From positions 62,001 through 126,000 of the forward strand of contig NZ_CP134876.1 in NCBI RefSeq assembly GCF_032108445.1: a stretch of 64,000 nucleotides of DNA, in the 5' to 3' direction. The notes below the pieces were generated by a model, which made no database searches, was not told the origin of the DNA, and saw only the letters and a program-made list of their open reading frames with translations. This document shows, piece after piece, positions 1-64,000 of this stretch. The position numbers were made by a program, and so were the translations under genes. Numbering within the stretch: the first letter of the stretch is position 1; each line of letters begins with the position of its first letter. This DNA is from Micromonospora halotolerans. Lineage in GTDB: Bacteria > Actinomycetota > Actinomycetes > Mycobacteriales > Micromonosporaceae.

Positions 1-811
1 CGCCGTGGCGGGCGTAGCCGCCGTAGGTGTCGACGATGATCTTCCGGCCGGTGAGGCCGGCGTCGCCCATGGGGCCGCCGATCTCGAAGCGCCCGGTCGG
101 GTTGACCAGCAGCCGGTAGCCCTCGGTGTCCAGGCCGAGGCCCTCCAGCTCCGGGGTGATGACGTGGTCGCGGACGTCCGGCGTGAGCAGCGACTCGAGC
201 GAGATGTCGGCCGCGTGCTGGCTGGAGACCACGACGGTGTCGAGCCGGACGGGGCGCAGCCCGTCGTACTCGATGGTCACCTGGGTCTTGCCGTCGGGCC
301 GCAGGTAGGGGATCGTGCCGTCCTTGCGGACCTGGGCGAGCCGGCGGGCCAGCCGGTGGGCGAGCGCGATCGGCAGCGGCATCAGCTCGGGCGTCTCGGA
401 GCAGGCGAAGCCGAACATCATGCCCTGGTCGCCGGCGCCCTGCGCGTCGAGCGCGCTCTCCGACGAGCCGGTACGCAGCTCGAACGCGTTGTCCACGCCC
501 TGCGCGATGTCCGGCGACTGGGCGCCGATCGACACGCTCACGCCGCAGGAGGCGCCGTCGAAGCCCTTCTTCGACGAGTCGTAGCCGATCGACAGGATGG
601 TGTCCCGCACGATGGTGGGGATGTCGGCGTACGCCTTCGTGGTCACCTCGCCGGCGACGTGCACCTGGCCGGTGGTGATCAGGGTCTCGACCGCCACGCG
701 GCTGTGCGGGTCCTGGGCGAGCAGTGCGTCGAGAATGCCGTCACTGATCTGGTCGGCGATCTTGTCCGGGTGGCCTTCCGTGACCGATTCGGACGTGAAG
801 AGACGTGTCAC
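1..811 (-). CDS. metK: S-adenosylmethionine synthetase (partial, 3' end outside window)
   Basis: MetK makes S-adenosylmethionine from methionine and ATP in the cytosol. The first 270 codons are present and the C-terminal third lies beyond base 1. The N-terminus reads [17 protein letters not shown], with the GHPDK ATP/methionine-binding motif at about residues 13-17. The [12 protein letters not shown] motif of the family is also intact. The GTG start at 811 is supported by AGGAGT a few bases upstream. It is the last gene of a minus-strand row after coaBC, with a 97-bp gap, so it may have its own promoter. I see no SAM riboswitch fold in that gap. Confidence 0.95.
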
Positions 812-908
812 GGCACTCCTAAGCATGTGAAGACTTTTAAAGGTGCTCGGCGGCAGTTTAGTCACCGTGCTCCCAGGGTGACCCGGGGAACCGGAGAGTG
901 ACCAACCG

Positions 909-2117
909 TCAGGACCGCTCCGCCAGCCGGGCGACCACGAGGTCCCAGACGGCGTCGGCCAGGTCCTCCTTGGGCTGCTCGGGCATCCGGTGCACCGACC
1001 CGTCCGCCCCGATCACCGTGGCGGCGTTGGTCTCGGCCCCGAAGACCTTGTCCACGCCGACCTCGTTGATCACGATGAGGTCGGCGCGCTTGCGGGCGAG
1101 CTTGGCCCGGCCGTTGGCCTCGGCGTCGCCGGTCTCGGCGGCGAAGACCACCAGCACCTGCTCCGGCCGCCGGCGCCGGCCCAGCTCGGCCGCGATGTCC
1201 GGGTTGGTGACCAGCTCGATGGTGGGCGCGCTGCCGTCGTCCGACTTCTTGATCTTACCGGGCGCGTACGTCGCCGGCCGGAAATCGGCGGGCGCGGCGG
1301 CCATCACCACGGCGTCCGCGTCGGCGGCCGCCTCCAGGGTGGCCTTGCGCAGCTCCTCGGTGCTGCCCACCCGGAGCAGGTCCGCACCGGCCGGATCGGC
1401 GAGCGCGACGTTGGCCGAGACCAGGGTGACCCGGGCGCCCCGGGCCACGGCGGCGCGGGCGAACGCGTAGCCCTGCTTGCCCGAGGAGCGGTTGCCGAGG
1501 AAGCGGACCGGGTCGAGCGGCTCGCGGGTGCCGCCGGCGGTGACCACCACGTGCCGGCCGGCCAGGTCGGCCGGGGCGGCGCCGCCGCGGGCCAGGGCCC
1601 GGCGGGCGACCGCGAAGATCTCGGCCGGGTCGGGCAGCCGGCCCTTGCCGGTGTCCTTGCCGGTGAGCCGGCCGACCGCGGGCTCGATCACCAGGACGCC
1701 ACGGGACCGCAGGGTCGCCACGTTCGCGACGGTGGCCGGGTGCTCCCACATCTCGGTGTGCATGGCCGGCGCGAGCACGACCGGGCAGCGCGCGGTCAGC
1801 AGGGTGTTGGTGAGCAGGTCGTCGGCCAGGCCGTGGGCGGCCTTGGCGAGCAGGTCGGCCGTGGTGGGCACCACCACGACCAGGTCGGCGTGCTGCCCGA
1901 GGCGGACGTGCGGCACCTCGTGCACGTCGGACCAGACGTCGTCGGCGACCGGCTGGCCGGAGAGCGCGGCCCAGGTCGGCGCCCCGACGAAACGGAGCGC
2001 CGACGCGGTCGGCACGACCCGGACCCGGTGACCCGACTCGGTGAAGAGCCGGAGCAGCTCACACGCCTTGTAGGCGGCGATGCCGCCACCGACCCCGAGG
2101 ACGATCTCGGCGGCCAT
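909..2117 (-). CDS. coaBC: Bifunctional phosphopantothenoylcysteine decarboxylase / phosphopantothenate-cysteine ligase
   Basis: CoaBC performs two steps of coenzyme A synthesis: CTP-dependent coupling of phosphopantothenate to cysteine (CoaB half), then FMN-dependent decarboxylation (CoaC half). The 402-residue product has the usual length. The CoaC half starts with [16 protein letters not shown] and carries PAMHTEMW, the actinobacterial form of the PAMNxxMW substrate clamp. The CoaB half begins near residue 190 with [15 protein letters not shown] and GNRSSGKQG, followed by the KIKKSD loop. It starts 15 bp after rpoZ and has no clear Shine-Dalgarno, so it is probably translated from the rpoZ message. 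Confidence 0.95.
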
Positions 2118-2132
2118 CGGCGCGGGCGGGGC

Positions 2133-2396
2133 TTACGGCTGGTCGGTCGGCTCGGCGGTGAGCAGACCCGCGTTGATCTCGCGCATGGCGATGGAGAGCG
2201 GCTTCTCCTGGGGGGTGGTCTCCACCAGCGGGCCGACGTACTCCAGCAGGCCCTCACCGAGCTGGCTGTAGTAGGCGTTGACCTGGCGCGCGCGCTTGGC
2301 GGCGAAGATGACCAGCGCGTACTTCGAGGTGGTCTTCTCGAGGAGCTCGTCGATCGGCGGGTTGGTGATGCCTTCGGGGTTGGCGATGGATCCCAC
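2133..2396 (-). CDS. rpoZ: RNA polymerase omega subunit
   Basis: Omega helps fold and stabilise the beta' subunit of RNA polymerase. The 87-residue product matches the short actinobacterial form. It shows the conserved early segment [18 protein letters not shown] and the [12 protein letters not shown] motif, followed by PLSIAMREI near the end. The GTG start at 2396 has AGAGG 7-8 bases upstream. It lies between gmk and coaBC in the widespread gmk-rpoZ-coaBC-metK order. The 46-bp gap after gmk shows no terminator. Confidence 0.95.
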
Positions 2397-2442
2397 GAAT
2401 TAACCTCTGCGTCGTTGTGCACCGCCCGGGGGCGGTGGCCTC

Positions 2443-2976
2443 TCAACCGCTCGGGCGCGGTCGGGCCGGAGCCAGGAAGGAAGAACCGAGCAAGCCTACC
2501 AGCTCCTCGGCCGCGCGCTCGGTCCGGTCGTGCACCACGGCGTGTGCGAAGGCGGCCGCGACGGCGGGGTCCGGCCGGTACGCCGGCGGGGTGAGCAGCA
2601 CCAGCCGCGCGTCCGGCGCCGTGGCCCGGACGGCGAGCGCGCCCGGCAGGTCCAGCGGGAGCAGCACGGGCAGCCCCTCGGCGAGCCGGGACCGCACGCC
2701 CGCGCGCGGCACCCCGCGCCGGTACGGCCCGACCCGGCTCCACTCCAGCAGCTCGTCGGCCGCGACCATCCGGTCGAAGTCACCCGCGTCGACGAAGAGC
2801 CGGTCGACGCCGTCCACCTCGCCGGGGCGGGCCGGCCGGGTGGTCGCGGCCACCGGCACCCACACGGACGGAAAGCGCGCCCGGACCAGCTCGACGACAC
2901 TCTCCCGGCCGGTCCCCGAAGGTCCGGTCAGGACAGTGAGCCGAGCCGCCGGGCGCGCCTCGTCATCCGTGCTCAC
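2443..2976 (-). CDS. gmk: Guanylate kinase-like protein, degenerate active site
   Basis: Position (mihF-gmk-rpoZ) and overall similarity identify this as the gmk-locus gene; guanylate kinase phosphorylates GMP to GDP. The 177-residue product is short for the family (about 185-210). Segments TTRPARPGEVDGV and DELLEW are recognisable. However, the P-loop reads GPSGTGRES (18-26), with Arg where the catalytic Walker Lys should be. The GxxYxF tyrosine that contacts GMP is Arg (DRLF). The YGTP motif is scrambled to YRRGVP, and the Arg-rich lid and C-terminal helix motifs are missing. It may be a weak or non-enzymatic paralogue, with the functional kinase elsewhere. The GTG start at 2976 has no clear ribosome binding site. 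Confidence 0.75.
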   Translation of the reverse strand: MSTDDEARPAARLTVLTGPSGTGRESVVELVRARFPSVWVPVAATTRPARPGEVDGVDRLFVDAGDFDRMVAADELLEWSRVGPYRRGVPRAGVRSRLAEGLPVLLPLDLPGALAVRATAPDARLVLLTPPAYRPDPAVAAAFAHAVVHDRTERAAEELVGLLGSSFLAPARPRPSG

Positions 2977-3001
2977 CGCTTGTTTCTACACGGTGGGTCG
3001 T

Positions 3002-3319
3002 TCAGTTGGCGGCGAACTCTCCAAGCAGCGCCTTGCGCTGCTGCTCGCCCAGGCCACGCAGCCGGCGGCTGTCAGCGATCTTGAGCTTCTCCATGATCTG
3101 GGTGGCTCGGATCTTGCCGATGCCCGGCATCGCCTGGAGCACGGCCGAAACCTTCAGCTTGCCCACGACGTCGTCGGACTCGGCCCGCTCGAGGACGGTG
3201 GCGAGGGTGGTCTTGCCCTGCTTGAGCTGCTCCTTCAGCTCAGCACGGGCCTTGCGGATCTCCGCGGCCTTCTCCAGCGCGGCAGCGCGCTGTTCGGGGG
3301 TCAGTGACGGGAGCGGCAC
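3002..3319 (-). CDS. mihF: Actinobacterial integration host factor (mIHF/sIHF type)
   Basis: This 105-residue basic protein belongs to the actinobacterial IHF family, nucleoid proteins that bend DNA and are unrelated to the HU-like IHF of enterobacteria. The sequence begins PLPSLTPEQRAAALEKAAEIRKARAELK. It contains the helix-two-turn-helix DNA-binding core LQAMPGIGKIRATQIMEKL (about residues 62-80), then a basic tail with RRLRGLGEQQR. The GTG start at 3319 is preceded by GGAGAA at good spacing. It is first in the mihF-gmk-rpoZ-coaBC-metK row and has 179 bp of upstream spacer, so it probably carries the promoter for the row. Confidence 0.93.
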   Translation of the reverse strand: MPLPSLTPEQRAAALEKAAEIRKARAELKEQLKQGKTTLATVLERAESDDVVGKLKVSAVLQAMPGIGKIRATQIMEKLKIADSRRLRGLGEQQRKALLGEFAAN

Positions 3320-3498
3320 CAGTTCTCCTCAGGTCCCTAGTACGGCGGGCGGGGCGCACCACCGCAGCTGTGAAACGTGGTGTCGCTGGCAACCAAAGGG
3401 GTCAGTGGTTCCCAGCGCGGGGAAAACTAGCGGTCAACGGCGTTTTCGGCAACGTGGACGCGCGAAGATCAACGGAAAGTGACCGAGCCGTCAGTCAG

Positions 3499-4335
3499 TC
3501 ACGGGGTGGCCAGGGCGGCCCGGCACTCGGCCAGGACCCGGTCGGTGGCGGCGCGCAGCGCGGCCGGGTCCGGCCCCGCACCCAGCACCTCCCGGGAGTA
3601 CGACGGCAGCACCGAGGGCAGGGCGGAGCCGAAGACGGTACGCAGGTCGGCGGCCGTCGCGCCCTGCGCGCCGAGCCCCGGGGCGAGCAGCGGACCGTGC
3701 ACCGCCGTAAGGTCGTGACCGGTGTCACCGATCGTCGCGCCCACCACCAGCCCGAAGCTGCCGAGCGGCTCGGCACCCTGGTTGAGCTGCGAAATCTCGT
3801 CGATGACGGTCTGCGCCACGGTGCGCCCGTCGGCGCCGACGGCGCGCTGCACGGCGGCACCCTCGGGATTCGAGGTGAGCGCCAGGACGAAGACGCCGCC
3901 GCCGTGCGCGGCCGCCAGCTCGAACATCGGCGCGAGCGAACCCACCCCCAGGTAGGGACTCGCGGTGACCGCGTCGACATACAGCGGGCTGGATGGATCA
4001 AGGTACGCCGAGGCGTAGGCGCTGACCGTCGAGCCGATGTCGCCGCGCTTGACGTCGAGGAGAACGAGCGAGCCCGCATTTCGCAACTGTCGGATAGTTG
4101 ACTCAAGGATTCCAACCCCGCGCGCCCCGAAACGCTCGAAGAACGCCGACTGCGGCTTGACCACGGCCACCCGGTCGCCGATGGCCTCCACCACCGTCCG
4201 GCAGAACCGGTCCAGGCCCTCGACGTCGTCGGTCAGGCCCCAGCGGGCCAGCAGCCCGGGATGCGGGTCGATCCCCACGCAGAGCGGTCCCCGCTCGGCC
4301 ACGGCCCGGTGCAGGCGGGCGCCGAAGGTCTCCAT
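3499..4335 (-). CDS. pyrF: Orotidine 5'-phosphate decarboxylase, type 2
   Basis: PyrF decarboxylates OMP to UMP, the last step of de novo UMP synthesis. The 278 residues fit the type 2 subfamily. The active-site stretch LLDVKRGDIGST is at residues 92-103, with D94, K96 and D99 as the catalytic charged set. GIDPHPGLL near residue 21 is also conserved. The ATG is at 4335. It is the last gene of the pyr cluster. An aminotransferase gene (bioA) separates it from pyrD, which is unusual for this operon. Confidence 0.95.
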   Translation of the reverse strand: METFGARLHRAVAERGPLCVGIDPHPGLLARWGLTDDVEGLDRFCRTVVEAIGDRVAVVKPQSAFFERFGARGVGILESTIRQLRNAGSLVLLDVKRGDIGSTVSAYASAYLDPSSPLYVDAVTASPYLGVGSLAPMFELAAAHGGGVFVLALTSNPEGAAVQRAVGADGRTVAQTVIDEISQLNQGAEPLGSFGLVVGATIGDTGHDLTAVHGPLLAPGLGAQGATAADLRTVFGSALPSVLPSYSREVLGAGPDPAALRAATDRVLAECRAALATP

Positions 4336-4420
4336 CGCGTCTCTCCCTCTCCTGGCGCGGCGCCGGGCCGCGTCGTGTCCGGCGACGTCGTCCCGCCGCC
4401 GGTGGTGCCGTCCGCCGGGC

Positions 4421-5695
4421 TCAGCCGGCCTTGACCGCCGCGGCCACGCCGGCCGCGATCCGTGCCACGTCCGCCTCGTCGCAGACGTACGGCGGCATGG
4501 TGTAGACGAGGTCCCGGAACGGGCGCAGCCAGACGCCCTGCGCCACCGCGGCGGCGGTCGCCCGCGGCAGGTCCACCTCGTGGTCGAGCTGCACCACGCC
4601 GATCGCGCCGAGCACCCGCACGTCGGCCACCCCGGGGGCGTCGCGCAGCGGCGCCAGGCCGGCTCGCAGGCCCTCGGCGATGCCCGCCACCCGGCCGGCC
4701 CAGTCCCCGGCCCGCAGCAGGTCCAGGGAGGCGTTGGCGACCGCGCAGGCGAGCGGGTTGCCCATGAAGGTGGGGCCGTGCGCCAGCACCCCGTCGGCGG
4801 AGATCCCCCGGGCCACCTCGGGGGTGCAGAGCGCCGCGGCCAGGGTGAGGTACCCGCCGGTGAGCGCCTTGCCGACGCAGAGCACGTCCGGGGCGACCCC
4901 GGCGTGCTCGGCCGCGAACATGGTGCCGGTCCGGCCGAAGCCGGTGGCGATCTCGTCGAAGACCAGCAGGATCCCGTGCGCCCGGGTCACCTCGCGCAGC
5001 ACCCGCAGGTAGTGCGGGTGGTGGAAGCGCATCCCGCCGGCGCCCTGCACCACCGGCTCGACGATCACCGCGGCGAGTTCCCCGGCGTTCCGTTCCACCG
5101 CGTCCACCAGCGCCGCCTCGTACGCCGGGTCGGGCGGGGTGTCGAAACCGGACGGTGGCACCGGCGCGAACACCTGCCGGGGCAGCACGTCGCCCCAGAG
5201 GTGGTGCATGCCGCCCTCCGGGTCGCAGACGCTCATCGGGTGGAACGTGTCGCCGTGGTAGCCGCCGCGCCAGGTGCCCAGCCGGCGGCGCTCCGGCCGC
5301 CCCAGCGCCCGCTGGTACTGCAGGCACATCTTCACCGCCACCTCGATGCTGACCGAGCCGGAGTCGGCCAGGAAGACGTGCTCCAGCCCGTCCGGGGCCA
5401 GCTCCACCAGGGTCCGCGCCAGGCGTACCGCGGGCTCGTGGGTGAGGCCGCCGAACATGACATGGCTCATCCGGCCGAGCTGGTCGGTGACCGCCGCGTC
5501 CAGCACCGGGTGCCGGTAGCCGTGGATCGCCGCCCACCAGGACGACATCCCGTCGACCAGTTCCCGGCCGTCGGCCAGCCGCAGCCGCACGCCCTCGGCA
5601 CTGTCCACCACGTACGGTGGGCTGGCCGGCGGCAGGGCCGCGTACGGGTGCCAGACGTGCCGGCGGTCGGCGGCGAGGATCTCCTCGGGCGTCAC
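4421..5695 (-). CDS. bioA: Adenosylmethionine-8-amino-7-oxononanoate aminotransferase
   Basis: BioA transfers an amino group from S-adenosylmethionine to KAPA to give DAPA in biotin synthesis, using PLP. The 424-residue class III aminotransferase starts with the BioA hallmark HVWHPYAA. It has [13 protein letters not shown] (48-60), which lines the substrate site. [13 protein letters not shown] contains the PLP-binding Asp247, and CVGKALTGG contains the Schiff-base Lys276. It sits between pyrD and pyrF on the same strand with gaps of 30 and 85 bp. No other biotin gene is in the window. The function call is firm for the family; a related class III aminotransferase is the only serious alternative. 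Confidence 0.9.
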
Positions 5696-5725
5696 GGTTC
5701 TCCTTCGTGGTGTCCGGCCGCCCGG

Positions 5726-6742
5726 TCAGTGCCGGGCGGCCGCCCGGGCCACCGACCGGACCAGGGCCGGGCCCCGGTAGATGAAACCGGTGTAGAGCTG
5801 GACGAGGCTCGCCCCGGCGTCGAACATCCGGGTGGCGTCGTCCGGGTCGAGGATGCCGCCCACGCCGATCACCGGCAGCCGGCCGCCGGTCTCGCGGTGC
5901 ACGAAGGCGACCACCTCCCGGGCGCGGTCGGTCAGCGGGCGGCCGGAGAGGCCGCCGGTCTCCGCGCCCGACGCCCGGTCGGCCGGCGCGAGCCCGTCGC
6001 GGGCGAGGGTGGTGTTGGTGGCGATCACCCCGGCTGCGCCGCGGTCGAGGCAGACCTCCAGCAGCTCGGCGACGGCCGGCTCGGTGAGGTCGGGGGCGAT
6101 CTTCACGAGCACCGGCTTCTCCCCCACGAGGGCCGCGAGCAGCGCGTCCAGGTGGGACCGGTCCTGGAGCGAGCGCAGCCCCGGGGTGTTCGGTGAGGAC
6201 ACGTTGACCGCGAAGTAGTCCCCGTGTCCCTTGAGTGCGCGGTGGGAGGCCAGGTAGTCCTCGACCGCCTCGTCCAGCGGGGTCACCTTGGACTTGCCGA
6301 GCGAGATGCCCAGCGGGACGCCGAGCGGGCGCGGCAGCGCCGCCAGCCGGGCCGCGAGGGCGTCGGCGCCGGCGTTGTTGAAGCCCATCCGGTTGACCAC
6401 GGCCTCGCTGTCGCGCAGCCGGAACAGGCGGGGCCGAGGGTTGCCCGGCTGGGCGTGCGCGGTGACCGTGCCGACCTCGACGAAGCCGAAGCCCAGCGCC
6501 GGCCAGGCCGGCAGCGCCACCCCGTTCTTGTCCATCCCGGCCGCCAACCCGACCGGATTCGGGAACTCCACCCCGAACACGGTCCGCGGCGCCGCCCGGA
6601 AGTACCGCGCCCGCAGGGCCGCCAGCACGCCCGGCCGCCGAGCCACCCCGGAGAGGCGCGCCAAGGTCCACTCGTGCGCCGCCTCGGCGTCCCCGCCCCC
6701 GATCCCGAACAACCGGGGCCGGACAACCTTCTCGAAGATCAC
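5726..6742 (-). CDS. pyrD: Dihydroorotate dehydrogenase, quinone-dependent (class 2)
   Basis: PyrD oxidises dihydroorotate to orotate and passes electrons to membrane quinone. The 338-residue product carries the N-terminal amphipathic extension of class 2 enzymes (residues 1-50) before the TIM barrel. Seen motifs are [10 protein letters not shown] (65-74), NRMGFNN (117-123), and [11 protein letters not shown] (180-190) with the catalytic serine. VIGVGGI and QLYTGF form the FMN phosphate site. It lies downstream of carB across a 109-bp spacer that holds a large palindrome and a 12-bp tandem repeat, so expression may be uncoupled from carAB. Confidence 0.95.
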
Positions 6743-6760
6743 CGTCCGCCCACCCCCGCT

Positions 6761-6825
6761 GCGTCGATCATGAGGTTGACGGCGAAGTCGATCTCCTCGA
6801 CTGCCGCCAACCTCATGATCGACGC
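6761..6825. repeat. 65-bp nested palindrome, copy 1 of a dispersed element
   Basis: The outer arms are 23 bp (6761-6783 and 6803-6825) with a single mismatch. The inner arms AGTCGA and TCGACT (6786-6791, 6797-6802) enclose a 5-base loop. The outer core CGTCGATCATGAGG and its reverse complement recur at 39443-39504. It lies between carB and pyrD, both on the minus strand, where it could act as a terminator, a processing site or a REP-like element. Confidence 0.85.
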
Positions 6826-6847
6826 GGTCGGCACCGCGGTCGGCACC
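6824..6847. repeat. 12-bp tandem repeat, two copies
   Basis: GCGGTCGGCACC is repeated exactly twice (6824-6835, 6836-6847). A third partial unit, GCGGT, runs into the carB stop codon at 6852-6854. The first unit overlaps the last two bases of the palindrome ending at 6825. The array is outside any coding sequence. Confidence 0.8.
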
Positions 6848-6851
6848 GCGG

Positions 6852-10191
<3,340 letters not shown>

Positions 10192-10199
<8 letters not shown>

Positions 10200-11337
10200 C
10201 CTTGCGCCCCTCGATCAGCTCGGCGAAACGGTCGAAGAGGTAGTCCGCGTCGTGCGGGCCGGCCGCCGCCTCCGGGTGGTACTGGACGGTGAAGGCGGGC
10301 ACGTCCCTGGCCCGCAGCCCCTCGACCACGTTGTCATTGAGGCAGACATGGGAGACCTGGACGCCGCCGAACTCGGTGTCGATCACCTGGTCGGGGACGA
10401 CCGCCCCGGCCCCCGCGCCCGGCACCTCGACCGCGAAGCCGTGGTTGTGGCTGGTCACCTCGACCTTGCCGGTGGCCCGGTCGAGCACCGGCTGGTTGAT
10501 GCCGCGGTGGCCGTAGCCGAGCTTGTAGGTGCCGAAGCCGAGCGCCCGGCCGAGGATCTGGCTGCCGAAGCAGATGCCGAACAGCGGGATCCGCCGGCCG
10601 AGCACCTCCCGCGCCAGGGCGACCGGCCCGTCGGCGGTGGCCGGGTCGCCCGGCCCGGGCGAGAAGAAGACCGCGTCCGCGCCGGTGGCCAGCAGTTCCT
10701 CGATCGAGGAGCCGGCGGGCAGCACGTGGGTGGTGACGCCGCGGGCGGCGAGCCGGCGGGGCACGTTGCGCTTGATGCCGAGGTCCAGGGCCGCGACGGT
10801 GAAGCGGTGCTCGCCGACCGCCTCGACGACGTACGGCTTCTCGGTGGTCACCTCGGCGGACAGGTCCGCGCCGACCATCTGCGGCGCGTGGCGGACCCGG
10901 TCGAGCAGGGCGGCCGGGTCGTCGTCGATGCTGGAGATGCCGACCCGCATGGCGCCGCGCTCGCGCAGGTGCCGGGTGAGCGCCCGGGTGTCGATGCCGC
11001 TGATGCCGACCACACCCTCGGCGGCGAGCCGGTCCTCCAGCCCGCCGGTGGCCCGCCAGTTGGAGCCGATCCGGGCCGGGTCGCGCACCACGTAGCCGGC
11101 CACCCAGATCCGGCCGGACTCGTCGTCCTCGCCGTTGACGCCGGTGTTGCCGATGTGCGGCGCGGTCTGCACCACGACCTGCCGGTGGTAGGAGGGGTCG
11201 GTGAGGGTCTCCTGGTAGCCGGTCATGCCGGTGTTGAAGACCGCCTCACCGAAGGTCTCCCCGACGCTGCCGTACGCCTCGCCGTGGAACGTGCGCCCGT
11301 CCTCCAGGACGAGGATCGCGGGCCTCCGCTTGGTCAT
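10192..11337 (-). CDS. carA: Carbamoyl phosphate synthetase small (glutaminase) subunit
   Basis: CarA hydrolyses glutamine and feeds ammonia to CarB. I place the start at the ATG at 11337, where it overlaps the pyrC stop as ATGA, giving 381 residues beginning [14 protein letters not shown]. Upstream readthrough in this frame is pyrC sequence and not part of carA. The N-terminal domain has [14 protein letters not shown]. The class I glutaminase domain has FFSPGPGDP, the nucleophile motif GICFGSQ, and QYHPEA with the catalytic His-Glu pair. The last 8 bp overlap carB. Confidence 0.96.
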
Positions 11338-12611
11338 CGAACTGCCTTTCCGTCCAGGACCGTCGGCTCGCCGCGCAGGAAGGTCGCCACGATGCGACCC
11401 GGCAGCGTCATGCGGGCGTACGGGGTGTTGCGACTGCGACTGGCCAGTTCCGCCGGCTCGACGACGCGGCGGGCGGCCGGGTCGACCAGGGTCAGGTTCG
11501 CCGGCACGCCGGGGGCGGGGTCGAGCCCGTGCCCGTCCAGCCCGGCGATCCGGGCCGGGGCGCGGGACATCCGCTCGGCGATGAGGTCCCACTGCGGCCC
11601 GAGCACGTCCAGCGCGATGGAGAGCGCCGTCTCCAGGCCGAGCATGCCCGGCCGGGCGTACGCCCACTCGCACTCCTTGTCCTCGACGGCGTGCGGCGCG
11701 TGGTCGGTGGCGACGATGTCGATCACGCCCTCGACCAGGGCCGCCCGCAGCGCGGCGACGTCGTCGGCGGTGCGCAGCGGCGGGTTGACCTTGTAGACCG
11801 GGTCGTACGTGGTGGCTTTCTCGTCGGTCAGCAGCAGGTGGTGCGGGGTCACCTCGGCGGTGACCTTCACCCCGCGCGCCTTGGCGTGCCGCAGCACCTC
11901 GACGCTGCCCGCCGTGGACACGTGGCAGATGTGCAGCCGGCTGCCGACGTGCTCGGCCAGCAGCACGTCCCGGGCGATGATCGCCTCCTCGGCGACCGCC
12001 GGCCAGCCGGTCAGCCCGAGCCGGGTGGAGACCTCACCCTCGTGCATCTGCGCGCCCTCGGTGAGCCGGGGCTCCTCGGCGTGCTGGGCGATCACCCCGT
12101 CGAACGCCTTGACGTACTCCAGGGCCCGGCGCATCAGCTTCGGGTCGGCGACGCAGTGCCCGTCGTCGGAGAAGATCCGCACCCGGGCCGCCGAGTCGGC
12201 CATCGCGCCCAGCTCGGCCAGGCGCTCGCCGGCCAGGCCGACGGTGACCGCGCCGATCGGCTGCACGTCGACCAGCCCGGCCTCCCGGCCGAGCCGCCAG
12301 ACCTGCTCGACGACGCCGGCCGTGTCGGCCACCGGCGAGGTGTTCGCCATGGCGCAGACCGCCGTATAGCCGCCCAGCGCCGCGGCCCGGGAGCCGGACT
12401 CCACGGTCTCGGCGTCCTCCCGGCCCGGCTCCCGCAGGTGGGTGTGCAGGTCGACCAGGCCGGGCAGTGCCACCAGGCCGGTGGCGTCGAGCACCGTGGC
12501 GTCCGGCGCGGCCAGGCCGGCGCCGGTCTCCGCCACGACGCCGTCGCGGATCAGCAGGTCGGTCGGCGCGCCGCCGACCACACTCACGTTCCTGACCAGG
12601 TACGCGGTCAC
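11334..12611 (-). CDS. pyrC: Dihydroorotase, class I
   Basis: PyrC cyclises carbamoyl aspartate to dihydroorotate. This is a zinc amidohydrolase of 425 residues. Metal-site motifs visible are [10 protein letters not shown] (first two His), [16 protein letters not shown] and [10 protein letters not shown] (last Asp). The GTG start at 12611 overlaps the pyrB stop as GTGA, and its own stop overlaps carA. PyrB and PyrC from such operons may form a complex, which I infer from the family. Confidence 0.96.
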
Positions 12612-13534
12612 CGGTTGTTCCCTCCGAGCAGCAGGTAGAGGACGGCCATCCGCACGGAGACCCCGTTGGCGACCTGTTCGACGATGGTGGAGCGGGGCGA
12701 GTCGGCCACCTCGGGCGTGATCTCCATCCCCCGGTTCATCGGGCCGGGGTGCATGACGATCGCGTGCTCGGGCAGCCGGCGCATCCGCGGCCCGTCCAGC
12801 CCGTAGCGGCGGGCGTACTCGCGGGCGGAGGGGAAGTAGGAGTCGTTCATCCGCTCCCGCTGCACCCGCAGCATCATCACCACGTCCACACCGGGAAGAA
12901 CGGTGTCGAGGTCGTAGGAGACATCGGTGCCGGGGGCGAGCGCGGGAGAGATGTCGACCGGGATGAGGGTCGGCGGGCCGACCAGGGTCACCTTCGCGCC
13001 GAGGGTGGAGAGCAGCAGCACGTTGGAGCGGGCCACCCGGGAGTGCAGCACGTCGCCGACGATCGCCACGTGCAGGCCGTCCAGGCGACCCAGCCGGGAC
13101 CGCATCGTGTAGGCGTCGAGCAGCGCCTGGGTGGGGTGCTCGTGCGTGCCGTCGCCGGCGTTGACCACCGAGCCGTCCACCCAGTTGGCCAGCCGGTGCG
13201 GGGCGCCGGAGGCCGGGTGCCGGACGACCACCGCGTCGGCGCCCATGGCCTGGAGGGTGAGCGCCGTGTCCTTCAGGCTCTCCCCCTTGGCCACGCTGGA
13301 GCCCTTGGCGGAGAAGTTGATCACGTCGGCGCTGAGCCGCTTGGCGGCCGCCTCGAACGAGATCCGGGTGCGGGTGGAGTCCTCGTAGAAGAGGTTGACC
13401 ACGGTCCGGCCGCGCAGCGCCGGCAGCTTCTTGACCTCACGGCCGGCCACCGTGGCCATCTCGGCCGCGGTGTCCAGGATCCGGGTGGCGGTGGCCGCGT
13501 CCAGGTCGGCCCCGGAGAGCAGGTGACGGATCAT
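12608..13534 (-). CDS. pyrB: Aspartate carbamoyltransferase catalytic subunit
   Basis: PyrB couples carbamoyl phosphate with aspartate, the committed step of pyrimidine synthesis. The ATG at 13534 overlaps the pyrR stop as ATGA and gives 308 residues beginning [11 protein letters not shown]. The carbamoyl phosphate loop is [13 protein letters not shown] (about residues 49-61). [11 protein letters not shown] and [14 protein letters not shown] are the other active-site segments, and HPGPMNRG closes the fold. No pyrI regulatory subunit is nearby, in keeping with PyrR-type control. Confidence 0.96.
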
Positions 13535-14112
13535 GAGGCGCCTCCGTGCAGCCGTACCTCGTCCGCGCCGTCCGTCTCGGCCAGGGTGACCTTGACGCTC
13601 TCGGCGAGCGCGGTGGGGATGTTCTTGCCGACGTAGTCGGCGCGGATCGGCAGCTGGCGGTGCCCCCGGTCGACCAGGACGGCGAGCTGCACCGACGCCG
13701 GGCGGCCGACGTCGCTGAGCGCGTCCAGGGCGGCCCGCACGGTGCGGCCGGAGAAGAGCACGTCGTCGACGAGGATCACCCGCCGCCCGTCGATCCCGCC
13801 CGGTGGCAGGTCGGTGGGGCCGACCGCGCGGGTGGCGTGCCGGCGCAGGTCGTCGCGGTAGAGCGTGATGTCGAGCACCCCGACCGGGACGGTCACGTCC
13901 TCGAAGGTGCTGATCCGGGCGGCGAGCCGCTTCGCAAGCGGGACCCCACGGGTGGGGATGCCGAGCAGCACGGTGTCGGCGGCGCCCTGGGTCTTCTCCA
14001 GGATCTGGTGTGCGATGCGGTCGACCACCCGCGACACGTCGGCGGCGGCGAGGATCACCTTCACCGAGGGTTGTCGCGGCGGCGACGGGTGGGCAGCCGG
14101 TGGGTAGGCCAC
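13531..14112 (-). CDS. pyrR: Pyrimidine operon regulator / uracil phosphoribosyltransferase
   Basis: PyrR binds UMP and a hairpin in pyr mRNA to shut off the operon, and has weak uracil phosphoribosyltransferase activity. I choose the GTG at 14112 (193 residues, [11 protein letters not shown]). An excellent AAGGAGG lies 6 bases upstream; a longer reading from 14136 would bury that site. The PRPP motif [14 protein letters not shown] is intact, as are LLGIPTRG and DITLYRDDL. It heads the operon and overlaps pyrB by 4 bp. The RNA hairpin just 5' of its ribosome binding site is described separately. Confidence 0.95.
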
Positions 14113-14126
14113 GGCGGACCTCCTTC

Positions 14127-14144
14127 CCCGCCTCACGGGACGGG
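14127..14144 (-). promoter_or_regulatory. Candidate PyrR-binding RNA hairpin beside the pyrR ribosome binding site
   Basis: On the minus-strand transcript the sequence is CCCGUCCCGUGAGGCGGG, a CCCG/CGGG stem around UCCCGUGAGG. The apex agrees with the PyrR loop consensus UCCnGnGAGG. It ends a few bases before the AAGGAGG that serves the pyrR GTG. PyrR binding here would block ribosome access to the first gene. Translational repression of this kind is known for mycobacterial pyr operons. I see no antiterminator/terminator pair, which argues against Bacillus-style attenuation. Confidence 0.7.
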
Positions 14145-14315
14145 TCGTTAAAGGACGTCTGGTTGGCTCCGGCGGGCCGTGGCGGGCCCGGAGCGGGGCT
14201 TCGTGCCACGTTACCAGCGGTCACCGGGTCGGCCGCCGCCGGGACTGACCAGCGGGTCAGCGTGGAGAAATGCGGACAACCCGCACACCGGGCCAACCGG
14301 GGTCGTCACGAACAC

Positions 14316-14356
14316 TTGACCGCATGTCGCAATCCCCGTACCGTCACGCTCCGTAG
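14316..14356 (+). promoter_or_regulatory. bldD promoter with a candidate BldD box
   Basis: TTGACC (14316-14321) and TACCGT (14339-14344) are separated by exactly 17 bp, a good housekeeping sigma promoter. Overlapping the -10 end and the likely start, TCACGCTCCGTAG (14344-14356) matches the BldD operator consensus TnACnCWGnGTnA at all but two fixed positions. Autorepression by BldD, known in Streptomyces, is therefore likely. The divergent pyrR leader shares this 285-bp spacer; I could not identify a convincing pyr promoter in it. Confidence 0.65.
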
Positions 14357-14397
14357 CGATAGCTGGGAGAACCCCGAGCAGCACTGGGAGTGTCCGA

Positions 14398-14886
14398 ATG
14401 CCCTCTGAATACGCCAAGTCGCTGGGCGCCCGCCTGCGCTCCATCCGCCAGCAGCAGGGCCTGTCCCTGCAGGGGGTGGAGGAGAAGTCGAACGGGCGGT
14501 GGAAGGCCGTGGTGGTCGGCTCGTACGAGCGCGGCGACCGCGCCGTCACCGTGTCCCGCCTGGCGGAGCTGGCCGACTTCTACCGAGTTCCCGTCTCGGA
14601 GCTGCTGCCCGACGGCAGCGGGGTGCGCCACGAGCCCACCAGCAAGATCGTTCTGGACCTGGAGCGGCTCTACGACGAGGCCTCCGAGGACCTGGCCTAC
14701 GTCGCCCGGTACGCCCGCGCCATCCAGCAGCAGCGCGGTGACTACAACGGCCGGGTGCTCTCCATCCGCGCCGACGACCTGCGCGCCCTCGCGATCGTCT
14801 ACGACGCCTCGCCGTCGGGCCTGATCGAGCGGCTCACCGAGCACGGTGTGCTGGTCGCCGACCCGCGTGCCTTCTTCGCGTCCTGA
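14398..14886 (+). CDS. bldD: Developmental master regulator BldD
   Basis: BldD represses sporulation and secondary-metabolism genes in filamentous actinobacteria when dimerised by tetrameric cyclic di-GMP. The 162-residue product has an N-terminal XRE-type helix-turn-helix (about 8-65, with SLGARLRSIRQQQGLSL and SRLAELADFYRVP). It also has the C-terminal ligand domain. The c-di-GMP signature RGD-x8-RxDD is complete: R113-G-D115 and R124-A-D-D127. The ATG at 14398 follows GGGAG. It is monocistronic: its promoter lies upstream and a 17-bp-stem terminator downstream. Confidence 0.95.
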   Translation: MPSEYAKSLGARLRSIRQQQGLSLQGVEEKSNGRWKAVVVGSYERGDRAVTVSRLAELADFYRVPVSELLPDGSGVRHEPTSKIVLDLERLYDEASEDLAYVARYARAIQQQRGDYNGRVLSIRADDLRALAIVYDASPSGLIERLTEHGVLVADPRAFFAS

Positions 14887-14903
14887 CCCTCACCGACGCC
14901 CAC

Positions 14904-14940
14904 ACGAAGGGCCCGTGCCGTTCCGGCACGGGCCCTTCGT
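14904..14940. terminator. Bidirectional intrinsic terminator between bldD and nusB
   Basis: A perfect 17-bp stem (14904-14920 paired with 14924-14940) encloses the loop TTC. The arms are ACGAAGGGCCCGTGCCG and its complement. It sits between the convergent ends of bldD (plus) and nusB (minus) and reads as a terminator in both directions. There is no long U-tract, which is usual in actinomycetes. Confidence 0.85.
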
Positions 14941-14959
14941 CGCGCAGTGGCGGCGACCG

Positions 14960-15394
14960 TCAGCGGGTGGCGTACTCGGCGATGCGGCCGAGGATGCCGT
15001 TGAGGAAGCGCGGCGAGTCGTCGGTCGACATCTGCCGGGCCAGCTCGACGGCCTCGCTGATCGCCACGGCGTCGTCGATCTCGTCGACGTAGAGCAGCTC
15101 GTAGACCGCGATCCGGGCCAGGTTGCGGTCGACCGCCGGCATCCGGTCCAGCGTCCAGCCCTCGGCGTAGCTGGCGATCACCTCGTCGATCCGGTCCAGG
15201 TGCGCGGCCACGCCCTCGACCAGGCCGACCGCGTAACCGACGTGCTCCGGGCGGGGCTTCTCGATCCGCTCCAGGTAGCCGGCGAGCACCTCGACGGGCG
15301 GCCGGTCCCGCAGGTCGGCCTCGAAGAGCACGTCCAGCGCCCGCTTGCGCGCCTTGCGGCGCGCCGGCATCTGCTGCTTGGGACCCTCGGCCAT
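14960..15394 (-). CDS. nusB: Transcription antitermination factor NusB
   Basis: NusB, with NusE (S10), binds boxA RNA and supports antitermination of rRNA operons. The 144 residues form the all-helical NusB fold. Recognisable segments are ARKRALDVLFEAD (15-27), DRMPAVDRNLARIAVYEL and the C-terminal FLNGILGRIA. The start codon overlaps the efp stop as TGATG. It is the last gene of the aroB-aroQ-efp-nusB run. Confidence 0.95.
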   Translation of the reverse strand: MAEGPKQQMPARRKARKRALDVLFEADLRDRPPVEVLAGYLERIEKPRPEHVGYAVGLVEGVAAHLDRIDEVIASYAEGWTLDRMPAVDRNLARIAVYELLYVDEIDDAVAISEAVELARQMSTDDSPRFLNGILGRIAEYATR

Positions 15395-15951
15395 CAGGCT
15401 CGGCCGAGGTAACGGCCGTCGCGGGTGTCGACCTTGATCTTCTCGCCGGTGGTGATGAACAGCGGCACCTGGACGGTGGCGCCGGTCTCGACGGTGGCCG
15501 GCTTGTTGCCGCCGGTCGACCGGTCGCCCTGCAGACCCGGCTCGGTGTAGGTGATCTCGAGCACGACCGAGGTCGGCAGCTCGATGTAGAGCGGCAGGCC
15601 CTCGTGGGTGGCGACGGTGGCCTCGGCCTCCGGGAGGAGGTAGTTGGCCGCCTCGCCGACGGTGCCGCCGGGGACGGTGATCTGGTCGAACGTCTCCAGG
15701 TCCATGAAGACGTAGTCCTCGCCGTCGGCGTAGAGGTACTGCATGGTGCGCTTGTCGACGGTGGCGGTCTCGACCTTGGTGCCCGCGTTGAAGGTCTTGT
15801 CGACCACCTTGCCGGACAGCACGTTCTTCAGCGTGGTACGCACGAACGCACCGCCCTTACCGGGCTTGACGTGCTGGAACTCGACGACGGCCCACAGCTC
15901 GCCGTCGAGGTTGAGTACCAGGCCGTTCTTGAGGTCGTTGGTGGAGGCCAT
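15394..15951 (-). CDS. efp: Translation elongation factor P
   Basis: EF-P rescues ribosomes stalled at polyproline, relevant here given the very proline-rich protein at 26953-30426. The 185-residue product has the KOW-like N-domain with the tip loop KPGKGGAF, whose Lys is at about residue 32. Two OB domains follow, ending [14 protein letters not shown] see no dedicated modification enzyme (epmA or epmB) in the window, so the tip lysine may be unmodified as in other actinobacteria. It overlaps nusB by one base. Confidence 0.96.
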
Positions 15952-15995
15952 TTCCTGCCTTGATCTTCAATTGGCGGACAGACCCACGAAGTCTA

Positions 15996-18188
<2,193 letters not shown>

Positions 18189-18192
<4 letters not shown>

Positions 18193-18962
18193 GCCTCGCC
18201 CACGCCGGGCACGCCGCCGGCGGCTTCCCGGCCGCCGCGCTCGTACCCCCGGTGCTGTTCTGGGCCTACCTGGCGGCGGCCCTGCGGCAGCGGGACCCGG
18301 GCCGGGCCGGGTGGGACCACCGGCGGACGGCGAGCTTCGCCCTCGGCGCGGCGCTGCTCGCCACCAGGCTGCTGCTTCCCGCCGCCGACCTGCCCGGGCA
18401 CATGGCGCAGCACCTGGTGCTCGGCATGCTGGCGCCGCTGGCCCTGGTGCTCGGCGCACCCGGCACGCTGGCCCTGCGGACGGTGGACCGGCGGGTCGGC
18501 CGCGCGGCGCTGCGCCTGCTGCGCCACCCGGCCCTCCAGGCGCTCGCCCACCCGGTGACCGGGCTGCTGCTCACCGCGGGCGGGCTCTGGCTGCTGTACC
18601 TCACCCCGCTGTACCGGGCCACCCTGACCCAGCCGGCGCTGCACGGGCTGGTGCTGCTGCACTTCGTGCTCAGCGGCTACCTGTTCACCTGGTCGATCGC
18701 CGGGCCGGATCCCGGCCCGCACCGGCCCCGGGTCCCGATCCGGCTGGTCGTGCTCGGGCTGGGCGTGGCGGCGCACGCCGTGCTCGCCCAACTTCTCTAC
18801 GCCGGGCTGCTCGTGGACGTGCCGGCGACCGGGGACGAGCTGCGGGCCGGCGCGACGGTGATGTACTACGGCGGCGACCTGGCCGAGATCCTGCTGGCCC
18901 TCGCCCTGCTGGTCACCTGGCGGCCGGAGCGGGCGCCCCGGCCCGTGGCGGTCAGGGCTTGA
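18189..18962 (+). CDS. CtaG-like cytochrome c oxidase assembly membrane protein
   Basis: The 257-residue polytopic protein belongs to the caa3-type CtaG family (Pfam Caa3_CtaG), linked to copper delivery to oxidases. The hallmark is the transmembrane motif [22 protein letters not shown]. The N-terminus is His-rich ([10 protein letters not shown]). Six or seven hydrophobic segments can be drawn. The GTG at 18189 overlaps the DUF2243 stop. Its 3' end overlaps the convergent aroK end by 11 bp, so the pair is tightly packed inside the aro cluster. Function is assigned by family only. Confidence 0.88.
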
Positions 18963-19461
18963 GCAGCGCCGCGATCTCGGTCGCGATCTCCTCCGGGGTA
19001 CGCCCGTCGGTCAGCACCGTCGCGGTGGCCACCTCGGCGTAGAGCGGGCGGCGCTGCTCCATGAGGTGCCGGAGGGTGGCGCGCGGGTTCAGCGCCAGCA
19101 GCGGCCGGCCGGCCCCCAGGCCGACCCGCTTCACGGCGTCGGACAGCTCCACCGACAGGTGCACCACGGTGTGCCCGACCAGCGCGGCGCGGTTCTCCTC
19201 GGCGAGGATCGCGCCGCCGCCGAGGGCGAGCACGCCCGTGTGCGAGGCCAGCCCCGCCGCCACCGCGGCCCGTTCGAGGGTACGGAAGTGCTCCTCCCCC
19301 TCGTCCACGAAGATCTCCGGGATCGGCTTGCCGGCGAGCTGCTCGATGTCGCCGTCGGTGTCCCGGAACCCGACGCCGAGTGCCGCCGCGAGCGCCCGTC
19401 CCACCGTGGTCTTGCCGGAGCCGGGCGCCCCGACCAGCACGCAGACCGGCCGGGTGCTCAC
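18952..19461 (-). CDS. aroK: Shikimate kinase
   Basis: AroK phosphorylates shikimate with ATP. I take the GTG at 19461, which overlaps the aroC stop as GTGA and gives 169 residues beginning [21 protein letters not shown] (start codon GTG; Walker A at 11-19). DTDGDIE provides the shikimate-binding Asp, and LALGGGAIL and the GAGRPLL segment complete the site. Downstream, the expected aroB is displaced by the convergent ctaG/DUF2243 pair, with which it overlaps by 11 bp. Confidence 0.95.
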
Positions 19462-20636
19462 TTGATCACCAGGGCGTCGAGGTAACCGGACAGGTTGCGG
19501 CGCATCTCGGCGACCGAGTCGCCGCCGAACTTCTCCACCGCCGCCTCCGCCAGCACCAGGGCCACCATGGCCTCCGCCACCACGGCCGCGGCCGGCACCG
19601 CGCACACGTCCGAGCGCTGGTTGATCGCGGTGGCGGGCTCGCCGGTGAGCACGTCGACCGTGGCCAGCGCCCGGTTCAGCGAGGAGATCGGCTTCATGGC
19701 CGCCTTCACCCGCAGCGGCTCGCCGGTGGTGATGCCGCCCTCCAGCCCGCCGGCCCGGTCGGTCACCCGGCGCACCCCGGTGGCGGTGGGCAGGATCTCG
19801 TCGTGCGCCTCGGAGCCGCGCGAGCGCGCCTGCGTCCAGCCGTCGCCGATCTCCACGCCCTTGATGGCCTGGATCGACATCAGCGCGGTGGCCAGCCGCG
19901 CGTCGAGCTTGCGGTCCCACTGCACATGGCTGCCCAGGCCCGGCGGCACCCCGTACGCCAGCACCTCGACCACGCCGCCGAGCGTGTCGGCCGCCTTCTT
20001 GGCGGCGTCGACCTCGGCGACCATCCGGGCGCTGGCCTCCGGGTCGAGGCAGCGAAGCGGGTCCGCGTCGATCCGGGCGGCGTCGGACGGGGTCGGCCGC
20101 AGGCCGGGCTTGACGCCGATCGGGCCGAGCTCCACCACGTGGGAGACGATCTCGACGCCGAGAGCCTGCTTGACCAGGGCCTTGGCGACCGTGCCCACGG
20201 CGACCCGCGCGGCGGTCTCCCGGGCGCTGGCCCGCTCCAGGATCGGCCGGGCGTCGGTGTGGCCGTACTTCTGCATGCCGGCCAGGTCGGCGTGGCCGGG
20301 GCGCGGGCGGGTGAGCGGGGCGTTGCGGGCCTGCCCGGCCAGCTCCTCCGCGTCGACCGGGTCGGCGGCCATCACGGTGCGCCACTTCGGCCACTCCGAG
20401 TTGCCCACCCGGATGGCCACCGGGCTGCCCAGCGTCACGCCGTGCCGGAGCCCGCCGATGACCTCGACCTCGTCCTGCTCGAAGGACATCCGGGCGCCCC
20501 GGCCGTAGCCGAGCCGGCGCCGGGCCAGTTCGTCGGAGATCTCCGCGGTGGTCACCTCGATGCCGGCGGGCACCCCCTCCAGCAGCGCGACGAGGGCGGG
20601 TCCGTGCGATTCACCTGCAGTCAGCCAGCGCAACAC
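19458..20636 (-). CDS. aroC: Chorismate synthase
   Basis: AroC makes chorismate from EPSP using reduced FMN. The 392-residue product has the signature starts TAGESHGP (7-14) and [12 protein letters not shown], then [14 protein letters not shown] and [22 protein letters not shown] and [14 protein letters not shown] complete the active site. The GTG start at 20636 is fixed by the conserved N-terminus [12 protein letters not shown]. It is followed directly by aroK. Confidence 0.96.
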
Positions 20637-20723
20637 AGCGGTCAGTCTGTCACGCCCGGTGTCCGCCGGGTCGTCCTGCCCGCCCCGTCCCGCCCTGCGG
20701 ACGCGCTCGCCGCCCGAACGGTT

Positions 20724-20772
20724 AGGAGGGGGCCCCTGCTATACCGCAGGCGTTAACACGGGGCCCTTCCTT
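20724..20772. repeat. Palindromic element overlapping the 3' end of aroE
   Basis: Outer arms around 20724-20735 (AGGAGGGGGCCC) and 20760-20771 (GGGGCCCTTCCT) are largely complementary. Inner arms CCTGC (20735-20739) and GCAGG (20746-20750) enclose a 6-base loop. The sequence GCGTTAACACGGGGCC lies between. The aroE stop codon (20753-20755) is inside the element, so the last residues of AroE are encoded by it. I infer a REP-like or terminator role and see no second copy here. Confidence 0.7.
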
Positions 20773-21574
20773 GCGCCTCGGCGAGCGCGGCGCGCATCGC
20801 CTCGCGGGGGGCGGAGACGCCGGTGAACTGCTCGAACTGGCCGACCGCCTGGGCCAGCAACAGGTCCAGCCCGGAGACCACCCGGCAGCCGGCGGCGACC
20901 GCCGCCGCGGCGAGCGGTGTGGGCCACGGGTCGTAGACCACGTCGAAGAAGACCGTCCCGGGCCGCCAGTCGAAGTTGTCCGCGAGCCGGTCGGCCACGC
21001 CCTTCGGCACGGTGGAGACCACGAGGTCGGCCCGGGCGTGCGCCGGATCACCGTCCCAGGGCGCGCCGGCCAGCGGGACACCGAGCGCCTCGGCCATCGG
21101 GCACAGCTCCCGCACCGCCTCCGGCCGCCGGGCCACCACGGTCACCTCGGCCGCGCCGATCCGGGCCGCCGCCGCGACGGCCGCCCGGGCGGTGCCGCCC
21201 GCGCCCAGCACGGTGACCGTGGCGCCGGCCGCGCAACCGGCGGCGGTGAGCACGTCGACCATGCCCGCGACGTCGGTGTTGTCGGCGTACCAGGTGCCGT
21301 CCGGCCGGCGTACCAGCGTGTTGGCGGCGCCGACCGCGGCGGCGACCGGCGAGGCCTCGTCGGCCACCGCGAGCGCCGCCTCCTTGCCCGGCATGGTGAC
21401 CGACAGGCCGGCCCACTCGGGGCCCAGGCCCGCGACCAGGCCGGCCAGCTCGTCGGCCGCGCACTCGATCCGGGTGTACGACCACCCGGTCAGCCCGGCC
21501 GCCGCGTACCCGGCGTTGTGGATCACCGGGGAGAGCGAGTGGGCGATCGGCCGGCCGACCACGGCGGCCTTCAT
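20753..21574 (-). CDS. aroE: Shikimate dehydrogenase
   Basis: AroE reduces 3-dehydroshikimate with NADPH. I take the ATG at 21574, overlapping the mltG stop as TGATG (273 residues, MKAAVVGRPIAHSLSPVIHN). SVTMPGKEAAL supplies the catalytic Lys, and NTDVAGM supplies the Asp of the pair. The NADP Rossmann loop is VLGAGGTARAAV, with ARRPEAV after it. The C-terminal AQGRAPC is read from a palindromic element, so the natural end of the protein may have been altered by its insertion. Confidence 0.94.
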   Translation of the reverse strand: MKAAVVGRPIAHSLSPVIHNAGYAAAGLTGWSYTRIECAADELAGLVAGLGPEWAGLSVTMPGKEAALAVADEASPVAAAVGAANTLVRRPDGTWYADNTDVAGMVDVLTAAGCAAGATVTVLGAGGTARAAVAAAARIGAAEVTVVARRPEAVRELCPMAEALGVPLAGAPWDGDPAHARADLVVSTVPKGVADRLADNFDWRPGTVFFDVVYDPWPTPLAAAAVAAGCRVVSGLDLLLAQAVGQFEQFTGVSAPREAMRAALAEAQGRAPC

Positions 21575-22794
21575 CAGGTGCAGTTCTCCCCGGTGAGCAC
21601 CTTGTTGTCGCACATCTGCCGCTGCAGCTTGCGGAAGTCGGCGTCGTTCGAGCCGTAGCCCATGGTGCCCTTCTGGTCCACCGTCATGAAGAAGATCCAG
21701 TCGCCGGGCGGCGGCTCCAGGGCGCCCTTGAGCGCGGCCTCACCCGGGTTGCTGATCGGGGTGATCGGCAGGCCGGCCACGTTGTGCGTGTTGTACGGGT
21801 TCTTCAGGTCGTTGATCTCGCTCTGCAGCAGGTCGTCGGAGTCCTTCGGGTCCTTGCCCTGCAGGCGGAAGTAGTAGTTGATGCCGCTGTCGATGCCGAG
21901 GCACTTGCAGCCGATCTTGCCGGCGTAGACCCGGTTGTAGATCACCCGGGACACCTTCGGCAGGTCGACCGCGTTGACCGACTCGGCCTCGGCGATCGAG
22001 GCGGTGATCAGCGCCTCGTACGGCGAGATCTTCCGTTCCTTCTGCGCCCGGTCGACGAAGTCGAGCTGCTGGGCCACGGTCAGGAACTGGTCCACCATCA
22101 TCGACAGGATCTGCTCGGCGGTGGCCTTCGGCGGGATCTCGTAGGTGGACGGGTAGAGGAAGCCCTCGATGCTCTTCGGGCCCTTCTTGCCGTCCTCCCG
22201 GTTGAACCAGAAGGCGGGCACTCCCAGCTTGACCGGGTCCTTCGCGGCGGTCTGGAAGTCCTTGACCGGGATCTTGGTCTGCTTGGAGAGGATCTGGTAG
22301 ATGTTCAGGCTGATCGTGCCCTCGGGGATGGTCACCCCGTTGACCACCCGGCTCTTCGGGTCGAGCATCAGCGTGATCACGTCCGCGGCCTTCATCTCCT
22401 TGCGGACCTTGTACCGGCCGACCTGGATGTTCTTGCTGCGCGAGTTCGCGTCGGCGGCCTCGATGAACGCCTTGGTGCTCTTCACCACGCCCGCGTCGTA
22501 GAGGGTGTTCCCGATGTCGGTGAGGCTGTCGCCGGCCTTCACCTCGACCAGCGTCTCGCCCGTGCCCGGTCCGTCGTAGTCCGGGGTGACGAAGTGGTTG
22601 CGGATCCGGTCGAAGCCGACGTACGCGCCGCCGCCGATGCCGCCCAGCAGCACCATCGCCATCAGCAGGGCGAAGATGGTCTTGCCCCGGCCGCCACCCG
22701 ACCCGCCGTTGCGCTTACGCACGGCGCTGCGCCGGTGCCGGCCCTTCTCCCCCCTCTCCGCCTCGTCGAACCCGAGATCAAGATCGTCGATCAT
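21574..22794 (-). CDS. mltG: Endolytic murein transglycosylase
   Basis: MltG (YceG) is a membrane-bound lytic transglycosylase that cuts nascent peptidoglycan strands. The 406-residue protein has a basic cytoplasmic tail (1-38), one transmembrane segment (about 39-59) and the extracytoplasmic YceG domain. The catalytic glutamate lies in ITASIAEAES. FLYPSTYEIPP and NPYNTHNVAGLPITPISNPG are hallmark segments. The ATG overlaps the ruvX stop as ATGA. ruvX-mltG-aroE is a common actinobacterial order. Confidence 0.95.
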   Translation of the reverse strand: MIDDLDLGFDEAERGEKGRHRRSAVRKRNGGSGGGRGKTIFALLMAMVLLGGIGGGAYVGFDRIRNHFVTPDYDGPGTGETLVEVKAGDSLTDIGNTLYDAGVVKSTKAFIEAADANSRSKNIQVGRYKVRKEMKAADVITLMLDPKSRVVNGVTIPEGTISLNIYQILSKQTKIPVKDFQTAAKDPVKLGVPAFWFNREDGKKGPKSIEGFLYPSTYEIPPKATAEQILSMMVDQFLTVAQQLDFVDRAQKERKISPYEALITASIAEAESVNAVDLPKVSRVIYNRVYAGKIGCKCLGIDSGINYYFRLQGKDPKDSDDLLQSEINDLKNPYNTHNVAGLPITPISNPGEAALKGALEPPPGDWIFFMTVDQKGTMGYGSNDADFRKLQRQMCDNKVLTGENCT

Positions 22795-23252
22795 TGCGTC
22801 CGCCTCCGCTGCGCGTCCAGCCAGCTCTGCAGAATCTCCACCGCGGCGGCCTGGTCGACCACCGCCCGTTGGCGCTTTCCCCGGACGCCCCGTTCGGCCA
22901 GCCTACGACTAGCCACCACGGTCGACATCCTCTCGTCCGTCAGCGTCACCGGAATCGACCCCATTACATCGGCCAACCGGGCAGCGTACGCCGAGACGTT
23001 CGCCGCCGCGGGACCATGCTTTCCGGCGAGGTTGACCGGCAGGCCGACGACGATCTCGACCGCCTCGTGCTCGGCGGCCAGCCGGACCAGGTCGGCGATG
23101 TCGGTGGGCACCGCGTCCGGACCGGTCGTCAGATCGCGGGCCAGGGTGACCAGCGGGGTGGCCAGGATGCCGTGCGGATCGGAGCGAGCCACCCCGACCC
23201 GGACCTGGCCGACGTCGACGCCGAGCCGGACACCACGGGACACTTCAACCAT
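22791..23252 (-). CDS. ruvX: Pre-16S rRNA nuclease / Holliday junction resolvase-like protein
   Basis: RuvX (YqgF) is an RNase H-fold nuclease that matures the 16S rRNA 5' end and has been linked to resolvase activity. The 153-residue product starts with RLGVDVGQVRVGVARSD, which provides the first catalytic Asp. VVGLPVNLAGKHGP and LTDERMSTVVASRRL carry the other conserved positions, and VDQAAAVEILQSWL the last Asp. It is first in the ruvX-mltG-aroE-aroC-aroK run, 74 bp after alaS. Confidence 0.93.
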   Translation of the reverse strand: MVEVSRGVRLGVDVGQVRVGVARSDPHGILATPLVTLARDLTTGPDAVPTDIADLVRLAAEHEAVEIVVGLPVNLAGKHGPAAANVSAYAARLADVMGSIPVTLTDERMSTVVASRRLAERGVRGKRQRAVVDQAAAVEILQSWLDAQRRRTQ

Positions 23253-23279
23253 CTACCGGACACTTCCCCTCCGGTACAG

Positions 23280-23309
23280 GCCAGGGCGGACCCGGCGGCC
23301 CGCCCTGGC
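23280..23309 (-). terminator. Hairpin between alaS and ruvX
   Basis: A perfect 10-bp GC stem (23280-23289 with 23300-23309, GCCAGGGCGG and its complement) encloses a 10-base loop. It starts 18 bp downstream of the alaS stop on the minus strand. It could terminate or attenuate transcription before ruvX. There is no U-run. Confidence 0.55.
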
Positions 23310-23326
23310 TTCCATCGGTGCGCACA

Positions 23327-26005
23327 TCAGACGTCGGCGATCGCCTTCTCCACGGTGGCCAGCAGGTTCGGCGCCTCCGCGGCGGGCAGGCCGCCGCCCT
23401 GAGCGAGGTCGTCGCTGCCACCGCCGCGACCGGAGAAGGCCGCCTTCACCAGGTCCTTCGCGGTCAGGCCCCGGCCGCGCGCGGCCTGGTTCACGGCCAC
23501 CACCAGGGACGCCTTGCCGTTCGCCCGGGCGGCCACCGCGACCACGGCCGGGCGGGCCGGGTCGATCCGGCCCCGGATCTCCTGGGCCAGGGTCCGCACG
23601 TCGTTGCCGGCCGCGCCCTCGGGGGCCTCGGTGCCGACGTACGCGACACCGCGGACGTCCTTCGCCTGCGCCGCCAGGGCCGCGGCCCCGCCGAGCACGA
23701 GCTGGGCGCGGAGCTTCTCCAACTCCTTCTCCGCGTCGCGGAGCTGGGTGACGGTCTGCTCCACCCGGTCGGCGACCTGGTCACCCGGCACCCGGAACAG
23801 CTCGGCGAGCCGGGAGACCAGCAGGTGCTCGCGGGCCAGGAAGCCGAAGGCGTCCATGCCGACCAGCGCTTCGATCCGGCGCACCCCGGAACCCACCGAC
23901 GCCTCGGAGAGGATCTTGACGAGGCCCAGCTGGGCCGAGCGGGCCACGTGCGTACCCCCGCACAGCTCGCGGGCGTAGTCGCCGACCTCGACGACCCGGA
24001 CCCGCTCGCCGTACTTCTCGCCGAACAGCGCCATGGCCCCGATCCGGCGCGCCTCCTCCTGCGTGGTGATGAAGGCGTGCACCTCCAGGTCAGCCAGGAG
24101 CACCTCGTTGACCTGCTGCTCCACGTCGTGCAGCACGCTCGGCGCCACCCCGGTCGGAGTGTTGAAGTCGAACCGCAGCCGGCCCGGCGCGTTCAGCGAA
24201 CCCGCCTGGGTGGCCGACTCGCCGAGGAAGTTGCGCATGGTCTGGTGCACCAGGTGGGTGGCCGTGTGCGAACGGGAGATGGCCCGCCGCCGGGACACGT
24301 CGATCTCGGCGTAGCCGGTCTCGCCGGCACGCACCTCACCGCGGAGCACCTTGGCCCGGTGCACGATCAACCCCGGCACCGGCTGCTGCACGTCGAAGAC
24401 CTCGAGCTGGCCGCCGCCGACCGTGATCAGGCCCTGGTCGGGCTGCTGGCCGCCGCCCTCCGCGTAGAACGGCGTGGTGTCGAGCACCAGCTCGATCGTG
24501 TCGCCCTCGACCGCCGCGGCCACCTGGGCGCCGCCGGCCAGCAGCGCCCGCACCCGGGACTCCCGGGTCAGCTCGGTGTAGCCGGTGAACTCGACCGCCC
24601 CGCCGCCGTCGAGCACCGACCGGTACGCCGACACGTCGGTGTGCCCGGTCTTGCGCGCCTGCGCGTCGGCCTTGGCCCGGCTGCGCTGGTCGGCCATCAG
24701 CCGGCGGAAGCCCTCCGCGTCGACCTGGAGGCCCTGCTCCGCCGCGATCTCCAGCGTCAGGTCGATCGGGAAGCCGTACGTGTCGTGCAGCTGGAACGCC
24801 TTGTCGCCGGAGATCGACGCCTGCCCGGCCGACTTGGTCTCCGCGATGGCGGTGTCCAGGATCGTGGTGCCCGCCCGCAGGGTGGCGAGGAAGGCGTCCT
24901 CCTCGGCGTACGCGTACTGGGAGATCCGGCCGAAGTCCTCGGCCAGCTCCGGGTAGGACGGGGCCATGCAGTCCCGGGCCACCGGCAGCAGCTCGGGCAG
25001 CGCCCGGTCCTGGTAGCCGAGGAGGCGGACCGCGCGGATGGCCCGGCGCATGATCCGGCGCAGCACGTAGCCGCGGCCCTCGTTCGACGGGGTCACCCCG
25101 TCGCCGATCAGCATGAGCGCCGTGCGGACGTGGTCGGCGATCACCCGCAGCCGCACGTCGTCCGGGTGCGACTCGCTGGCCACGTGGCCGGAGTGCGCGC
25201 CGTAGCGCTTGCCGGTCAGCTCGGCGGCCCGGGCCAGGATCGGCCGGACCTCGTCGATCTCGTAGAGGTTGTCGACGCCCTGGAGGATGGAGGCCATCCG
25301 CTCCAGGCCCATGCCCGTGTCGATGTTCTTCGCCGGCAGCTCACCGAGGATCGGGTAGTCCTCCTTGCCGGTGCCCGGCCCCCGCTCGAACTGCATGAAG
25401 ACGAGGTTCCAGAACTCCATGTAGCGGTCCTCGTCGACCGCCGGCCCGCCCTCGCGGCCGTACTCGGGGCCGCGGTCGTAGAACAGCTCGGAGCACGGGC
25501 CGCACGGGCCCGGGATGCCCATCGACCAGAAGTTGTCCGCCTTGCCCCGCCGGACGATCCGCTCGGCGGGCACGCCGACCGACCGCCAGATCTGGAACGC
25601 CTCGTCGTCGTCCAGGTAGACGGTCGGCCAGATCCGCTCCGGGTCCAGCCCGTAACCGCCCGCCTCGACCGGCTTGGTGACCAGGTCCCAGGCCAGCGGG
25701 ATGGCCCCGTCCTTGAAGTAGTCGCCGAAGGAGAAGTTGCCGTTCATCTGGAAGAACGTGCCGTGCCGGCTGGTCTTGCCGACCTCGTCGATGTCCGGCG
25801 TCCGGATGCACTTCTGCACGCTGACCGCGCGCCGGTACGGCGGGGTCTGCTGGCCCAGGAAGTAGGGGACGAACTGCACCATGCCGGCGTTGACGAACAG
25901 CAGGTTCGGGTCGCTGATGGCGGGCAGCGGAGCGGACGGCACCACGGCGTGGCCGTTGGCCTCGAAGTGGGCGAGGTACCGCCGCTTGATCTCCGCCGTC
26001 TTCAT
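23327..26005 (-). CDS. alaS: Alanyl-tRNA synthetase
   Basis: AlaS charges tRNA-Ala and edits mischarged Ser and Gly. The 892-residue product is full length. The class II core has [20 protein letters not shown] and [15 protein letters not shown]. The editing domain has the zinc ligands SHTATHL and CGGTHV. The C-terminal DHHA1 region contains the Gly-rich [14 protein letters not shown]. The ATG at 26005 overlaps the stop of the upstream small membrane protein gene by 4 bp, so the two are translated together. Confidence 0.97.
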
Positions 26006-26307
26006 CGCTGGTGCTCCTCCGGGAAAATCTCTCGGTCACCGATCCGCGGGTCCTCCCGCAGCTCGGCGAACTGGTCGTCGTACGCCTCGCCGCGCGCGAA
26101 GGCCTCGTGGATCTCCTGCTCGCGCTCGGCCATCCCGGCCCGGACGTCGTCCACGAAGCTGCGGACCGACTCGACGAGGCCGCCGGCCGACTCGGACAGC
26201 CCGCTGGCGATCCCCGCCGGCGTGTACGCCTGCGCGGTCCGGGTGGCCTTGCGGACCACCAGCACGCCCACGGCCAGGCCGATGCCCAGCCAGAACAACC
26301 GCCTCAT
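26002..26307 (-). CDS. Small membrane-anchored protein, DUF6167-like
   Basis: This 101-residue protein has one N-terminal transmembrane helix (about 3-19, [15 protein letters not shown]). A charged cytoplasmic or peripheral helical tail with [20 protein letters not shown] follows. It resembles the DUF6167 proteins encoded just upstream of alaS in actinobacteria. No enzymatic motif is visible. It overlaps alaS by 4 bp and follows a DUF948 gene after 31 bp, so the three probably share a message. Function unknown. Confidence 0.8.
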
Positions 26308-26338
26308 GCTCTCATCCTCCCGCTGTTCGCCGGCCGGG

Positions 26339-26806
26339 TCAGCGGTTGCCGCGCCTGGCGGCCCGGCGCTGCTGCTTGATGGTGTCGCGGACCTCGCGCT
26401 CGGTCTCGGCGTGCCGGCGCGCGGCGGCGGCCTTGCGCACGCCGTAGCCGAACGCGGCGACCTTGACCAGCGGGTTCGCGGCGGCGGCGGAGACCACGGC
26501 GGCCAGGTTCGCCACGTTCGCGGTGACGTTCTGCGCGTGGGTGGTCATGGTGTCCACCTTGGCCAGCTGCAGGTTGACCCCGTCGAGGGAGGTCTGCACC
26601 TGCTCCAGGGCCGTGTTGACGTTCTTCACGGTGGTGTTCACGTCACCGAGCAGCGGCGCCGTGCGGTCGTTCAGGTCGGCGATCATGCGGGTCGTCGCGT
26701 CGACGGTGTGCCGCAGCCGCAGGATCGGCACCGCCAGCACGAGCACCAGCATCAGGAACGCGCCGGCCGCGATCAGCGCAGCGATCTCTCCACCACTCAC
26801 GCGCAT
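26339..26806 (-). CDS. DUF948 membrane protein
   Basis: The 155-residue protein has an N-terminal transmembrane helix (about 7-29, IAALIAAGAFLMLVLVLAV). Next comes a long amphipathic region rich in TVxNVNxxLxxV heptad-like repeats (about 50-95), typical of DUF948 proteins and likely a coiled coil. The C-terminus is strongly basic (KQQRRAARRGNR). The ATG at 26806 has an ideal AGGAGG. It is likely the first gene of the DUF948-DUF6167-alaS group. Biochemical role unknown. Confidence 0.85.
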   Translation of the reverse strand: MRVSGGEIAALIAAGAFLMLVLVLAVPILRLRHTVDATTRMIADLNDRTAPLLGDVNTTVKNVNTALEQVQTSLDGVNLQLAKVDTMTTHAQNVTANVANLAAVVSAAAANPLVKVAAFGYGVRKAAAARRHAETEREVRDTIKQQRRAARRGNR

Positions 26807-26952
26807 GTCCTCCTCAAGCAGTGTCCCGGGACCCGACGCCCCGGGACGCGCGACCGTACCTGGCCGGTCCGTCGCACGCCGACCCGTGACCGGTCAACGG
26901 GGCGGACGCGCCCCGCCAGCCCCAGACCCTACCGTCCGTGATGGAAACCGGC

Positions 26953-29900
26953 TCACGACGGTGAGGGTGCCGGCTCACCGAGCGGATCGTCGGTGAGGGT
27001 CGGGTACGGGTCCTCGCCGGTGAGTGACGGATCGGTGGTCGGCTGCGGTCCGGTCCGCTCGTCGTCGATCGCGTTGCGCACCTTCACCGACACCAACGAG
27101 CCGGTGCACTCCCCCGCTGCGGGCGCGGGCACCGGAGACGGCGCCGGCTCGCCCGCCACGGCTGGCGGCACGCAGGTGGGCTCGCGCACCCACAGGTCGA
27201 GGGTCAGTTCGTCCCGGCGCCAGCAGGTGTAGCTGCCCTTGACCTTCTGCTCCGGGCAGCGGTCCACCTTCCACCGCTGCCAGCCGTCCCGGGACAGCGC
27301 CGCCTCGTAGGCCTGCGCGGTCTCCTTCCAGGCCTTCTGCGACTCGACGGTGCGTTCCCGCAGCCGGCAGTCCTGGAGGCACCAGCGGCTGCCGCTGACG
27401 TTGTCCACGGTCTTCGTCGCCGCCCAGGACGGCACGCTCAGCGCGTCGAGGGTGTCGAAGACCGGGTCGTGGCTCAGCGTGCGCAGCCCGAAGAAGAGCG
27501 GCAACGCCCCGAGCAGCACCACGCTGACCAGGGCGAGGATGCCCATCCGCAGCCGCCGCCGCTCGCGCATCTGCCGGCGTAGCTCCGAGCGGGCGCCCCG
27601 CAGGCCGCCCGCCGCGTCGTCGGCGTCCCCCGGCGCGGCCTCGGCCCGGCGCAGCGCCGGTCCGGCGCCGTCCTCCGGTCCCGGCCGCGCCTCCGCCGGG
27701 TGCACGACCGCGGCGGCCCGCGCCACCGCCGGCTCCCCGGGAGGTACGACCGCGGCCGCCCGCGCCACCGCCGGCGCACCGGGACCCTGCGGCACGGCGC
27801 CCGGGCCACCCGGTCCGGGCCGGGTGGGCTCCGACGCGATCGGGTTCGCCCGGCCGGCCGGCCGCTCGTCCGGCCCCGCGGGGCGGGCCACCGAGGCGGC
27901 CGCGCGGGCCACCGGGGGGCCGCCGGCCGCGGCGCGTGGCTCGCCGGCCGGGACTCCGCCGTCCGGGCGGGCCGCGCCGCGGGCGGGACCACGTGTGTCA
28001 CCGCCGGCCGCGAAGCCACCGGTACGGGACGGGTCGCCGGCGGGGCCGCGCCCGCCGGGACGGTCGCCGGTCGGCGGGCCGCCGGTGCGCGCCGGGTCAC
28101 CACCGGCGGGGACACCGCCGGTGCGTCCCGGATCGCCACCCCGGCCCCGTCCGCCGGGCGGCACACCGCCGGAACGGGCCGGATCACCACCGGCCGGGAA
28201 ACCGCCCGTGCGGGCCGGATCACCGCCAGCCGGGAACCCACCCGTGCGGGCCGGGTCGTCGGCGGGCGGGCGGGCGCCGGGCCGGGGGCCGGCGGGCGGC
28301 AGTCCGCCGGTGCCGTCGCTGTCCGGCCGGGCCGCGCCACGGGCGCCGTCGCCGGGAGCCCCCGGGCCGGCGGGCCGGGCCGGGCCCCGGGCGGGGCCGG
28401 CCTGGTCGGGCTTCAGGGGCGGCACGGCCGCGCCGACGCGGCCGGTCGCGCCACGGTCGGGGGCGGTCGGGCCACCGCGTCGGGTGGCGGCCGGCTCGTC
28501 CACCGGGGGGCCGCCGGGGCGGCGGACCGCCGGCATGGCGGGGTCGCTGTGCGAGGTGCGGCCGGCCTGGCGCAGCCAGTCGGCGGGGCGGTCGGGTCGC
28601 TGCGGGCGCGGCTCGTCGGCGGCGTCGCGGGCCGCGCGGCGCGGGGCCGGACCGCCGCCGGTGGCACCGGGTCCACCCGGGGCGTCAGCGGCGGCGCGAC
28701 GACCGGACGCAGGCGGGGCGTCGCCGGGGGCGCGGTGGCCGGACGCGGTGGCCGGGCCGTCGGGAGCACCGCGGCGACCCGGCGACGTCGCGGCGTCGTC
28801 GGCGGCAGCCCGTCGGCCGGGCGGCATCGCCGTCTCGTCGGGAGCGACCCGCCGGCCACGCGGCACGGCGGCGATGTCGGGCGCGCCGGTCGGCGATGCG
28901 CTGTCGTCGGGAGCGCCCCGGCGGCCGGGCGGGACCGCCGGGCCGTCCGGAGCCGCACGGCGGCCGGGCGGGGACGCCGGGACCGCACCGGCTCGCCGGC
29001 CGGTCGGTGGGACGTCGGCACCGGGCCGGGGGCCGGGTGCGGCTCCGTCCGGCCGACGCTCGACGTCGGGACCGGCGCCGGGCACCTGCGGGGCGTTTCC
29101 GCTGCGCGGCACCATCGGGTGGTCCGGTTCCCCCGCGCGACGACGGCCACCGCTCCGACCGGCGCCACCGTCCACGGTGGGCACGCCGGCGGTGGACGGC
29201 TCGGCGCGTTGCGGGGCGCGGCCACGACGCGGCTCGGGCTCGCCCGGCTGCGGCCCGCCGGTCACCGGGTCGGTGGGCCGGCCGACGCCGGGCGCGGCGG
29301 CGCGCGCCGAGGGCACGCCGGTGCGGCCGGGATCCACGGCGGCCCGCCGGCCGGCGCCGGAGACGGGCTGGACCGCGGGGTCGGCCGGACCCGCGGCGGG
29401 GCGCCGGCCGGTGGCGGGCGGGGCACCGTCGGGCACGGCGCGCCGGTGACCGCCGGTGCCCGGGGGGACGCCGGGAGCGAGGTCGGGTGCACCGCGACGG
29501 CCGGGTGCGCCGCCCTCGGAGGCCGGTCGACGACCGGCGCCGGAGACCGGGCGGACGCCGGGGTCGGTGCCGTCGGGCAGGGCCCGCCGGCCGCCGCCGG
29601 GGGCGGGGCCCACCGCCGGGTCGACGCCGCCCGGCCGGGGGGCGCCGGTGGGGGCGGCAGGCGCCTCGGCGCCGTGCCGGCCGCGCGGCGTGGGGGGAAT
29701 CGCGTTGCGGGCACCGTCCGGGCCGGGCCAGGCGGGGCCGGGATTCGGGCCACCGTAACCGCGGTCGGGGGCGGGACCGGCACCCTGACCGGCGCGGCCG
29801 GGAACCGGGCCGGCGGGGGGCGCGACGCGCGGGCCGGGCGGGCCGCTCATCCGGCCGGTAGCCGGCGGCTGCTGACCCGTCGGCGCGTCCGGGCTCCGGC

Positions 29901-30426
29901 GGGGCGGGCGGGACGGTTCGCCGGGGCCGCGGGTGGGCTCGGCGGGGCGCCGGGCCGGTTCCGGTGCGCCGGGCCAGGGACCGTCGACGGGGCGGCGCGG
30001 CGCCGCCGGATCGGGGCCGCCGGGGCGGGCGGGTGGCAGGGCGGGGCCCGCCGGGCCGGCCTCGGGGGCACGGCGGGCGGGTGGGGTCTCCGGTCCGGGC
30101 CGGGCGGCCGGGGGCGGCGGCACCGCGCCCGGGCGGGTGGCCCCGGGCGGTTCCGGGGCGGCCGGACCGGGCCGGGGCCCCGGAGCGGCGGGCGGCAGCC
30201 CGCCGCGCGCGGGCGGCACGGCGCCGGGCGCCTCCCCGTCCGGGCCCAGGTCGCTGCGCTGCTGCTTGGCCGTCCGCAGGTCGTCGATCCAGCCGAACTC
30301 CTCGCCGGCGGCGGCCTCGGCGGGCTCGGCGTCGGCCTTGCCGCGCCCCCACCGGCGGCCCTTGGCACGCGGGTCCCGCCGCTCGTCGGGGCCGTCCGCC
30401 GGCTGCTCCGGACCACGCGCCATCAC
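26953..30426 (-). CDS. Giant Pro/Gly/Arg-rich disordered protein with one membrane helix and a Cys-containing external domain
   Basis: I recognise no family over the full 1157 residues. Residues 1 to about 945 are low-complexity Pro, Gly, Ala, Arg and Asp, with no hydrophobic core. A basic stop ([13 protein letters not shown]) precedes a single transmembrane helix at about 960-980 ([19 protein letters not shown]). About 177 residues follow outside. That tail looks folded and has six cysteines (CLQDC, DRCPEQ, YTCWR, PTCVP, GECTG), enough for three disulfides. It ends in a Pro/Ser/Thr/Asp tail. The GTG at 30426 (GGGAGG 7 bases upstream) overlaps the rarA stop. Topology suggests a cytoplasmic disordered arm and an extracellular domain. 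Confidence 0.8.
28000..28257 (-). repeat. In-frame tandem 12-residue repeat within the disordered protein
   Basis: At least six units of consensus [12 protein letters not shown] are encoded here, two of them identical in protein sequence, with short insertions between units. The repeats are in frame, so copy number could change by slippage without breaking the gene. Confidence 0.75.
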
Positions 30427-31913
30427 TGCTGACCCTCCCCCACGGCGTCGCTGCCGCCCTCGTTCGCGCCGTCGGCCCGCGCGGCGTCCGCCGGGCGGCC
30501 GCCGCTCACCGCCGCCTCGACCCGTGCCGGCGGCGCGGGCAGCCCGCGCACGATCCGGCGCAGCAACGGCAGCCGGGTGGCCACCGCCCGCTCCGCGCCG
30601 TGCCCGCTGGGTTGGTAGTAGTCGGTCCCGACGAGGTCGTCCGGAACGTACTGCTGGGTGACCACGCCGCGCTGGTCGTCGTGCGGGTAGCGGTAGCCGG
30701 CCCCGTGGCCGAGGCCCCGGGCGCCGGCGTAGTGGGAGTCGCGCAGCCCGCGCGGCACGGCCCCGCCGCGACCGGCGCGCACGTCGGCGATGGCCGCGCC
30801 GATGGCGGTGGTGGCCGAGTTGGACTTCGGTGCGGTGGCCAGGTGGATGACCGCCTGGGCCAGGTTGAGCTGGGCCTCGGGCAGGCCGACGTATTCGACG
30901 GCGTGCGCGGCGGCGGTCGCGACGGTCAGCGCCGTGGGGTCGGCCATGCCGACGTCCTCGCTGGCGAAGATCACCATGCGCCGGGCGATGAACCGGGCGT
31001 CCTCGCCGGCCACCAGCATCCGGGCCAGCCAGTGCAGCGCGGCGTCTACGTCCGAGCCGCGCATGCTCTTGATGAACGCGCTGGTCACGTCGTAGTGGGC
31101 GTCGCCGTCGCGGTCGTAGCGGACGGCCGCCACGTCGACCGCCTGCTCGGCGACGGCGAGGTCGATCCGGTCCGCGCCGCGGGCCGCCGCGGTGGCCGCC
31201 GCCGCCTCCAGGGCGGTGAGCGCCTTGCGGACGTCGCCGCCGGCGAGGCGGACGAGGTGGTCCTCGGCGTCGGTGGCCAGGCTGAGCGCGCCGCCCAGCC
31301 CGCGCTCGTCGGTGACCGCGCGGCGCAGCAGGCCGCGTACGGCGTCGTCGTCGAGAGGCTGGAGGGTCAGCAGCACGCAGCGGGACAGCAGCGGCGAGAT
31401 GACCGAGAAGTACGGGTTCTCGGTGGTCGCCGCGAGCAGGGTGACCGTGCGGTCCTCGACGGCGGCGAGCAGCGAGTCCTGCTGCGTCTTGCTGAACCGG
31501 TGCACCTCGTCGATGAAGAGCACGGTCGGCGGGCCCCCGGCGCGGCGCTGCCGGCGGGCGGTCTCGATGACCGCGCGGACGTCCTTCACCCCGGCGGTCA
31601 GCGCCGACATGGCGACGAAGCGGCGGTCGGTGGCCCGGGCCACCAGGTGCGCGATCGTGGTCTTGCCGCTGCCGGGCGGCCCCCAGAGGATCACCGACAT
31701 CGGCGCCGCGGCCTCGACGAGTTGGCGCAGCGGGGCGCCGGGCGCGAGCAGGTGGTCCTGACCGACCAGCTCGTCGATGCTGGCCGGCCGCATCCGGACG
31801 GGCAGCGGCGAATCCGCCGCAGCGGCGGTGAACCCGTCGACGCCGCCGGAACCCGCGGGGGCGCTGGGCGCTCCGGCGGGTTCGCCGAGGGTGAAGAGGG
31901 CGTCGGATTCCAT
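30423..31913 (-). CDS. rarA: Replication-associated recombination AAA+ ATPase (MgsA/RarA family)
   Basis: RarA is a clamp-loader-like AAA+ ATPase that acts at stalled replication forks. I take the ATG at 31913 (496 residues, [11 protein letters not shown]). Walker [10 protein letters not shown] is at 78-86 and Walker [10 protein letters not shown] follows. [10 protein letters not shown] is the sensor region, and the C-terminal tetramerisation domain contains EDVGMADP and YRYPHD. There is no ribosome binding site; TACTGT lies 7 bases before the ATG, consistent with a leaderless start. Its stop overlaps the downstream disordered-protein gene. Confidence 0.92.
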
Positions 31914-31986
31914 CACGAGAACAGTACCGGGCCGGGCCGACGACGCTGGAATCGCGCCGCCGCCCGGCCCGGATGGTCGTTTCCGG

Positions 31987-32199
31987 TCAGCCGCGACCCG
32001 GACGCCGGCCCCGGTACCAGCGGCCGCCGCCACCGCCGCGCGAGCCGGACCCGACCCCGGCCAGGTAGAGGGAGAGCAGGAGGAAGCCGATGAGCATGAG
32101 GGTGTGGGTGTTGAACAGGTCGGGCGCGCCGAGGTTCGTGTTCAGGAAGTCGATCAGCAGGGCGAAGCCGAACACGATGGCCGCGAGAATGGCGAGCAT
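31987..32199 (-). CDS. Hypothetical 70-residue membrane protein
   Basis: I choose the ATG at 32199 because GGAGGAA precedes it by 7 bases; a longer frame upstream lacks such a site. The product has two hydrophobic segments (about 1-18 and 33-48) joined by a short loop with [15 protein letters not shown] Gly/Arg-rich basic tail ([18 protein letters not shown]) follows. I recognise the general type as common in actinobacteria but cannot name a family. It stands alone, 73 bp upstream of rarA. Confidence 0.75.
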
Positions 32200-32308
32200 G
32201 GTCGTTCCTCCGGTGGGGGGTCCCAGTAGGTCGGCGACGGATGTACCCAATCGGTCTGTTCGTCAATCTCCACCGTGGAACGCCCCGGCCGGGGGCAGCG
32301 GTTTCCGG

Positions 32309-32863
32309 TCAGCGGTCGGTGGCGAGGATCGCGTACCGGACGGAATCCCACCAGGAGCCCCGGACCAGCAGGTGGTCCCGGCTGATGCCCTCGCACCGCA
32401 GGCCGGCCTTCTCCAGCACCCGCCGCGAGGCGACGTGGTCCGGCCGGGTCGTCGCCTCCACCCGGTGCAGCCCCACCGGCCCGAACGCCAGGTCCAGCAG
32501 CAGGCTCGCGATCCCGGTGCCGAGCCCGCGGCCCCAGTGGTCGGGGTGCACCACGTAGCCGATCTCGCCGCGCCGGTGCGGCACGCTCTCCACGGTGAGG
32601 GTGCCCAGCCCGAGCAACCGGTCACCGTCGACGGCGGCCAGCCGGTACGCGGGCCGCGGCTCACCGCCCGCCTCCTCGCGCCAGGTGGACACGGCGTCGT
32701 GGACCTCGTCCCGGGTGGGCGCCCGCTCGTCCAGCACCCGGTCCAGCACCCTCGGCTCGGTCAGCAACGCGTGCAGCGCGGGCACGTCGTCGTCGGCCCA
32801 TTCCCGCAGCACACAGCCCGGACCGGTCAGGCGCACCGCTCGTACGGAGTGGATGGGGGTCAC
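32309..32863 (-). CDS. GNAT family N-acetyltransferase (RimJ/RimL-like)
   Basis: The 184-residue product has the GNAT fold of the RimJ/RimL type, which acetylates protein N-termini or small amines using acetyl-CoA. The pyrophosphate-binding loop is seen in VHPDHWGRGLGTGIA (Q/RxxGxG/A as RGLGTG). VEATTRPDHVASRRVLEKAGL is the typical motif B region with the N/H-x-x-S pattern. The GTG at 32863 has GGAG upstream. It is divergent from another acetyltransferase gene, with only 26 bp between the starts. Substrate unknown. Confidence 0.88.
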   Translation of the reverse strand: MTPIHSVRAVRLTGPGCVLREWADDDVPALHALLTEPRVLDRVLDERAPTRDEVHDAVSTWREEAGGEPRPAYRLAAVDGDRLLGLGTLTVESVPHRRGEIGYVVHPDHWGRGLGTGIASLLLDLAFGPVGLHRVEATTRPDHVASRRVLEKAGLRCEGISRDHLLVRGSWWDSVRYAILATDR

Positions 32864-32889
32864 GAGTTCTCCTCTCGTAGGCTGGCCGC

Positions 32890-33630
32890 ATGATCGCTGC
32901 CGACCAGGCCCTGCTGGGCCGGGACACCCTGCTCGCGGCCGCCGGCCACCACCCGTACGCCCGGCACGCGCTCTGGCGCGACCGGGAGGCGCGGGGCTGG
33001 CGGCGGGACGGCGCGGTCGGCTGGCTGCTCCCGCCGGGGCAGGGGCCGGCCGGCGGGGCGCTCGGATCGGCCGGGCCGGCGCTGGACGTCTTCGCGGGCC
33101 TGGTGGCGGACGGGACGCTGGGCGCCGGCCAGTGGCTGCACCTGCCCCGGACCGCGCCGGAGGAGGTGGCCGAGCGGCTCACGGTGGCCCGGCTCGACGA
33201 ATGGGACTTCCTCTGGACCACCACCGCGCCGCCGGAGCAGCCGGAGGAGGACCGCGTCGTCCGTCTCACCGAGGCCGACCATCCCGCGCTGGCCGCGCTG
33301 ATCGAGGAGGCCTTTCCGAGCACGACCTCCCGCCCGGGCGACCCGCGGATCGTCGACTGGTACGGCATCCGCGACGGCGACCGCCTGGTGGCCTGCGGCG
33401 CCGACCGCAGCCGGGGCGACATCGGTTTCCTGGCCGGGCTGACCGTGGCGCCCGACCGCCGGGGCCGCGGGCTCGGCGCGGCCCTCACCGCCGGGATGAC
33501 CCGCGCCCTGTTCGCCCGGCACGACCACGTGGCGCTCGGCGTCTACACCGCGAACGTCGGGGCGATCCGGCTCTACCGCCGCCTCGGCTACACCGGCACC
33601 GAGCACCGCACCTCGGTCCACCTGGGCTGA
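32890..33630 (+). CDS. GNAT family N-acetyltransferase, two-part
   Basis: The 246-residue protein has a poorly conserved N-terminal half and a clear C-terminal GNAT domain (about 124-246). The acetyl-CoA loop is LTVAPDRRGRGLGAAL, followed by GVYTANVGAIRLYRRLGY. The N-terminal half is likely a degenerate GNAT unit, as is common in actinobacteria. There is no ribosome binding site; TAGGCT (32878-32883) stands 6 bases before the ATG, so the message is probably leaderless. It shares a very short divergent spacer with the RimL-like gene. Substrate unknown. Confidence 0.85.
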   Translation: MIAADQALLGRDTLLAAAGHHPYARHALWRDREARGWRRDGAVGWLLPPGQGPAGGALGSAGPALDVFAGLVADGTLGAGQWLHLPRTAPEEVAERLTVARLDEWDFLWTTTAPPEQPEEDRVVRLTEADHPALAALIEEAFPSTTSRPGDPRIVDWYGIRDGDRLVACGADRSRGDIGFLAGLTVAPDRRGRGLGAALTAGMTRALFARHDHVALGVYTANVGAIRLYRRLGYTGTEHRTSVHLG

Positions 33631-33679
33631 TCCACCCACGACGACCACCTCCCGGACCATGGCGTTCGCACGGCCTCCG

Positions 33680-33738
33680 CCTCGCCGACCTGGCGGCCCC
33701 GGCGCCGCCCCGACCGCGCCACCTCGCCGACCTGGCGG
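33680..33738. repeat. 17-bp direct repeat in a convergent spacer
   Basis: CCTCGCCGACCTGGCGG occurs at 33680-33696 and again at 33722-33738 in the 169-bp spacer between the GNAT gene (plus) and the MFS gene (minus). I see no gene in the spacer and cannot assign a function. Confidence 0.6.
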
Positions 33739-33799
33739 GCGGGACCGGCCGAGCCCGCCGAGGCGGACCGCCGACCCGGCGCGAGGGCCGGGCACGGGC

Positions 33800-35167
33800 T
33801 CAGTCCGTCCGGGTGAGCGCGGCGGCGGCCGGGACCGGGTCGACCGGACCCGCCGGGTCGAGTGCCGGGCCGGGGTGGCCCGGGCCGGCAACCGAGTCGC
33901 CGGGCCCGTGGTCGTCACCCGGCTGCTCCGCCCCCCGGCGTCCGGCGCGCCAGGCCGGCAGGTAGAGCGGGGCGGCCACGGCGAGCACCACCGCGCCGAC
34001 CAGCATGGCCACGGTGACGCTGGTGGCGTCGGCCAGGGCGGTCAACACCACCGCGCCGAGCGCGGCGGCCGGCTGGCCCATCATCGAGTTCAGCGAGAGC
34101 ACGCTGGTCCGGTAGGGCCCGTCGACCTGCCGGTGCAGCAGCCCCATGTGCAGGGGGTTCGAGGCGCCGTGCACGGTGTAGCAGGCCAGGTAGGCGATGA
34201 GCACGCCGACCGGGCCGGCGAGCAGGCCCATCCCGACCACGGTGACGCCCTGCAGGATCCGCATGAGCGCGGCGGCGGGCGCGGCGCCGAGCCGACGCAG
34301 CATCAGCGGGGTCAGCGCGGCGCCGGCCGCGTTGGCCAGCCAGGCCGCGGAGCTGGCCGGGCCGAGCAGCGCGGCGGCCCGGTCGGCGCCGCCGACCACC
34401 TCGGCGAGGCGCACCGGGAGCAGCGACTCGAAGGTGATCATGCCGAAGCCCCAGAACAGCTCGACGGCGACCAGGGCGAGCAGCACCCGGTTGCGGCGCA
34501 GCAGGCCGAGCGCCTGGCCGACCATCCGGGGCGCCTCGGCCACGGAGGCCCGCACCGCGGCGGCCCCCCGGGCCGGCCGGTGTTCGACCAGCAGCACCGT
34601 GAGCGCCCCCAGCGAGACCGCCTGGAGGGCGATGGCCACCAGCACGGGCAGGGTCAGCGCGCTGATCGGGCCGACCGGGCCGAGGGCGACCAGGCCACCC
34701 CCGAGCAGCGCGCCGCCGCCGATGGCGACCCCGATGACCGTGCCGGCCCAGCCCAGGCCGCGCTCGTATTCGGCCTTCGGGTCGGCGGCCAGAGTGGCGT
34801 CGACGTACCAGGACTCCAGCGGGCCGCTGTCGAGCGCCCGGTAGATCCCCTGCAAACCCCAGACCAGGAAGAACAACCAGAACGAGTCGGCGACCGCGAA
34901 GAGCACCAGCGAGACCAGGCAGACCGCCCAGGCGACGACCAGCACCGGCTTGCGGCCGAGCGCGTCGGCGAGGCCGCCGGTGGGCAGCTCCAGCGCCAGC
35001 ACGACCAGGCCCTGCGCGGTGGCGGCCAGGCCGATCTGGGACAGCGACAGGCCACGCTCCTGCATGAGCAGGATCATCACCGGGGTGAGCAGGCCGGTGG
35101 GCAGCCAGCGCAGACCGTAGAGGGTGAGGTAGCGGAACCGGACCTGGCGTACGGACAGCGCGGTCAC
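33800..35167 (-). CDS. MFS transporter
   Basis: This is a 455-residue major facilitator with 12 predicted membrane helices. The start is the GTG at 35167, which overlaps the stop of the ArsR-type regulator as GTGA, giving MTALSVRQVRFRYLTLYG. The loop between helices 2 and 3 carries the MFS motif A variant ELPTGGLADALGRKPVL. The C-terminal 40 residues are a soluble Pro/Gly-rich tail. Co-transcription with a local repressor points to an inducible drug or metabolite exporter; the substrate is not deducible. Confidence 0.88.
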   Translation of the reverse strand: MTALSVRQVRFRYLTLYGLRWLPTGLLTPVMILLMQERGLSLSQIGLAATAQGLVVLALELPTGGLADALGRKPVLVVAWAVCLVSLVLFAVADSFWLFFLVWGLQGIYRALDSGPLESWYVDATLAADPKAEYERGLGWAGTVIGVAIGGGALLGGGLVALGPVGPISALTLPVLVAIALQAVSLGALTVLLVEHRPARGAAAVRASVAEAPRMVGQALGLLRRNRVLLALVAVELFWGFGMITFESLLPVRLAEVVGGADRAAALLGPASSAAWLANAAGAALTPLMLRRLGAAPAAALMRILQGVTVVGMGLLAGPVGVLIAYLACYTVHGASNPLHMGLLHRQVDGPYRTSVLSLNSMMGQPAAALGAVVLTALADATSVTVAMLVGAVVLAVAAPLYLPAWRAGRRGAEQPGDDHGPGDSVAGPGHPGPALDPAGPVDPVPAAAALTRTD

Positions 35168-35757
35168 CGGAACTCCTTCGGCATCGGGTAGGCGGCGAGG
35201 TAGATCTGCACCTGCTCGGCGCCGGGCTCGGCCGGGTCGGCCTCGTTCCGGTGGCGTTCGAGGAGTTCCCAGACCTCGGCCTCGATCGCCTGCAGCCGGG
35301 CGGCCGGGATGGTCATGAAGATGTCGCTCATGCCGAAGGCGTCCCGCCACTCCGGCGCCCATTCCTGCTGGGTGGCGAACCACTGCTCCGCGTGCTGAGC
35401 CAGGAGGCGCACCTGATCGCCCTGGATCCAGTCGATCGCCGCGCGGGCGTCGGGGTCGTCGTCGAAGTCGGTCGACTCCCAGTTGGTGACGTCGTGCGCG
35501 GCCTGCCACCAGCGTTGCCGGCCGGTGCCCCGGTCCGGGTCCTCGACGACCAGCCCCACCTCGGCGAGCTGGCGCAGGTGGTAGCTGGTAGCGCCGGTGT
35601 TGGTGCCGAGCATCTCGGCCAGCGCGGTGGCGGTGGACGGGCCCTTCACGCGCAGCGCGCCGACCAGGCGCATCCGCAGCGGGTGGGCCAGCACCCGCAC
35701 CTGTCGATGGTCCAGCCGCACCTCGCGCGGCTCGGGACGCGAACCCTCGTTCTCCAT
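35164..35757 (-). CDS. ArsR-type winged-helix repressor
   Basis: I take the ATG at 35757 (197 residues, MENEGSRPEPREV). A longer frame from 35805 would translate through the operator and promoter. The winged helix is at about 18-80: VRVLAHPLRMRLVGALRV, then the recognition region NTGATSYHLRQLAEVGLV. The C-terminal 110 residues have no metal-binding Cys motif, so it is not a metal sensor. The start lacks a ribosome binding site and lies 7 bases after TATTGT, so it is leaderless. It is coupled to the MFS gene, and the phased operator upstream fits autoregulation. Confidence 0.85.
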   Translation of the reverse strand: MENEGSRPEPREVRLDHRQVRVLAHPLRMRLVGALRVKGPSTATALAEMLGTNTGATSYHLRQLAEVGLVVEDPDRGTGRQRWWQAAHDVTNWESTDFDDDPDARAAIDWIQGDQVRLLAQHAEQWFATQQEWAPEWRDAFGMSDIFMTIPAARLQAIEAEVWELLERHRNEADPAEPGAEQVQIYLAAYPMPKEFR

Positions 35758-35761
35758 GCCA

Positions 35762-35817
35762 TGCACAATATCTGTGCACAGTTTCTGTGCACAAGTCCTA
35801 TGCACAGAAACTGTGCA
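35762..35817 (-). promoter_or_regulatory. Promoter covered by a four-site, 13-bp-phased operator array
   Basis: Four overlapping 17-bp palindromes of form TGCACAnnnnnTGTGCA lie at 35762-35778, 35775-35791, 35788-35804 (one mismatch) and 35801-35817, with centres exactly 13 bp apart. The second (TGCACAGTTTCTGTGCA) and fourth are exact reverse complements of each other. The minus-strand promoter lies within: -35 TTGTGC (35789-35794), 18-bp spacer, -10 TATTGT (35765-35770), start codon 7 bases on. Occupancy would block RNA polymerase completely. Confidence 0.85.
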
Positions 35818-35824
35818 TCGAGGG

Positions 35825-36634
35825 TCAGGCCAGCACCTCGGTGATCCCGCGCAGCCGGGTACGCAGCAGGCCGGCGGCCCGGGACGAGTCGAGGCGCACC
35901 TCGGCGGGGCGGTGCAGGCCGGCCTCGGCGATGGTCGACGTCTTCAGGCCGGTCGGGTCGAGGCCGTCGTGCCGGGCCACCAGCAGCCCCAGCTCGGCGC
36001 GGCTGACCGCCTCCGGTCCGGCCACGTTGAGCGGGCCGGTCAGGTCGGTGGGCACCAGTTCGAGCATCGCCGCGGCCAGGTCGGCCACGTGCACCGGGCA
36101 GCGGGCCTCGTCGCTGAAGAGGACGGCCCGGCCGGCCAGGGCGTCCCGGCAGAGCTGGATCTGCTTGCTCCCCTCCCCCACGATCAGCGAGGTCCGCACC
36201 AGCACCGCCCCCGGATCGACCGCCCGCACCGCCGTCTCGGCGGCCGCCTTCGCCGCCCCGTACGGGTGCAGCGGCGTGGGCACGTCGTCGTCCAGATAGG
36301 GCGCCGGGCGGCCGGCGTGCAGCGCGTCGCTGGACAGGTGCACGAGCCGCGCCCCCACCTCGGCGGAGGCGCACGCGATGTGGGCCGCCCCGTCGGCAGT
36401 GACCCGCCAGTCGTCGTACCGGTAGGGGGTGGCCACGAGGGCGTCGGGGCGTACCTCGGTCAGCAGCGCGCGGACCGCGGCGCGGTCGGTGACGTCGAGC
36501 CGGCGCGGCGCGACGCCCGGCACCGCGACGGCGGCCGAGTGGTACGTGCCGGTCACCCGGCGCCCGGCGGCCACCGACTGCCGGCACACCTCGGCGCCGA
36601 GGAAACCGCTGGCCCCCACCACGAGCAGATTCAT
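35825..36634 (-). CDS. RmlD-like NAD(P)-dependent reductase / epimerase
   Basis: The 269-residue extended SDR resembles dTDP-4-dehydrorhamnose reductases and sugar epimerases. The nucleotide loop is LLVVGASGFLGAEV at the N-terminus. The catalytic Tyr/Lys pair is in PYGAAKAAAE, preceded by the Ser segment HLSSDALH. I choose the ATG at 36634 because GGAGG precedes it by 7 bases; an in-frame start at 36670 would lie inside a 16-bp-arm hairpin. No other dTDP-sugar gene is nearby, so the substrate is open. It ends 68 bp from the divergent regulator's start. Confidence 0.82.
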   Translation of the reverse strand: MNLLVVGASGFLGAEVCRQSVAAGRRVTGTYHSAAVAVPGVAPRRLDVTDRAAVRALLTEVRPDALVATPYRYDDWRVTADGAAHIACASAEVGARLVHLSSDALHAGRPAPYLDDDVPTPLHPYGAAKAAAETAVRAVDPGAVLVRTSLIVGEGSKQIQLCRDALAGRAVLFSDEARCPVHVADLAAAMLELVPTDLTGPLNVAGPEAVSRAELGLLVARHDGLDPTGLKTSTIAEAGLHRPAEVRLDSSRAAGLLRTRLRGITEVLA

Positions 36635-36647
36635 TCCGTCCTCCAGA

Positions 36648-36688
36648 CGTCGAAAGGCCCGCGCCATCATGACGCGGGCCTTTCGACG
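36648..36688. other. Terminator-like hairpin inside a divergent promoter region
   Basis: Perfect 16-bp arms, CGTCGAAAGGCCCGCG (36648-36663) and its complement (36673-36688), enclose a 9-base loop. The arm pattern AAAGGCCCGCG...CGCGGGCCTTT is like an intrinsic terminator. It lies between the divergently transcribed reductase (start 36634) and LtrA (start 36772) genes, where a terminator is unexpected. It may be a leader attenuator for the reductase or a relic of an earlier gene end. Confidence 0.75.
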
Positions 36689-36771
36689 CCGGATGAGGTG
36701 GACCGTCCAGGCCGGCGCGACGTGTCCGGCGGCTGGCTCGTTGGTGCGACGAGGGTGGACGGAGGCGGACG

Positions 36772-38007
36772 ATGGCGGCGGGACGCGGTGCCGACCTGCT
36801 GCGCCCTCCCACGAGTTCGGGCCGCGCCACGTTCCTGGAGCTCTTCTTCGACCTGGCCTTCGTTGTGGCCCTCACCCGGGTCACGCAACGATTCGTCGAC
36901 GTGAGCGGCGACACCGGCTGGACGCTCGTCGCAGGGCTCGGTCGTACCCTGCTGCTCTTCCTGGCGCTCTGGCTGATCTGGTCGCACACCACCTGGATCA
37001 CCAGTCGCTACGAACCGGAGCGGTCGATCATCCAGGCCGTCGTGGTCGGCACCATGCTCGCCGGCCTGGTCATGGCGGTGACACTGCCACGCGCCGTGGA
37101 GGAGCGAGCGCTGCCGTTCGCGACCGCATACCTGATGGTGATGGTGGTGCGGCCGCTGGTGGTCGCCGCCGCGCTGCACGGCCATCCGCGACGTCTGGTG
37201 CCGTTCCGGCTCGCCGCCTGGGCTGCGGCGAGCGCGCCGCTCTGGCTGGTCGGCGCGGTGGGCCCGGACGCCCTTCGCCTGCCGCTGTGGGCTGCCGCGC
37301 TCGCTGTCGACTACCTCGCCTGGGCCCTGGGCTGGCCGCTGCCGCGGCTCGGGGCCGCAGCGGTGCACCGCTGGCGGATCGCTGGCACCCATCTTGCCGA
37401 CCGTCACCAGCAGATATTCCTCGTCGCACTCGGTGAGACGATTCTGGTCATCAGCATGGTTTTCGGCGGCACGGACTTCTCCTCGGAGCGGGCCGCGGCC
37501 TTCGGGGTCGCGTTCGCCACCAGCGCGCTGCTCTGGCGGATCTACTTCCACCGTGCCGGTCTGCTGCTGACCGAGGCGTTGGGTCGGGCGGGTATGCCCG
37601 GCCGGCTGGGCACGGTGTCGGAACGGACGCATCTGCTGATCGTGCTCGGCGTGCTCGTCACCGCGGTCGGCTACGAGCTGGTGATCGATCATCCGTACGG
37701 GCCGCCGCGGCCCAGTTGGCTTCTGTTCGTGGTGGGCGGTCCGGTGCTCTTCCTCGTCGCCCGCACGCTGCTGGAGTACGAGGTCTTCGGCCGGGTTTCT
37801 CGGTCCCGGGTGATCGGCCTGGTGGCCCTGCTGCTGTTCACGCCGGCGTTGGCCCGCTGGGCGCCGATGGTCGGGCTGAGCGTGGTGGCCGGAGTGCTGG
37901 CCCTGGTCGCGCTACTCGACGCGCTGCGGAGCCGGGGACGGCCGCTGGAGCCCTCCGCCTCGCCGATCGCACGGAAGGCAGCCGGCGAGCGCGACTCCGA
38001 GGCGTGA
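36772..38007 (+). CDS. ltrA: Low temperature requirement protein A family membrane protein
   Basis: The 411-residue polytopic protein matches the LtrA family, named from a Listeria cold-growth mutant; its molecular role is unknown. The N-terminal signature ATFLELFFDLAFVVALTRV is clear. About ten hydrophobic segments follow, with ALGETILVISMVFGG as the second family hallmark. The ATG at 36772 has GGAGG six bases upstream. It is transcribed alone. The C-terminus is a short charged tail. Confidence 0.88.
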   Translation: MAAGRGADLLRPPTSSGRATFLELFFDLAFVVALTRVTQRFVDVSGDTGWTLVAGLGRTLLLFLALWLIWSHTTWITSRYEPERSIIQAVVVGTMLAGLVMAVTLPRAVEERALPFATAYLMVMVVRPLVVAAALHGHPRRLVPFRLAAWAAASAPLWLVGAVGPDALRLPLWAAALAVDYLAWALGWPLPRLGAAAVHRWRIAGTHLADRHQQIFLVALGETILVISMVFGGTDFSSERAAAFGVAFATSALLWRIYFHRAGLLLTEALGRAGMPGRLGTVSERTHLLIVLGVLVTAVGYELVIDHPYGPPRPSWLLFVVGGPVLFLVARTLLEYEVFGRVSRSRVIGLVALLLFTPALARWAPMVGLSVVAGVLALVALLDALRSRGRPLEPSASPIARKAAGERDSEA

Positions 38008-38084
38008 CCCGACGCCACCAGCGGTGACATCTTCAGTGCACGCCACGTGGTGAGCGAGGTCGAGGCGCCGTCGTGTTCTCCAGG

Positions 38085-38642
38085 TCAGTTCGCCTTCGCG
38101 GCGCGGCCGAGGCGGACGGCCGAGATGAGGAAGAAGATGGCGCCGGGGATGGCGTAGCCGATCGCGTTGGTCAGCGCGGGGTTGTCCGCGGCGGCGGCCG
38201 CCACGAACGACCCGCCGGCGAGCACGGAGAGCCCGCCGCTGATGATCATCGGCCACTGGCCGCCCATGTTGCGGCGGGTCACGCCCACGAGCAGCTGCAC
38301 CAGCCCGGCCACGATCGCCCAGGCACCCCAGACCTGCAGTATCGCCGGGATACCGGACGTGCCGGCAACGGCCAGGCCTATCGCGGCGAGCAGGCTGACC
38401 GCGATGTTCACGTACAGCAGGGTGGGCGATCCGGTGGCGCGCGACGCGCGGGCGTCGATGACGGCCGCGGCCACGTCGAACAACGGATAGATCACGAAGA
38501 GCGTGAGGGCGAGAGGGTTGAGGTCTCCGGCGATCGCGAACGTCACGCCGGCCCACACGATGGCGAAGGCGAAGCGGACGAAGTACAGCCGCCGCAGGGC
38601 GGACGCCGTCGTCGAGATGCCGGGTGCGGCAAGGGTGGTCAT
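38085..38642 (-). CDS. DUF308/HdeD-like membrane protein
   Basis: The 185-residue protein has about six transmembrane helices, with repeated Gly/Ala-rich helices such as VNIAVSLLAAIGLAVAG and ISGGLSVLAGGSFVAAA. This resembles HdeD/DUF308 proteins, but I am not certain of the family. The ATG at 38642 has GGAAGG six bases upstream; a longer frame exists but lacks such a site. It is divergent from a TetR gene. The spacer holds two GAACGTTC sites, so it is the likely target of that regulator. Confidence 0.75.
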   Translation of the reverse strand: MTTLAAPGISTTASALRRLYFVRFAFAIVWAGVTFAIAGDLNPLALTLFVIYPLFDVAAAVIDARASRATGSPTLLYVNIAVSLLAAIGLAVAGTSGIPAILQVWGAWAIVAGLVQLLVGVTRRNMGGQWPMIISGGLSVLAGGSFVAAAAADNPALTNAIGYAIPGAIFFLISAVRLGRAAKAN

Positions 38643-38710
38643 GGTCGTCCTTCCGGGTGGTTCTGAGGGGACCGCGACCAGCAGGGGCACGCGGCCGGAA
38701 CGCCGTCGTG

Positions 38711-38777
38711 TAGAACGAACGTTCTGTCTCGTCGTCAAGGTAGCGTCCGCGGCCCGCCTCGTCAAGACCGAACGTTC
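38711..38777. promoter_or_regulatory. Paired candidate TetR operators
   Basis: The 8-bp palindrome GAACGTTC occurs at 38717-38724 and 38770-38777. The first is extended to AGAACGAACGTTCT (38712-38725); the second is followed by TACC. They lie 53 bp apart (about five helical turns) between the membrane protein gene (start 38642, minus) and the TetR gene (start 38803, plus). The spacing would allow control of both divergent promoters. Confidence 0.65.
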
Positions 38778-38802
38778 TACCCACCTGGTTAGGATGGGGC
38801 TC

Positions 38803-39399
38803 ATGGCACGTAGCGAATCCGGCGTCCGGCCGTCCGAGGCGCGACAGCGGCTCCTCACCACCGCGACCAGGATTTTCTACGGGGAGGGAATCCACTCGGT
38901 CGGCGTCGATCGGATCATCGCCGAGGCGAAGGTGACCCGGGCCACGTTCTATCGGCACTTCCCGGGCAAGGAGGATCTCGTCCTCGCCTATCTGCAGACG
39001 GCCGACCAAGCCATCCGCGACCAGGTGGACACAGCCTTCGCCGCCGCCCTGCCGGCGCCCGACACCCTCCGGGCCGTTGCGGAGTCGATCGCCCGGGACA
39101 TCCGGTCCGCCGGCTTCCGCGGCTGCGCCTTCCTGAACGCCGTGGCGGAGTATCCCGACCCCGACCATCAGGTGCACCAGGCCGTCCTCGCGCATCGGCA
39201 GTGGTTCCTCGACACGGTCAACACCTTGCTGGCGAGCATCCAGGAAAGCGAGGCCGAATCCGCCGCGCGGCATTTCGTCATGCTCCGCGACGGTGCCATG
39301 GCGGCCGGCTGCCTCTTCGACCCCGCGCTGATCGCCGAGACCTTCCTCCGCGGCGTCGAGGGACTCATCCGGACCCACGCCGCACGCCGGCCATCCTGA
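38803..39399 (+). CDS. TetR/AcrR family regulator
   Basis: The 198-residue product has the N-terminal TetR helix-turn-helix (about 10-55: RLLTTATRIFYGEGIHSVGVDRIIAEAKVTRATFYRHF, shown as motif positions 16-53) and a helical ligand domain with AFLNAVAEYPDPDH. I take the ATG at 38803: no ribosome binding site exists, but TAGGAT (38790-38795) lies 7 bases upstream, consistent with a leaderless message. An alternative ATG lies at 38794. It is likely autoregulated through the GAACGTTC sites upstream. The ligand is unknown. Confidence 0.88.
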   Translation: MARSESGVRPSEARQRLLTTATRIFYGEGIHSVGVDRIIAEAKVTRATFYRHFPGKEDLVLAYLQTADQAIRDQVDTAFAAALPAPDTLRAVAESIARDIRSAGFRGCAFLNAVAEYPDPDHQVHQAVLAHRQWFLDTVNTLLASIQESEAESAARHFVMLRDGAMAAGCLFDPALIAETFLRGVEGLIRTHAARRPS

Positions 39400-39442
39400 G
39401 CTACTGGACGCGTCGCTGCGTCGGCCCACCACCCCTCGTACC

Positions 39443-39504
39443 CGTCGATCATGAGGACGGCGGCGCGACGCCGGAGCGGTCCCGGGCCAACCTCATGATC
39501 GACG
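39443..39504. repeat. Palindromic element, copy 2, between tetR and aspS
   Basis: Arms CGTCGATCATGAGG (39443-39456) and the exact reverse complement (39491-39504) enclose 34 bases. These contain a second perfect hairpin, CGGCG/CGCCG (39461-39465, 39469-39473). The arms are identical to the outer core of the element at 6761-6825. It lies between the convergent ends of the TetR (plus) and aspS (minus) genes, where it could terminate both. Confidence 0.85.
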
Positions 39505-39519
39505 GCGAGGAGCGGCGGA

Positions 39520-41340
39520 TCAGGTCGGGTCGGCCACCGGGGCGGCCGGGCCGGCGGTGCCGGCGTGCGAGCCGGTCGGCGCCTTCGGCTTGGCGTCGAT
39601 CCCGGCCTCGGCGCGCTGCTGGGCGGTGATCGGCGTCGGCGCGCCGGTCAGCGGGTCGAAGCCGCCGCGGGTCTTCGGGAAGGCGATGACCTCGCGGATC
39701 GAGTCCGCGCCGGCCAGCAGCATGCACACCCGGTCCCAGCCGAAGGCGATGCCGCCGTGCGGCGGGGCGCCGTACTTGAACGCCTCCAGCAGGAAGCCGA
39801 ACTTGTCCTGCGCCTCCTCGGCGGTGATGCCGAGCAGGTCGAAGACGCGCTGCTGCACGTCGCCCCGGTGGATACGGATCGAACCGCCGCCGATCTCGTT
39901 GCCGTTGCACACGATGTCGTACGCGTAGGCGAGCGCCCGGTCCGGCGCCTCCTCGAACCGGTCGACCCACTCGGCGTTCGGCGACGTGAACGGGTGGTGC
40001 ACGGCGGTCCAGCCGCCCGCTCCGCCGTTCTCGTCCGAGGTCCGTTCGAACATCGGCGCGTCGACCACCCAGCAGAACGCCCAGGCGCTCTCGTCGACCA
40101 GCTTGGCCCGCTTGGCGATCTCGATCCGGGCGGCGCCGAGCAGTTCCTGCGCCTCCCGGGCGTCGGTGCCGGCGGCGAAGAAGACGGCGTCGCCCGGCTT
40201 CGCGCCGACCGCGTCGGCCAGGCCGGCCAGGTGCGCCTCGGAGAGGTTCTTGGCCACCGGGCCGCGCGCCTCGCCGGTCTCCGCGTCGAGCACCACGTAC
40301 GCGAGGCCCCGCGCGCCGCGCGCCTTGGCCCAGTCCTGCCAGCCGTCCAGCTCCTTGCGGGTCTGGCTCGCGCCGCCCGGCATGACCACGGCGCCCACGT
40401 AGCCGCCCCCGTCGATGGCGCCGGCGAAGACCCGGAACTCGGTGCCGCGCAGGTAGTCGGTCAGCTCGGTCAGCTCGACGCCGTAGCGCAGGTCCGGCTT
40501 GTCCGAGCCGTAGCGGGACATGGCGTCGTGCCAGGTGATCCGCGGGATCGGCCGGGGGATCTCGTAGCCGGCCAGGTCGGACCAGAGCGCCGAAACGATC
40601 GCCTCGCCCAGGTCGATCACGTCGTCCTCGGTGACGAAGGACATCTCGATGTCGAGCTGGGTGAACTCCGGCTGCCGGTCGGCCCGGAAGTCCTCGTCCC
40701 GGTAGCAGCGGGCGATCTGGTAGTAGCGCTCCATGCCGCCGACCATGAGCAGCTGCTTGAACAGCTGCGGCGACTGCGGCAGCGCGTACCAGCTGCCCGG
40801 CTGGAGGCGGACCGGCACCAGGAAGTCGCGGGCGCCCTCCGGCGTGGAGCGGGTCAGCGTCGGGGTCTCGATCTCCAGGAAGTCCCGCTCGTGCAGCACC
40901 GAGCGGGCGAGCTGGTTGGCCCGCGAGCGCAGCCGCATGGCCTTCGCCGGGCCGCCGCGACGCAGGTCGAGGTAGCGGTACTTGAGCCGGATGTCGTCGC
41001 CGGCCTCGATCTGGTCGTCGACCGGAAGGGGCAGCGGCGCGGCCTCGGAGAGCACCTCCAGGGCGGTGGCCGTCACCTCGACCTCGCCGGTCGGCAGGTC
41101 GGGGTTCTCGTTGCCCTCGGGGCGGCGGGTCACCTCGCCGGTCACCTTCACGCAGAACTCGTTGCGCAGCGCGTGCGCGTCCTCCTCGCGGAAGACCACC
41201 TGGACGACGCCGGAGGCGTCGCGCAGGTCGACGAAGATGACACCGCCGTGGTCGCGCCGGCGGGCCACCCACCCGGCGAGCGTCACCGTCGAGCCGGCGT
41301 CCGCCGCGCCCAGGCTTCCGGCGTTGTGGGTACGGATCAC
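39520..41340 (-). CDS. aspS: Aspartyl-tRNA synthetase
   Basis: AspS charges tRNA-Asp. The 606-residue bacterial-type enzyme has the N-terminal OB anticodon domain ([19 protein letters not shown]), then class II motifs. Motif 2 ([25 protein letters not shown], about 210-234) and motif 3 ([10 protein letters not shown]) are visible, with the inserted GAD domain between them. The last 30 residues are a low-complexity extension. The GTG start at 41340 has GGAG about ten bases upstream. Whether it also charges tRNA-Asn cannot be judged from this window. Confidence 0.96.
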
Positions 41341-41477
41341 GGCTTGCGTCTCCTCATCTGGTCCACGTCTGCTCCCCGCATTCTGTCAGGGCGGGCGGGC
41401 CGGCTCCCGGGCACCCGCCAGGCCGGGCCCGCGCCGAACCCCGGACCGGGGCCGGGCCGGGCGGTTACCGTGGCCGG

Positions 41478-42191
41478 GTGCGTGCCGTACCGAGCTGGGC
41501 CGTGGCCACGGCGGCGGCCGCGCCCGTCCTGCTGGTGGCGGGCTGGACGGTGGCCGGCGCCCGGCAGCCGCCCGGCTACGACCCGGTGCGGGACACGATC
41601 AGCGAACTGGCCGGCGAGGGCGCGACCGACTCGTGGCTCATGGCGGGCTGCCTGGCGCTGCTCGGCTGCTGCTACCTGGGCACCGCGCTGGTCCTGCACG
41701 CGGCCGGGTTGCCCAGCCGGTTCCTGCTCGCGCTCGGCGGGACGGCCACCATCGCGCTGATCGCCTTTCCCCGGCCGCAGGTCGGCGGGTCGCCGGCACA
41801 CGGGACGGTGGCCACGATCGCGGTGCTCGCCCTGTCGCTCTGGCCGGCCGGGTCGGCGCTGCGGCTGCCCCGGGCCGTCCGGCGCGGCGTGGCCGCCTCG
41901 CCCGCCGGCACGCCGCCGTGGGCGTTCCGCCGGCCGGTGGCGCTGGCCGCGACCGCGCTGCTGCTGGTCCTCTTCGGCTGGTTCGTCGTCGAGGTGACCG
42001 GCGGGTCGCGGACCGGGCTGGCCGAGCGGGTGGCCGCGCTGGCCGTCGCGCTCTGGCCGCTGGCCGCGGTCCTGTCCGCCCGGCGGGCGCACCGCCGCTT
42101 CCTCGCGCGGTCACCGGAACCACCGGCGGCGGACCCGGCCCGGCCGGACGGGCCGCCGGTCAGTCCGGGTCGGCCGGGAGCAGGTGGTTGA
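41478..42191 (+). CDS. DUF998 membrane protein
   Basis: The 237-residue protein has about six transmembrane helices and the DUF998 opening pattern, with YDPVRDTISELAGEGATD after the first helix. Function is unknown. The GTG at 41478 has no ribosome binding site but lies 6 bases after TACCGT (41466-41471), as for a leaderless message. It is divergent from aspS. Its C-terminal Pro/Ala tail overlaps the convergent MFS gene by 32 bp. Confidence 0.82.
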   Translation: MRAVPSWAVATAAAAPVLLVAGWTVAGARQPPGYDPVRDTISELAGEGATDSWLMAGCLALLGCCYLGTALVLHAAGLPSRFLLALGGTATIALIAFPRPQVGGSPAHGTVATIAVLALSLWPAGSALRLPRAVRRGVAASPAGTPPWAFRRPVALAATALLLVLFGWFVVEVTGGSRTGLAERVAALAVALWPLAAVLSARRAHRRFLARSPEPPAADPARPDGPPVSPGRPGAGG

Positions 42192-43761
42192 CCCGTACGT
42201 CGCCGTCGGCGAGCGCCCGGGCGCGCTCCTCGACCGCCCGGTCCGCCCCGGTGAGGCGGCCGCCGTGCTGGCGCAGGTGCTCCTCCCAGGACGGGACCTG
42301 GTAGACCTCGACGAAGCCGTGCGTCCGCTCCCCGGCCCGGAACAACCCCCAGCGCATCGCCCCGGTCCGCCGCCGGGACCGGCCGACCACGCGCATCGCC
42401 TCGACGAACTCGGCCTGCCGCTCGGGGTGGACCGTGTAGGAGACGGTGACCAGCACCGGGCCGCCGCGCGGCTGCGGCTCCAGGGCCAGGTTCGGCTCGG
42501 GCCAGTAGATCGCCGGGTCGCGGTCCACGCCGCGGGTCTCCCGCAGCGGCCAGAGCAGCACGCTGAACGCGCCGACCGCCATCACCACGGCGGCCGCCGT
42601 GAGCGCCACGACCAGGCCGGTGACCTCGCCGAGCCCGCCCCAGGCGACCGCGCCGAGCGCCTGCCCGCCGGCGAAGACCATCTGGTAGACGGACAGGCCG
42701 CGGGCGCGTACCCAGCCGGGGAGGAACAGCTGCATGGCGGCGTTGACGCTGGACAGCACGGTCATCCAGGCCAGCCCGGCGGGCACCAGCGCGGCCACCG
42801 CCACGACCGGCTCCGGCACCAGCGCGAGGACCAGCAGCACCCCGGCGTAGAGCAGGCCGGCGAGGAGCAGCAGCCGGTTGCTGGAGAGCACCCGGCGGAC
42901 CCGGGGCAGGACCAGGGCGCCGGCCACCGCGCCGACGCCGAGCGCGCCGAGCAGCACGCCGTACCCGCCGGCGCCCAGGCCGAGCCGGCGGCTGGCGACC
43001 AGCGGCAGCAGCGCCCACAGCGCGCTGCCCGGCACCACGAACAGGGCGGCCCGCAGCAGGATCCGGCGCACCACCGGGGAGTGCCGGACGTACCGGCCGC
43101 CGGCCCGCAGCGCCGCGGTGAACCGTTCCGGCACCGGCTCGGTCTCCGGCCGGTCGGGACGCCAGCGCAGCAGCGCCAGCGCGAAGATCGCGAACGAGAC
43201 GGCGTTGACCGCGAAGACCACCGCGACGCCGGCCCGGGCCACCAGCAGGCCGGCCACCGCGGGCCCGACCGAGCGGGCCAGGTTGACGCTGATCGAGCCG
43301 AGCGCCGAGGCGGAGACGAGCTGCGCCCGGGGCACCAGCTCGGGGATCACCGCCTGCCAGGCCGGCAGGGTGAGCGCCTGCCCGACGCCCAGGCCGAAGG
43401 TGAGGGTGAGCAGCAGGGCCGGCGGCATCCGGTGGGCCGCGGTCAGCGCCGTGAGCAGGACGCCGACCGCGGCCAGGAAGCACTGCACGGCGATCAGCAG
43501 CCGCCGCCGGTCGAAGGTGTCGGCGAGGGCGCCGGCCGGCAGGGCCAGCAGGAGCACCGGCAGCAGGCTGGCGGTCTGCACCAGGGAGACCAGGGTCGGC
43601 GCGTTGGGCTGGTCCACCAGCAGCCACTGGGCGCCGACGGTCTGCATCCAGGTGCCGACGTTGCTGGCCAGCACGGCCAGCCAGAGGCCGCGGAACGCGG
43701 CGATGCGCAGCGGCGCCCAGGCGGACGCCGGCTGCGCGGTCGGGGTCATGGGGGCGCTCAC
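42160..43761 (-). CDS. MFS transporter with C-terminal ABM-like domain
   Basis: The 533-residue protein has 12 helices of the MFS_3 (enterobactin exporter-like) type, starting APLRIAAFRGLWLAVLASNVGTWMQ. The A-loop is LPAGALADTFDRRRLL. After the last helix, residues from about 430 form a dimeric alpha/beta-barrel domain like antibiotic-biosynthesis monooxygenases (VLVTVSYTVHPERQAEFVEAM). This fusion is known in the family. The GTG at 43761 follows TACGTT by 7 bases (leaderless); an ATG at 43749 is an alternative. It overlaps the DUF998 gene end by 32 bp. Substrate unknown. Confidence 0.87.
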   Translation of the reverse strand: MSAPMTPTAQPASAWAPLRIAAFRGLWLAVLASNVGTWMQTVGAQWLLVDQPNAPTLVSLVQTASLLPVLLLALPAGALADTFDRRRLLIAVQCFLAAVGVLLTALTAAHRMPPALLLTLTFGLGVGQALTLPAWQAVIPELVPRAQLVSASALGSISVNLARSVGPAVAGLLVARAGVAVVFAVNAVSFAIFALALLRWRPDRPETEPVPERFTAALRAGGRYVRHSPVVRRILLRAALFVVPGSALWALLPLVASRRLGLGAGGYGVLLGALGVGAVAGALVLPRVRRVLSSNRLLLLAGLLYAGVLLVLALVPEPVVAVAALVPAGLAWMTVLSSVNAAMQLFLPGWVRARGLSVYQMVFAGGQALGAVAWGGLGEVTGLVVALTAAAVVMAVGAFSVLLWPLRETRGVDRDPAIYWPEPNLALEPQPRGGPVLVTVSYTVHPERQAEFVEAMRVVGRSRRRTGAMRWGLFRAGERTHGFVEVYQVPSWEEHLRQHGGRLTGADRAVEERARALADGDVRVNHLLPADPD

Positions 43762-43811
43762 CGGCCGGAACGTACCCCGCCCGGCGGCGGTCAGTCCGGT
43801 GATCCACGGAT

Positions 43812-43848
43812 GCGGACGGGCCGCCGGTCGTCCCGGCGGCCCGTTCGC
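43812..43848 (-). terminator. Terminator downstream of the secreted protease
   Basis: The core is a perfect 12-bp stem (43816-43827 with 43833-43844, ACGGGCCGCCGG and complement) with a TCGTC loop. It is extended by four more pairs including one G-T. It begins 10 bp after the protease stop on the minus strand and isolates the protease from the MFS gene. Confidence 0.8.
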
Positions 43849-43858
43849 GTGCGGTCGA

Positions 43859-44908
43859 TCAGAAGACGCTGACGCCGTAGCGGCTCAGCACCTCGGTGAC
43901 CGGCTGGAAGTAGGTGGTGCCGCCGGAGGAGCAGTTGCCGCTGCCACCGGAGGTGAGGCCCAGCGCGGTGCTGCCGGCGAAGAGCGAGCCGCCGCTGTCG
44001 CCACCCTCGGCGCAGACGGTGGTGCGGATCAGGCCGGAGACGCTGCCCTCGGCGTAGTTGACGGTGGCGTTCAGGGCGGTCACCGAGCCGCTGCGCACGC
44101 CGGTGGTGCTGCCGGAGCGCCGGACGGACTGGCCGACGTAGGCGTTGCCGGCCGTGGTGATGTCCTGGTAGGTGCCGTTGTAGAGGTAGACGTTGCCGGC
44201 CGCGTTGGCCGAGTTGCTGTGCCGCACGATGCCGTAGTCGTTGCCCGGGAAGCTGGTGCCGGCACGGGTGCCCAGCACGCTGGTCTGGCCGGAGTTCGAG
44301 TACCAGGTCGAACCCAGGTTGGTGCAGTGACCGGCGGTCAGGAAGTAGTAGGTCGAGCCGCTGCGCACGTTGAAGCCCAGCGAGCAGCGGTAGCCACCGG
44401 TGTAGATGGCCTGGCCGCCGGAGATCCGGGTGCTGAGCACGCCGGCCTCGGCCTCGATCCGGACCGCGCCACCGGTGCGGGCGGCGGCGGCCTTGACCCG
44501 CTCCAGCTTCGCGCCGGTGACGGTGCTGTCCACGGAGACGACGACCTGGTTGGTGGCCGGGTCGGTCCACCAGGCGGTGCCCGGGATCTTGGCGGACCGC
44601 TCCAGCTCGTTGGTGGCCGCCGCGAGCTTGTCGGCGCCCCGGGTGACGAGCTTCGGGGTGGCGCCCGCGGCGCGGACCTGGCGGGCGGCCGCGGCGTCGG
44701 TCACCGCGACGACCATGGTGCCGCTGCTGTCGGCGTACGCGCCGGCGGCGCGGTCACCGAGCTTCGTGGCGAGGGCGGCGGCGGCGTCGGGCGAGGCGGG
44801 CGAGGCGGGGGCCGCCTGAGCGGGTGCGCCGAGCAGCGATCCGGTGACCAGGGTGCCGGCCACCGCGACGGCGACGGCGCGGCGGAGTGTGGACCTCGTG
44901 GGTCGCAT
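43859..44908 (-). CDS. Secreted streptogrisin-type serine protease (S1E)
   Basis: This is a secreted chymotrypsin-like protease of 349 residues. The signal peptide spans about 1-32 (hydrophobic core, cleavage after AQA). The pro-region covers about 33-161. The mature enzyme begins at ISGGQAIY (162), as in Streptomyces griseus proteases. The triad is H194 (TAGHCT), D224 (GNDYGIV) and S305 (GGDSGGSL). Four mature cysteines can form the family's two disulfides. The ATG at 44908 has GGAGG upstream, with a promoter beyond, and a terminator follows. The short pro-region suits a streptogrisin A/B-like enzyme. Confidence 0.94.
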
Positions 44909-45000
44909 GTAACAACCTCCGGATGGGGGTGACGGGCACTGTCATGTGGACGCGCCCGAGGACAACCCGGCCGACCTGGGGAAACCGGCCGGGTCACCAA

Positions 45001-45029
45001 AGTATTCACATATTTAAGATCCTAAGCAA
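45001..45029 (-). promoter_or_regulatory. Candidate promoter of the secreted protease
   Basis: On the minus strand, TTGCTT (45024-45029) and AATACT (45001-45006) are 17 bp apart. They sit in an unusually AT-rich stretch (about 45000-45040) of the 209-bp spacer between the HxlR and protease genes. The expected leader of about 85 bases contains the GGAGG used by the protease ATG. I see nothing else in the spacer. Confidence 0.5.
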
Positions 45030-45117
45030 GACATGCCTTTGCCCGAATTCGCAGGGCCGCGCGATGTAACCGCGAAGCAACATCATCGACATCGGCTGTC
45101 AGAGCCGGGCGGTCCGT

Positions 45118-45591
45118 TCAGCCGCGGCGGCGGGCGCCCGGGCCGGGGCGCGGCAGCACGTCGCGCGGGTCGGTCACCTCGTGCCCCTCGGCGCAATGCA
45201 GCGCCACGCGCACCTCCGCGCCGCAGTCGCGGTGGGTCACGGCCAGCGGCGAACCCTCCGGGTCGGCGAGGTAGCGGTCACCCCAGCCGAGCACCGCCAC
45301 CAGCACCGGCCAGAGGTCGAGCCCCTTGCCGGTGAGCCGGTACTCGTGCCGCAGCCGGCTGCCCGGCTCCCGGTACGGCTCCCGGCGCAGCACACCCTGC
45401 TCGACCAGCATGGCCAGCCGGTTGGTGAGCACCTGCCGGGGGATGCCGGTGCGCACCCGCATGTCGTCGAAGCGGCGTACGCCGCTGAAGACCTCCCGGA
45501 GCACGACCAGGGTCCACCGCTCGCCGAGGATCTCCATGGCGCGGGCGATCGTGCAGTTCTCGACCGACCAGTCCAGTGCCGCGGGTCTCAT
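45118..45591 (-). CDS. HxlR family winged-helix regulator
   Basis: The 157-residue regulator has the HxlR core: the early Cys in VENCTIARAMEILGERWTLVV, then FDDMRVRTGIPRQVLTNRLAMLVEQGVL. Some family members sense thiol or electrophile stress through that Cys. I take the ATG at 45591: TAGCCT (45599-45604) lies 7 bases upstream and TTGCTG (45622-45627) a further 17, so a leaderless start fits. It is divergent from, and probably controls, the thioesterase gene. Confidence 0.86.
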   Translation of the reverse strand: MRPAALDWSVENCTIARAMEILGERWTLVVLREVFSGVRRFDDMRVRTGIPRQVLTNRLAMLVEQGVLRREPYREPGSRLRHEYRLTGKGLDLWPVLVAVLGWGDRYLADPEGSPLAVTHRDCGAEVRVALHCAEGHEVTDPRDVLPRPGPGARRRG

Positions 45592-45598
45592 GCCGACC

Positions 45599-45641
45599 AG
45601 GCTAGGTCTGATTGACAGACTCAGCAACGCGCTGCGAGGCT
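45599..45641. promoter_or_regulatory. Overlapping face-to-face promoters, HxlR gene and thioesterase gene
   Basis: Minus strand: TTGCTG (45622-45627), 17 bp, TAGCCT (45599-45604), then the HxlR ATG 7 bases on. Plus strand: TTGACA (45612-45617), 18 bp, GAGGCT (45636-45641), then the thioesterase ATG 6 bases on. The two promoters interlock within 43 bp, so the two polymerases must compete, and one bound regulator could switch both. Confidence 0.65.
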
Positions 45642-45647
45642 GCGTCC

Positions 45648-46157
45648 ATGACACAGACGCAGGAGCGCAGCCGCACCTTCACCTGGTCCGACCCGGTCGC
45701 CGGGGCCGCGCACATCGGCCGGCGCGGCGGCCTGGAACTGCTGCGCGCCATGATCGCCGGCGAGCTGGCCGCACCGCCGGTCATGCACCTCATCGACATG
45801 TCCCGGATGGAGGCGGACGAGGGCCGCGTCGCGGTCGAGCTCGTGCCGCAGGAGTTCCACTACAACCCGCTGGGCACCGTGCACGGCGGCGTCCTGTCCA
45901 CGCTGCTGGACACCGCCGCCGCGTGTGCCGTGCACACCACCCTGCCGGCCGGCGTGGGCTACACCTCGCTGGACCTGAACGTGAAGTTCCTTCGCCCGGT
46001 CACGGTCGCCAGCGGCACCCTGCGCAGCGAGGGCACCGTGCTCCAGCGGGGCCGCCGCACCGCCCTGGCCGAGGCGCGGCTGACCGACGCGCGCGACCGG
46101 CTGGTCGCGCACGCCACGTCGAGCTGCCTGATCTTCCCCCTCGACCAGCCCGCCTGA
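45648..46157 (+). CDS. PaaI-type hotdog thioesterase
   Basis: The 169-residue protein has the hotdog fold of the PaaI family, which hydrolyses acyl- or aryl-CoA esters. The active-site segment is YNPLGTVHGGVLSTLLDTAAA (HGG with the downstream Asp), followed by YTSLDLNVKFLRPV. I start at the ATG at 45648: a perfect TTGACA and a -10-like box precede it, and an in-frame TTG at 45612 is that -35 box itself. It is divergent from an HxlR regulator. The CoA substrate cannot be inferred. Confidence 0.86.
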   Translation: MTQTQERSRTFTWSDPVAGAAHIGRRGGLELLRAMIAGELAAPPVMHLIDMSRMEADEGRVAVELVPQEFHYNPLGTVHGGVLSTLLDTAAACAVHTTLPAGVGYTSLDLNVKFLRPVTVASGTLRSEGTVLQRGRRTALAEARLTDARDRLVAHATSSCLIFPLDQPA

Positions 46158-46177
46158 ACCCGCGCCCGGGGCTGCCC

Positions 46178-47113
46178 TCAGCGGGCCGCGGCGAGGCGGG
46201 CGGCGCGGGCCGCGCGCTTCTCCTCGAACCGGGACGCCTGGGTCTCCAGGGTCTCCAGCTGGGCGGCGATCTGGTCGCGGGCGGCCTCGCCGTCGGCGTC
46301 CAGCCCGGTCGCCTCGAAGAGGTTCCACTGGCGCAGCACCGGGAGCACCACCTCGTCCCGGTGCTGGCGCAGGTCGTAGATGCCGGCCAACGCGATCGCC
46401 ACCGACTTGCGGGCGAAGCCGTCGATGCCCACGCCCGGCATCTGGAAGTCGGCCAGCACGTCCGCCACGGCCCGCATGGCCTGGTTCGGGGCCAGCTCGA
46501 AGGCGGCGCCGAGCAGGTTGCGGTAGAAGACCATGTGCAGGTTCTCGTCGGCCGCCACCCGGGCCAGCAGCGCCTCGCAGGCCGGGTCGCCGGTCGCCCG
46601 CCCGGTGTTGCGGTGCGAGATCCGGGTGGCCAGCTCCTGGAACGAGACGTACGCCAGCGAGTGCAGCACCTCGTCGTCGTGGGTGTTCACGTAGCCCGCC
46701 GACATGTGCGTCATCCGGGCCCGTTCCAGGGCCACCGGGTCGACCGCCCGGGTCACCGTCAGGTAGTCGCGGATCGCCGTGCCGTGCCGCCCCTCCTCGG
46801 CGGTCCACCGGTGCACCCAGGTCCCCCACGCGCCGTCCCGCCCGAACAGCGTGGCGATCTCGTGGTGGTACGAGGGCAGGTTGTCCTCGGTGAGCAGGTT
46901 GACGATCAGCGCGGTCCGGGCCACGTCGGGGATGGTGGAGTCGCCCTCGGTCCAGGGCTCGCCGCCGAGCGGGCCGTCGAAGGTCCGCCCCTCGCTCCAC
47001 GGCACGTACTCGTGCGGGAACCACTCCTTGGCCAGCGACAGGTGCCGGTCGAGGTTCTTCTCGACCACGGGTTCGAGTTCGAGGAGCAGAGCGGTCTGGC
47101 TGAGCACGGTCAC
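46178..47113 (-). CDS. Acyl-ACP desaturase (di-iron)
   Basis: The enzyme inserts a double bond in saturated acyl-ACP using a di-iron centre and oxygen. I take the GTG at 47113 (311 residues, MTVLSQTALLLELEP) because GGGAG precedes it by 6-7 bases. A longer frame from 47158 would translate through a palindromic operator. The iron ligands are seen as TEDNLPSYHHE, TAEEGRHG (ExxH) and AADENLHM (DExxH). It lies downstream of hisS, separated by a 51-bp spacer almost filled by a palindrome. Confidence 0.9.
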   Translation of the reverse strand: MTVLSQTALLLELEPVVEKNLDRHLSLAKEWFPHEYVPWSEGRTFDGPLGGEPWTEGDSTIPDVARTALIVNLLTEDNLPSYHHEIATLFGRDGAWGTWVHRWTAEEGRHGTAIRDYLTVTRAVDPVALERARMTHMSAGYVNTHDDEVLHSLAYVSFQELATRISHRNTGRATGDPACEALLARVAADENLHMVFYRNLLGAAFELAPNQAMRAVADVLADFQMPGVGIDGFARKSVAIALAGIYDLRQHRDEVVLPVLRQWNLFEATGLDADGEAARDQIAAQLETLETQASRFEEKRAARAARLAAAR

Positions 47114-47123
47114 GGCGATCTCC

Positions 47124-47152
47124 CTACGGTGGCGTAACTTACGCCACCGTAG
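47124..47152. promoter_or_regulatory. 29-bp perfect palindrome in front of the desaturase gene
   Basis: CTACGGTGGCGTAA (47124-47137), a single central C, then the exact complement TTACGCCACCGTAG (47139-47152). It starts 11 bp upstream of the GTG start, overlapping the expected leader. Length and symmetry suit a dimeric or paired-dimer TetR-type repressor, as known for fatty-acid desaturation genes. No candidate regulator is adjacent. Confidence 0.75.
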
Positions 47153-47164
47153 GTCCAATCGTCG

Positions 47165-48505
47165 TCAGGCGCCAGCCGTGACCGGCCCGACCAGCGGCTT
47201 CAGGTCGGCGCGGGGCGGCGTCCACTCCCCCGCCGCGGCGGCCACCTGCTCGCCCGAGCGGATGTCCTTCACCTCGTCGCCCTCGGCCCCCGGGAACCAG
47301 ACGTACGGGATACCGCGCCGCTCGGCGTACCGGATCTGCTTGCCGAACTTGGCCGCGCTCGGCGACACCTCGGTCGGGATGCCCCGCGAGCGCAGCGCCT
47401 CGGCCACCCGGTTGCTGGCCGCCCGCTCCTCCTCGGCGGTCACCGCGACCAGCACGCAGGTCGGCACGTCCCGGGACACCGACAGCGCGCCCGAGCCGAA
47501 GAGCAGGCCGAGCAGCCGGGTCACCCCGATCGAGATGCCCACGCCGGGGAAGCGGGTGGTGCCGGAGCTGGCCAGGTTGTCGTACCGGCCGCCGGAGCAG
47601 ACCGAGCCGAACCGCTCGTAGCCGATCAGCTGCGTCTCGTAGACCGTGCCCGTGTAGTAGTCCAGGCCGCGCGCGATCCGCAGGTCGGCGACGCAGAGGC
47701 CGGGCGAGTGCGCGGCGGCGGTCTCCACCACCGCCACCAGCTCGGCGATGCCCTCGTCCAGCAGCGGATCGGTCACCCCGAGGGCGCGCACCGCGTCGGC
47801 GAACGAGGCGTCCGGCGCGGAGATCTCGGCCAGCGCCAGACACGCCTTGGCCTGCGCCTCGCTCGCCCCGGCGGTCTCCGCCAGCAGCTCGGCGACCTTC
47901 GCCGGACCGATCTTGTCGAGCTTGTCGACCGCGCGCAGCGCCGCCTCCGGGTCGGTCAGCCCGATGCCCCGGTAGAAGCCCTCGCAGATCTTGCGGTTGT
48001 TCACCTGGATCCGCACCGGCGGGATCGGCAGCGAGCGCAGCGCGTCGCCGATCACCAGCGGCATCTCCGCCTCGTAGTCGGCCGGCAGGGTGTCCCGGTC
48101 GACGATGTCGATGTCGGCCTGGAGGAACTCCCGGTAGCGACCCTCCTGCGGGCGCTCGCCCCGCCACACCTTCTGGATCTGGTAGCGGCGGAACGGGAAC
48201 TGGAGCTTGCCGGCGTTCTCCAGCACGTACCGGGCGAACGGCACGGTCAGGTCGAAGTGCAGGCCGAGCGCGTCGTCACCGGCGGGGCCGTCGGTGTCGG
48301 CCTGCAGCCGGCGCAGCACGTAGACCTCCTTCGAGGTCTCCCCCTTGCGCAGCAGCTGGTCGAGGGGCTCGACCGAGCGCGTCTCCAGCGGCGCGAAGCC
48401 GTACAGCTCGAAGGTGGCGCGGATCTGGTCGAGCACGAACTGCTCGATCATCCGCTGGGCGGGCGTCCACTCCGGGAAACCGGAGATGGGCGTGGGCTTG
48501 CTCAT
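47165..48505 (-). CDS. hisS: Histidyl-tRNA synthetase
   Basis: HisS charges tRNA-His. I take the ATG at 48505 (446 residues, MSKPTPISGFPEW) with AAGGAG seven bases upstream. Class II motif 2 is seen in RRYQIQKVWRGERPQEGRYREF (about 116-137), and the histidine-binding motifs in LRIARGLDYYTGTVYE and CSGGRYDNL. The C-terminal anticodon-binding domain starts near residue 340 with CVLVAVTAEEERAA. It follows an MBL hydrolase gene by 58 bp on the same strand. Confidence 0.96.
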   Translation of the reverse strand: MSKPTPISGFPEWTPAQRMIEQFVLDQIRATFELYGFAPLETRSVEPLDQLLRKGETSKEVYVLRRLQADTDGPAGDDALGLHFDLTVPFARYVLENAGKLQFPFRRYQIQKVWRGERPQEGRYREFLQADIDIVDRDTLPADYEAEMPLVIGDALRSLPIPPVRIQVNNRKICEGFYRGIGLTDPEAALRAVDKLDKIGPAKVAELLAETAGASEAQAKACLALAEISAPDASFADAVRALGVTDPLLDEGIAELVAVVETAAAHSPGLCVADLRIARGLDYYTGTVYETQLIGYERFGSVCSGGRYDNLASSGTTRFPGVGISIGVTRLLGLLFGSGALSVSRDVPTCVLVAVTAEEERAASNRVAEALRSRGIPTEVSPSAAKFGKQIRYAERRGIPYVWFPGAEGDEVKDIRSGEQVAAAAGEWTPPRADLKPLVGPVTAGA

Positions 48506-48563
48506 CGCGTACTCCTTGGGCGCCGCGCGGGACCGCGCGGTGAGGTCGTGGGTCGCGGCCGGG

Positions 48564-49283
48564 TTACAGGCCGCGGGTGGGCGCGGCCGGGCGCGCGCCG
48601 CCGATGCCCGACACCTCGATGAGGTACGGGTTGCTCGCGCGCTCGCGGCCGATGGTGGTCTGGGGGCCGTGGCCGGGCAGGACGACCGTGTCGTCGGCCA
48701 GCGGGAGAACCTTCTCCCGGAGGCTGGCCAGCATGCGGGGCATGCTGCCGCCCGGCAGGTCGGTGCGGCCGATCGAGCCCGCGAAGAGCACGTCACCGGA
48801 GAGGCAGATCTGGTCGGCCTCCCAGGGCGAGCCGGCGCCGGGCATCCGGAACAGCACCGACCCGCCGGTATGGCCCGGGGCGTGGTCGACGGTGATCTCC
48901 AACCCGGCCAGCGACAGCGTCGCGCCGTCGGTCAGCTCCGCCACGTCCTCCGGCTCGGCGTACGGCAGCCGCCCACCGAAGAGCTGGGTGAGGTCCATCG
49001 AGAGCGCCTTGGCCGGGTCGGCCAGCAGCTCCCGGTCCTCCGGGTGGACGTACGCGGGGATGCCCCGCGCGCCGCAGACCGGGGCCACCGAGAAGGTGTG
49101 GTCGAGGTGGCCGTGGGTGAGCAGCACGGCGGCCGGGTGCAGGCGGTGCTCGGCGAGCACGGCGTCGAGCCGGTCGAGCACCCCGATGCCGGGGTCGACC
49201 ACCACGCACTGCTCCCCCGGCGCGGTCGCCACCACATAGCAGTTGGTGCCGAAGGCGTCCGCGGGAAAGCCGGCCACGAGCAC
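48564..49283 (-). CDS. MBL-fold hydrolase (glyoxalase II-like)
   Basis: The 239-residue metallo-beta-lactamase fold protein has the metal-binding set THGHLDH, HAPGHTGG, SGDVLFAG and LPGHGP, in the order seen in hydroxyacylglutathione hydrolase-like proteins. In actinobacteria such enzymes act on thioesters or remain uncharacterised. The GTG at 49283 has GGGGAG six bases upstream. It is directly upstream of hisS, an order common in actinobacteria near relA. The substrate is unassigned. Confidence 0.9.
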   Translation of the reverse strand: MLVAGFPADAFGTNCYVVATAPGEQCVVVDPGIGVLDRLDAVLAEHRLHPAAVLLTHGHLDHTFSVAPVCGARGIPAYVHPEDRELLADPAKALSMDLTQLFGGRLPYAEPEDVAELTDGATLSLAGLEITVDHAPGHTGGSVLFRMPGAGSPWEADQICLSGDVLFAGSIGRTDLPGGSMPRMLASLREKVLPLADDTVVLPGHGPQTTIGRERASNPYLIEVSGIGGARPAAPTRGL

Positions 49284-49542
49284 GTCCGCTCCCCTTCCGT
49301 CCGGTCGTCGTCCCTGTCAGCAGCCTAGCCGTACGGGCGACCGGGTTTCGCCGACCACCGGCCCCAGTCGTCACGCCAGGCACAGTGACAACGCCCGATA
49401 AACCGAGGCCGGACCTCGTACACCACTTTCCCAGCCGGTACCCGTACACTCTGGCGGGCGTGTGGCGTGGCGCACCCCCGCGACAAGCGGGCGAGCAGCG
49501 CCCGGCGCCGGCCAGGACCAGGGTAGAGGAAGGGGAGCACGG
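49284..49542. other. 259-bp divergent spacer, MBL hydrolase / cyclophilin 1
   Basis: No gene is supported here. Promoter-like -10 hexamers are TAGGCT on the minus strand (49322-49327) and TACACT on the plus strand (49445-49450), but neither has a convincing -35 partner. No strong inverted repeat is visible. Confidence 0.5.
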
Positions 49543-50412
49543 GTGGCTTCCAGCAGGGACCGGCAGCGCAAACTGGCGCGGGCCAAGCTCGACCGGCAGC
49601 TCGCCCGGCGGGCCGCGGCCGCCAAGCGCCGCCGGCAGATCCAGGCCGGCGTCGGCGCCGCCGTGGTGCTCGCGTTGATCGTGGTCGGTTCGGCCTGGGC
49701 GCTCGGCGCCTTCGACTCCGAGCCGAAGAAGCAGGCCGCCGAGGACACCTGCCTCTGGACGCCGCAGGACGCCACGGCCAACACCAACCTCAAGGACGTG
49801 GGCACCCCGGCCACCACCGGGCTGCCCACCGAGGGCACCCGGACCATGACGGTCACCACCAACCAGGGCGGCCCGATCACGGCCGACCTGGACCTGGCCG
49901 CTGCTCCGTGCGGCGCCGCGAGCATCTCGTTCCTGGCCGGCAAGTCGTTCTACGACAACACCAAGTGCCACGAGATCACCACCGAGGGGGCGTTGCGCTG
50001 CGGCGACCCGAGCGGCAGCGGCATGGGCGGCCCGACCTACTCGTTCTACAACGAGAACGTCCCCACCACGCCGGAGGCCAGCCCGTCCGCCTCGCCGGCG
50101 CCGGCGCAGCCCCCGGCGTACCCGAAGGGCACGGTCGCCATGATCGGCAACCCGCCCGGCAGCAACGGCAGCCAGTTCCTGATCTTCTTCAAGGACTTCA
50201 ACCCGGCCACGCCGGCGTACACCGTCGTCGGCAAGGTCACCGGCGGCCTCGACGTGGTGGAGAAGATCGGCGCCCTGCCGACCGTGGACAATGGGGGTGG
50301 GGCCAAGGTCAAGCCGAAGACGGACGTGGTGATCCAGAGCCTCACCGTCGGCGGGCCGAACGCCGCGCCGGCCGCCACGAGCGCGCCCGCGGCGAGCCCC
50401 AGCGCCGGCTGA
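49543..50412 (+). CDS. Membrane-anchored cyclophilin-like protein lacking the catalytic arginine
   Basis: The 289-residue protein has a basic cytoplasmic N-terminus, a membrane helix (about 33-53, AGVGAAVVLALIVVGSAWAL) and an external cyclophilin-like domain. The fold motif FYDNTKCHEI corresponds to FxxTxFHRV of active enzymes, so the catalytic Arg is Glu. The QGGD motif is RCGD. NGSQFLIFF is kept. Four Cys (CLWTP, APCGA, KCHEI, RCGDP) could form disulfides. A 15-residue Pro/Ser/Ala insert replaces a loop. The GTG at 49543 has AAGGGGAG upstream. It is a chaperone-like or inactive paralogue of the next gene. Confidence 0.85.
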   Translation: MASSRDRQRKLARAKLDRQLARRAAAAKRRRQIQAGVGAAVVLALIVVGSAWALGAFDSEPKKQAAEDTCLWTPQDATANTNLKDVGTPATTGLPTEGTRTMTVTTNQGGPITADLDLAAAPCGAASISFLAGKSFYDNTKCHEITTEGALRCGDPSGSGMGGPTYSFYNENVPTTPEASPSASPAPAQPPAYPKGTVAMIGNPPGSNGSQFLIFFKDFNPATPAYTVVGKVTGGLDVVEKIGALPTVDNGGGAKVKPKTDVVIQSLTVGGPNAAPAATSAPAASPSAG

Positions 50413-50477
50413 CCCGGCCGCCCCACCCTGAGCAGCGGCGAGCACCGCCGCACCCGAAAAGCATGTGAGGAGTGACC

Positions 50478-51314
50478 GTGACGTCCACGAGAGAGCGGCA
50501 GCGCGCGGCGGCGCGGGCCCGCCTCGAGCGGGAGATGGCCGAGCGTGCCGCCAAGGCCCGCAAGCGTCGGCAGACCCAGGCCATCGTCGGCGCCGCGGCC
50601 GTGCTGGTGCTCGTCGTGGCCGGCACCGTCTGGCTCGCCACCTCGCTCGGCGGTGACGACAAGAAGCAGAACACCGCCGGCGGCGGCGGGTTCTCCCAGT
50701 GCACCTACACGGAGGTCCCCAAGGAGGGGCGCCCGAAACAGATCAAGGACGTCGGGCTGCCCGCGACCCAGCAGGCCAACAAGGGCACCCAGACCATGAC
50801 GATCGACACCAACCTGGGCCCGATCACCACGAAGCTCGACCGGAGCCTGGTGCCCTGCACCGCCGGCAGCTTCACCCACCTGGCCAGCAAGGGCTTCTTC
50901 GACAACACCAAGTGCCACCGGCTGGTCACCCAGGGCATCAAGGTGCTCCAGTGCGGCGACCCGAGCGCGACCGGCAAGGGCTGGCGGGAGACCGACGGCA
51001 CCGGCGGCCCGAGCTACAACCTGGCCGAGGAGAACCTGCCCACCGACAAGCGGCCCCCCTACCCGGAGGGCGTCATCGCGATGGCCAACTCCGGCCAGCC
51101 GGGCAGCACGGGCAGCCAGTTCTTCATCGTCTACGGCGACTCCCAGCTCGACCCGAACTACACCGTGCTCGGCACCATCACCGGCGGCATGGACCTGGTG
51201 AAGCAGGTGGCCGCGGCCGGTGACGACGGCGCCTTCGCCCAGCAGGCCGGCGGCGGTCACCCGAAGAAGGAGATCGTCATCAACAAGCTGAGCATGAGCG
51301 ACATCCAGGGCTGA
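50478..51314 (+). CDS. Membrane-anchored peptidyl-prolyl cis-trans isomerase (cyclophilin)
   Basis: The 278-residue protein has the same plan as its upstream neighbour: a charged N-terminus, a membrane helix (about 37-57, AIVGAAAVLVLVVAGTVWLA) and an external cyclophilin domain. Here the catalytic Arg is present (NTKCHRLV), as are LQCGDP and TGSQFFIVYG. Four Cys occupy the same positions as in the paralogue. I place the start at the GTG at 50478, five bases after GAGGAG. It probably folds exported proteins. A strong terminator follows, separating it from convergent relA. Confidence 0.88.
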   Translation: MTSTRERQRAAARARLEREMAERAAKARKRRQTQAIVGAAAVLVLVVAGTVWLATSLGGDDKKQNTAGGGGFSQCTYTEVPKEGRPKQIKDVGLPATQQANKGTQTMTIDTNLGPITTKLDRSLVPCTAGSFTHLASKGFFDNTKCHRLVTQGIKVLQCGDPSATGKGWRETDGTGGPSYNLAEENLPTDKRPPYPEGVIAMANSGQPGSTGSQFFIVYGDSQLDPNYTVLGTITGGMDLVKQVAAAGDDGAFAQQAGGGHPKKEIVINKLSMSDIQG

Positions 51315-51330
51315 CAGCCCCCGCAACGGA

Positions 51331-51363
51331 AAGCGCCCGCCGGCTCGGAGCCGGCGGGCGCTT
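51331..51363. terminator. Bidirectional terminator between cyclophilin 2 and relA
   Basis: A perfect 15-bp stem (51331-51345 with 51349-51363, AAGCGCCCGCCGGCT and complement) encloses the loop CGG. It lies 16 bp after the cyclophilin stop and 12 bp before the relA stop, serving both convergent genes. Confidence 0.85.
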
Positions 51364-51375
51364 CTCGTCGTGCGG

Positions 51376-53838
51376 TCAGGCGCCGGAGGTGACCCGGTAG
51401 GCGTCGAAGACGCCGTCGACCTTGCGGACCGCGGCCAGCAGGTGCCCGAGGTGCTTCGGGTCGGCCATCTCGAAGCTGAACCGGCTCACCGCCACCCGGT
51501 CCCGGGTGGTGGTGACCGTCGCGGAGAGGATGTTGACCCGCTCGTCGGAGAGCACCCGGGTCACGTCCGCGAGGAGCTTGTGCCGGTCGAGGGCCTCCAC
51601 CTGGATGGCCACCAGGAACGTGGAGGCGGAGGTGAGCTTCCAGCTGACCTCGACCACCCGCTCGCTCTGCGCGCGCAGGTCCTCCGCGTTGGCGCAGTCG
51701 TCCCGGTGCACGCTCACCCCGCCGGACCGGGTGACGAAGCCGAACACCGCGTCCGGCGGCACCGGCGTGCAGCAGCGCGCCAGCTTGATCCAGACGTCGC
51801 TGACGCCCCGGACCACCACGCCCGGGTCGCTGCTGCTCTGCCGGCTGCGCGGCGGCCGGGTGGCGACGGCGGTCTCGGCGATGTCCTCCGCCGCGCCCTC
51901 CTCGCCCCCGTACGCGGCCATCAGCTTCTGCACCACCGACTGGGCCGAGACCTGGCTGTCGCCGACCGCCGCGTAGAGCGAGGCCACGTCGGCCAGGTGC
52001 AGGTCCCGGGCGATCGCCATGAGCGCGTCCGAGGTCAGCATCCGCTGCAGCGGCATGCCCTGCTTGCGCATCGCCTTGACGATCGAGTCCTTGCCGGCCT
52101 CGATCGCCTCCTCGCGCCGCTCCTTGTTGAAGTACTGGCGGATCTTGGTGCGGGCGCGCGGGCTCTTGACGAAACCCAGCCAGTCCTGCGTCGGGCCGGC
52201 CGTGTCGGATTTCGAGGTGAAGATCTCGATCACGTCGCCGTTGGACAGCGTCGACTCGAGGGGCACCAGCTTGCCGTTGACCCGCGCGCCGATGCACTTG
52301 TGCCCGACCTCGGTGTGCACCGCGTACGCGAAGTCCACCGGCGTCGACCCGGTCGGCAGCGGGATGACGTCACCCTTCGGGGTGAAGACGTACACCTCCT
52401 GGCTGGACAGGTCGAACCGCAGCGCGTCGAGGAACTCGCTCGGGTCGGCCGCCTCCCGCTGCCAGTCCAGCAGCTGGCGCAGCCAGGTCATCTCGTCGAT
52501 GTGCGCCGGCGGGCCGACCACCAGGGTGCCCTTGTGCTCCTTGTACTTCCAGTGCGCGGCGATGCCGAACTCGGCGGTGCGGTGCATCGCGTAGGTGCGG
52601 ATCTGCATCTCCACCGGCTTGCCGGTGGGCCCGATGACCGTCGTGTGCAACGACTGGTACATGTTGAACTTGGGCATGGCGATGTAGTCCTTGAACCGGC
52701 CCGGCACCGGCTGCCAGTTGGCGTGGATGACGCCCAGCGCCGCGTAGCAGTCCCGCACCGTGTCGACCAGGATCCGCACCCCGACCAGGTCGTAGATGTC
52801 GTTGAAGTCGCGCCCCCGCACGATCATCTTCTGGTAGATCGAGTAGAGGTGCTTGGGCCGGCCGGTCGTCTCCGCCTTGATCTTGGCGGCCTTGAGGTCG
52901 GTGGACACCTTCTGGGTCACCTGGCGCAGCAGCGCCTCGCGCTGCGGCTGGTGCTCGCCGATCAGCCGGTTGATCTCCTCGAACCGCTTCGGGAACAGCG
53001 TGCCGAAGGCCAGGTCCTCCAGCTCCCACTTGATCGTGTTCATACCGAGGCGGTGGGCCAGCGGGGCGAGGATCTCCAGCGTCTCCTTGGCCTTCTGCTC
53101 CTGCTTCGGGCGGGGCAGGAAGGTCAGGGTGCGCATGTTGTGCAGCCGGTCGGCCAGCTTGATCACCAGGACCCGCGGGTCCTTCGCCATGGCCACGACC
53201 ATCTTGCGGATCGTCTCCGCCTTGGCCGCATCGCCCAGCTTGACCTTGTCGAGCTTGGTGACGCCGTCGACCAGCAGGGCCACCTCGCCGCCGAAGTCGG
53301 CGCGCATCGCATCGAGGGTGTATTCCGTGTCCTCGATCGTGTCGTGCAGCAGCGCCGCCACCAGGGTGGTGGTGTCCATGCCGAGGTTGGCCAGGATGGT
53401 CGCCACCGCGAGGGGGTGGGTGATGTAGGGGTCACCGGACTTGCGGTACTGACCCGAGTGCCACCGCGCGGCCGTGTCGAAGGCGCGCTGGAGCAGGCGG
53501 GCGTCGGCCTTGGGGTGGTTCTCCCGGTGGGTGGCGATCAGCGGCTCCAGCACCTCGCTGACCTGCGAGGTCTGCCAGGGCGCGTTGAAGCGGGCCAGCC
53601 GGGCGCGCACCCTGCGGCCGGTCGGCGCGTTGGAAAGGGCGAAGCCGGCGCCGGGCGTGGGATCCGCCGCGCCGTCGGTCGGGAACGGCACGACGACCGC
53701 CCCGCCGTCCGCCTGCCCGTCGGGCACGGGGCCGGTCACTCGCGCCGGCGGGTTGCCGCTGCGCTCGGTCACCGAGCCGTCCGCGTCGCCTGTCGGGTGC
53801 ACCGTGCCCTCCACCGGAGGGACGACATCGTGGGACAC
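51376..53838 (-). CDS. relA: Bifunctional (p)ppGpp synthetase/hydrolase
   Basis: Rel makes and degrades the stringent-response alarmones. I take the GTG at 53838 (820 residues) with GAGGAGG just upstream; a longer frame to 53952 lies in spacer. The hydrolase HD domain is intact ([14 protein letters not shown] at 165-166). The synthetase carries RFKDYIA, the RxKD signature of bifunctional enzymes, and [14 protein letters not shown]. The TGS domain follows ([14 protein letters not shown]), then a Cys/His motif ([10 protein letters not shown]) and a C-terminal ACT domain. The first 75 residues are a low-complexity extension. Confidence 0.96.
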
Positions 53839-54071
53839 CGGCCTCCTCACCGCTCGCCGGGAAGCGCCGGCCGTCCGGCCGACGTCCTGTCCAACCGGCC
53901 GAGGGGCCGGAGTTGTTCCGCGCCGGGCATCGGAACCTCGCGGCCCCGGCAACCCCGCGCCGCCGGACGGTCACCCGCCCGGTCAAGCAAAGGGCAATGC
54001 TACCCGTACGCAGGGTACGCCGCCGCTCCGCCGGACGGACCGCGCCAGGACCGTCCGTCGGGCCGGCGGCG
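53839..54071. other. 233-bp spacer between apt and relA
   Basis: No gene is supported here. TTGACC occurs on the minus strand at 53981-53986 but has no matching -10. An imperfect hairpin just after the apt stop (around 54033-54061, GGACGG/CCGTCC arms) may end apt transcription. A relA promoter is expected in this region but I could not fix it. Confidence 0.4.
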
Positions 54072-54680
54072 TCAAACGGTCAGCAGGGCATGGACCGGAC
54101 GTGGAGCGAGCCGCTCCCGCCCCTTGAGGAAGCCCAGTTCCAGGAGGACCGTGAAGCCGACCACCGTGCCGCCGGCCCGCTCCACCAGGTCCAGGGTGGC
54201 CTCCGCGGTGCCGCCGGTGGCGAGCACGTCGTCCAGGACCAGGATCCGGTGGCCGGCCGTGAAGGCGTCCTGGTGCACCTCCAGGGTCGCCTCGCCGTAC
54301 TCCAGCGCGTAGGAGGCCGAGTGGGTGGCCCGGGGCAGCTTGCCGGCCTTGCGCACCGGCACCACGCCGACCCCGGTGGCGTACGCGACCGCCGCGGCCA
54401 GCACGAACCCGCGCGCCTCGATGCCGACCACCGCGTCGAACGAGTCCCGCCCGTGGTACGCGATGATCCCGTCGACCACCTCGCGGAAGGCCGTGCCGTC
54501 GGCGAAGAGCGGCATCAGGTCCTTGAACATGACTCCGGGCTTCGGGAAGTCCGGCACGTCCAGCACCCGGCTGGCGACCAGTTGGGCGACCTCTGGGCCG
54601 CTGTCTCCCCGTACTCCGGTGGTGTGGGTCTCCGTCACGGTGCGTCCCATGTCCTCTCGAACGACGGCGGCGTCCGTCAT
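54072..54680 (-). CDS. apt: Adenine phosphoribosyltransferase
   Basis: Apt salvages adenine with PRPP to AMP. The 202-residue product has the PRPP motif ILVLDDVLATGGTA, and DFPKPGVMFKDLMPLF and GIEARGFVLAAAVA typical of Apt. RKAGKLPR forms the adjacent loop. About 30 N-terminal residues exceed the E. coli length; starts at 54680 or at a Met ten codons later are both possible. secF-apt-relA is a conserved actinobacterial order, and Apt is itself a site of ppGpp influence in other bacteria. Confidence 0.94.
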   Translation of the reverse strand: MTDAAVVREDMGRTVTETHTTGVRGDSGPEVAQLVASRVLDVPDFPKPGVMFKDLMPLFADGTAFREVVDGIIAYHGRDSFDAVVGIEARGFVLAAAVAYATGVGVVPVRKAGKLPRATHSASYALEYGEATLEVHQDAFTAGHRILVLDDVLATGGTAEATLDLVERAGGTVVGFTVLLELGFLKGRERLAPRPVHALLTV

Positions 54681-54734
54681 GCCGCTTTCACAGCATGGCG
54701 GACGCCGCCGGGTCGATCCCTACCGGGTGGGCGG

Positions 54735-55928
54735 TCAGCGGCGCTTCGCGCCACCGGGCCGGTTGCCCCCGCCGCCGGCCGGACGCCCGCCGCGGGCGCC
54801 GCTGGGGCGCTTGCCGGCCGGGCGCGCGCCGACCTTCGGGGCGGCGCCGGCCAGGGCGGCCGCCTCGGGGTCGATGGCCTCGTCGGCGGTGGCCGCCGCG
54901 GCCCGCGGCGCGCCCTTCGGTGTGACCTCGCCACGGGCGATGGCGCCCCGGCGGGCCAGCACCCGCTTGTTGTGCGCGCTGATCCGCGGCTCCTGGTTCT
55001 TGAGCAGCACCAGCAGCGGGGTGGCCAGCAGGATCGAGGTCAGGAAGGCCACTGCCATACCGACGAAGAGCACCAGGCCCAGGTCCTTCAGGGTGCCCGC
55101 GCCCAGCAGGCCGGCGCCGATGAAGAGCAGGCCGCCGACCGGGAGCAGCGCGACCACCGAGGTGTTCAGCGACCGCATGAGGCTCTGGTTCAACGCCAGG
55201 TTGGCCGCCTCGCCGTAGGTCTGGTTGTTGTTGGCGGTGATGCCCCGGGTGTTCTCCTGGACCTTGTCGAAGACCACCACCACGTCGTAGAGCGCGAAGC
55301 CCAGGATGGTGAGGAAGCCGATGATCGTCGACGGGGTGACCTCGAAGCCGACCAGCGAGTAGATGCCGGCCGTGAGCACCAGGTTCGTGAACAGCGACGC
55401 GATCGCGGCGACCGCCATCCGCCACTCGAAGCGGAGGATCAGGTAGATCGCCACCACCGCCACGAAGATCACCAGGCCGAGCAGGGCGCGGGAGGTCACC
55501 TGACTGCCCCACGCCTCGGAGACCTGGCTGCCGCTGATCTGGTCGGTCTGGATGCCGAACGACTGCGCCATCTCGGTCTTGACCTGGTTGGCCTGCTCCG
55601 CGGTGAGCTGCCCGGTGCGCAGCTCGTAGTACTCGCCGCTGGTGCTGCCGACCTTCTGGGCGGTGACCACCTCGGCGCCGCCGCCCTTGGCCGCGAGGGC
55701 CGCGTCGACCTTCGCCTCGGCCTGCTCCAGCGTGCCGACGCTGGCCGGCACCTGGAACGAGTTGCCGCCGGCGAACTCGATGCCGAGCTTGAAGCCGCTG
55801 ATCGCGAAGCTCAGCACGGCGATCAGCACCAGCACGCCGGCGACGCCGAACCAGAGCTTGCGCTTGCCGACGATGTTGAGATCGGCCTCGCCCCGGTAGA
55901 GCCGGGCGGCCAGACCACTCTTAGCCAT
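54735..55928 (-). CDS. secF: Protein translocase subunit SecF
   Basis: SecF pairs with SecD to drive late steps of Sec export using the proton gradient. The 397-residue protein has six membrane helices. It begins with NIVGKRKLWFGVAGVL, then GIEFAGGNSFQV in the first periplasmic part. The helix 4-5 motif TILGFALYDVVVVFDKVQEN is the family hallmark. The last 60 residues are a Gly/Ala/Arg/Pro-rich cytoplasmic tail (GARGGRPAGGGGNRPGG), longer than in enterobacteria. It starts one base after the secD stop. Confidence 0.95.
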   Translation of the reverse strand: MAKSGLAARLYRGEADLNIVGKRKLWFGVAGVLVLIAVLSFAISGFKLGIEFAGGNSFQVPASVGTLEQAEAKVDAALAAKGGGAEVVTAQKVGSTSGEYYELRTGQLTAEQANQVKTEMAQSFGIQTDQISGSQVSEAWGSQVTSRALLGLVIFVAVVAIYLILRFEWRMAVAAIASLFTNLVLTAGIYSLVGFEVTPSTIIGFLTILGFALYDVVVVFDKVQENTRGITANNNQTYGEAANLALNQSLMRSLNTSVVALLPVGGLLFIGAGLLGAGTLKDLGLVLFVGMAVAFLTSILLATPLLVLLKNQEPRISAHNKRVLARRGAIARGEVTPKGAPRAAAATADEAIDPEAAALAGAAPKVGARPAGKRPSGARGGRPAGGGGNRPGGAKRR

Positions 55929-55929
55929 C

Positions 55930-57876
55930 TCAGGCCTCCTTGACGCGCGGGTTGCGGCCGGTGCCGGCCTCGGCCGACCGGGCCGGGAGCGCCCGGCCCA
56001 GGCCGCTGACCCGCGGGGACAGGAACGCCCGGGTGCGGGCGAACATCGTCATGATCGGGTGGCGGAAGAGGAACACGACGACCAGGTCGAGGACGGTCGC
56101 CAGGCCGAGCGCGAAGGCGAAGCCCTTCACCGCGCCGACCGAGACGATGTAGAGCACCACGGCCGACATCAGGGTGATGGCGTTCGCCGAGATGATCGTC
56201 CGCCGCGCCCGGACCCACGCCCGCGGCACCGCGCTGCGGGGGCTGCGCCCCTCTCGGATCTCGTCCTTGAGTCGCTCGAAGTAGATGACGAACGAGTCCG
56301 CCGCCACACCGAGCGAGACGATCATGCCGGCGATGCCGGCGAGGGTGAGCGTGAACCCGATCGACCGGCCGAGCACCACGAGCGCGCCGAAGACCAGCAG
56401 CGCCGAGAGCACCAGGCTCAGGAAGATGACCGAGCCGAGCAGCCGGTAGTAGAAGAACGAGTAGATGATGACCAGCAGCATGCCGATGCCGGCCGCCAGC
56501 AGACCCGCCTTGAGGTGGCTGTCGCCCAGGGTCGCGGTGACGTTCTGCTGCTCCTGCGGCTCGAAGGTCACCGGCAGCGCGCCGTAGCGGAGCTGGCTGG
56601 CCAGCGCGTTGGCGCTCTTGTTGTCGAAGCTGCCGGTGATCTGCGAGTCACCGGTCAGCACGCCCTGGATCTCCGGGGACGAGACGATCTCGTTGTCCAG
56701 CACCACGGCGACCCGGCACTTGCCGTCCGAGCCGAGCGCGGTCTGGTCGCAGGCCTGACCCTCGTTGTTGAACGCCTCGCGGGTCAGCGCGGTCCACTTC
56801 TCCTGGCCCTTGCCGGTGAAGTTCAGGCTGACCACCCAGGAGCTGGTCTGGTCGAGCACGGCGTTGGCGTCGTCGACGTCGGTGCCCAGCACCTTGGCCT
56901 TGTCGAGCAGGTACTTGGCGCCGGACTCGCAGGCCACCGCCTGCTGGTTCTCGTCCTTGATCGACGCGGCCGGGCGGTTGTCGAGCTGGGCGCAGGTGAT
57001 GGTCGGGACGTTGAACTGCATCCCGACCGGCAGCACCGCGACCTCCTGCGGGGAGAGGGTGCCGAACGGCTTGAGCTTGTCGGCCAGCGACGGGTCCGCG
57101 GTCAGGTCCGCCGGCGCCTGGAGGCCGGAGGCGGCGGCCCAGGCGGCCGCACCCACCTTCTGCTCGATGGCCTTGCGCTGCTGCTCGACGCTCTGCGGCA
57201 CCGGCTCGGCGCTGGCGCTCGGGCTCGGCGCGGCGGCGCTGGGCGTCGCCGACGGGGTCGGGGCGGCGGCGCTGACGCTCGGCGTCGGGGCCATGCCGCC
57301 CTGCCCGCCGGCGCTCGGCGACGTGGTGGCCTTCGCCCCGGCGCTCGCGGTCACCTTCGGCGAGGCGCTGCCGGACGGGGCCGGGGTGGCGCTGCCCGAC
57401 GGGGCCGGGGTGGCGCTGCCCGAGGGAGCCGGGGTGGCGCTGGCGGTCGGGGCCGGCGCGGCGGCGGCGCCGCTGCCGTCGGTGGCCTTGAGCACCTTGC
57501 GGAAGCGCAGCTCGGCGGCCTCACCGACGTTCGTCAGGTCGCGGTTCTGGCCGGGCAGGGAGATGACGATGTTCCGGTTGCCCTCGGTGACCACCTCGGC
57601 CTCGGCCACGCCGAAGGCGTTGACCCGGTTCTCGATGATCTGGCGCGCCTCCTCCAGGTTGGCGGAGGTCGGGGGCTTGCCGTCCACGGTGTTGGTGGCC
57701 TCGAGCGTCAGCCGGGTGCCGCCGACGAGGTCCAGGCCGAGCCGGGGCTCCAGCCGATCCTTCCAGCCACCGCTGGCGCCGCCCGAGAAGAACACCAAAA
57801 GATAGAGGACGACGAAGATGAACCCGAGAACGGCGAGCTGCCGTCCGGGGCGCATCTGTCCCTGAGGTGGTGCCAC
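55930..57876 (-). CDS. secD: Protein translocase subunit SecD
   Basis: SecD is the large partner of SecF. I take the GTG at 57876 (648 residues, MAPPQGQMRPGRQ). The first helix spans about 12-30; GLDLVGGTRLTLEA (47-60) is the D1 signature. The C-terminal five-helix RND core has SIGFTLTLAGIAGMIVSLGVAADSF (within about 510-540), followed by the motif FERLKDEIREG. An Ala/Pro/Ser/Thr insert of about 90 residues (roughly 134-225), containing 8-residue repeats SGSATPAP, interrupts the periplasmic P1 region. Upstream is a 223-bp spacer after yajC. Confidence 0.94.
   Translation of the reverse strand: MAPPQGQMRPGRQLAVLGFIFVVLYLLVFFSGGASGGWKDRLEPRLGLDLVGGTRLTLEATNTVDGKPPTSANLEEARQIIENRVNAFGVAEAEVVTEGNRNIVISLPGQNRDLTNVGEAAELRFRKVLKATDGSGAAAAPAPTASATPAPSGSATPAPSGSATPAPSGSASPKVTASAGAKATTSPSAGGQGGMAPTPSVSAAAPTPSATPSAAAPSPSASAEPVPQSVEQQRKAIEQKVGAAAWAAASGLQAPADLTADPSLADKLKPFGTLSPQEVAVLPVGMQFNVPTITCAQLDNRPAASIKDENQQAVACESGAKYLLDKAKVLGTDVDDANAVLDQTSSWVVSLNFTGKGQEKWTALTREAFNNEGQACDQTALGSDGKCRVAVVLDNEIVSSPEIQGVLTGDSQITGSFDNKSANALASQLRYGALPVTFEPQEQQNVTATLGDSHLKAGLLAAGIGMLLVIIYSFFYYRLLGSVIFLSLVLSALLVFGALVVLGRSIGFTLTLAGIAGMIVSLGVAADSFVIYFERLKDEIREGRSPRSAVPRAWVRARRTIISANAITLMSAVVLYIVSVGAVKGFAFALGLATVLDLVVVFLFRHPIMTMFARTRAFLSPRVSGLGRALPARSAEAGTGRNPRVKEA
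57360..57450 (-). repeat. 24-bp in-frame tandem repeat in secD
   Basis: About three near-identical 24-bp units encode SGSATPAP in the periplasmic insert of SecD. Later units diverge into a wider Ala/Pro/Ser/Thr tract ending near 57210. Confidence 0.75.
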
Positions 57877-58099
57877 GGCTGTCCTGTCTCCCTGTACGGT
57901 CGCGCCGCTTCGACAGCGGCGGGATTGTCGGGCCGGGGGTGTCCGCCCGACTGCTCCGGGGGGCCGGCGCCGCCGGACGGCACGCCTCCCCTGCGCACGA
58001 CGCGGCGGCGTCGCGCGGGGTTCCCCGCGTGCCGGCGTCGGACGCCGACCCAACTATCCACTTGTGTGAGTGAATCCGCTGCCCCGTCCGGGGCCGGTG
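57877..58099. other. 223-bp spacer between yajC and secD
   Basis: No gene is supported here. A short hairpin GCCCC-GTCC-GGGGC (58081-58094) follows the yajC stop. The rest is GC-rich with small inverted repeats. A secD promoter could lie near 58045-58075, the only AT-richer part, but no clear -35/-10 pair is visible. Confidence 0.4.
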
Positions 58100-58462
58100 T
58101 CACTCCTTGACCGACTCGGCTTCCTCGGAGATCGTCTCGGCCTCCGGAGCCTCGACCCGCTTGACCACGCGGGCGATCGCCGGGCGGGCGTACCGGGTCT
58201 GCACGCCCGGAGCCACCTCGATCAGGACGGTCTCGTCCTCGACCCCGGTCACCGTGCCGTAGAGCCCGCCGATGGTGACCACCTCGTCGCCCACGCCGAG
58301 CGCGGACTGCATCTGCTCGGCCTCACGGCGACGCTTCTGCTGGGGGCGGATCATCATGAAGTACATGACGCCGAAGAGCAGAGCGATCATGAGGATCGGC
58401 GTCAGACCGCCGGCCCCTCCGCCACCTGCTGCAAGGTTCTGCACGGTTGTCGACCTTCCCAT
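58100..58462 (-). CDS. yajC: Preprotein translocase subunit YajC
   Basis: YajC is a small accessory of the SecDF complex. The 120-residue product has a Gly-rich start, one membrane helix (about 20-38, LTPILMIALLFGVMYFMMI), then the family signature RPQQKRRREAEQMQSALGVGDEVV. GGLYGTVTGVEDETVLIEVAPG completes the conserved domain. The C-terminal 20 residues are acidic. It lies between ruvB (122 bp) and secD. Confidence 0.93.
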   Translation of the reverse strand: MGRSTTVQNLAAGGGGAGGLTPILMIALLFGVMYFMMIRPQQKRRREAEQMQSALGVGDEVVTIGGLYGTVTGVEDETVLIEVAPGVQTRYARPAIARVVKRVEAPEAETISEEAESVKE

Positions 58463-58584
58463 TGGCCTCTGCTCCCCCCAATGGGGTGCCGGAGCGGAGG
58501 CGACTTCTCACGTCCTGTACAAACCGCGGCGAAGTCTAATCCCTGCACCTGAGAACACCGAATGCGGCACAGATCACGTTCGGA

Positions 58585-59649
58585 TCACGGCTGATCGGTC
58601 TGAGCCGAGAACAGATCGGGCGCCGGAGGGGCATCCATGCCAAATGTACCATTCGGCGGCGTACGCCCCAGATGGTGCCAGGCAGCCGGGGTGGCCACGC
58701 GGCCGCGCGGAGTCCGTGCCAGCAGCCCGGCCCGGACCAGGAAGGGCTCGCACACCTCCTCGACCGTGTCCGGCTGCTCCCCCACCGCCACGGCGAGGGT
58801 GGAGAGCCCCACGGGGCCGCCCCGGAACGAGTCGACCAGGGCCGTGAGCACGGCACGGTCCAGCCGGTCCAGGCCGAGCGCGTCGACGTCGTAGACGGTC
58901 AGGGCGGCCCGGGCGGTCTCCAGGTTGACGACCCCCTCGGCGCGGACCTCGGCGAAGTCGCGGACCCGGCGCAGCAGCCGGTTGGCGATCCGGGGCGTGC
59001 CCCGGGACCGGCCGGCGATCTCCGCGGCCCCGTCGGCGGTGATCGGCACGCCGAGGATCCGCGCGGACCGGTGCAGCAGCGTCTCCAGGTCGGCCGGGGA
59101 GTAGAAGTCCAGATGCGCGACGAAGCCGAACCGGTCCCGCATGGGGCCGGTGAGCAGGCCGGACCGGGTGGTCGCACCGACCAGGGTGAACGGCTCCACG
59201 TCGAGCGGGATGGCGGTCGCCCCCGGCCCCTTGCCGACCACCACGTCGACCCGGAAGTCCTCCATGGCGCTGTAGAGCAGTTCCTCGGCGGGCTTGGCGA
59301 TCCGGTGGATCTCGTCGATGAAGAGCACGTCGCCCTCGGCCAGGCCGGTCAGGATGGCGGCCAGGTCCCCGGAGCGCTCGATCGCCGGCCCGCTGGTCAC
59401 CCGGATCCCCGAGCCCAGCTCGGCGGCCACGATGTTGGCCAGGCTGGTCTTACCGAGGCCGGGCGGTCCCGACAGGAGGATGTGGTCGGGCGGAGAGCCC
59501 CGCCGCATGGCGCCCTGGAGCAACAGATCGAGCTGGTCGCGGACCCGATCCTGGGCGATGAACTCGGAGAGGCGCTTCGGCCGGACGCTGGCCTCCGCGT
59601 CCCGTTCCGCGTCGCTGACGTACGCCGAGACCAGGTTCTCGCCAGTCAT
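58585..59649 (-). CDS. ruvB: Holliday junction branch migration helicase RuvB
   Basis: RuvB is the hexameric AAA+ motor for branch migration. The 354-residue product has Walker [10 protein letters not shown] (about 61-69), Walker [10 protein letters not shown] and sensor 1 ATTRSGLL. The beta-hairpin region and the C-terminal winged helix ([16 protein letters not shown]) are present. The last 25 residues extend beyond the E. coli protein. It follows ruvA after 58 bp. Confidence 0.97.
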
Positions 59650-59707
59650 GAGCTGATCTTCGTTCGCGACTGCGGGGCTCGCAAACCCGACTCACGCCTC
59701 GCGCTCG

Positions 59708-60310
59708 TCATCGGGTGCGGCCCAGGAGGCGGATGGCCTGCTTGAGCAGGACCGGCACGGGCGGGGTCTCCCCGTCGACGGTCTCCGCGACGGCGGCCAC
59801 CGCCTGCTCGGCCTGGGCGGCGGTCCAACCGAGCCCCACCAGGGCCTGGCGGACCTGGTCCGGCCAGGCGCCGGCGGTCACCCCGGCCGCCCCGTCGACG
59901 CCCACCGGCACCGGGCCGACCCGGTCGCGCAGTTCGAGGACGAGCCGCTCGGCGCCCTTCTTGCCGATGCCGGGCACCCGGGTGAGCGCGGCGGTGTCGG
60001 CGTTGGCGATGGCCTTGCGGACCGCGTCGGGGGTGTGCACGGCGAGCACCGCCTGGGCCAGCCGCGGCCCCACCCCGCTGGCGGTCTGGAGCAGCTCGAA
60101 GAGCTGCTTGGCGTCGTCGTCGGGGAAGCCGTAGAGGGTGAGCGAGTCCTCCCGCACCACCAGGCTGGTGGCCAGCCGGGCGGGCTGGCCGACCCGCAGG
60201 TCGGCGATGGTGCCGGGGGCGCACTGCACGGCCAGGCCGATGCCGCCCACCTCCACCACCGCGTGGTCCGGACCGGTCGCGGTCACCGTGCCGCGCACGC
60301 TGGCGATCAT
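59708..60310 (-). CDS. ruvA: Holliday junction branch migration protein RuvA
   Basis: RuvA binds the four-way junction and recruits RuvB. I take the ATG at 60310, overlapping the ruvC stop as ATGA (200 residues, [13 protein letters not shown]). The N-terminal OB domain contains [13 protein letters not shown]. Two helix-hairpin-helix motifs are at [13 protein letters not shown] and [18 protein letters not shown]. The C-terminal UBA-like domain ([20 protein letters not shown]) contacts RuvB. Confidence 0.95.
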
Positions 60311-60834
60311 CGCGCTCCTCCTCGTCGTGCCCGCTCGGCGGCGGCGGCCAGCTTGGACCGGGTGCCCCCGCGCCAGATGTGGCAGATGGCCAGGGCCAGC
60401 GCGTCGGCGGCGTCGGCCGGGCGGGGCGGCTCGGGCAGCCGCAGCAGCCGGGTGACCATGGCGGTCATCTGCGCCTTGTCGGCCTGCCCGGAACCGGTCA
60501 CCGCCGCCTTCACCTCGCTCGGCGTGTAGGTCTGCACGGGCAGGCCGGCCCGCGCCCCGGCGAGCACGGCGATCCCGCTGGCCTGGGCCGTGCCCATCAC
60601 GGTGCGGACGTTGTGCTGACTGAAGACCCGCTCGACGGCCACGGCGTCGGGGCGGTGCTCGGCGACCAGGTCGGTGAGCGAGCGGTCCAGGTGCAGCAGG
60701 CGCAGCGGCAGGTCGTCGCCGGGGTCGGTGTAGACCACGTAGTAGGCGACCAGGGTGCAGGGACGGCCCGGCACGCCCTCGACCACGCCGACCCCGCACC
60801 GGGTCAGCCCCGGGTCGACGCCCAGCACGCGCAC
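60307..60834 (-). CDS. ruvC: Holliday junction resolvase RuvC
   Basis: RuvC cuts Holliday junctions symmetrically. I take the GTG at 60834 (175 residues, [17 protein letters not shown]) just after GGAGGAGG; a second GTG two codons later is possible. The catalytic acids are D7 (GVDPGL), Glu in [10 protein letters not shown], and the C-terminal [12 protein letters not shown] pair. It is first of ruvC-ruvA-ruvB. yebC, the usual upstream neighbour, is absent; a divergent SDR gene lies there. A half-conserved LexA box precedes it. Confidence 0.95.
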
Positions 60835-60858
60835 GCCGCCTCCTCCCCGAGCCACCGG

Positions 60859-60881
60859 CAGTACGTGTGTTCGACACCCTA
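60859..60881 (-). promoter_or_regulatory. ruvC promoter -10 with a candidate degenerate SOS box
   Basis: CAGTACGTGTGTTCGA (60859-60874) matches the actinobacterial LexA box TCGAAC-N4-GTTCGA at nine of twelve fixed positions, with one half-site perfect. TAGGGT (60876-60881, minus) can serve as the -10 of ruvC, which would put the start within the box. No good -35 is seen. Confidence 0.45.
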
Positions 60882-61015
60882 CTGGTGCGCCCCGACGCCC
60901 GGCCGGGCGGACACGCCGGCAGCGGCGGACACGATCCGCGCCACACACTGAAGCGGTCGAGTATGTGTCGCCGCCCCATGTGCCGCCGGCCACACAGCTC
61001 GTAACTTCTTGCGCC

Positions 61016-61798
61016 ATGACGGCAGAACCCGTGGCGGTCCCCCACGTCGTGAACGTCGACCTCTCCGGTCGCGCCGCGCTGGTGACCGGTGGTGGCAGCG
61101 GCATCGGACGGGCCTGCGCCCTGCGCCTGGCGGCGGCCGGCGCGGCGGTGCTGGTGGTCGACCGCAACGTGGAGGCGGCCAAGGCGGTGGCCGCCGAGGC
61201 GGGCGGCCGGGCGGAGGGGGTGGACCTGGCCGACCCCGAGGCGGTGGACCGGCTCGACGTCGACGTGGACATCGTCGTCAACAACGCCGGCCTGCAGCAC
61301 GTCGCGCCGGTGCAGGAGTTCCCCGTCGAGCGCTTCGAGTACATCCAGCGGGTGATGGTGGAGGCGCCGTTCCTGCTGATCCGCCGGGCACTGCCGCGGA
61401 TGTACGCGAACGGGTGGGGCCGGATCGTCAACATCTCCTCGGTGCACGGACTGCGCGCCTCGCCGTTCAAGGCGGCGTACGTCTCGGCGAAGCACGCCCT
61501 GGAGGGGCTGTCGAAGGTGGTGGCGCTGGAGGGCGCCGCGCACGGGGTGACCGCCAACTGCATCAACCCGGCGTACGTGCGGACCGCGCTGGTGGAGAGC
61601 CAGATCGCCGACCAGGCGGCCAGCCACGGCATCGGCGAGGACGAGGTGGTCGAGAAGATCATGCTGGCCCGGGCGGCGATCAAGCGGCTGATCGAACCGG
61701 AGGAGGTGGCGGAGCTGGTCGCATACCTGTGCTCGCCGCCCGCCGCGTTCATCACCGGCGCGTCGATCGCCCTCGACGGGGGCTGGACGGCCAACTAG
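61016..61798 (+). CDS. 3-hydroxybutyrate dehydrogenase-like SDR
   Basis: The 260-residue classical SDR most resembles D-3-hydroxybutyrate dehydrogenases, which interconvert acetoacetate and 3-hydroxybutyrate with NAD. The Rossmann loop is [19 protein letters not shown] follows. The catalytic set is Ser in VNISSVHG, Tyr and Lys in [24 protein letters not shown] and the end [12 protein letters not shown] are typical. The ATG at 61016 lacks a ribosome binding site; TAACTT lies 8 bases upstream, so it may be leaderless. It is immediately followed by a GAF/PucR regulator. Confidence 0.85.
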
Positions 61799-61812
61799 TG
61801 GCCTCGCGCACA

Positions 61813-63732
61813 ATGTCGGTCATGTCGTCGCCGGTCGAGTTCCTGGAGCTGCTGGCGCGGGAGGCCGCCGCGGTCGAGTTCGAGGGCCCGCTGGTCGCCG
61901 CCCGCGCCGCCGGCCTGCCCGCCGAGCGCCTCGCCGAGCTGGAGCAGGCGAAGCTGGTGGCGTTGCGGGTCCGCGCGCTGCTGGAGCGGCGGCGCCGCCG
62001 GGAGATCGAGCTGTCCGGCCTGTACGACACGGCGAGCGACCTGGCCGGGCTGCGCGACCTGGACGACGTGCTGCGCGCCATCGTGCACCGGGCGCGGATC
62101 CTGCTCGGCACCGACGTGGCGTACATGACGCTCAACGACGACGAGCGCGGCGACACGTACATGCGGGTCACCGACGGCTCGATCTCGGCCCGGTTCCAGC
62201 GGCTGCGGCTGGAGATGGGCGACGGCCTGGGCGGCCTGGTGGCGCAGACCGGCACCCCGTACGTCACCTCGAACTACCAGGAGGACGACCGGTTCAAGCA
62301 CACCGGGGAGATCGACGGCGGGGTGGGCGAGGAGGGCCTGGTGGCCATCCTGGGCGTGCCGCTGCGGTTGGGGTCGAGCGTGATCGGCGTGCTGTACGCG
62401 GCCAACCGCTCGGCCCGGCCGTTCGCCCGGGAGGAGGTGTCGCTGCTGGTCTCGCTGGCCGCGCACGCCGCGGTGGCGATCGACACGGCCCGGCTGCTGG
62501 CCGAGACCCGGTCGGCGCTGGAGGAGCTGTCGGCGGCGAACAGCACGATCCGGGCGCACAGCAGCTCGGTGGAGCGGGCGGCCGCCGCCCACGACCGGAT
62601 GACCGCCCTGGTGGTGCGCGGCGGCGGGATGGAGGACGTGGCCGCGGCGGTCACCGAGGTGCTCGGCGGGGCGCTGCTGGCGCTGGACGCCGAGGGGCGG
62701 CGGCTGGCCCGGGTGGGTGAGATCGAGGAGCCGGACCGGGCGGACATCGTGGAGGCGGTGGCCGCGTCCCGCACCGAGGGGCGCAGCGTCCGCCGGGGTC
62801 CGCTCTGGTACGCGGCCGTGGTGGCCGGCGCCGAGAACCTGGGCGCCCTCGTGCTGCGCCCGGACGGCGAACTCGTCGACGCCGACCAGCGGATCCTGGA
62901 GCGGGCCGCGCTGGTCACGGCGTTGCTGCTGCTGTTCCGCCGGACGGTGGCCGAGGCGGAGGGTCGGGTCCGGGGCGAGCTGCTGGACGACCTGATCGCC
63001 CGGCCGCTGCGGGACACCGACGCGCTGCGCAGCCGGGCCCGCCGGCTCGGTGTCGACCTGGACTCCCCGCACGTGCTGGTGGCGGTCGGCGACGACGCGA
63101 TCGCCGCCACCGGCTCGGCCCGGCAGCGGGTGCTCTCCTGGGCCACCACCTACGCGTCGACGCGCGGCGGTCTGGCCGCGGCGCGCGACGGGCGGGTGGT
63201 GCTCATGCTGCCCGGCCGGGACGCGGGCGGGGCGGCGCGGGCGGTGGCCCGGGACCTGTCCCGGGTGACCGGGCGTCCGGTGACCGCCGGGGCGAGCGGG
63301 CCGTCGACCGGCCCGGCCTCGCTGGCCACCACCTTCGCCGAGTCGGAACGGTGCCTGACCGCGCTGGGCGCGCTGGGCCGGGCCGGGCAGGGTGCGAGCA
63401 CGGCCGAGCTGGGTTTCGTGGGGCTGCTGCTGGGCGCGGTCGGCGACTCGGGCGACCGGGACGTGGCGGGTTTCCTCACCGCGACGGTGGGGCCGGTGGT
63501 CGACTACGACGCGCGGCGGGGCACCGCGCTGGTGAAGACGCTGGAGGCGTACTTCGGGGTGGGTGGCAGCCTGGCCCGGGCGGCGGAGCTGCTGCACGTG
63601 CACGTCAACACGGTGACCCAGCGGCTGGAGCGGGTCGGGCAGCTGCTCGGCGCGGACTGGCAGAAGCCGGAGCGCGCCCTGGAGGTGCAGCTCGCCCTGC
63701 GCCTGCACCGCCTGCGCACCCCGGCCGCCTGA
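61813..63732 (+). CDS. GAF domain/PucR-type helix-turn-helix regulator
   Basis: The 639-residue regulator has an N-terminal helical part, a GAF sensor domain (about 70-225, with [16 protein letters not shown] and [20 protein letters not shown]), a central CdaR-like domain and a C-terminal PucR-type helix-turn-helix. That last element is seen in [22 protein letters not shown]. Such proteins control catabolic genes. The start is uncertain: ATG at 61813, ATG at 61822 or a GTG at 61798 that would overlap the SDR stop. Proximity implies co-transcription with, and control of, the SDR gene. Confidence 0.82.
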
Positions 63733-63747
63733 CCCGGCCGGGATGCG

Positions 63748-64000
63748 TCAGCGGGCGCGGAGGCCTTCGAGGACGGCGTCCACGACCCGTTCGGGGAGGA
63801 TCTGGTCGTCCAGCTCGGGGTGCCAGCGCAGCACCCGCTGGATCAGCATGGGGCCGGTCAGCAGCGCCATGGCCAGCTCGATGTCGACGTCGGCGCGGAG
63901 CTCGCCGCTGTCCACCCCGCGGCGCAGCACCTCCCGCATCAGCTTCCGGCGCGGCGCGACGATGTTCTGGTAGAGCTGGAAATGGTCGGGGCTGCGGTTC
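63748..64000 (-). CDS. TetR family regulator, C-terminal fragment (partial)
   Basis: Only the last 84 codons are in the window; the gene runs past base 64000. The visible part is all-helical ligand domain, with LRRGVDSGELRADVDIELAMALLTGPMLIQR typical of TetR C-terminal domains (about 29-59 of the fragment). The DNA-binding end is not seen, so the family call rests on this pattern. It is convergent with the PucR-type gene, with 15 bp between the stops. Confidence 0.75.
   Translation of the reverse strand, partial: NRSPDHFQLYQNIVAPRRKLMREVLRRGVDSGELRADVDIELAMALLTGPMLIQRVLRWHPELDDQILPERVVDAVLEGLRAR

Follow-up and report, generated by a model that had tools for sequence, protein, structure and literature searches.

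Shared half sites chained at a fixed 13-bp step in the putative operator of an ArsR-type regulator–MFS operon

The locus and its half-site array

The window, that is, the whole 64-kb stretch of DNA analysed here, comes from Micromonospora halotolerans, a soil bacterium. On its minus strand, a regulator gene and an MFS transporter gene stand next to a regular series of TGCA-cored elements that runs over the predicted promoter:

33800–35167, minus strand: MFS transporter gene (Pfam MFS_1 match on 33833–35173; limits taken from the reading frame and the overlap with the regulator gene)
35164–35757, minus strand: ArsR-superfamily (PF12840, HTH_20) regulator of 197 amino acids, without cysteine, ATG start
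35762–35817, minus strand: half-site array of five elements with a 13-bp step, from promoter-proximal E1 (35762) to distal E5 (35814)
35765–35770, minus strand: −10-like hexamer TATTGT, overlapping E1; TANNNT at this place in 105 of the 112 arrays compared below
35789–35794, minus strand: −35-like hexamer TTGTGC, in E3; present there in 93 of the 112 arrays

On the plus strand, the TGCA cores start at 35762, 35775, 35788, 35801 and 35814, each within a TGTGCACA-type element, and neighbouring cores form four overlapping 17-bp palindromes in which 6, 7, 6 and 7 of 8 pairs match. Of the lags 5–29, only at lag 13 does this place come out ahead of every other 68-base window in the 64 kb. Exact TGCA runs at a fixed step of 8–30 reach five here and at most two elsewhere in the window, and in 200 Markov-1 simulated windows the longest run was two (197 times) or three (3 times), never more. 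A sequence-only reading had proposed five half sites at an exact 13-bp spacing, which the core positions, the lag ranking and the simulations confirm. The combination TGTGCACA-N5-TGTGCA is unique to the array within the 6.96-Mb genome (one contig); together with the simulated windows, this rules out chance or base composition as the source of the array. A scan of the same genome for the 17-bp palindrome with one mismatch returned the four array places and four single places elsewhere, about equal to the five places of the backward control, and we therefore claim no further targets for the regulator.

The regulator scores 46.3 bits against PF12840 (cut-off 27) and 28 against PF01022 (cut-off 22), which places it in the ArsR superfamily, and it has an ArsR-type winged-helix fold. 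It falls outside the metal-sensor class (ArsR/SmtB), for which NCBIfam HTH_metalloreg gave 42.2 bits against a cut-off of 55, and a cysteine metal site is absent from its 197-residue translation, cysteine ligands being the sole type considered. No GAF domain appears among the five Pfam families listed for it. The GTG start of the MFS gene overlaps the TGA stop of the regulator (GTGA), so that the two genes are probably translationally coupled.

The −35-like (35794–35789) and −10-like (35770–35765) hexamers are 18 bp apart on the minus strand, and the regulator ATG (35757–35755) follows the latter by 7 bases; the minus strand before the start codon reads TGCACAGTTTCTGTGCATAGGACTTGTGCACAGAAACTGTGCACAGATATTGTGCATGGC-ATG. 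The proposal that the array covers both promoter elements, with the ATG 7 bases on, is borne out by the sequence, and the proposed leaderless layout is backed by an ATG 6–7 bases past the −10 in 100 of 112 arrays. We saw no promoter role for E2, E4 or E5 that might explain their conservation.

Directly upstream and on the same strand, an RmlD/epimerase-like gene (35825–36670) ends 7 bases before the array. An inverted repeat at 36648–36688, with 20-nt arms that are 95% complementary and 1 nt between them, sits between this gene and a divergent LtrA gene and spans the ATG listed first for the rmlD-like frame, the true start of which is probably the ATG at 36634. Further along, at 57365–57440, a 24-bp unit is repeated in tandem about three times in GC-rich DNA (lag-24 identity 0.95).

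Conservation among relatives and the predicted recognition unit

Relatives at E ≤ 0.001 were found in 197 of 200 genomes of the same family. The loci compared were taken from the top of the match lists and then by hand with gaps, so that the sample is not random: 30 loci from this family search, the window's own included, 29 named relatives and 80 hand-picked further down the ranking make 139, with 131 distinct upstream regions. All 29 named relatives, confirmed among 43 candidate stretches, belong to Micromonospora. With steps of 9–19 allowed, 13 was the best step in every one of the 59 distinct upstream regions with a regulator identity of ≥60%, the window's own among them. At 45–60% identity it was best in 53 of 54, the exception being L129, which prefers 14; below 45%, all 18 preferred 14. 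The lag-13 autocorrelation identity near the gene was 0.52 (≥60%) and 0.43 (45–60%), compared with 0.29 and 0.30 further up, and in the group below 45% the lag-14 identity was 0.42 near the gene against 0.29. The 13-bp arrays hold three (8 loci), four (30), five (69) or six (5) elements. One of the six-element arrays, L044, has one extra 13-bp unit, and its outer arms, CACCTTCTCTGCA and TGCAGAGAAGGTG, remain mirror images.

With class-wide loci included, an MFS homologue lies downstream at 59 of 59 loci (≥60%), 59 of 62 (45–60%) and 18 of 77 (<45%); L109, L129 and L151 gave no MFS match downstream within the stretch examined. The rmlD-like upstream gene, present at 55 of 59 loci in the closest group, was found at only 5 of 62 at 45–60% identity while the array stays, and on this genomic comparison the array goes with the regulator–MFS pair and not with the neighbourhood. 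The sequence-only reading had taken the array for the operator of this pair, and had regarded its loss where the pair stays as evidence to the contrary. Of the 113 distinct upstream regions with a regulator identity of at least 45%, counting the window's own, 112 contain a 13-bp array, which supports the assignment as a putative operator; the one region without it (L129) has a 14-bp array and no MFS match in the stretch examined. The pairing of genes and 13-bp array does give way at one class-wide locus, L154 (45.0% identity), which has an MFS match and a 14-bp array.

The letters kept at the two ends of the 112 arrays indicate what is read. In the distal end element, the inner CA is kept at 0.82 and 0.96, compared with 0.21 and 0.23 for the outer TG; in the proximal one, the inner TG is kept at 0.97 and 0.96, compared with 0.12 and 0.12 for the outer CA. 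Interior elements (n = 295) keep T and A at 0.94 and 0.94 on both sides, G at 0.71 and C at 0.50. Because the ends are conserved on their inner side only, the dimer sites would lie between elements: the predicted recognised object is the palindrome between neighbours, TGCAYA-N5-TRTGCA, with interior elements common to two. The four overlapping 17-bp palindromes with shared half sites named by the sequence-only reading hold up, both in the pair matches and in this end asymmetry. Half-site centres about 11 bp apart would suit a winged-helix dimer that reaches into two successive major grooves.

A reading as direct repeats, each element with a single orientation, was rejected: the left letters are missing at the distal end and the right ones at the proximal end, which suits neither orientation. 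Each interior element is an 8-bp palindrome, or close to one, in its own right. This would suit a different arrangement of five independent sites, in which a single TGTGCACA accommodates a whole dimer and the two recognition helices enter the same groove (the TubR/CodY mode); but the end elements keep their inner half alone, and we regard this arrangement as very improbable.

The 43-bp dyad and the proposed operator

Elements E2–E5 form a longer symmetric unit:

35775–35817, no strand: 43-bp dyad from E2–E5, centre 35796, with 17-bp perfect arms; the E5–E4 and E3–E2 spacers are reverse complements

This mirroring recurs among relatives. In five-element arrays, the E5–E4 spacer matched the reverse-complemented E3–E2 spacer at 0.65 against 0.53 when shuffled (≥60%; 26 distinct pairs) and at 0.52 against 0.35 (45–60%; 22 distinct pairs); about 2 of 2,000 shuffles were as high in each identity group, in a control that ignores the relatedness of the loci. 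The mirrored words vary (CTTCC/GGAAG, GTTTC/GAAAC, CTTTC/GAAAG, ATTTC/GAAAT, GATCC/GGATC). Of the distinct pairs, 6 of the 26 and 5 of the 22 are perfect mirrors; in several pairs the match is poor. None of the five other spacer pairings per group had an excess at this level: S54 against S43, centred on E4, gave 0.25 against 0.22 shuffled and 0.27 against 0.29, and S43 against S21, in arrays of at least four elements, gave 0.31 against 0.32 (45–60%) and 0.19 against 0.20 (≥60%).

Changes between close relatives point to the same centre. Across 34 disjoint pairs of loci, matched as nearest by regulator 3-mer similarity and thus only approximating independence, the E2–E5 dyad showed 82 one-sided and 41 two-sided changes, and 18 of the 41 keep Watson–Crick pairing in both members. 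At each of 33 other centres, 0–3 double changes kept pairing (two centres reached 3, of 20 and of 12). As these centres had fewer two-sided changes to begin with (3–28 each), part of the contrast is exposure.

We read the spacer mirroring as reflecting a symmetric assembly of two dimers, which would sit on E5–E4 and E3–E2. A serious rival, to which we give a minor but real share of belief, accepts the operator and takes the mirroring for a by-product of mutation by hairpin-templated copying, with no selection for a symmetric complex. Such copying during replication would perfect long near-palindromes. Perfect arms of 22–23 bp whose spacer words differ widely (L077, L052 and L166) are in keeping with it, as is the mirroring of some bases that appear unimportant for binding. 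It accounts less readily for the other hairpin-prone centres of the same arrays, which lack the effect, for example the pairing of S54 with S43 centred on E4.

Another possibility is that the dyad works as a hairpin in RNA or DNA, a terminator or attenuator of read-through from the rmlD-like gene. In its favour are the perfect 17-bp arms in the window and the end of that gene 7 bases before the array. We find this hardly credible: the dyad lies upstream of the predicted transcription start and overlaps the −35, no T-run follows it, arrays persist at loci for which the upstream search gave no rmlD-like gene, and a hairpin does not need a rigid 13-bp step.

The array is real and strongly conserved, and its best explanation, on the comparative evidence, is an operator for autoregulation in which half sites are shared. 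We think it fairly probable that regulator dimers assemble symmetrically on it and shut the leaderless promoter of the regulator–MFS operon. The observed side of this explanation comprises the anatomy of the array, its conservation, the end asymmetry, the co-variation and the constancy of the step, to which we add, by inference, binding by the regulator, repression, the two-dimer arrangement, a ligand and export. The regulator would be its own repressor, with the array as operator–promoter. One dimer would read neighbouring elements as one palindromic site, its half sites in two successive major grooves; at full occupancy, two dimers on E5–E4 and E3–E2 would lie 26 bp apart, mirrored and touching at 35796, and E1, over the −10, would be covered in the competing register E2–E1. 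Because the −35 sits in E3 and the −10 over E1, any binding register would hinder RNA polymerase. A small ligand would release the regulator, and the leaderless mRNA would then make the exporter.

Several observations sit uneasily with this picture. Tiling by dimers leaves one of the five elements over, one-sided changes are common in the arms, the interior C is kept at only 0.50, and the mirror co-variation could be mutational. Given the absence of S43/S21 mirroring, four-element arrays fall outside the two-dimer picture.

A different mode of occupancy, akin to the helical filament that the sequence-only reading had suggested beside alternative occupancy, would be continuous cooperative assembly, with all palindromes filled together, interior elements shared and a short helical filament at the 13/14-bp step; in a variant, single protomers instead of neighbouring dimers would be joined by two interfaces. 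That the step is exact to the base while the element number ranges from 3 to 6, and that it differs by one base between two clades, would suit such a chain, and sharing or chaining has precedents in the excerpted accounts of CodY (PMC10415144), TubR (PMC5016525) and BldC (PMC5859096). However, neighbouring half sites in the 13-bp class overlap by the four TGCA bases, and two helices would need the same groove; in CodY, as described in those excerpts, it is at the shared half site that a wing from one dimer encounters its neighbour's recognition region. The co-variation, moreover, picks out one dyad, which a uniform filament would not predict. We consider continuous assembly unlikely.

The 14-bp sister class and known systems

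Class-wide sampling covered 246 genomes, 105 of them with a match at E ≤ 1e-15, and 67 loci were examined. Among these loci are arrays such as GCAAAGAANTCTTTGC, with a 14-bp step and words unlike those of the window. Chains with base-exact spacing precede related regulator genes in many actinobacteria. In a midpoint-rooted tree of 135 regulators, 61 rows have step 13, 54 have step 14 and 20 are unlabelled, with no clear TGCA array found. The first fork (100/99) divides 13 from 14, with two changes per label compared with 38–39 after shuffling. The sole misplaced row, L159, has 13-bp spacing inside the 14-bp clade; its CTTTGCAAAG-type elements, just before the regulator, represent an independent change of step. 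When the word was loosened to CTTNNNNAAG, 10 of the 20 unlabelled rows gave 14 as the sole best step, with a score of at least 4; the other 10 showed no 14-bp array with this word, among them L161 and L171, where the matched start lies far inside the gene, and L175, L197 and L205, which have no array visible by eye. Long mirror dyads occur in 14-bp arrays too (L166, 22 perfect pairs). At the start of the predicted recognition helix (54–66), residues 52–54 are mostly TNT in the 13-bp clade (54 aligned) and mostly ESS in the 14-bp clade (32 aligned, grouped by clade).

Two paralogues in the window's own genome, L176 and L177, have 14-bp arrays of other words (TTGCGCAA and TTTCGAAA), and a single cell may therefore contain several phased operators that differ in word. 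A bolder generalization, which we rate as rather doubtful, would have a whole actinobacterial branch of the ArsR superfamily bind as step-locked chains of protomers or dimers, with a pitch of 13 or 14 that is fixed by lineage and set by the protein's repeat contact. The words (TGTGCACA, TTTGCAAA, TTCGCGAA, TTGTACAA, TTTCGAAA) would drift, and paralogues in one cell would be kept apart by word and step. If the operator reading is right, a large group of regulator–exporter pairs, undescribed as far as our searches went, would read DNA through chained half sites with a lineage-fixed pitch. Experiments could then address how winged-helix dimers accommodate a half site that two of them share, and what sets the pitch to 13 in one clade but 14 in its sister. 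The array would also be a sequence signature for locating the operators of many orphan exporters and, through them, the inducers.

Classical ArsR/SmtB operators consist of one or two separate imperfect palindromes (12-2-12), a pattern that four overlapping palindromes with shared half sites at a 13-bp step do not follow. The regulator resembles the ArsR/SmtB autorepressors (CzrA, SmtB, CadC and Rv2034) in its winged-helix fold, its PF12840/PF01022 matches and an array placed over its own promoter, but it lacks cysteine and has a long helical C-terminal part, and their single palindrome is replaced by a chain of 3–6 elements with shared half sites at a fixed step. Half-site sharing is already known in kind. 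DtxR/IdeR and QacR place two dimers on overlapping half sites with dyads about 5–6 bp apart, in contrast to 13–14 bp here. According to excerpts of its description (PMC3338718), the ArsR-type autorepressor Rv2034 protects a single palindrome, located at its own promoter.

In a shallow search of open-access full text, we did not find a description of this array, of its words with an ArsR-type regulator, or of an ArsR-superfamily chain of up to six elements with a lineage-fixed 13/14-bp pitch. Overlapping palindromes with a shared half site bound by a winged-helix protein are known from CodY operators: the excerpted report describes cooperative dimers on 15-nt sites that overlap by 6 nt, giving a 9-nt step, and a drop in affinity on the addition of one or two base pairs (PMC10415144). 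The sequence-only reading had called shared half sites unusual for a dimeric winged-helix protein, which this precedent makes less so; its proposals of a putative operator, a leaderless promoter and shared sites are supported by the comparison, and it had missed the 43-bp dyad and the 14-bp class. CodY itself has two sites and a protein of GAF plus wHTH architecture, whereas the unrelated PF12840 protein here would face up to five overlapping sites at 13 or 14 bp. TubR, another small winged-helix protein on short repeats, coats plasmid centromere repeats as a filament in the excerpts of its report (PMC5016525), but belongs to a partition system with direct repeats, whereas the units here are palindromes with half sites at their ends and lie at a promoter. 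BldC of Streptomyces likewise acts on short repeats in an actinobacterium, forming cooperative multimers in the excerpted account (PMC5859096), but it is MerR-like and its repeats are direct, whereas those described here are palindromes.
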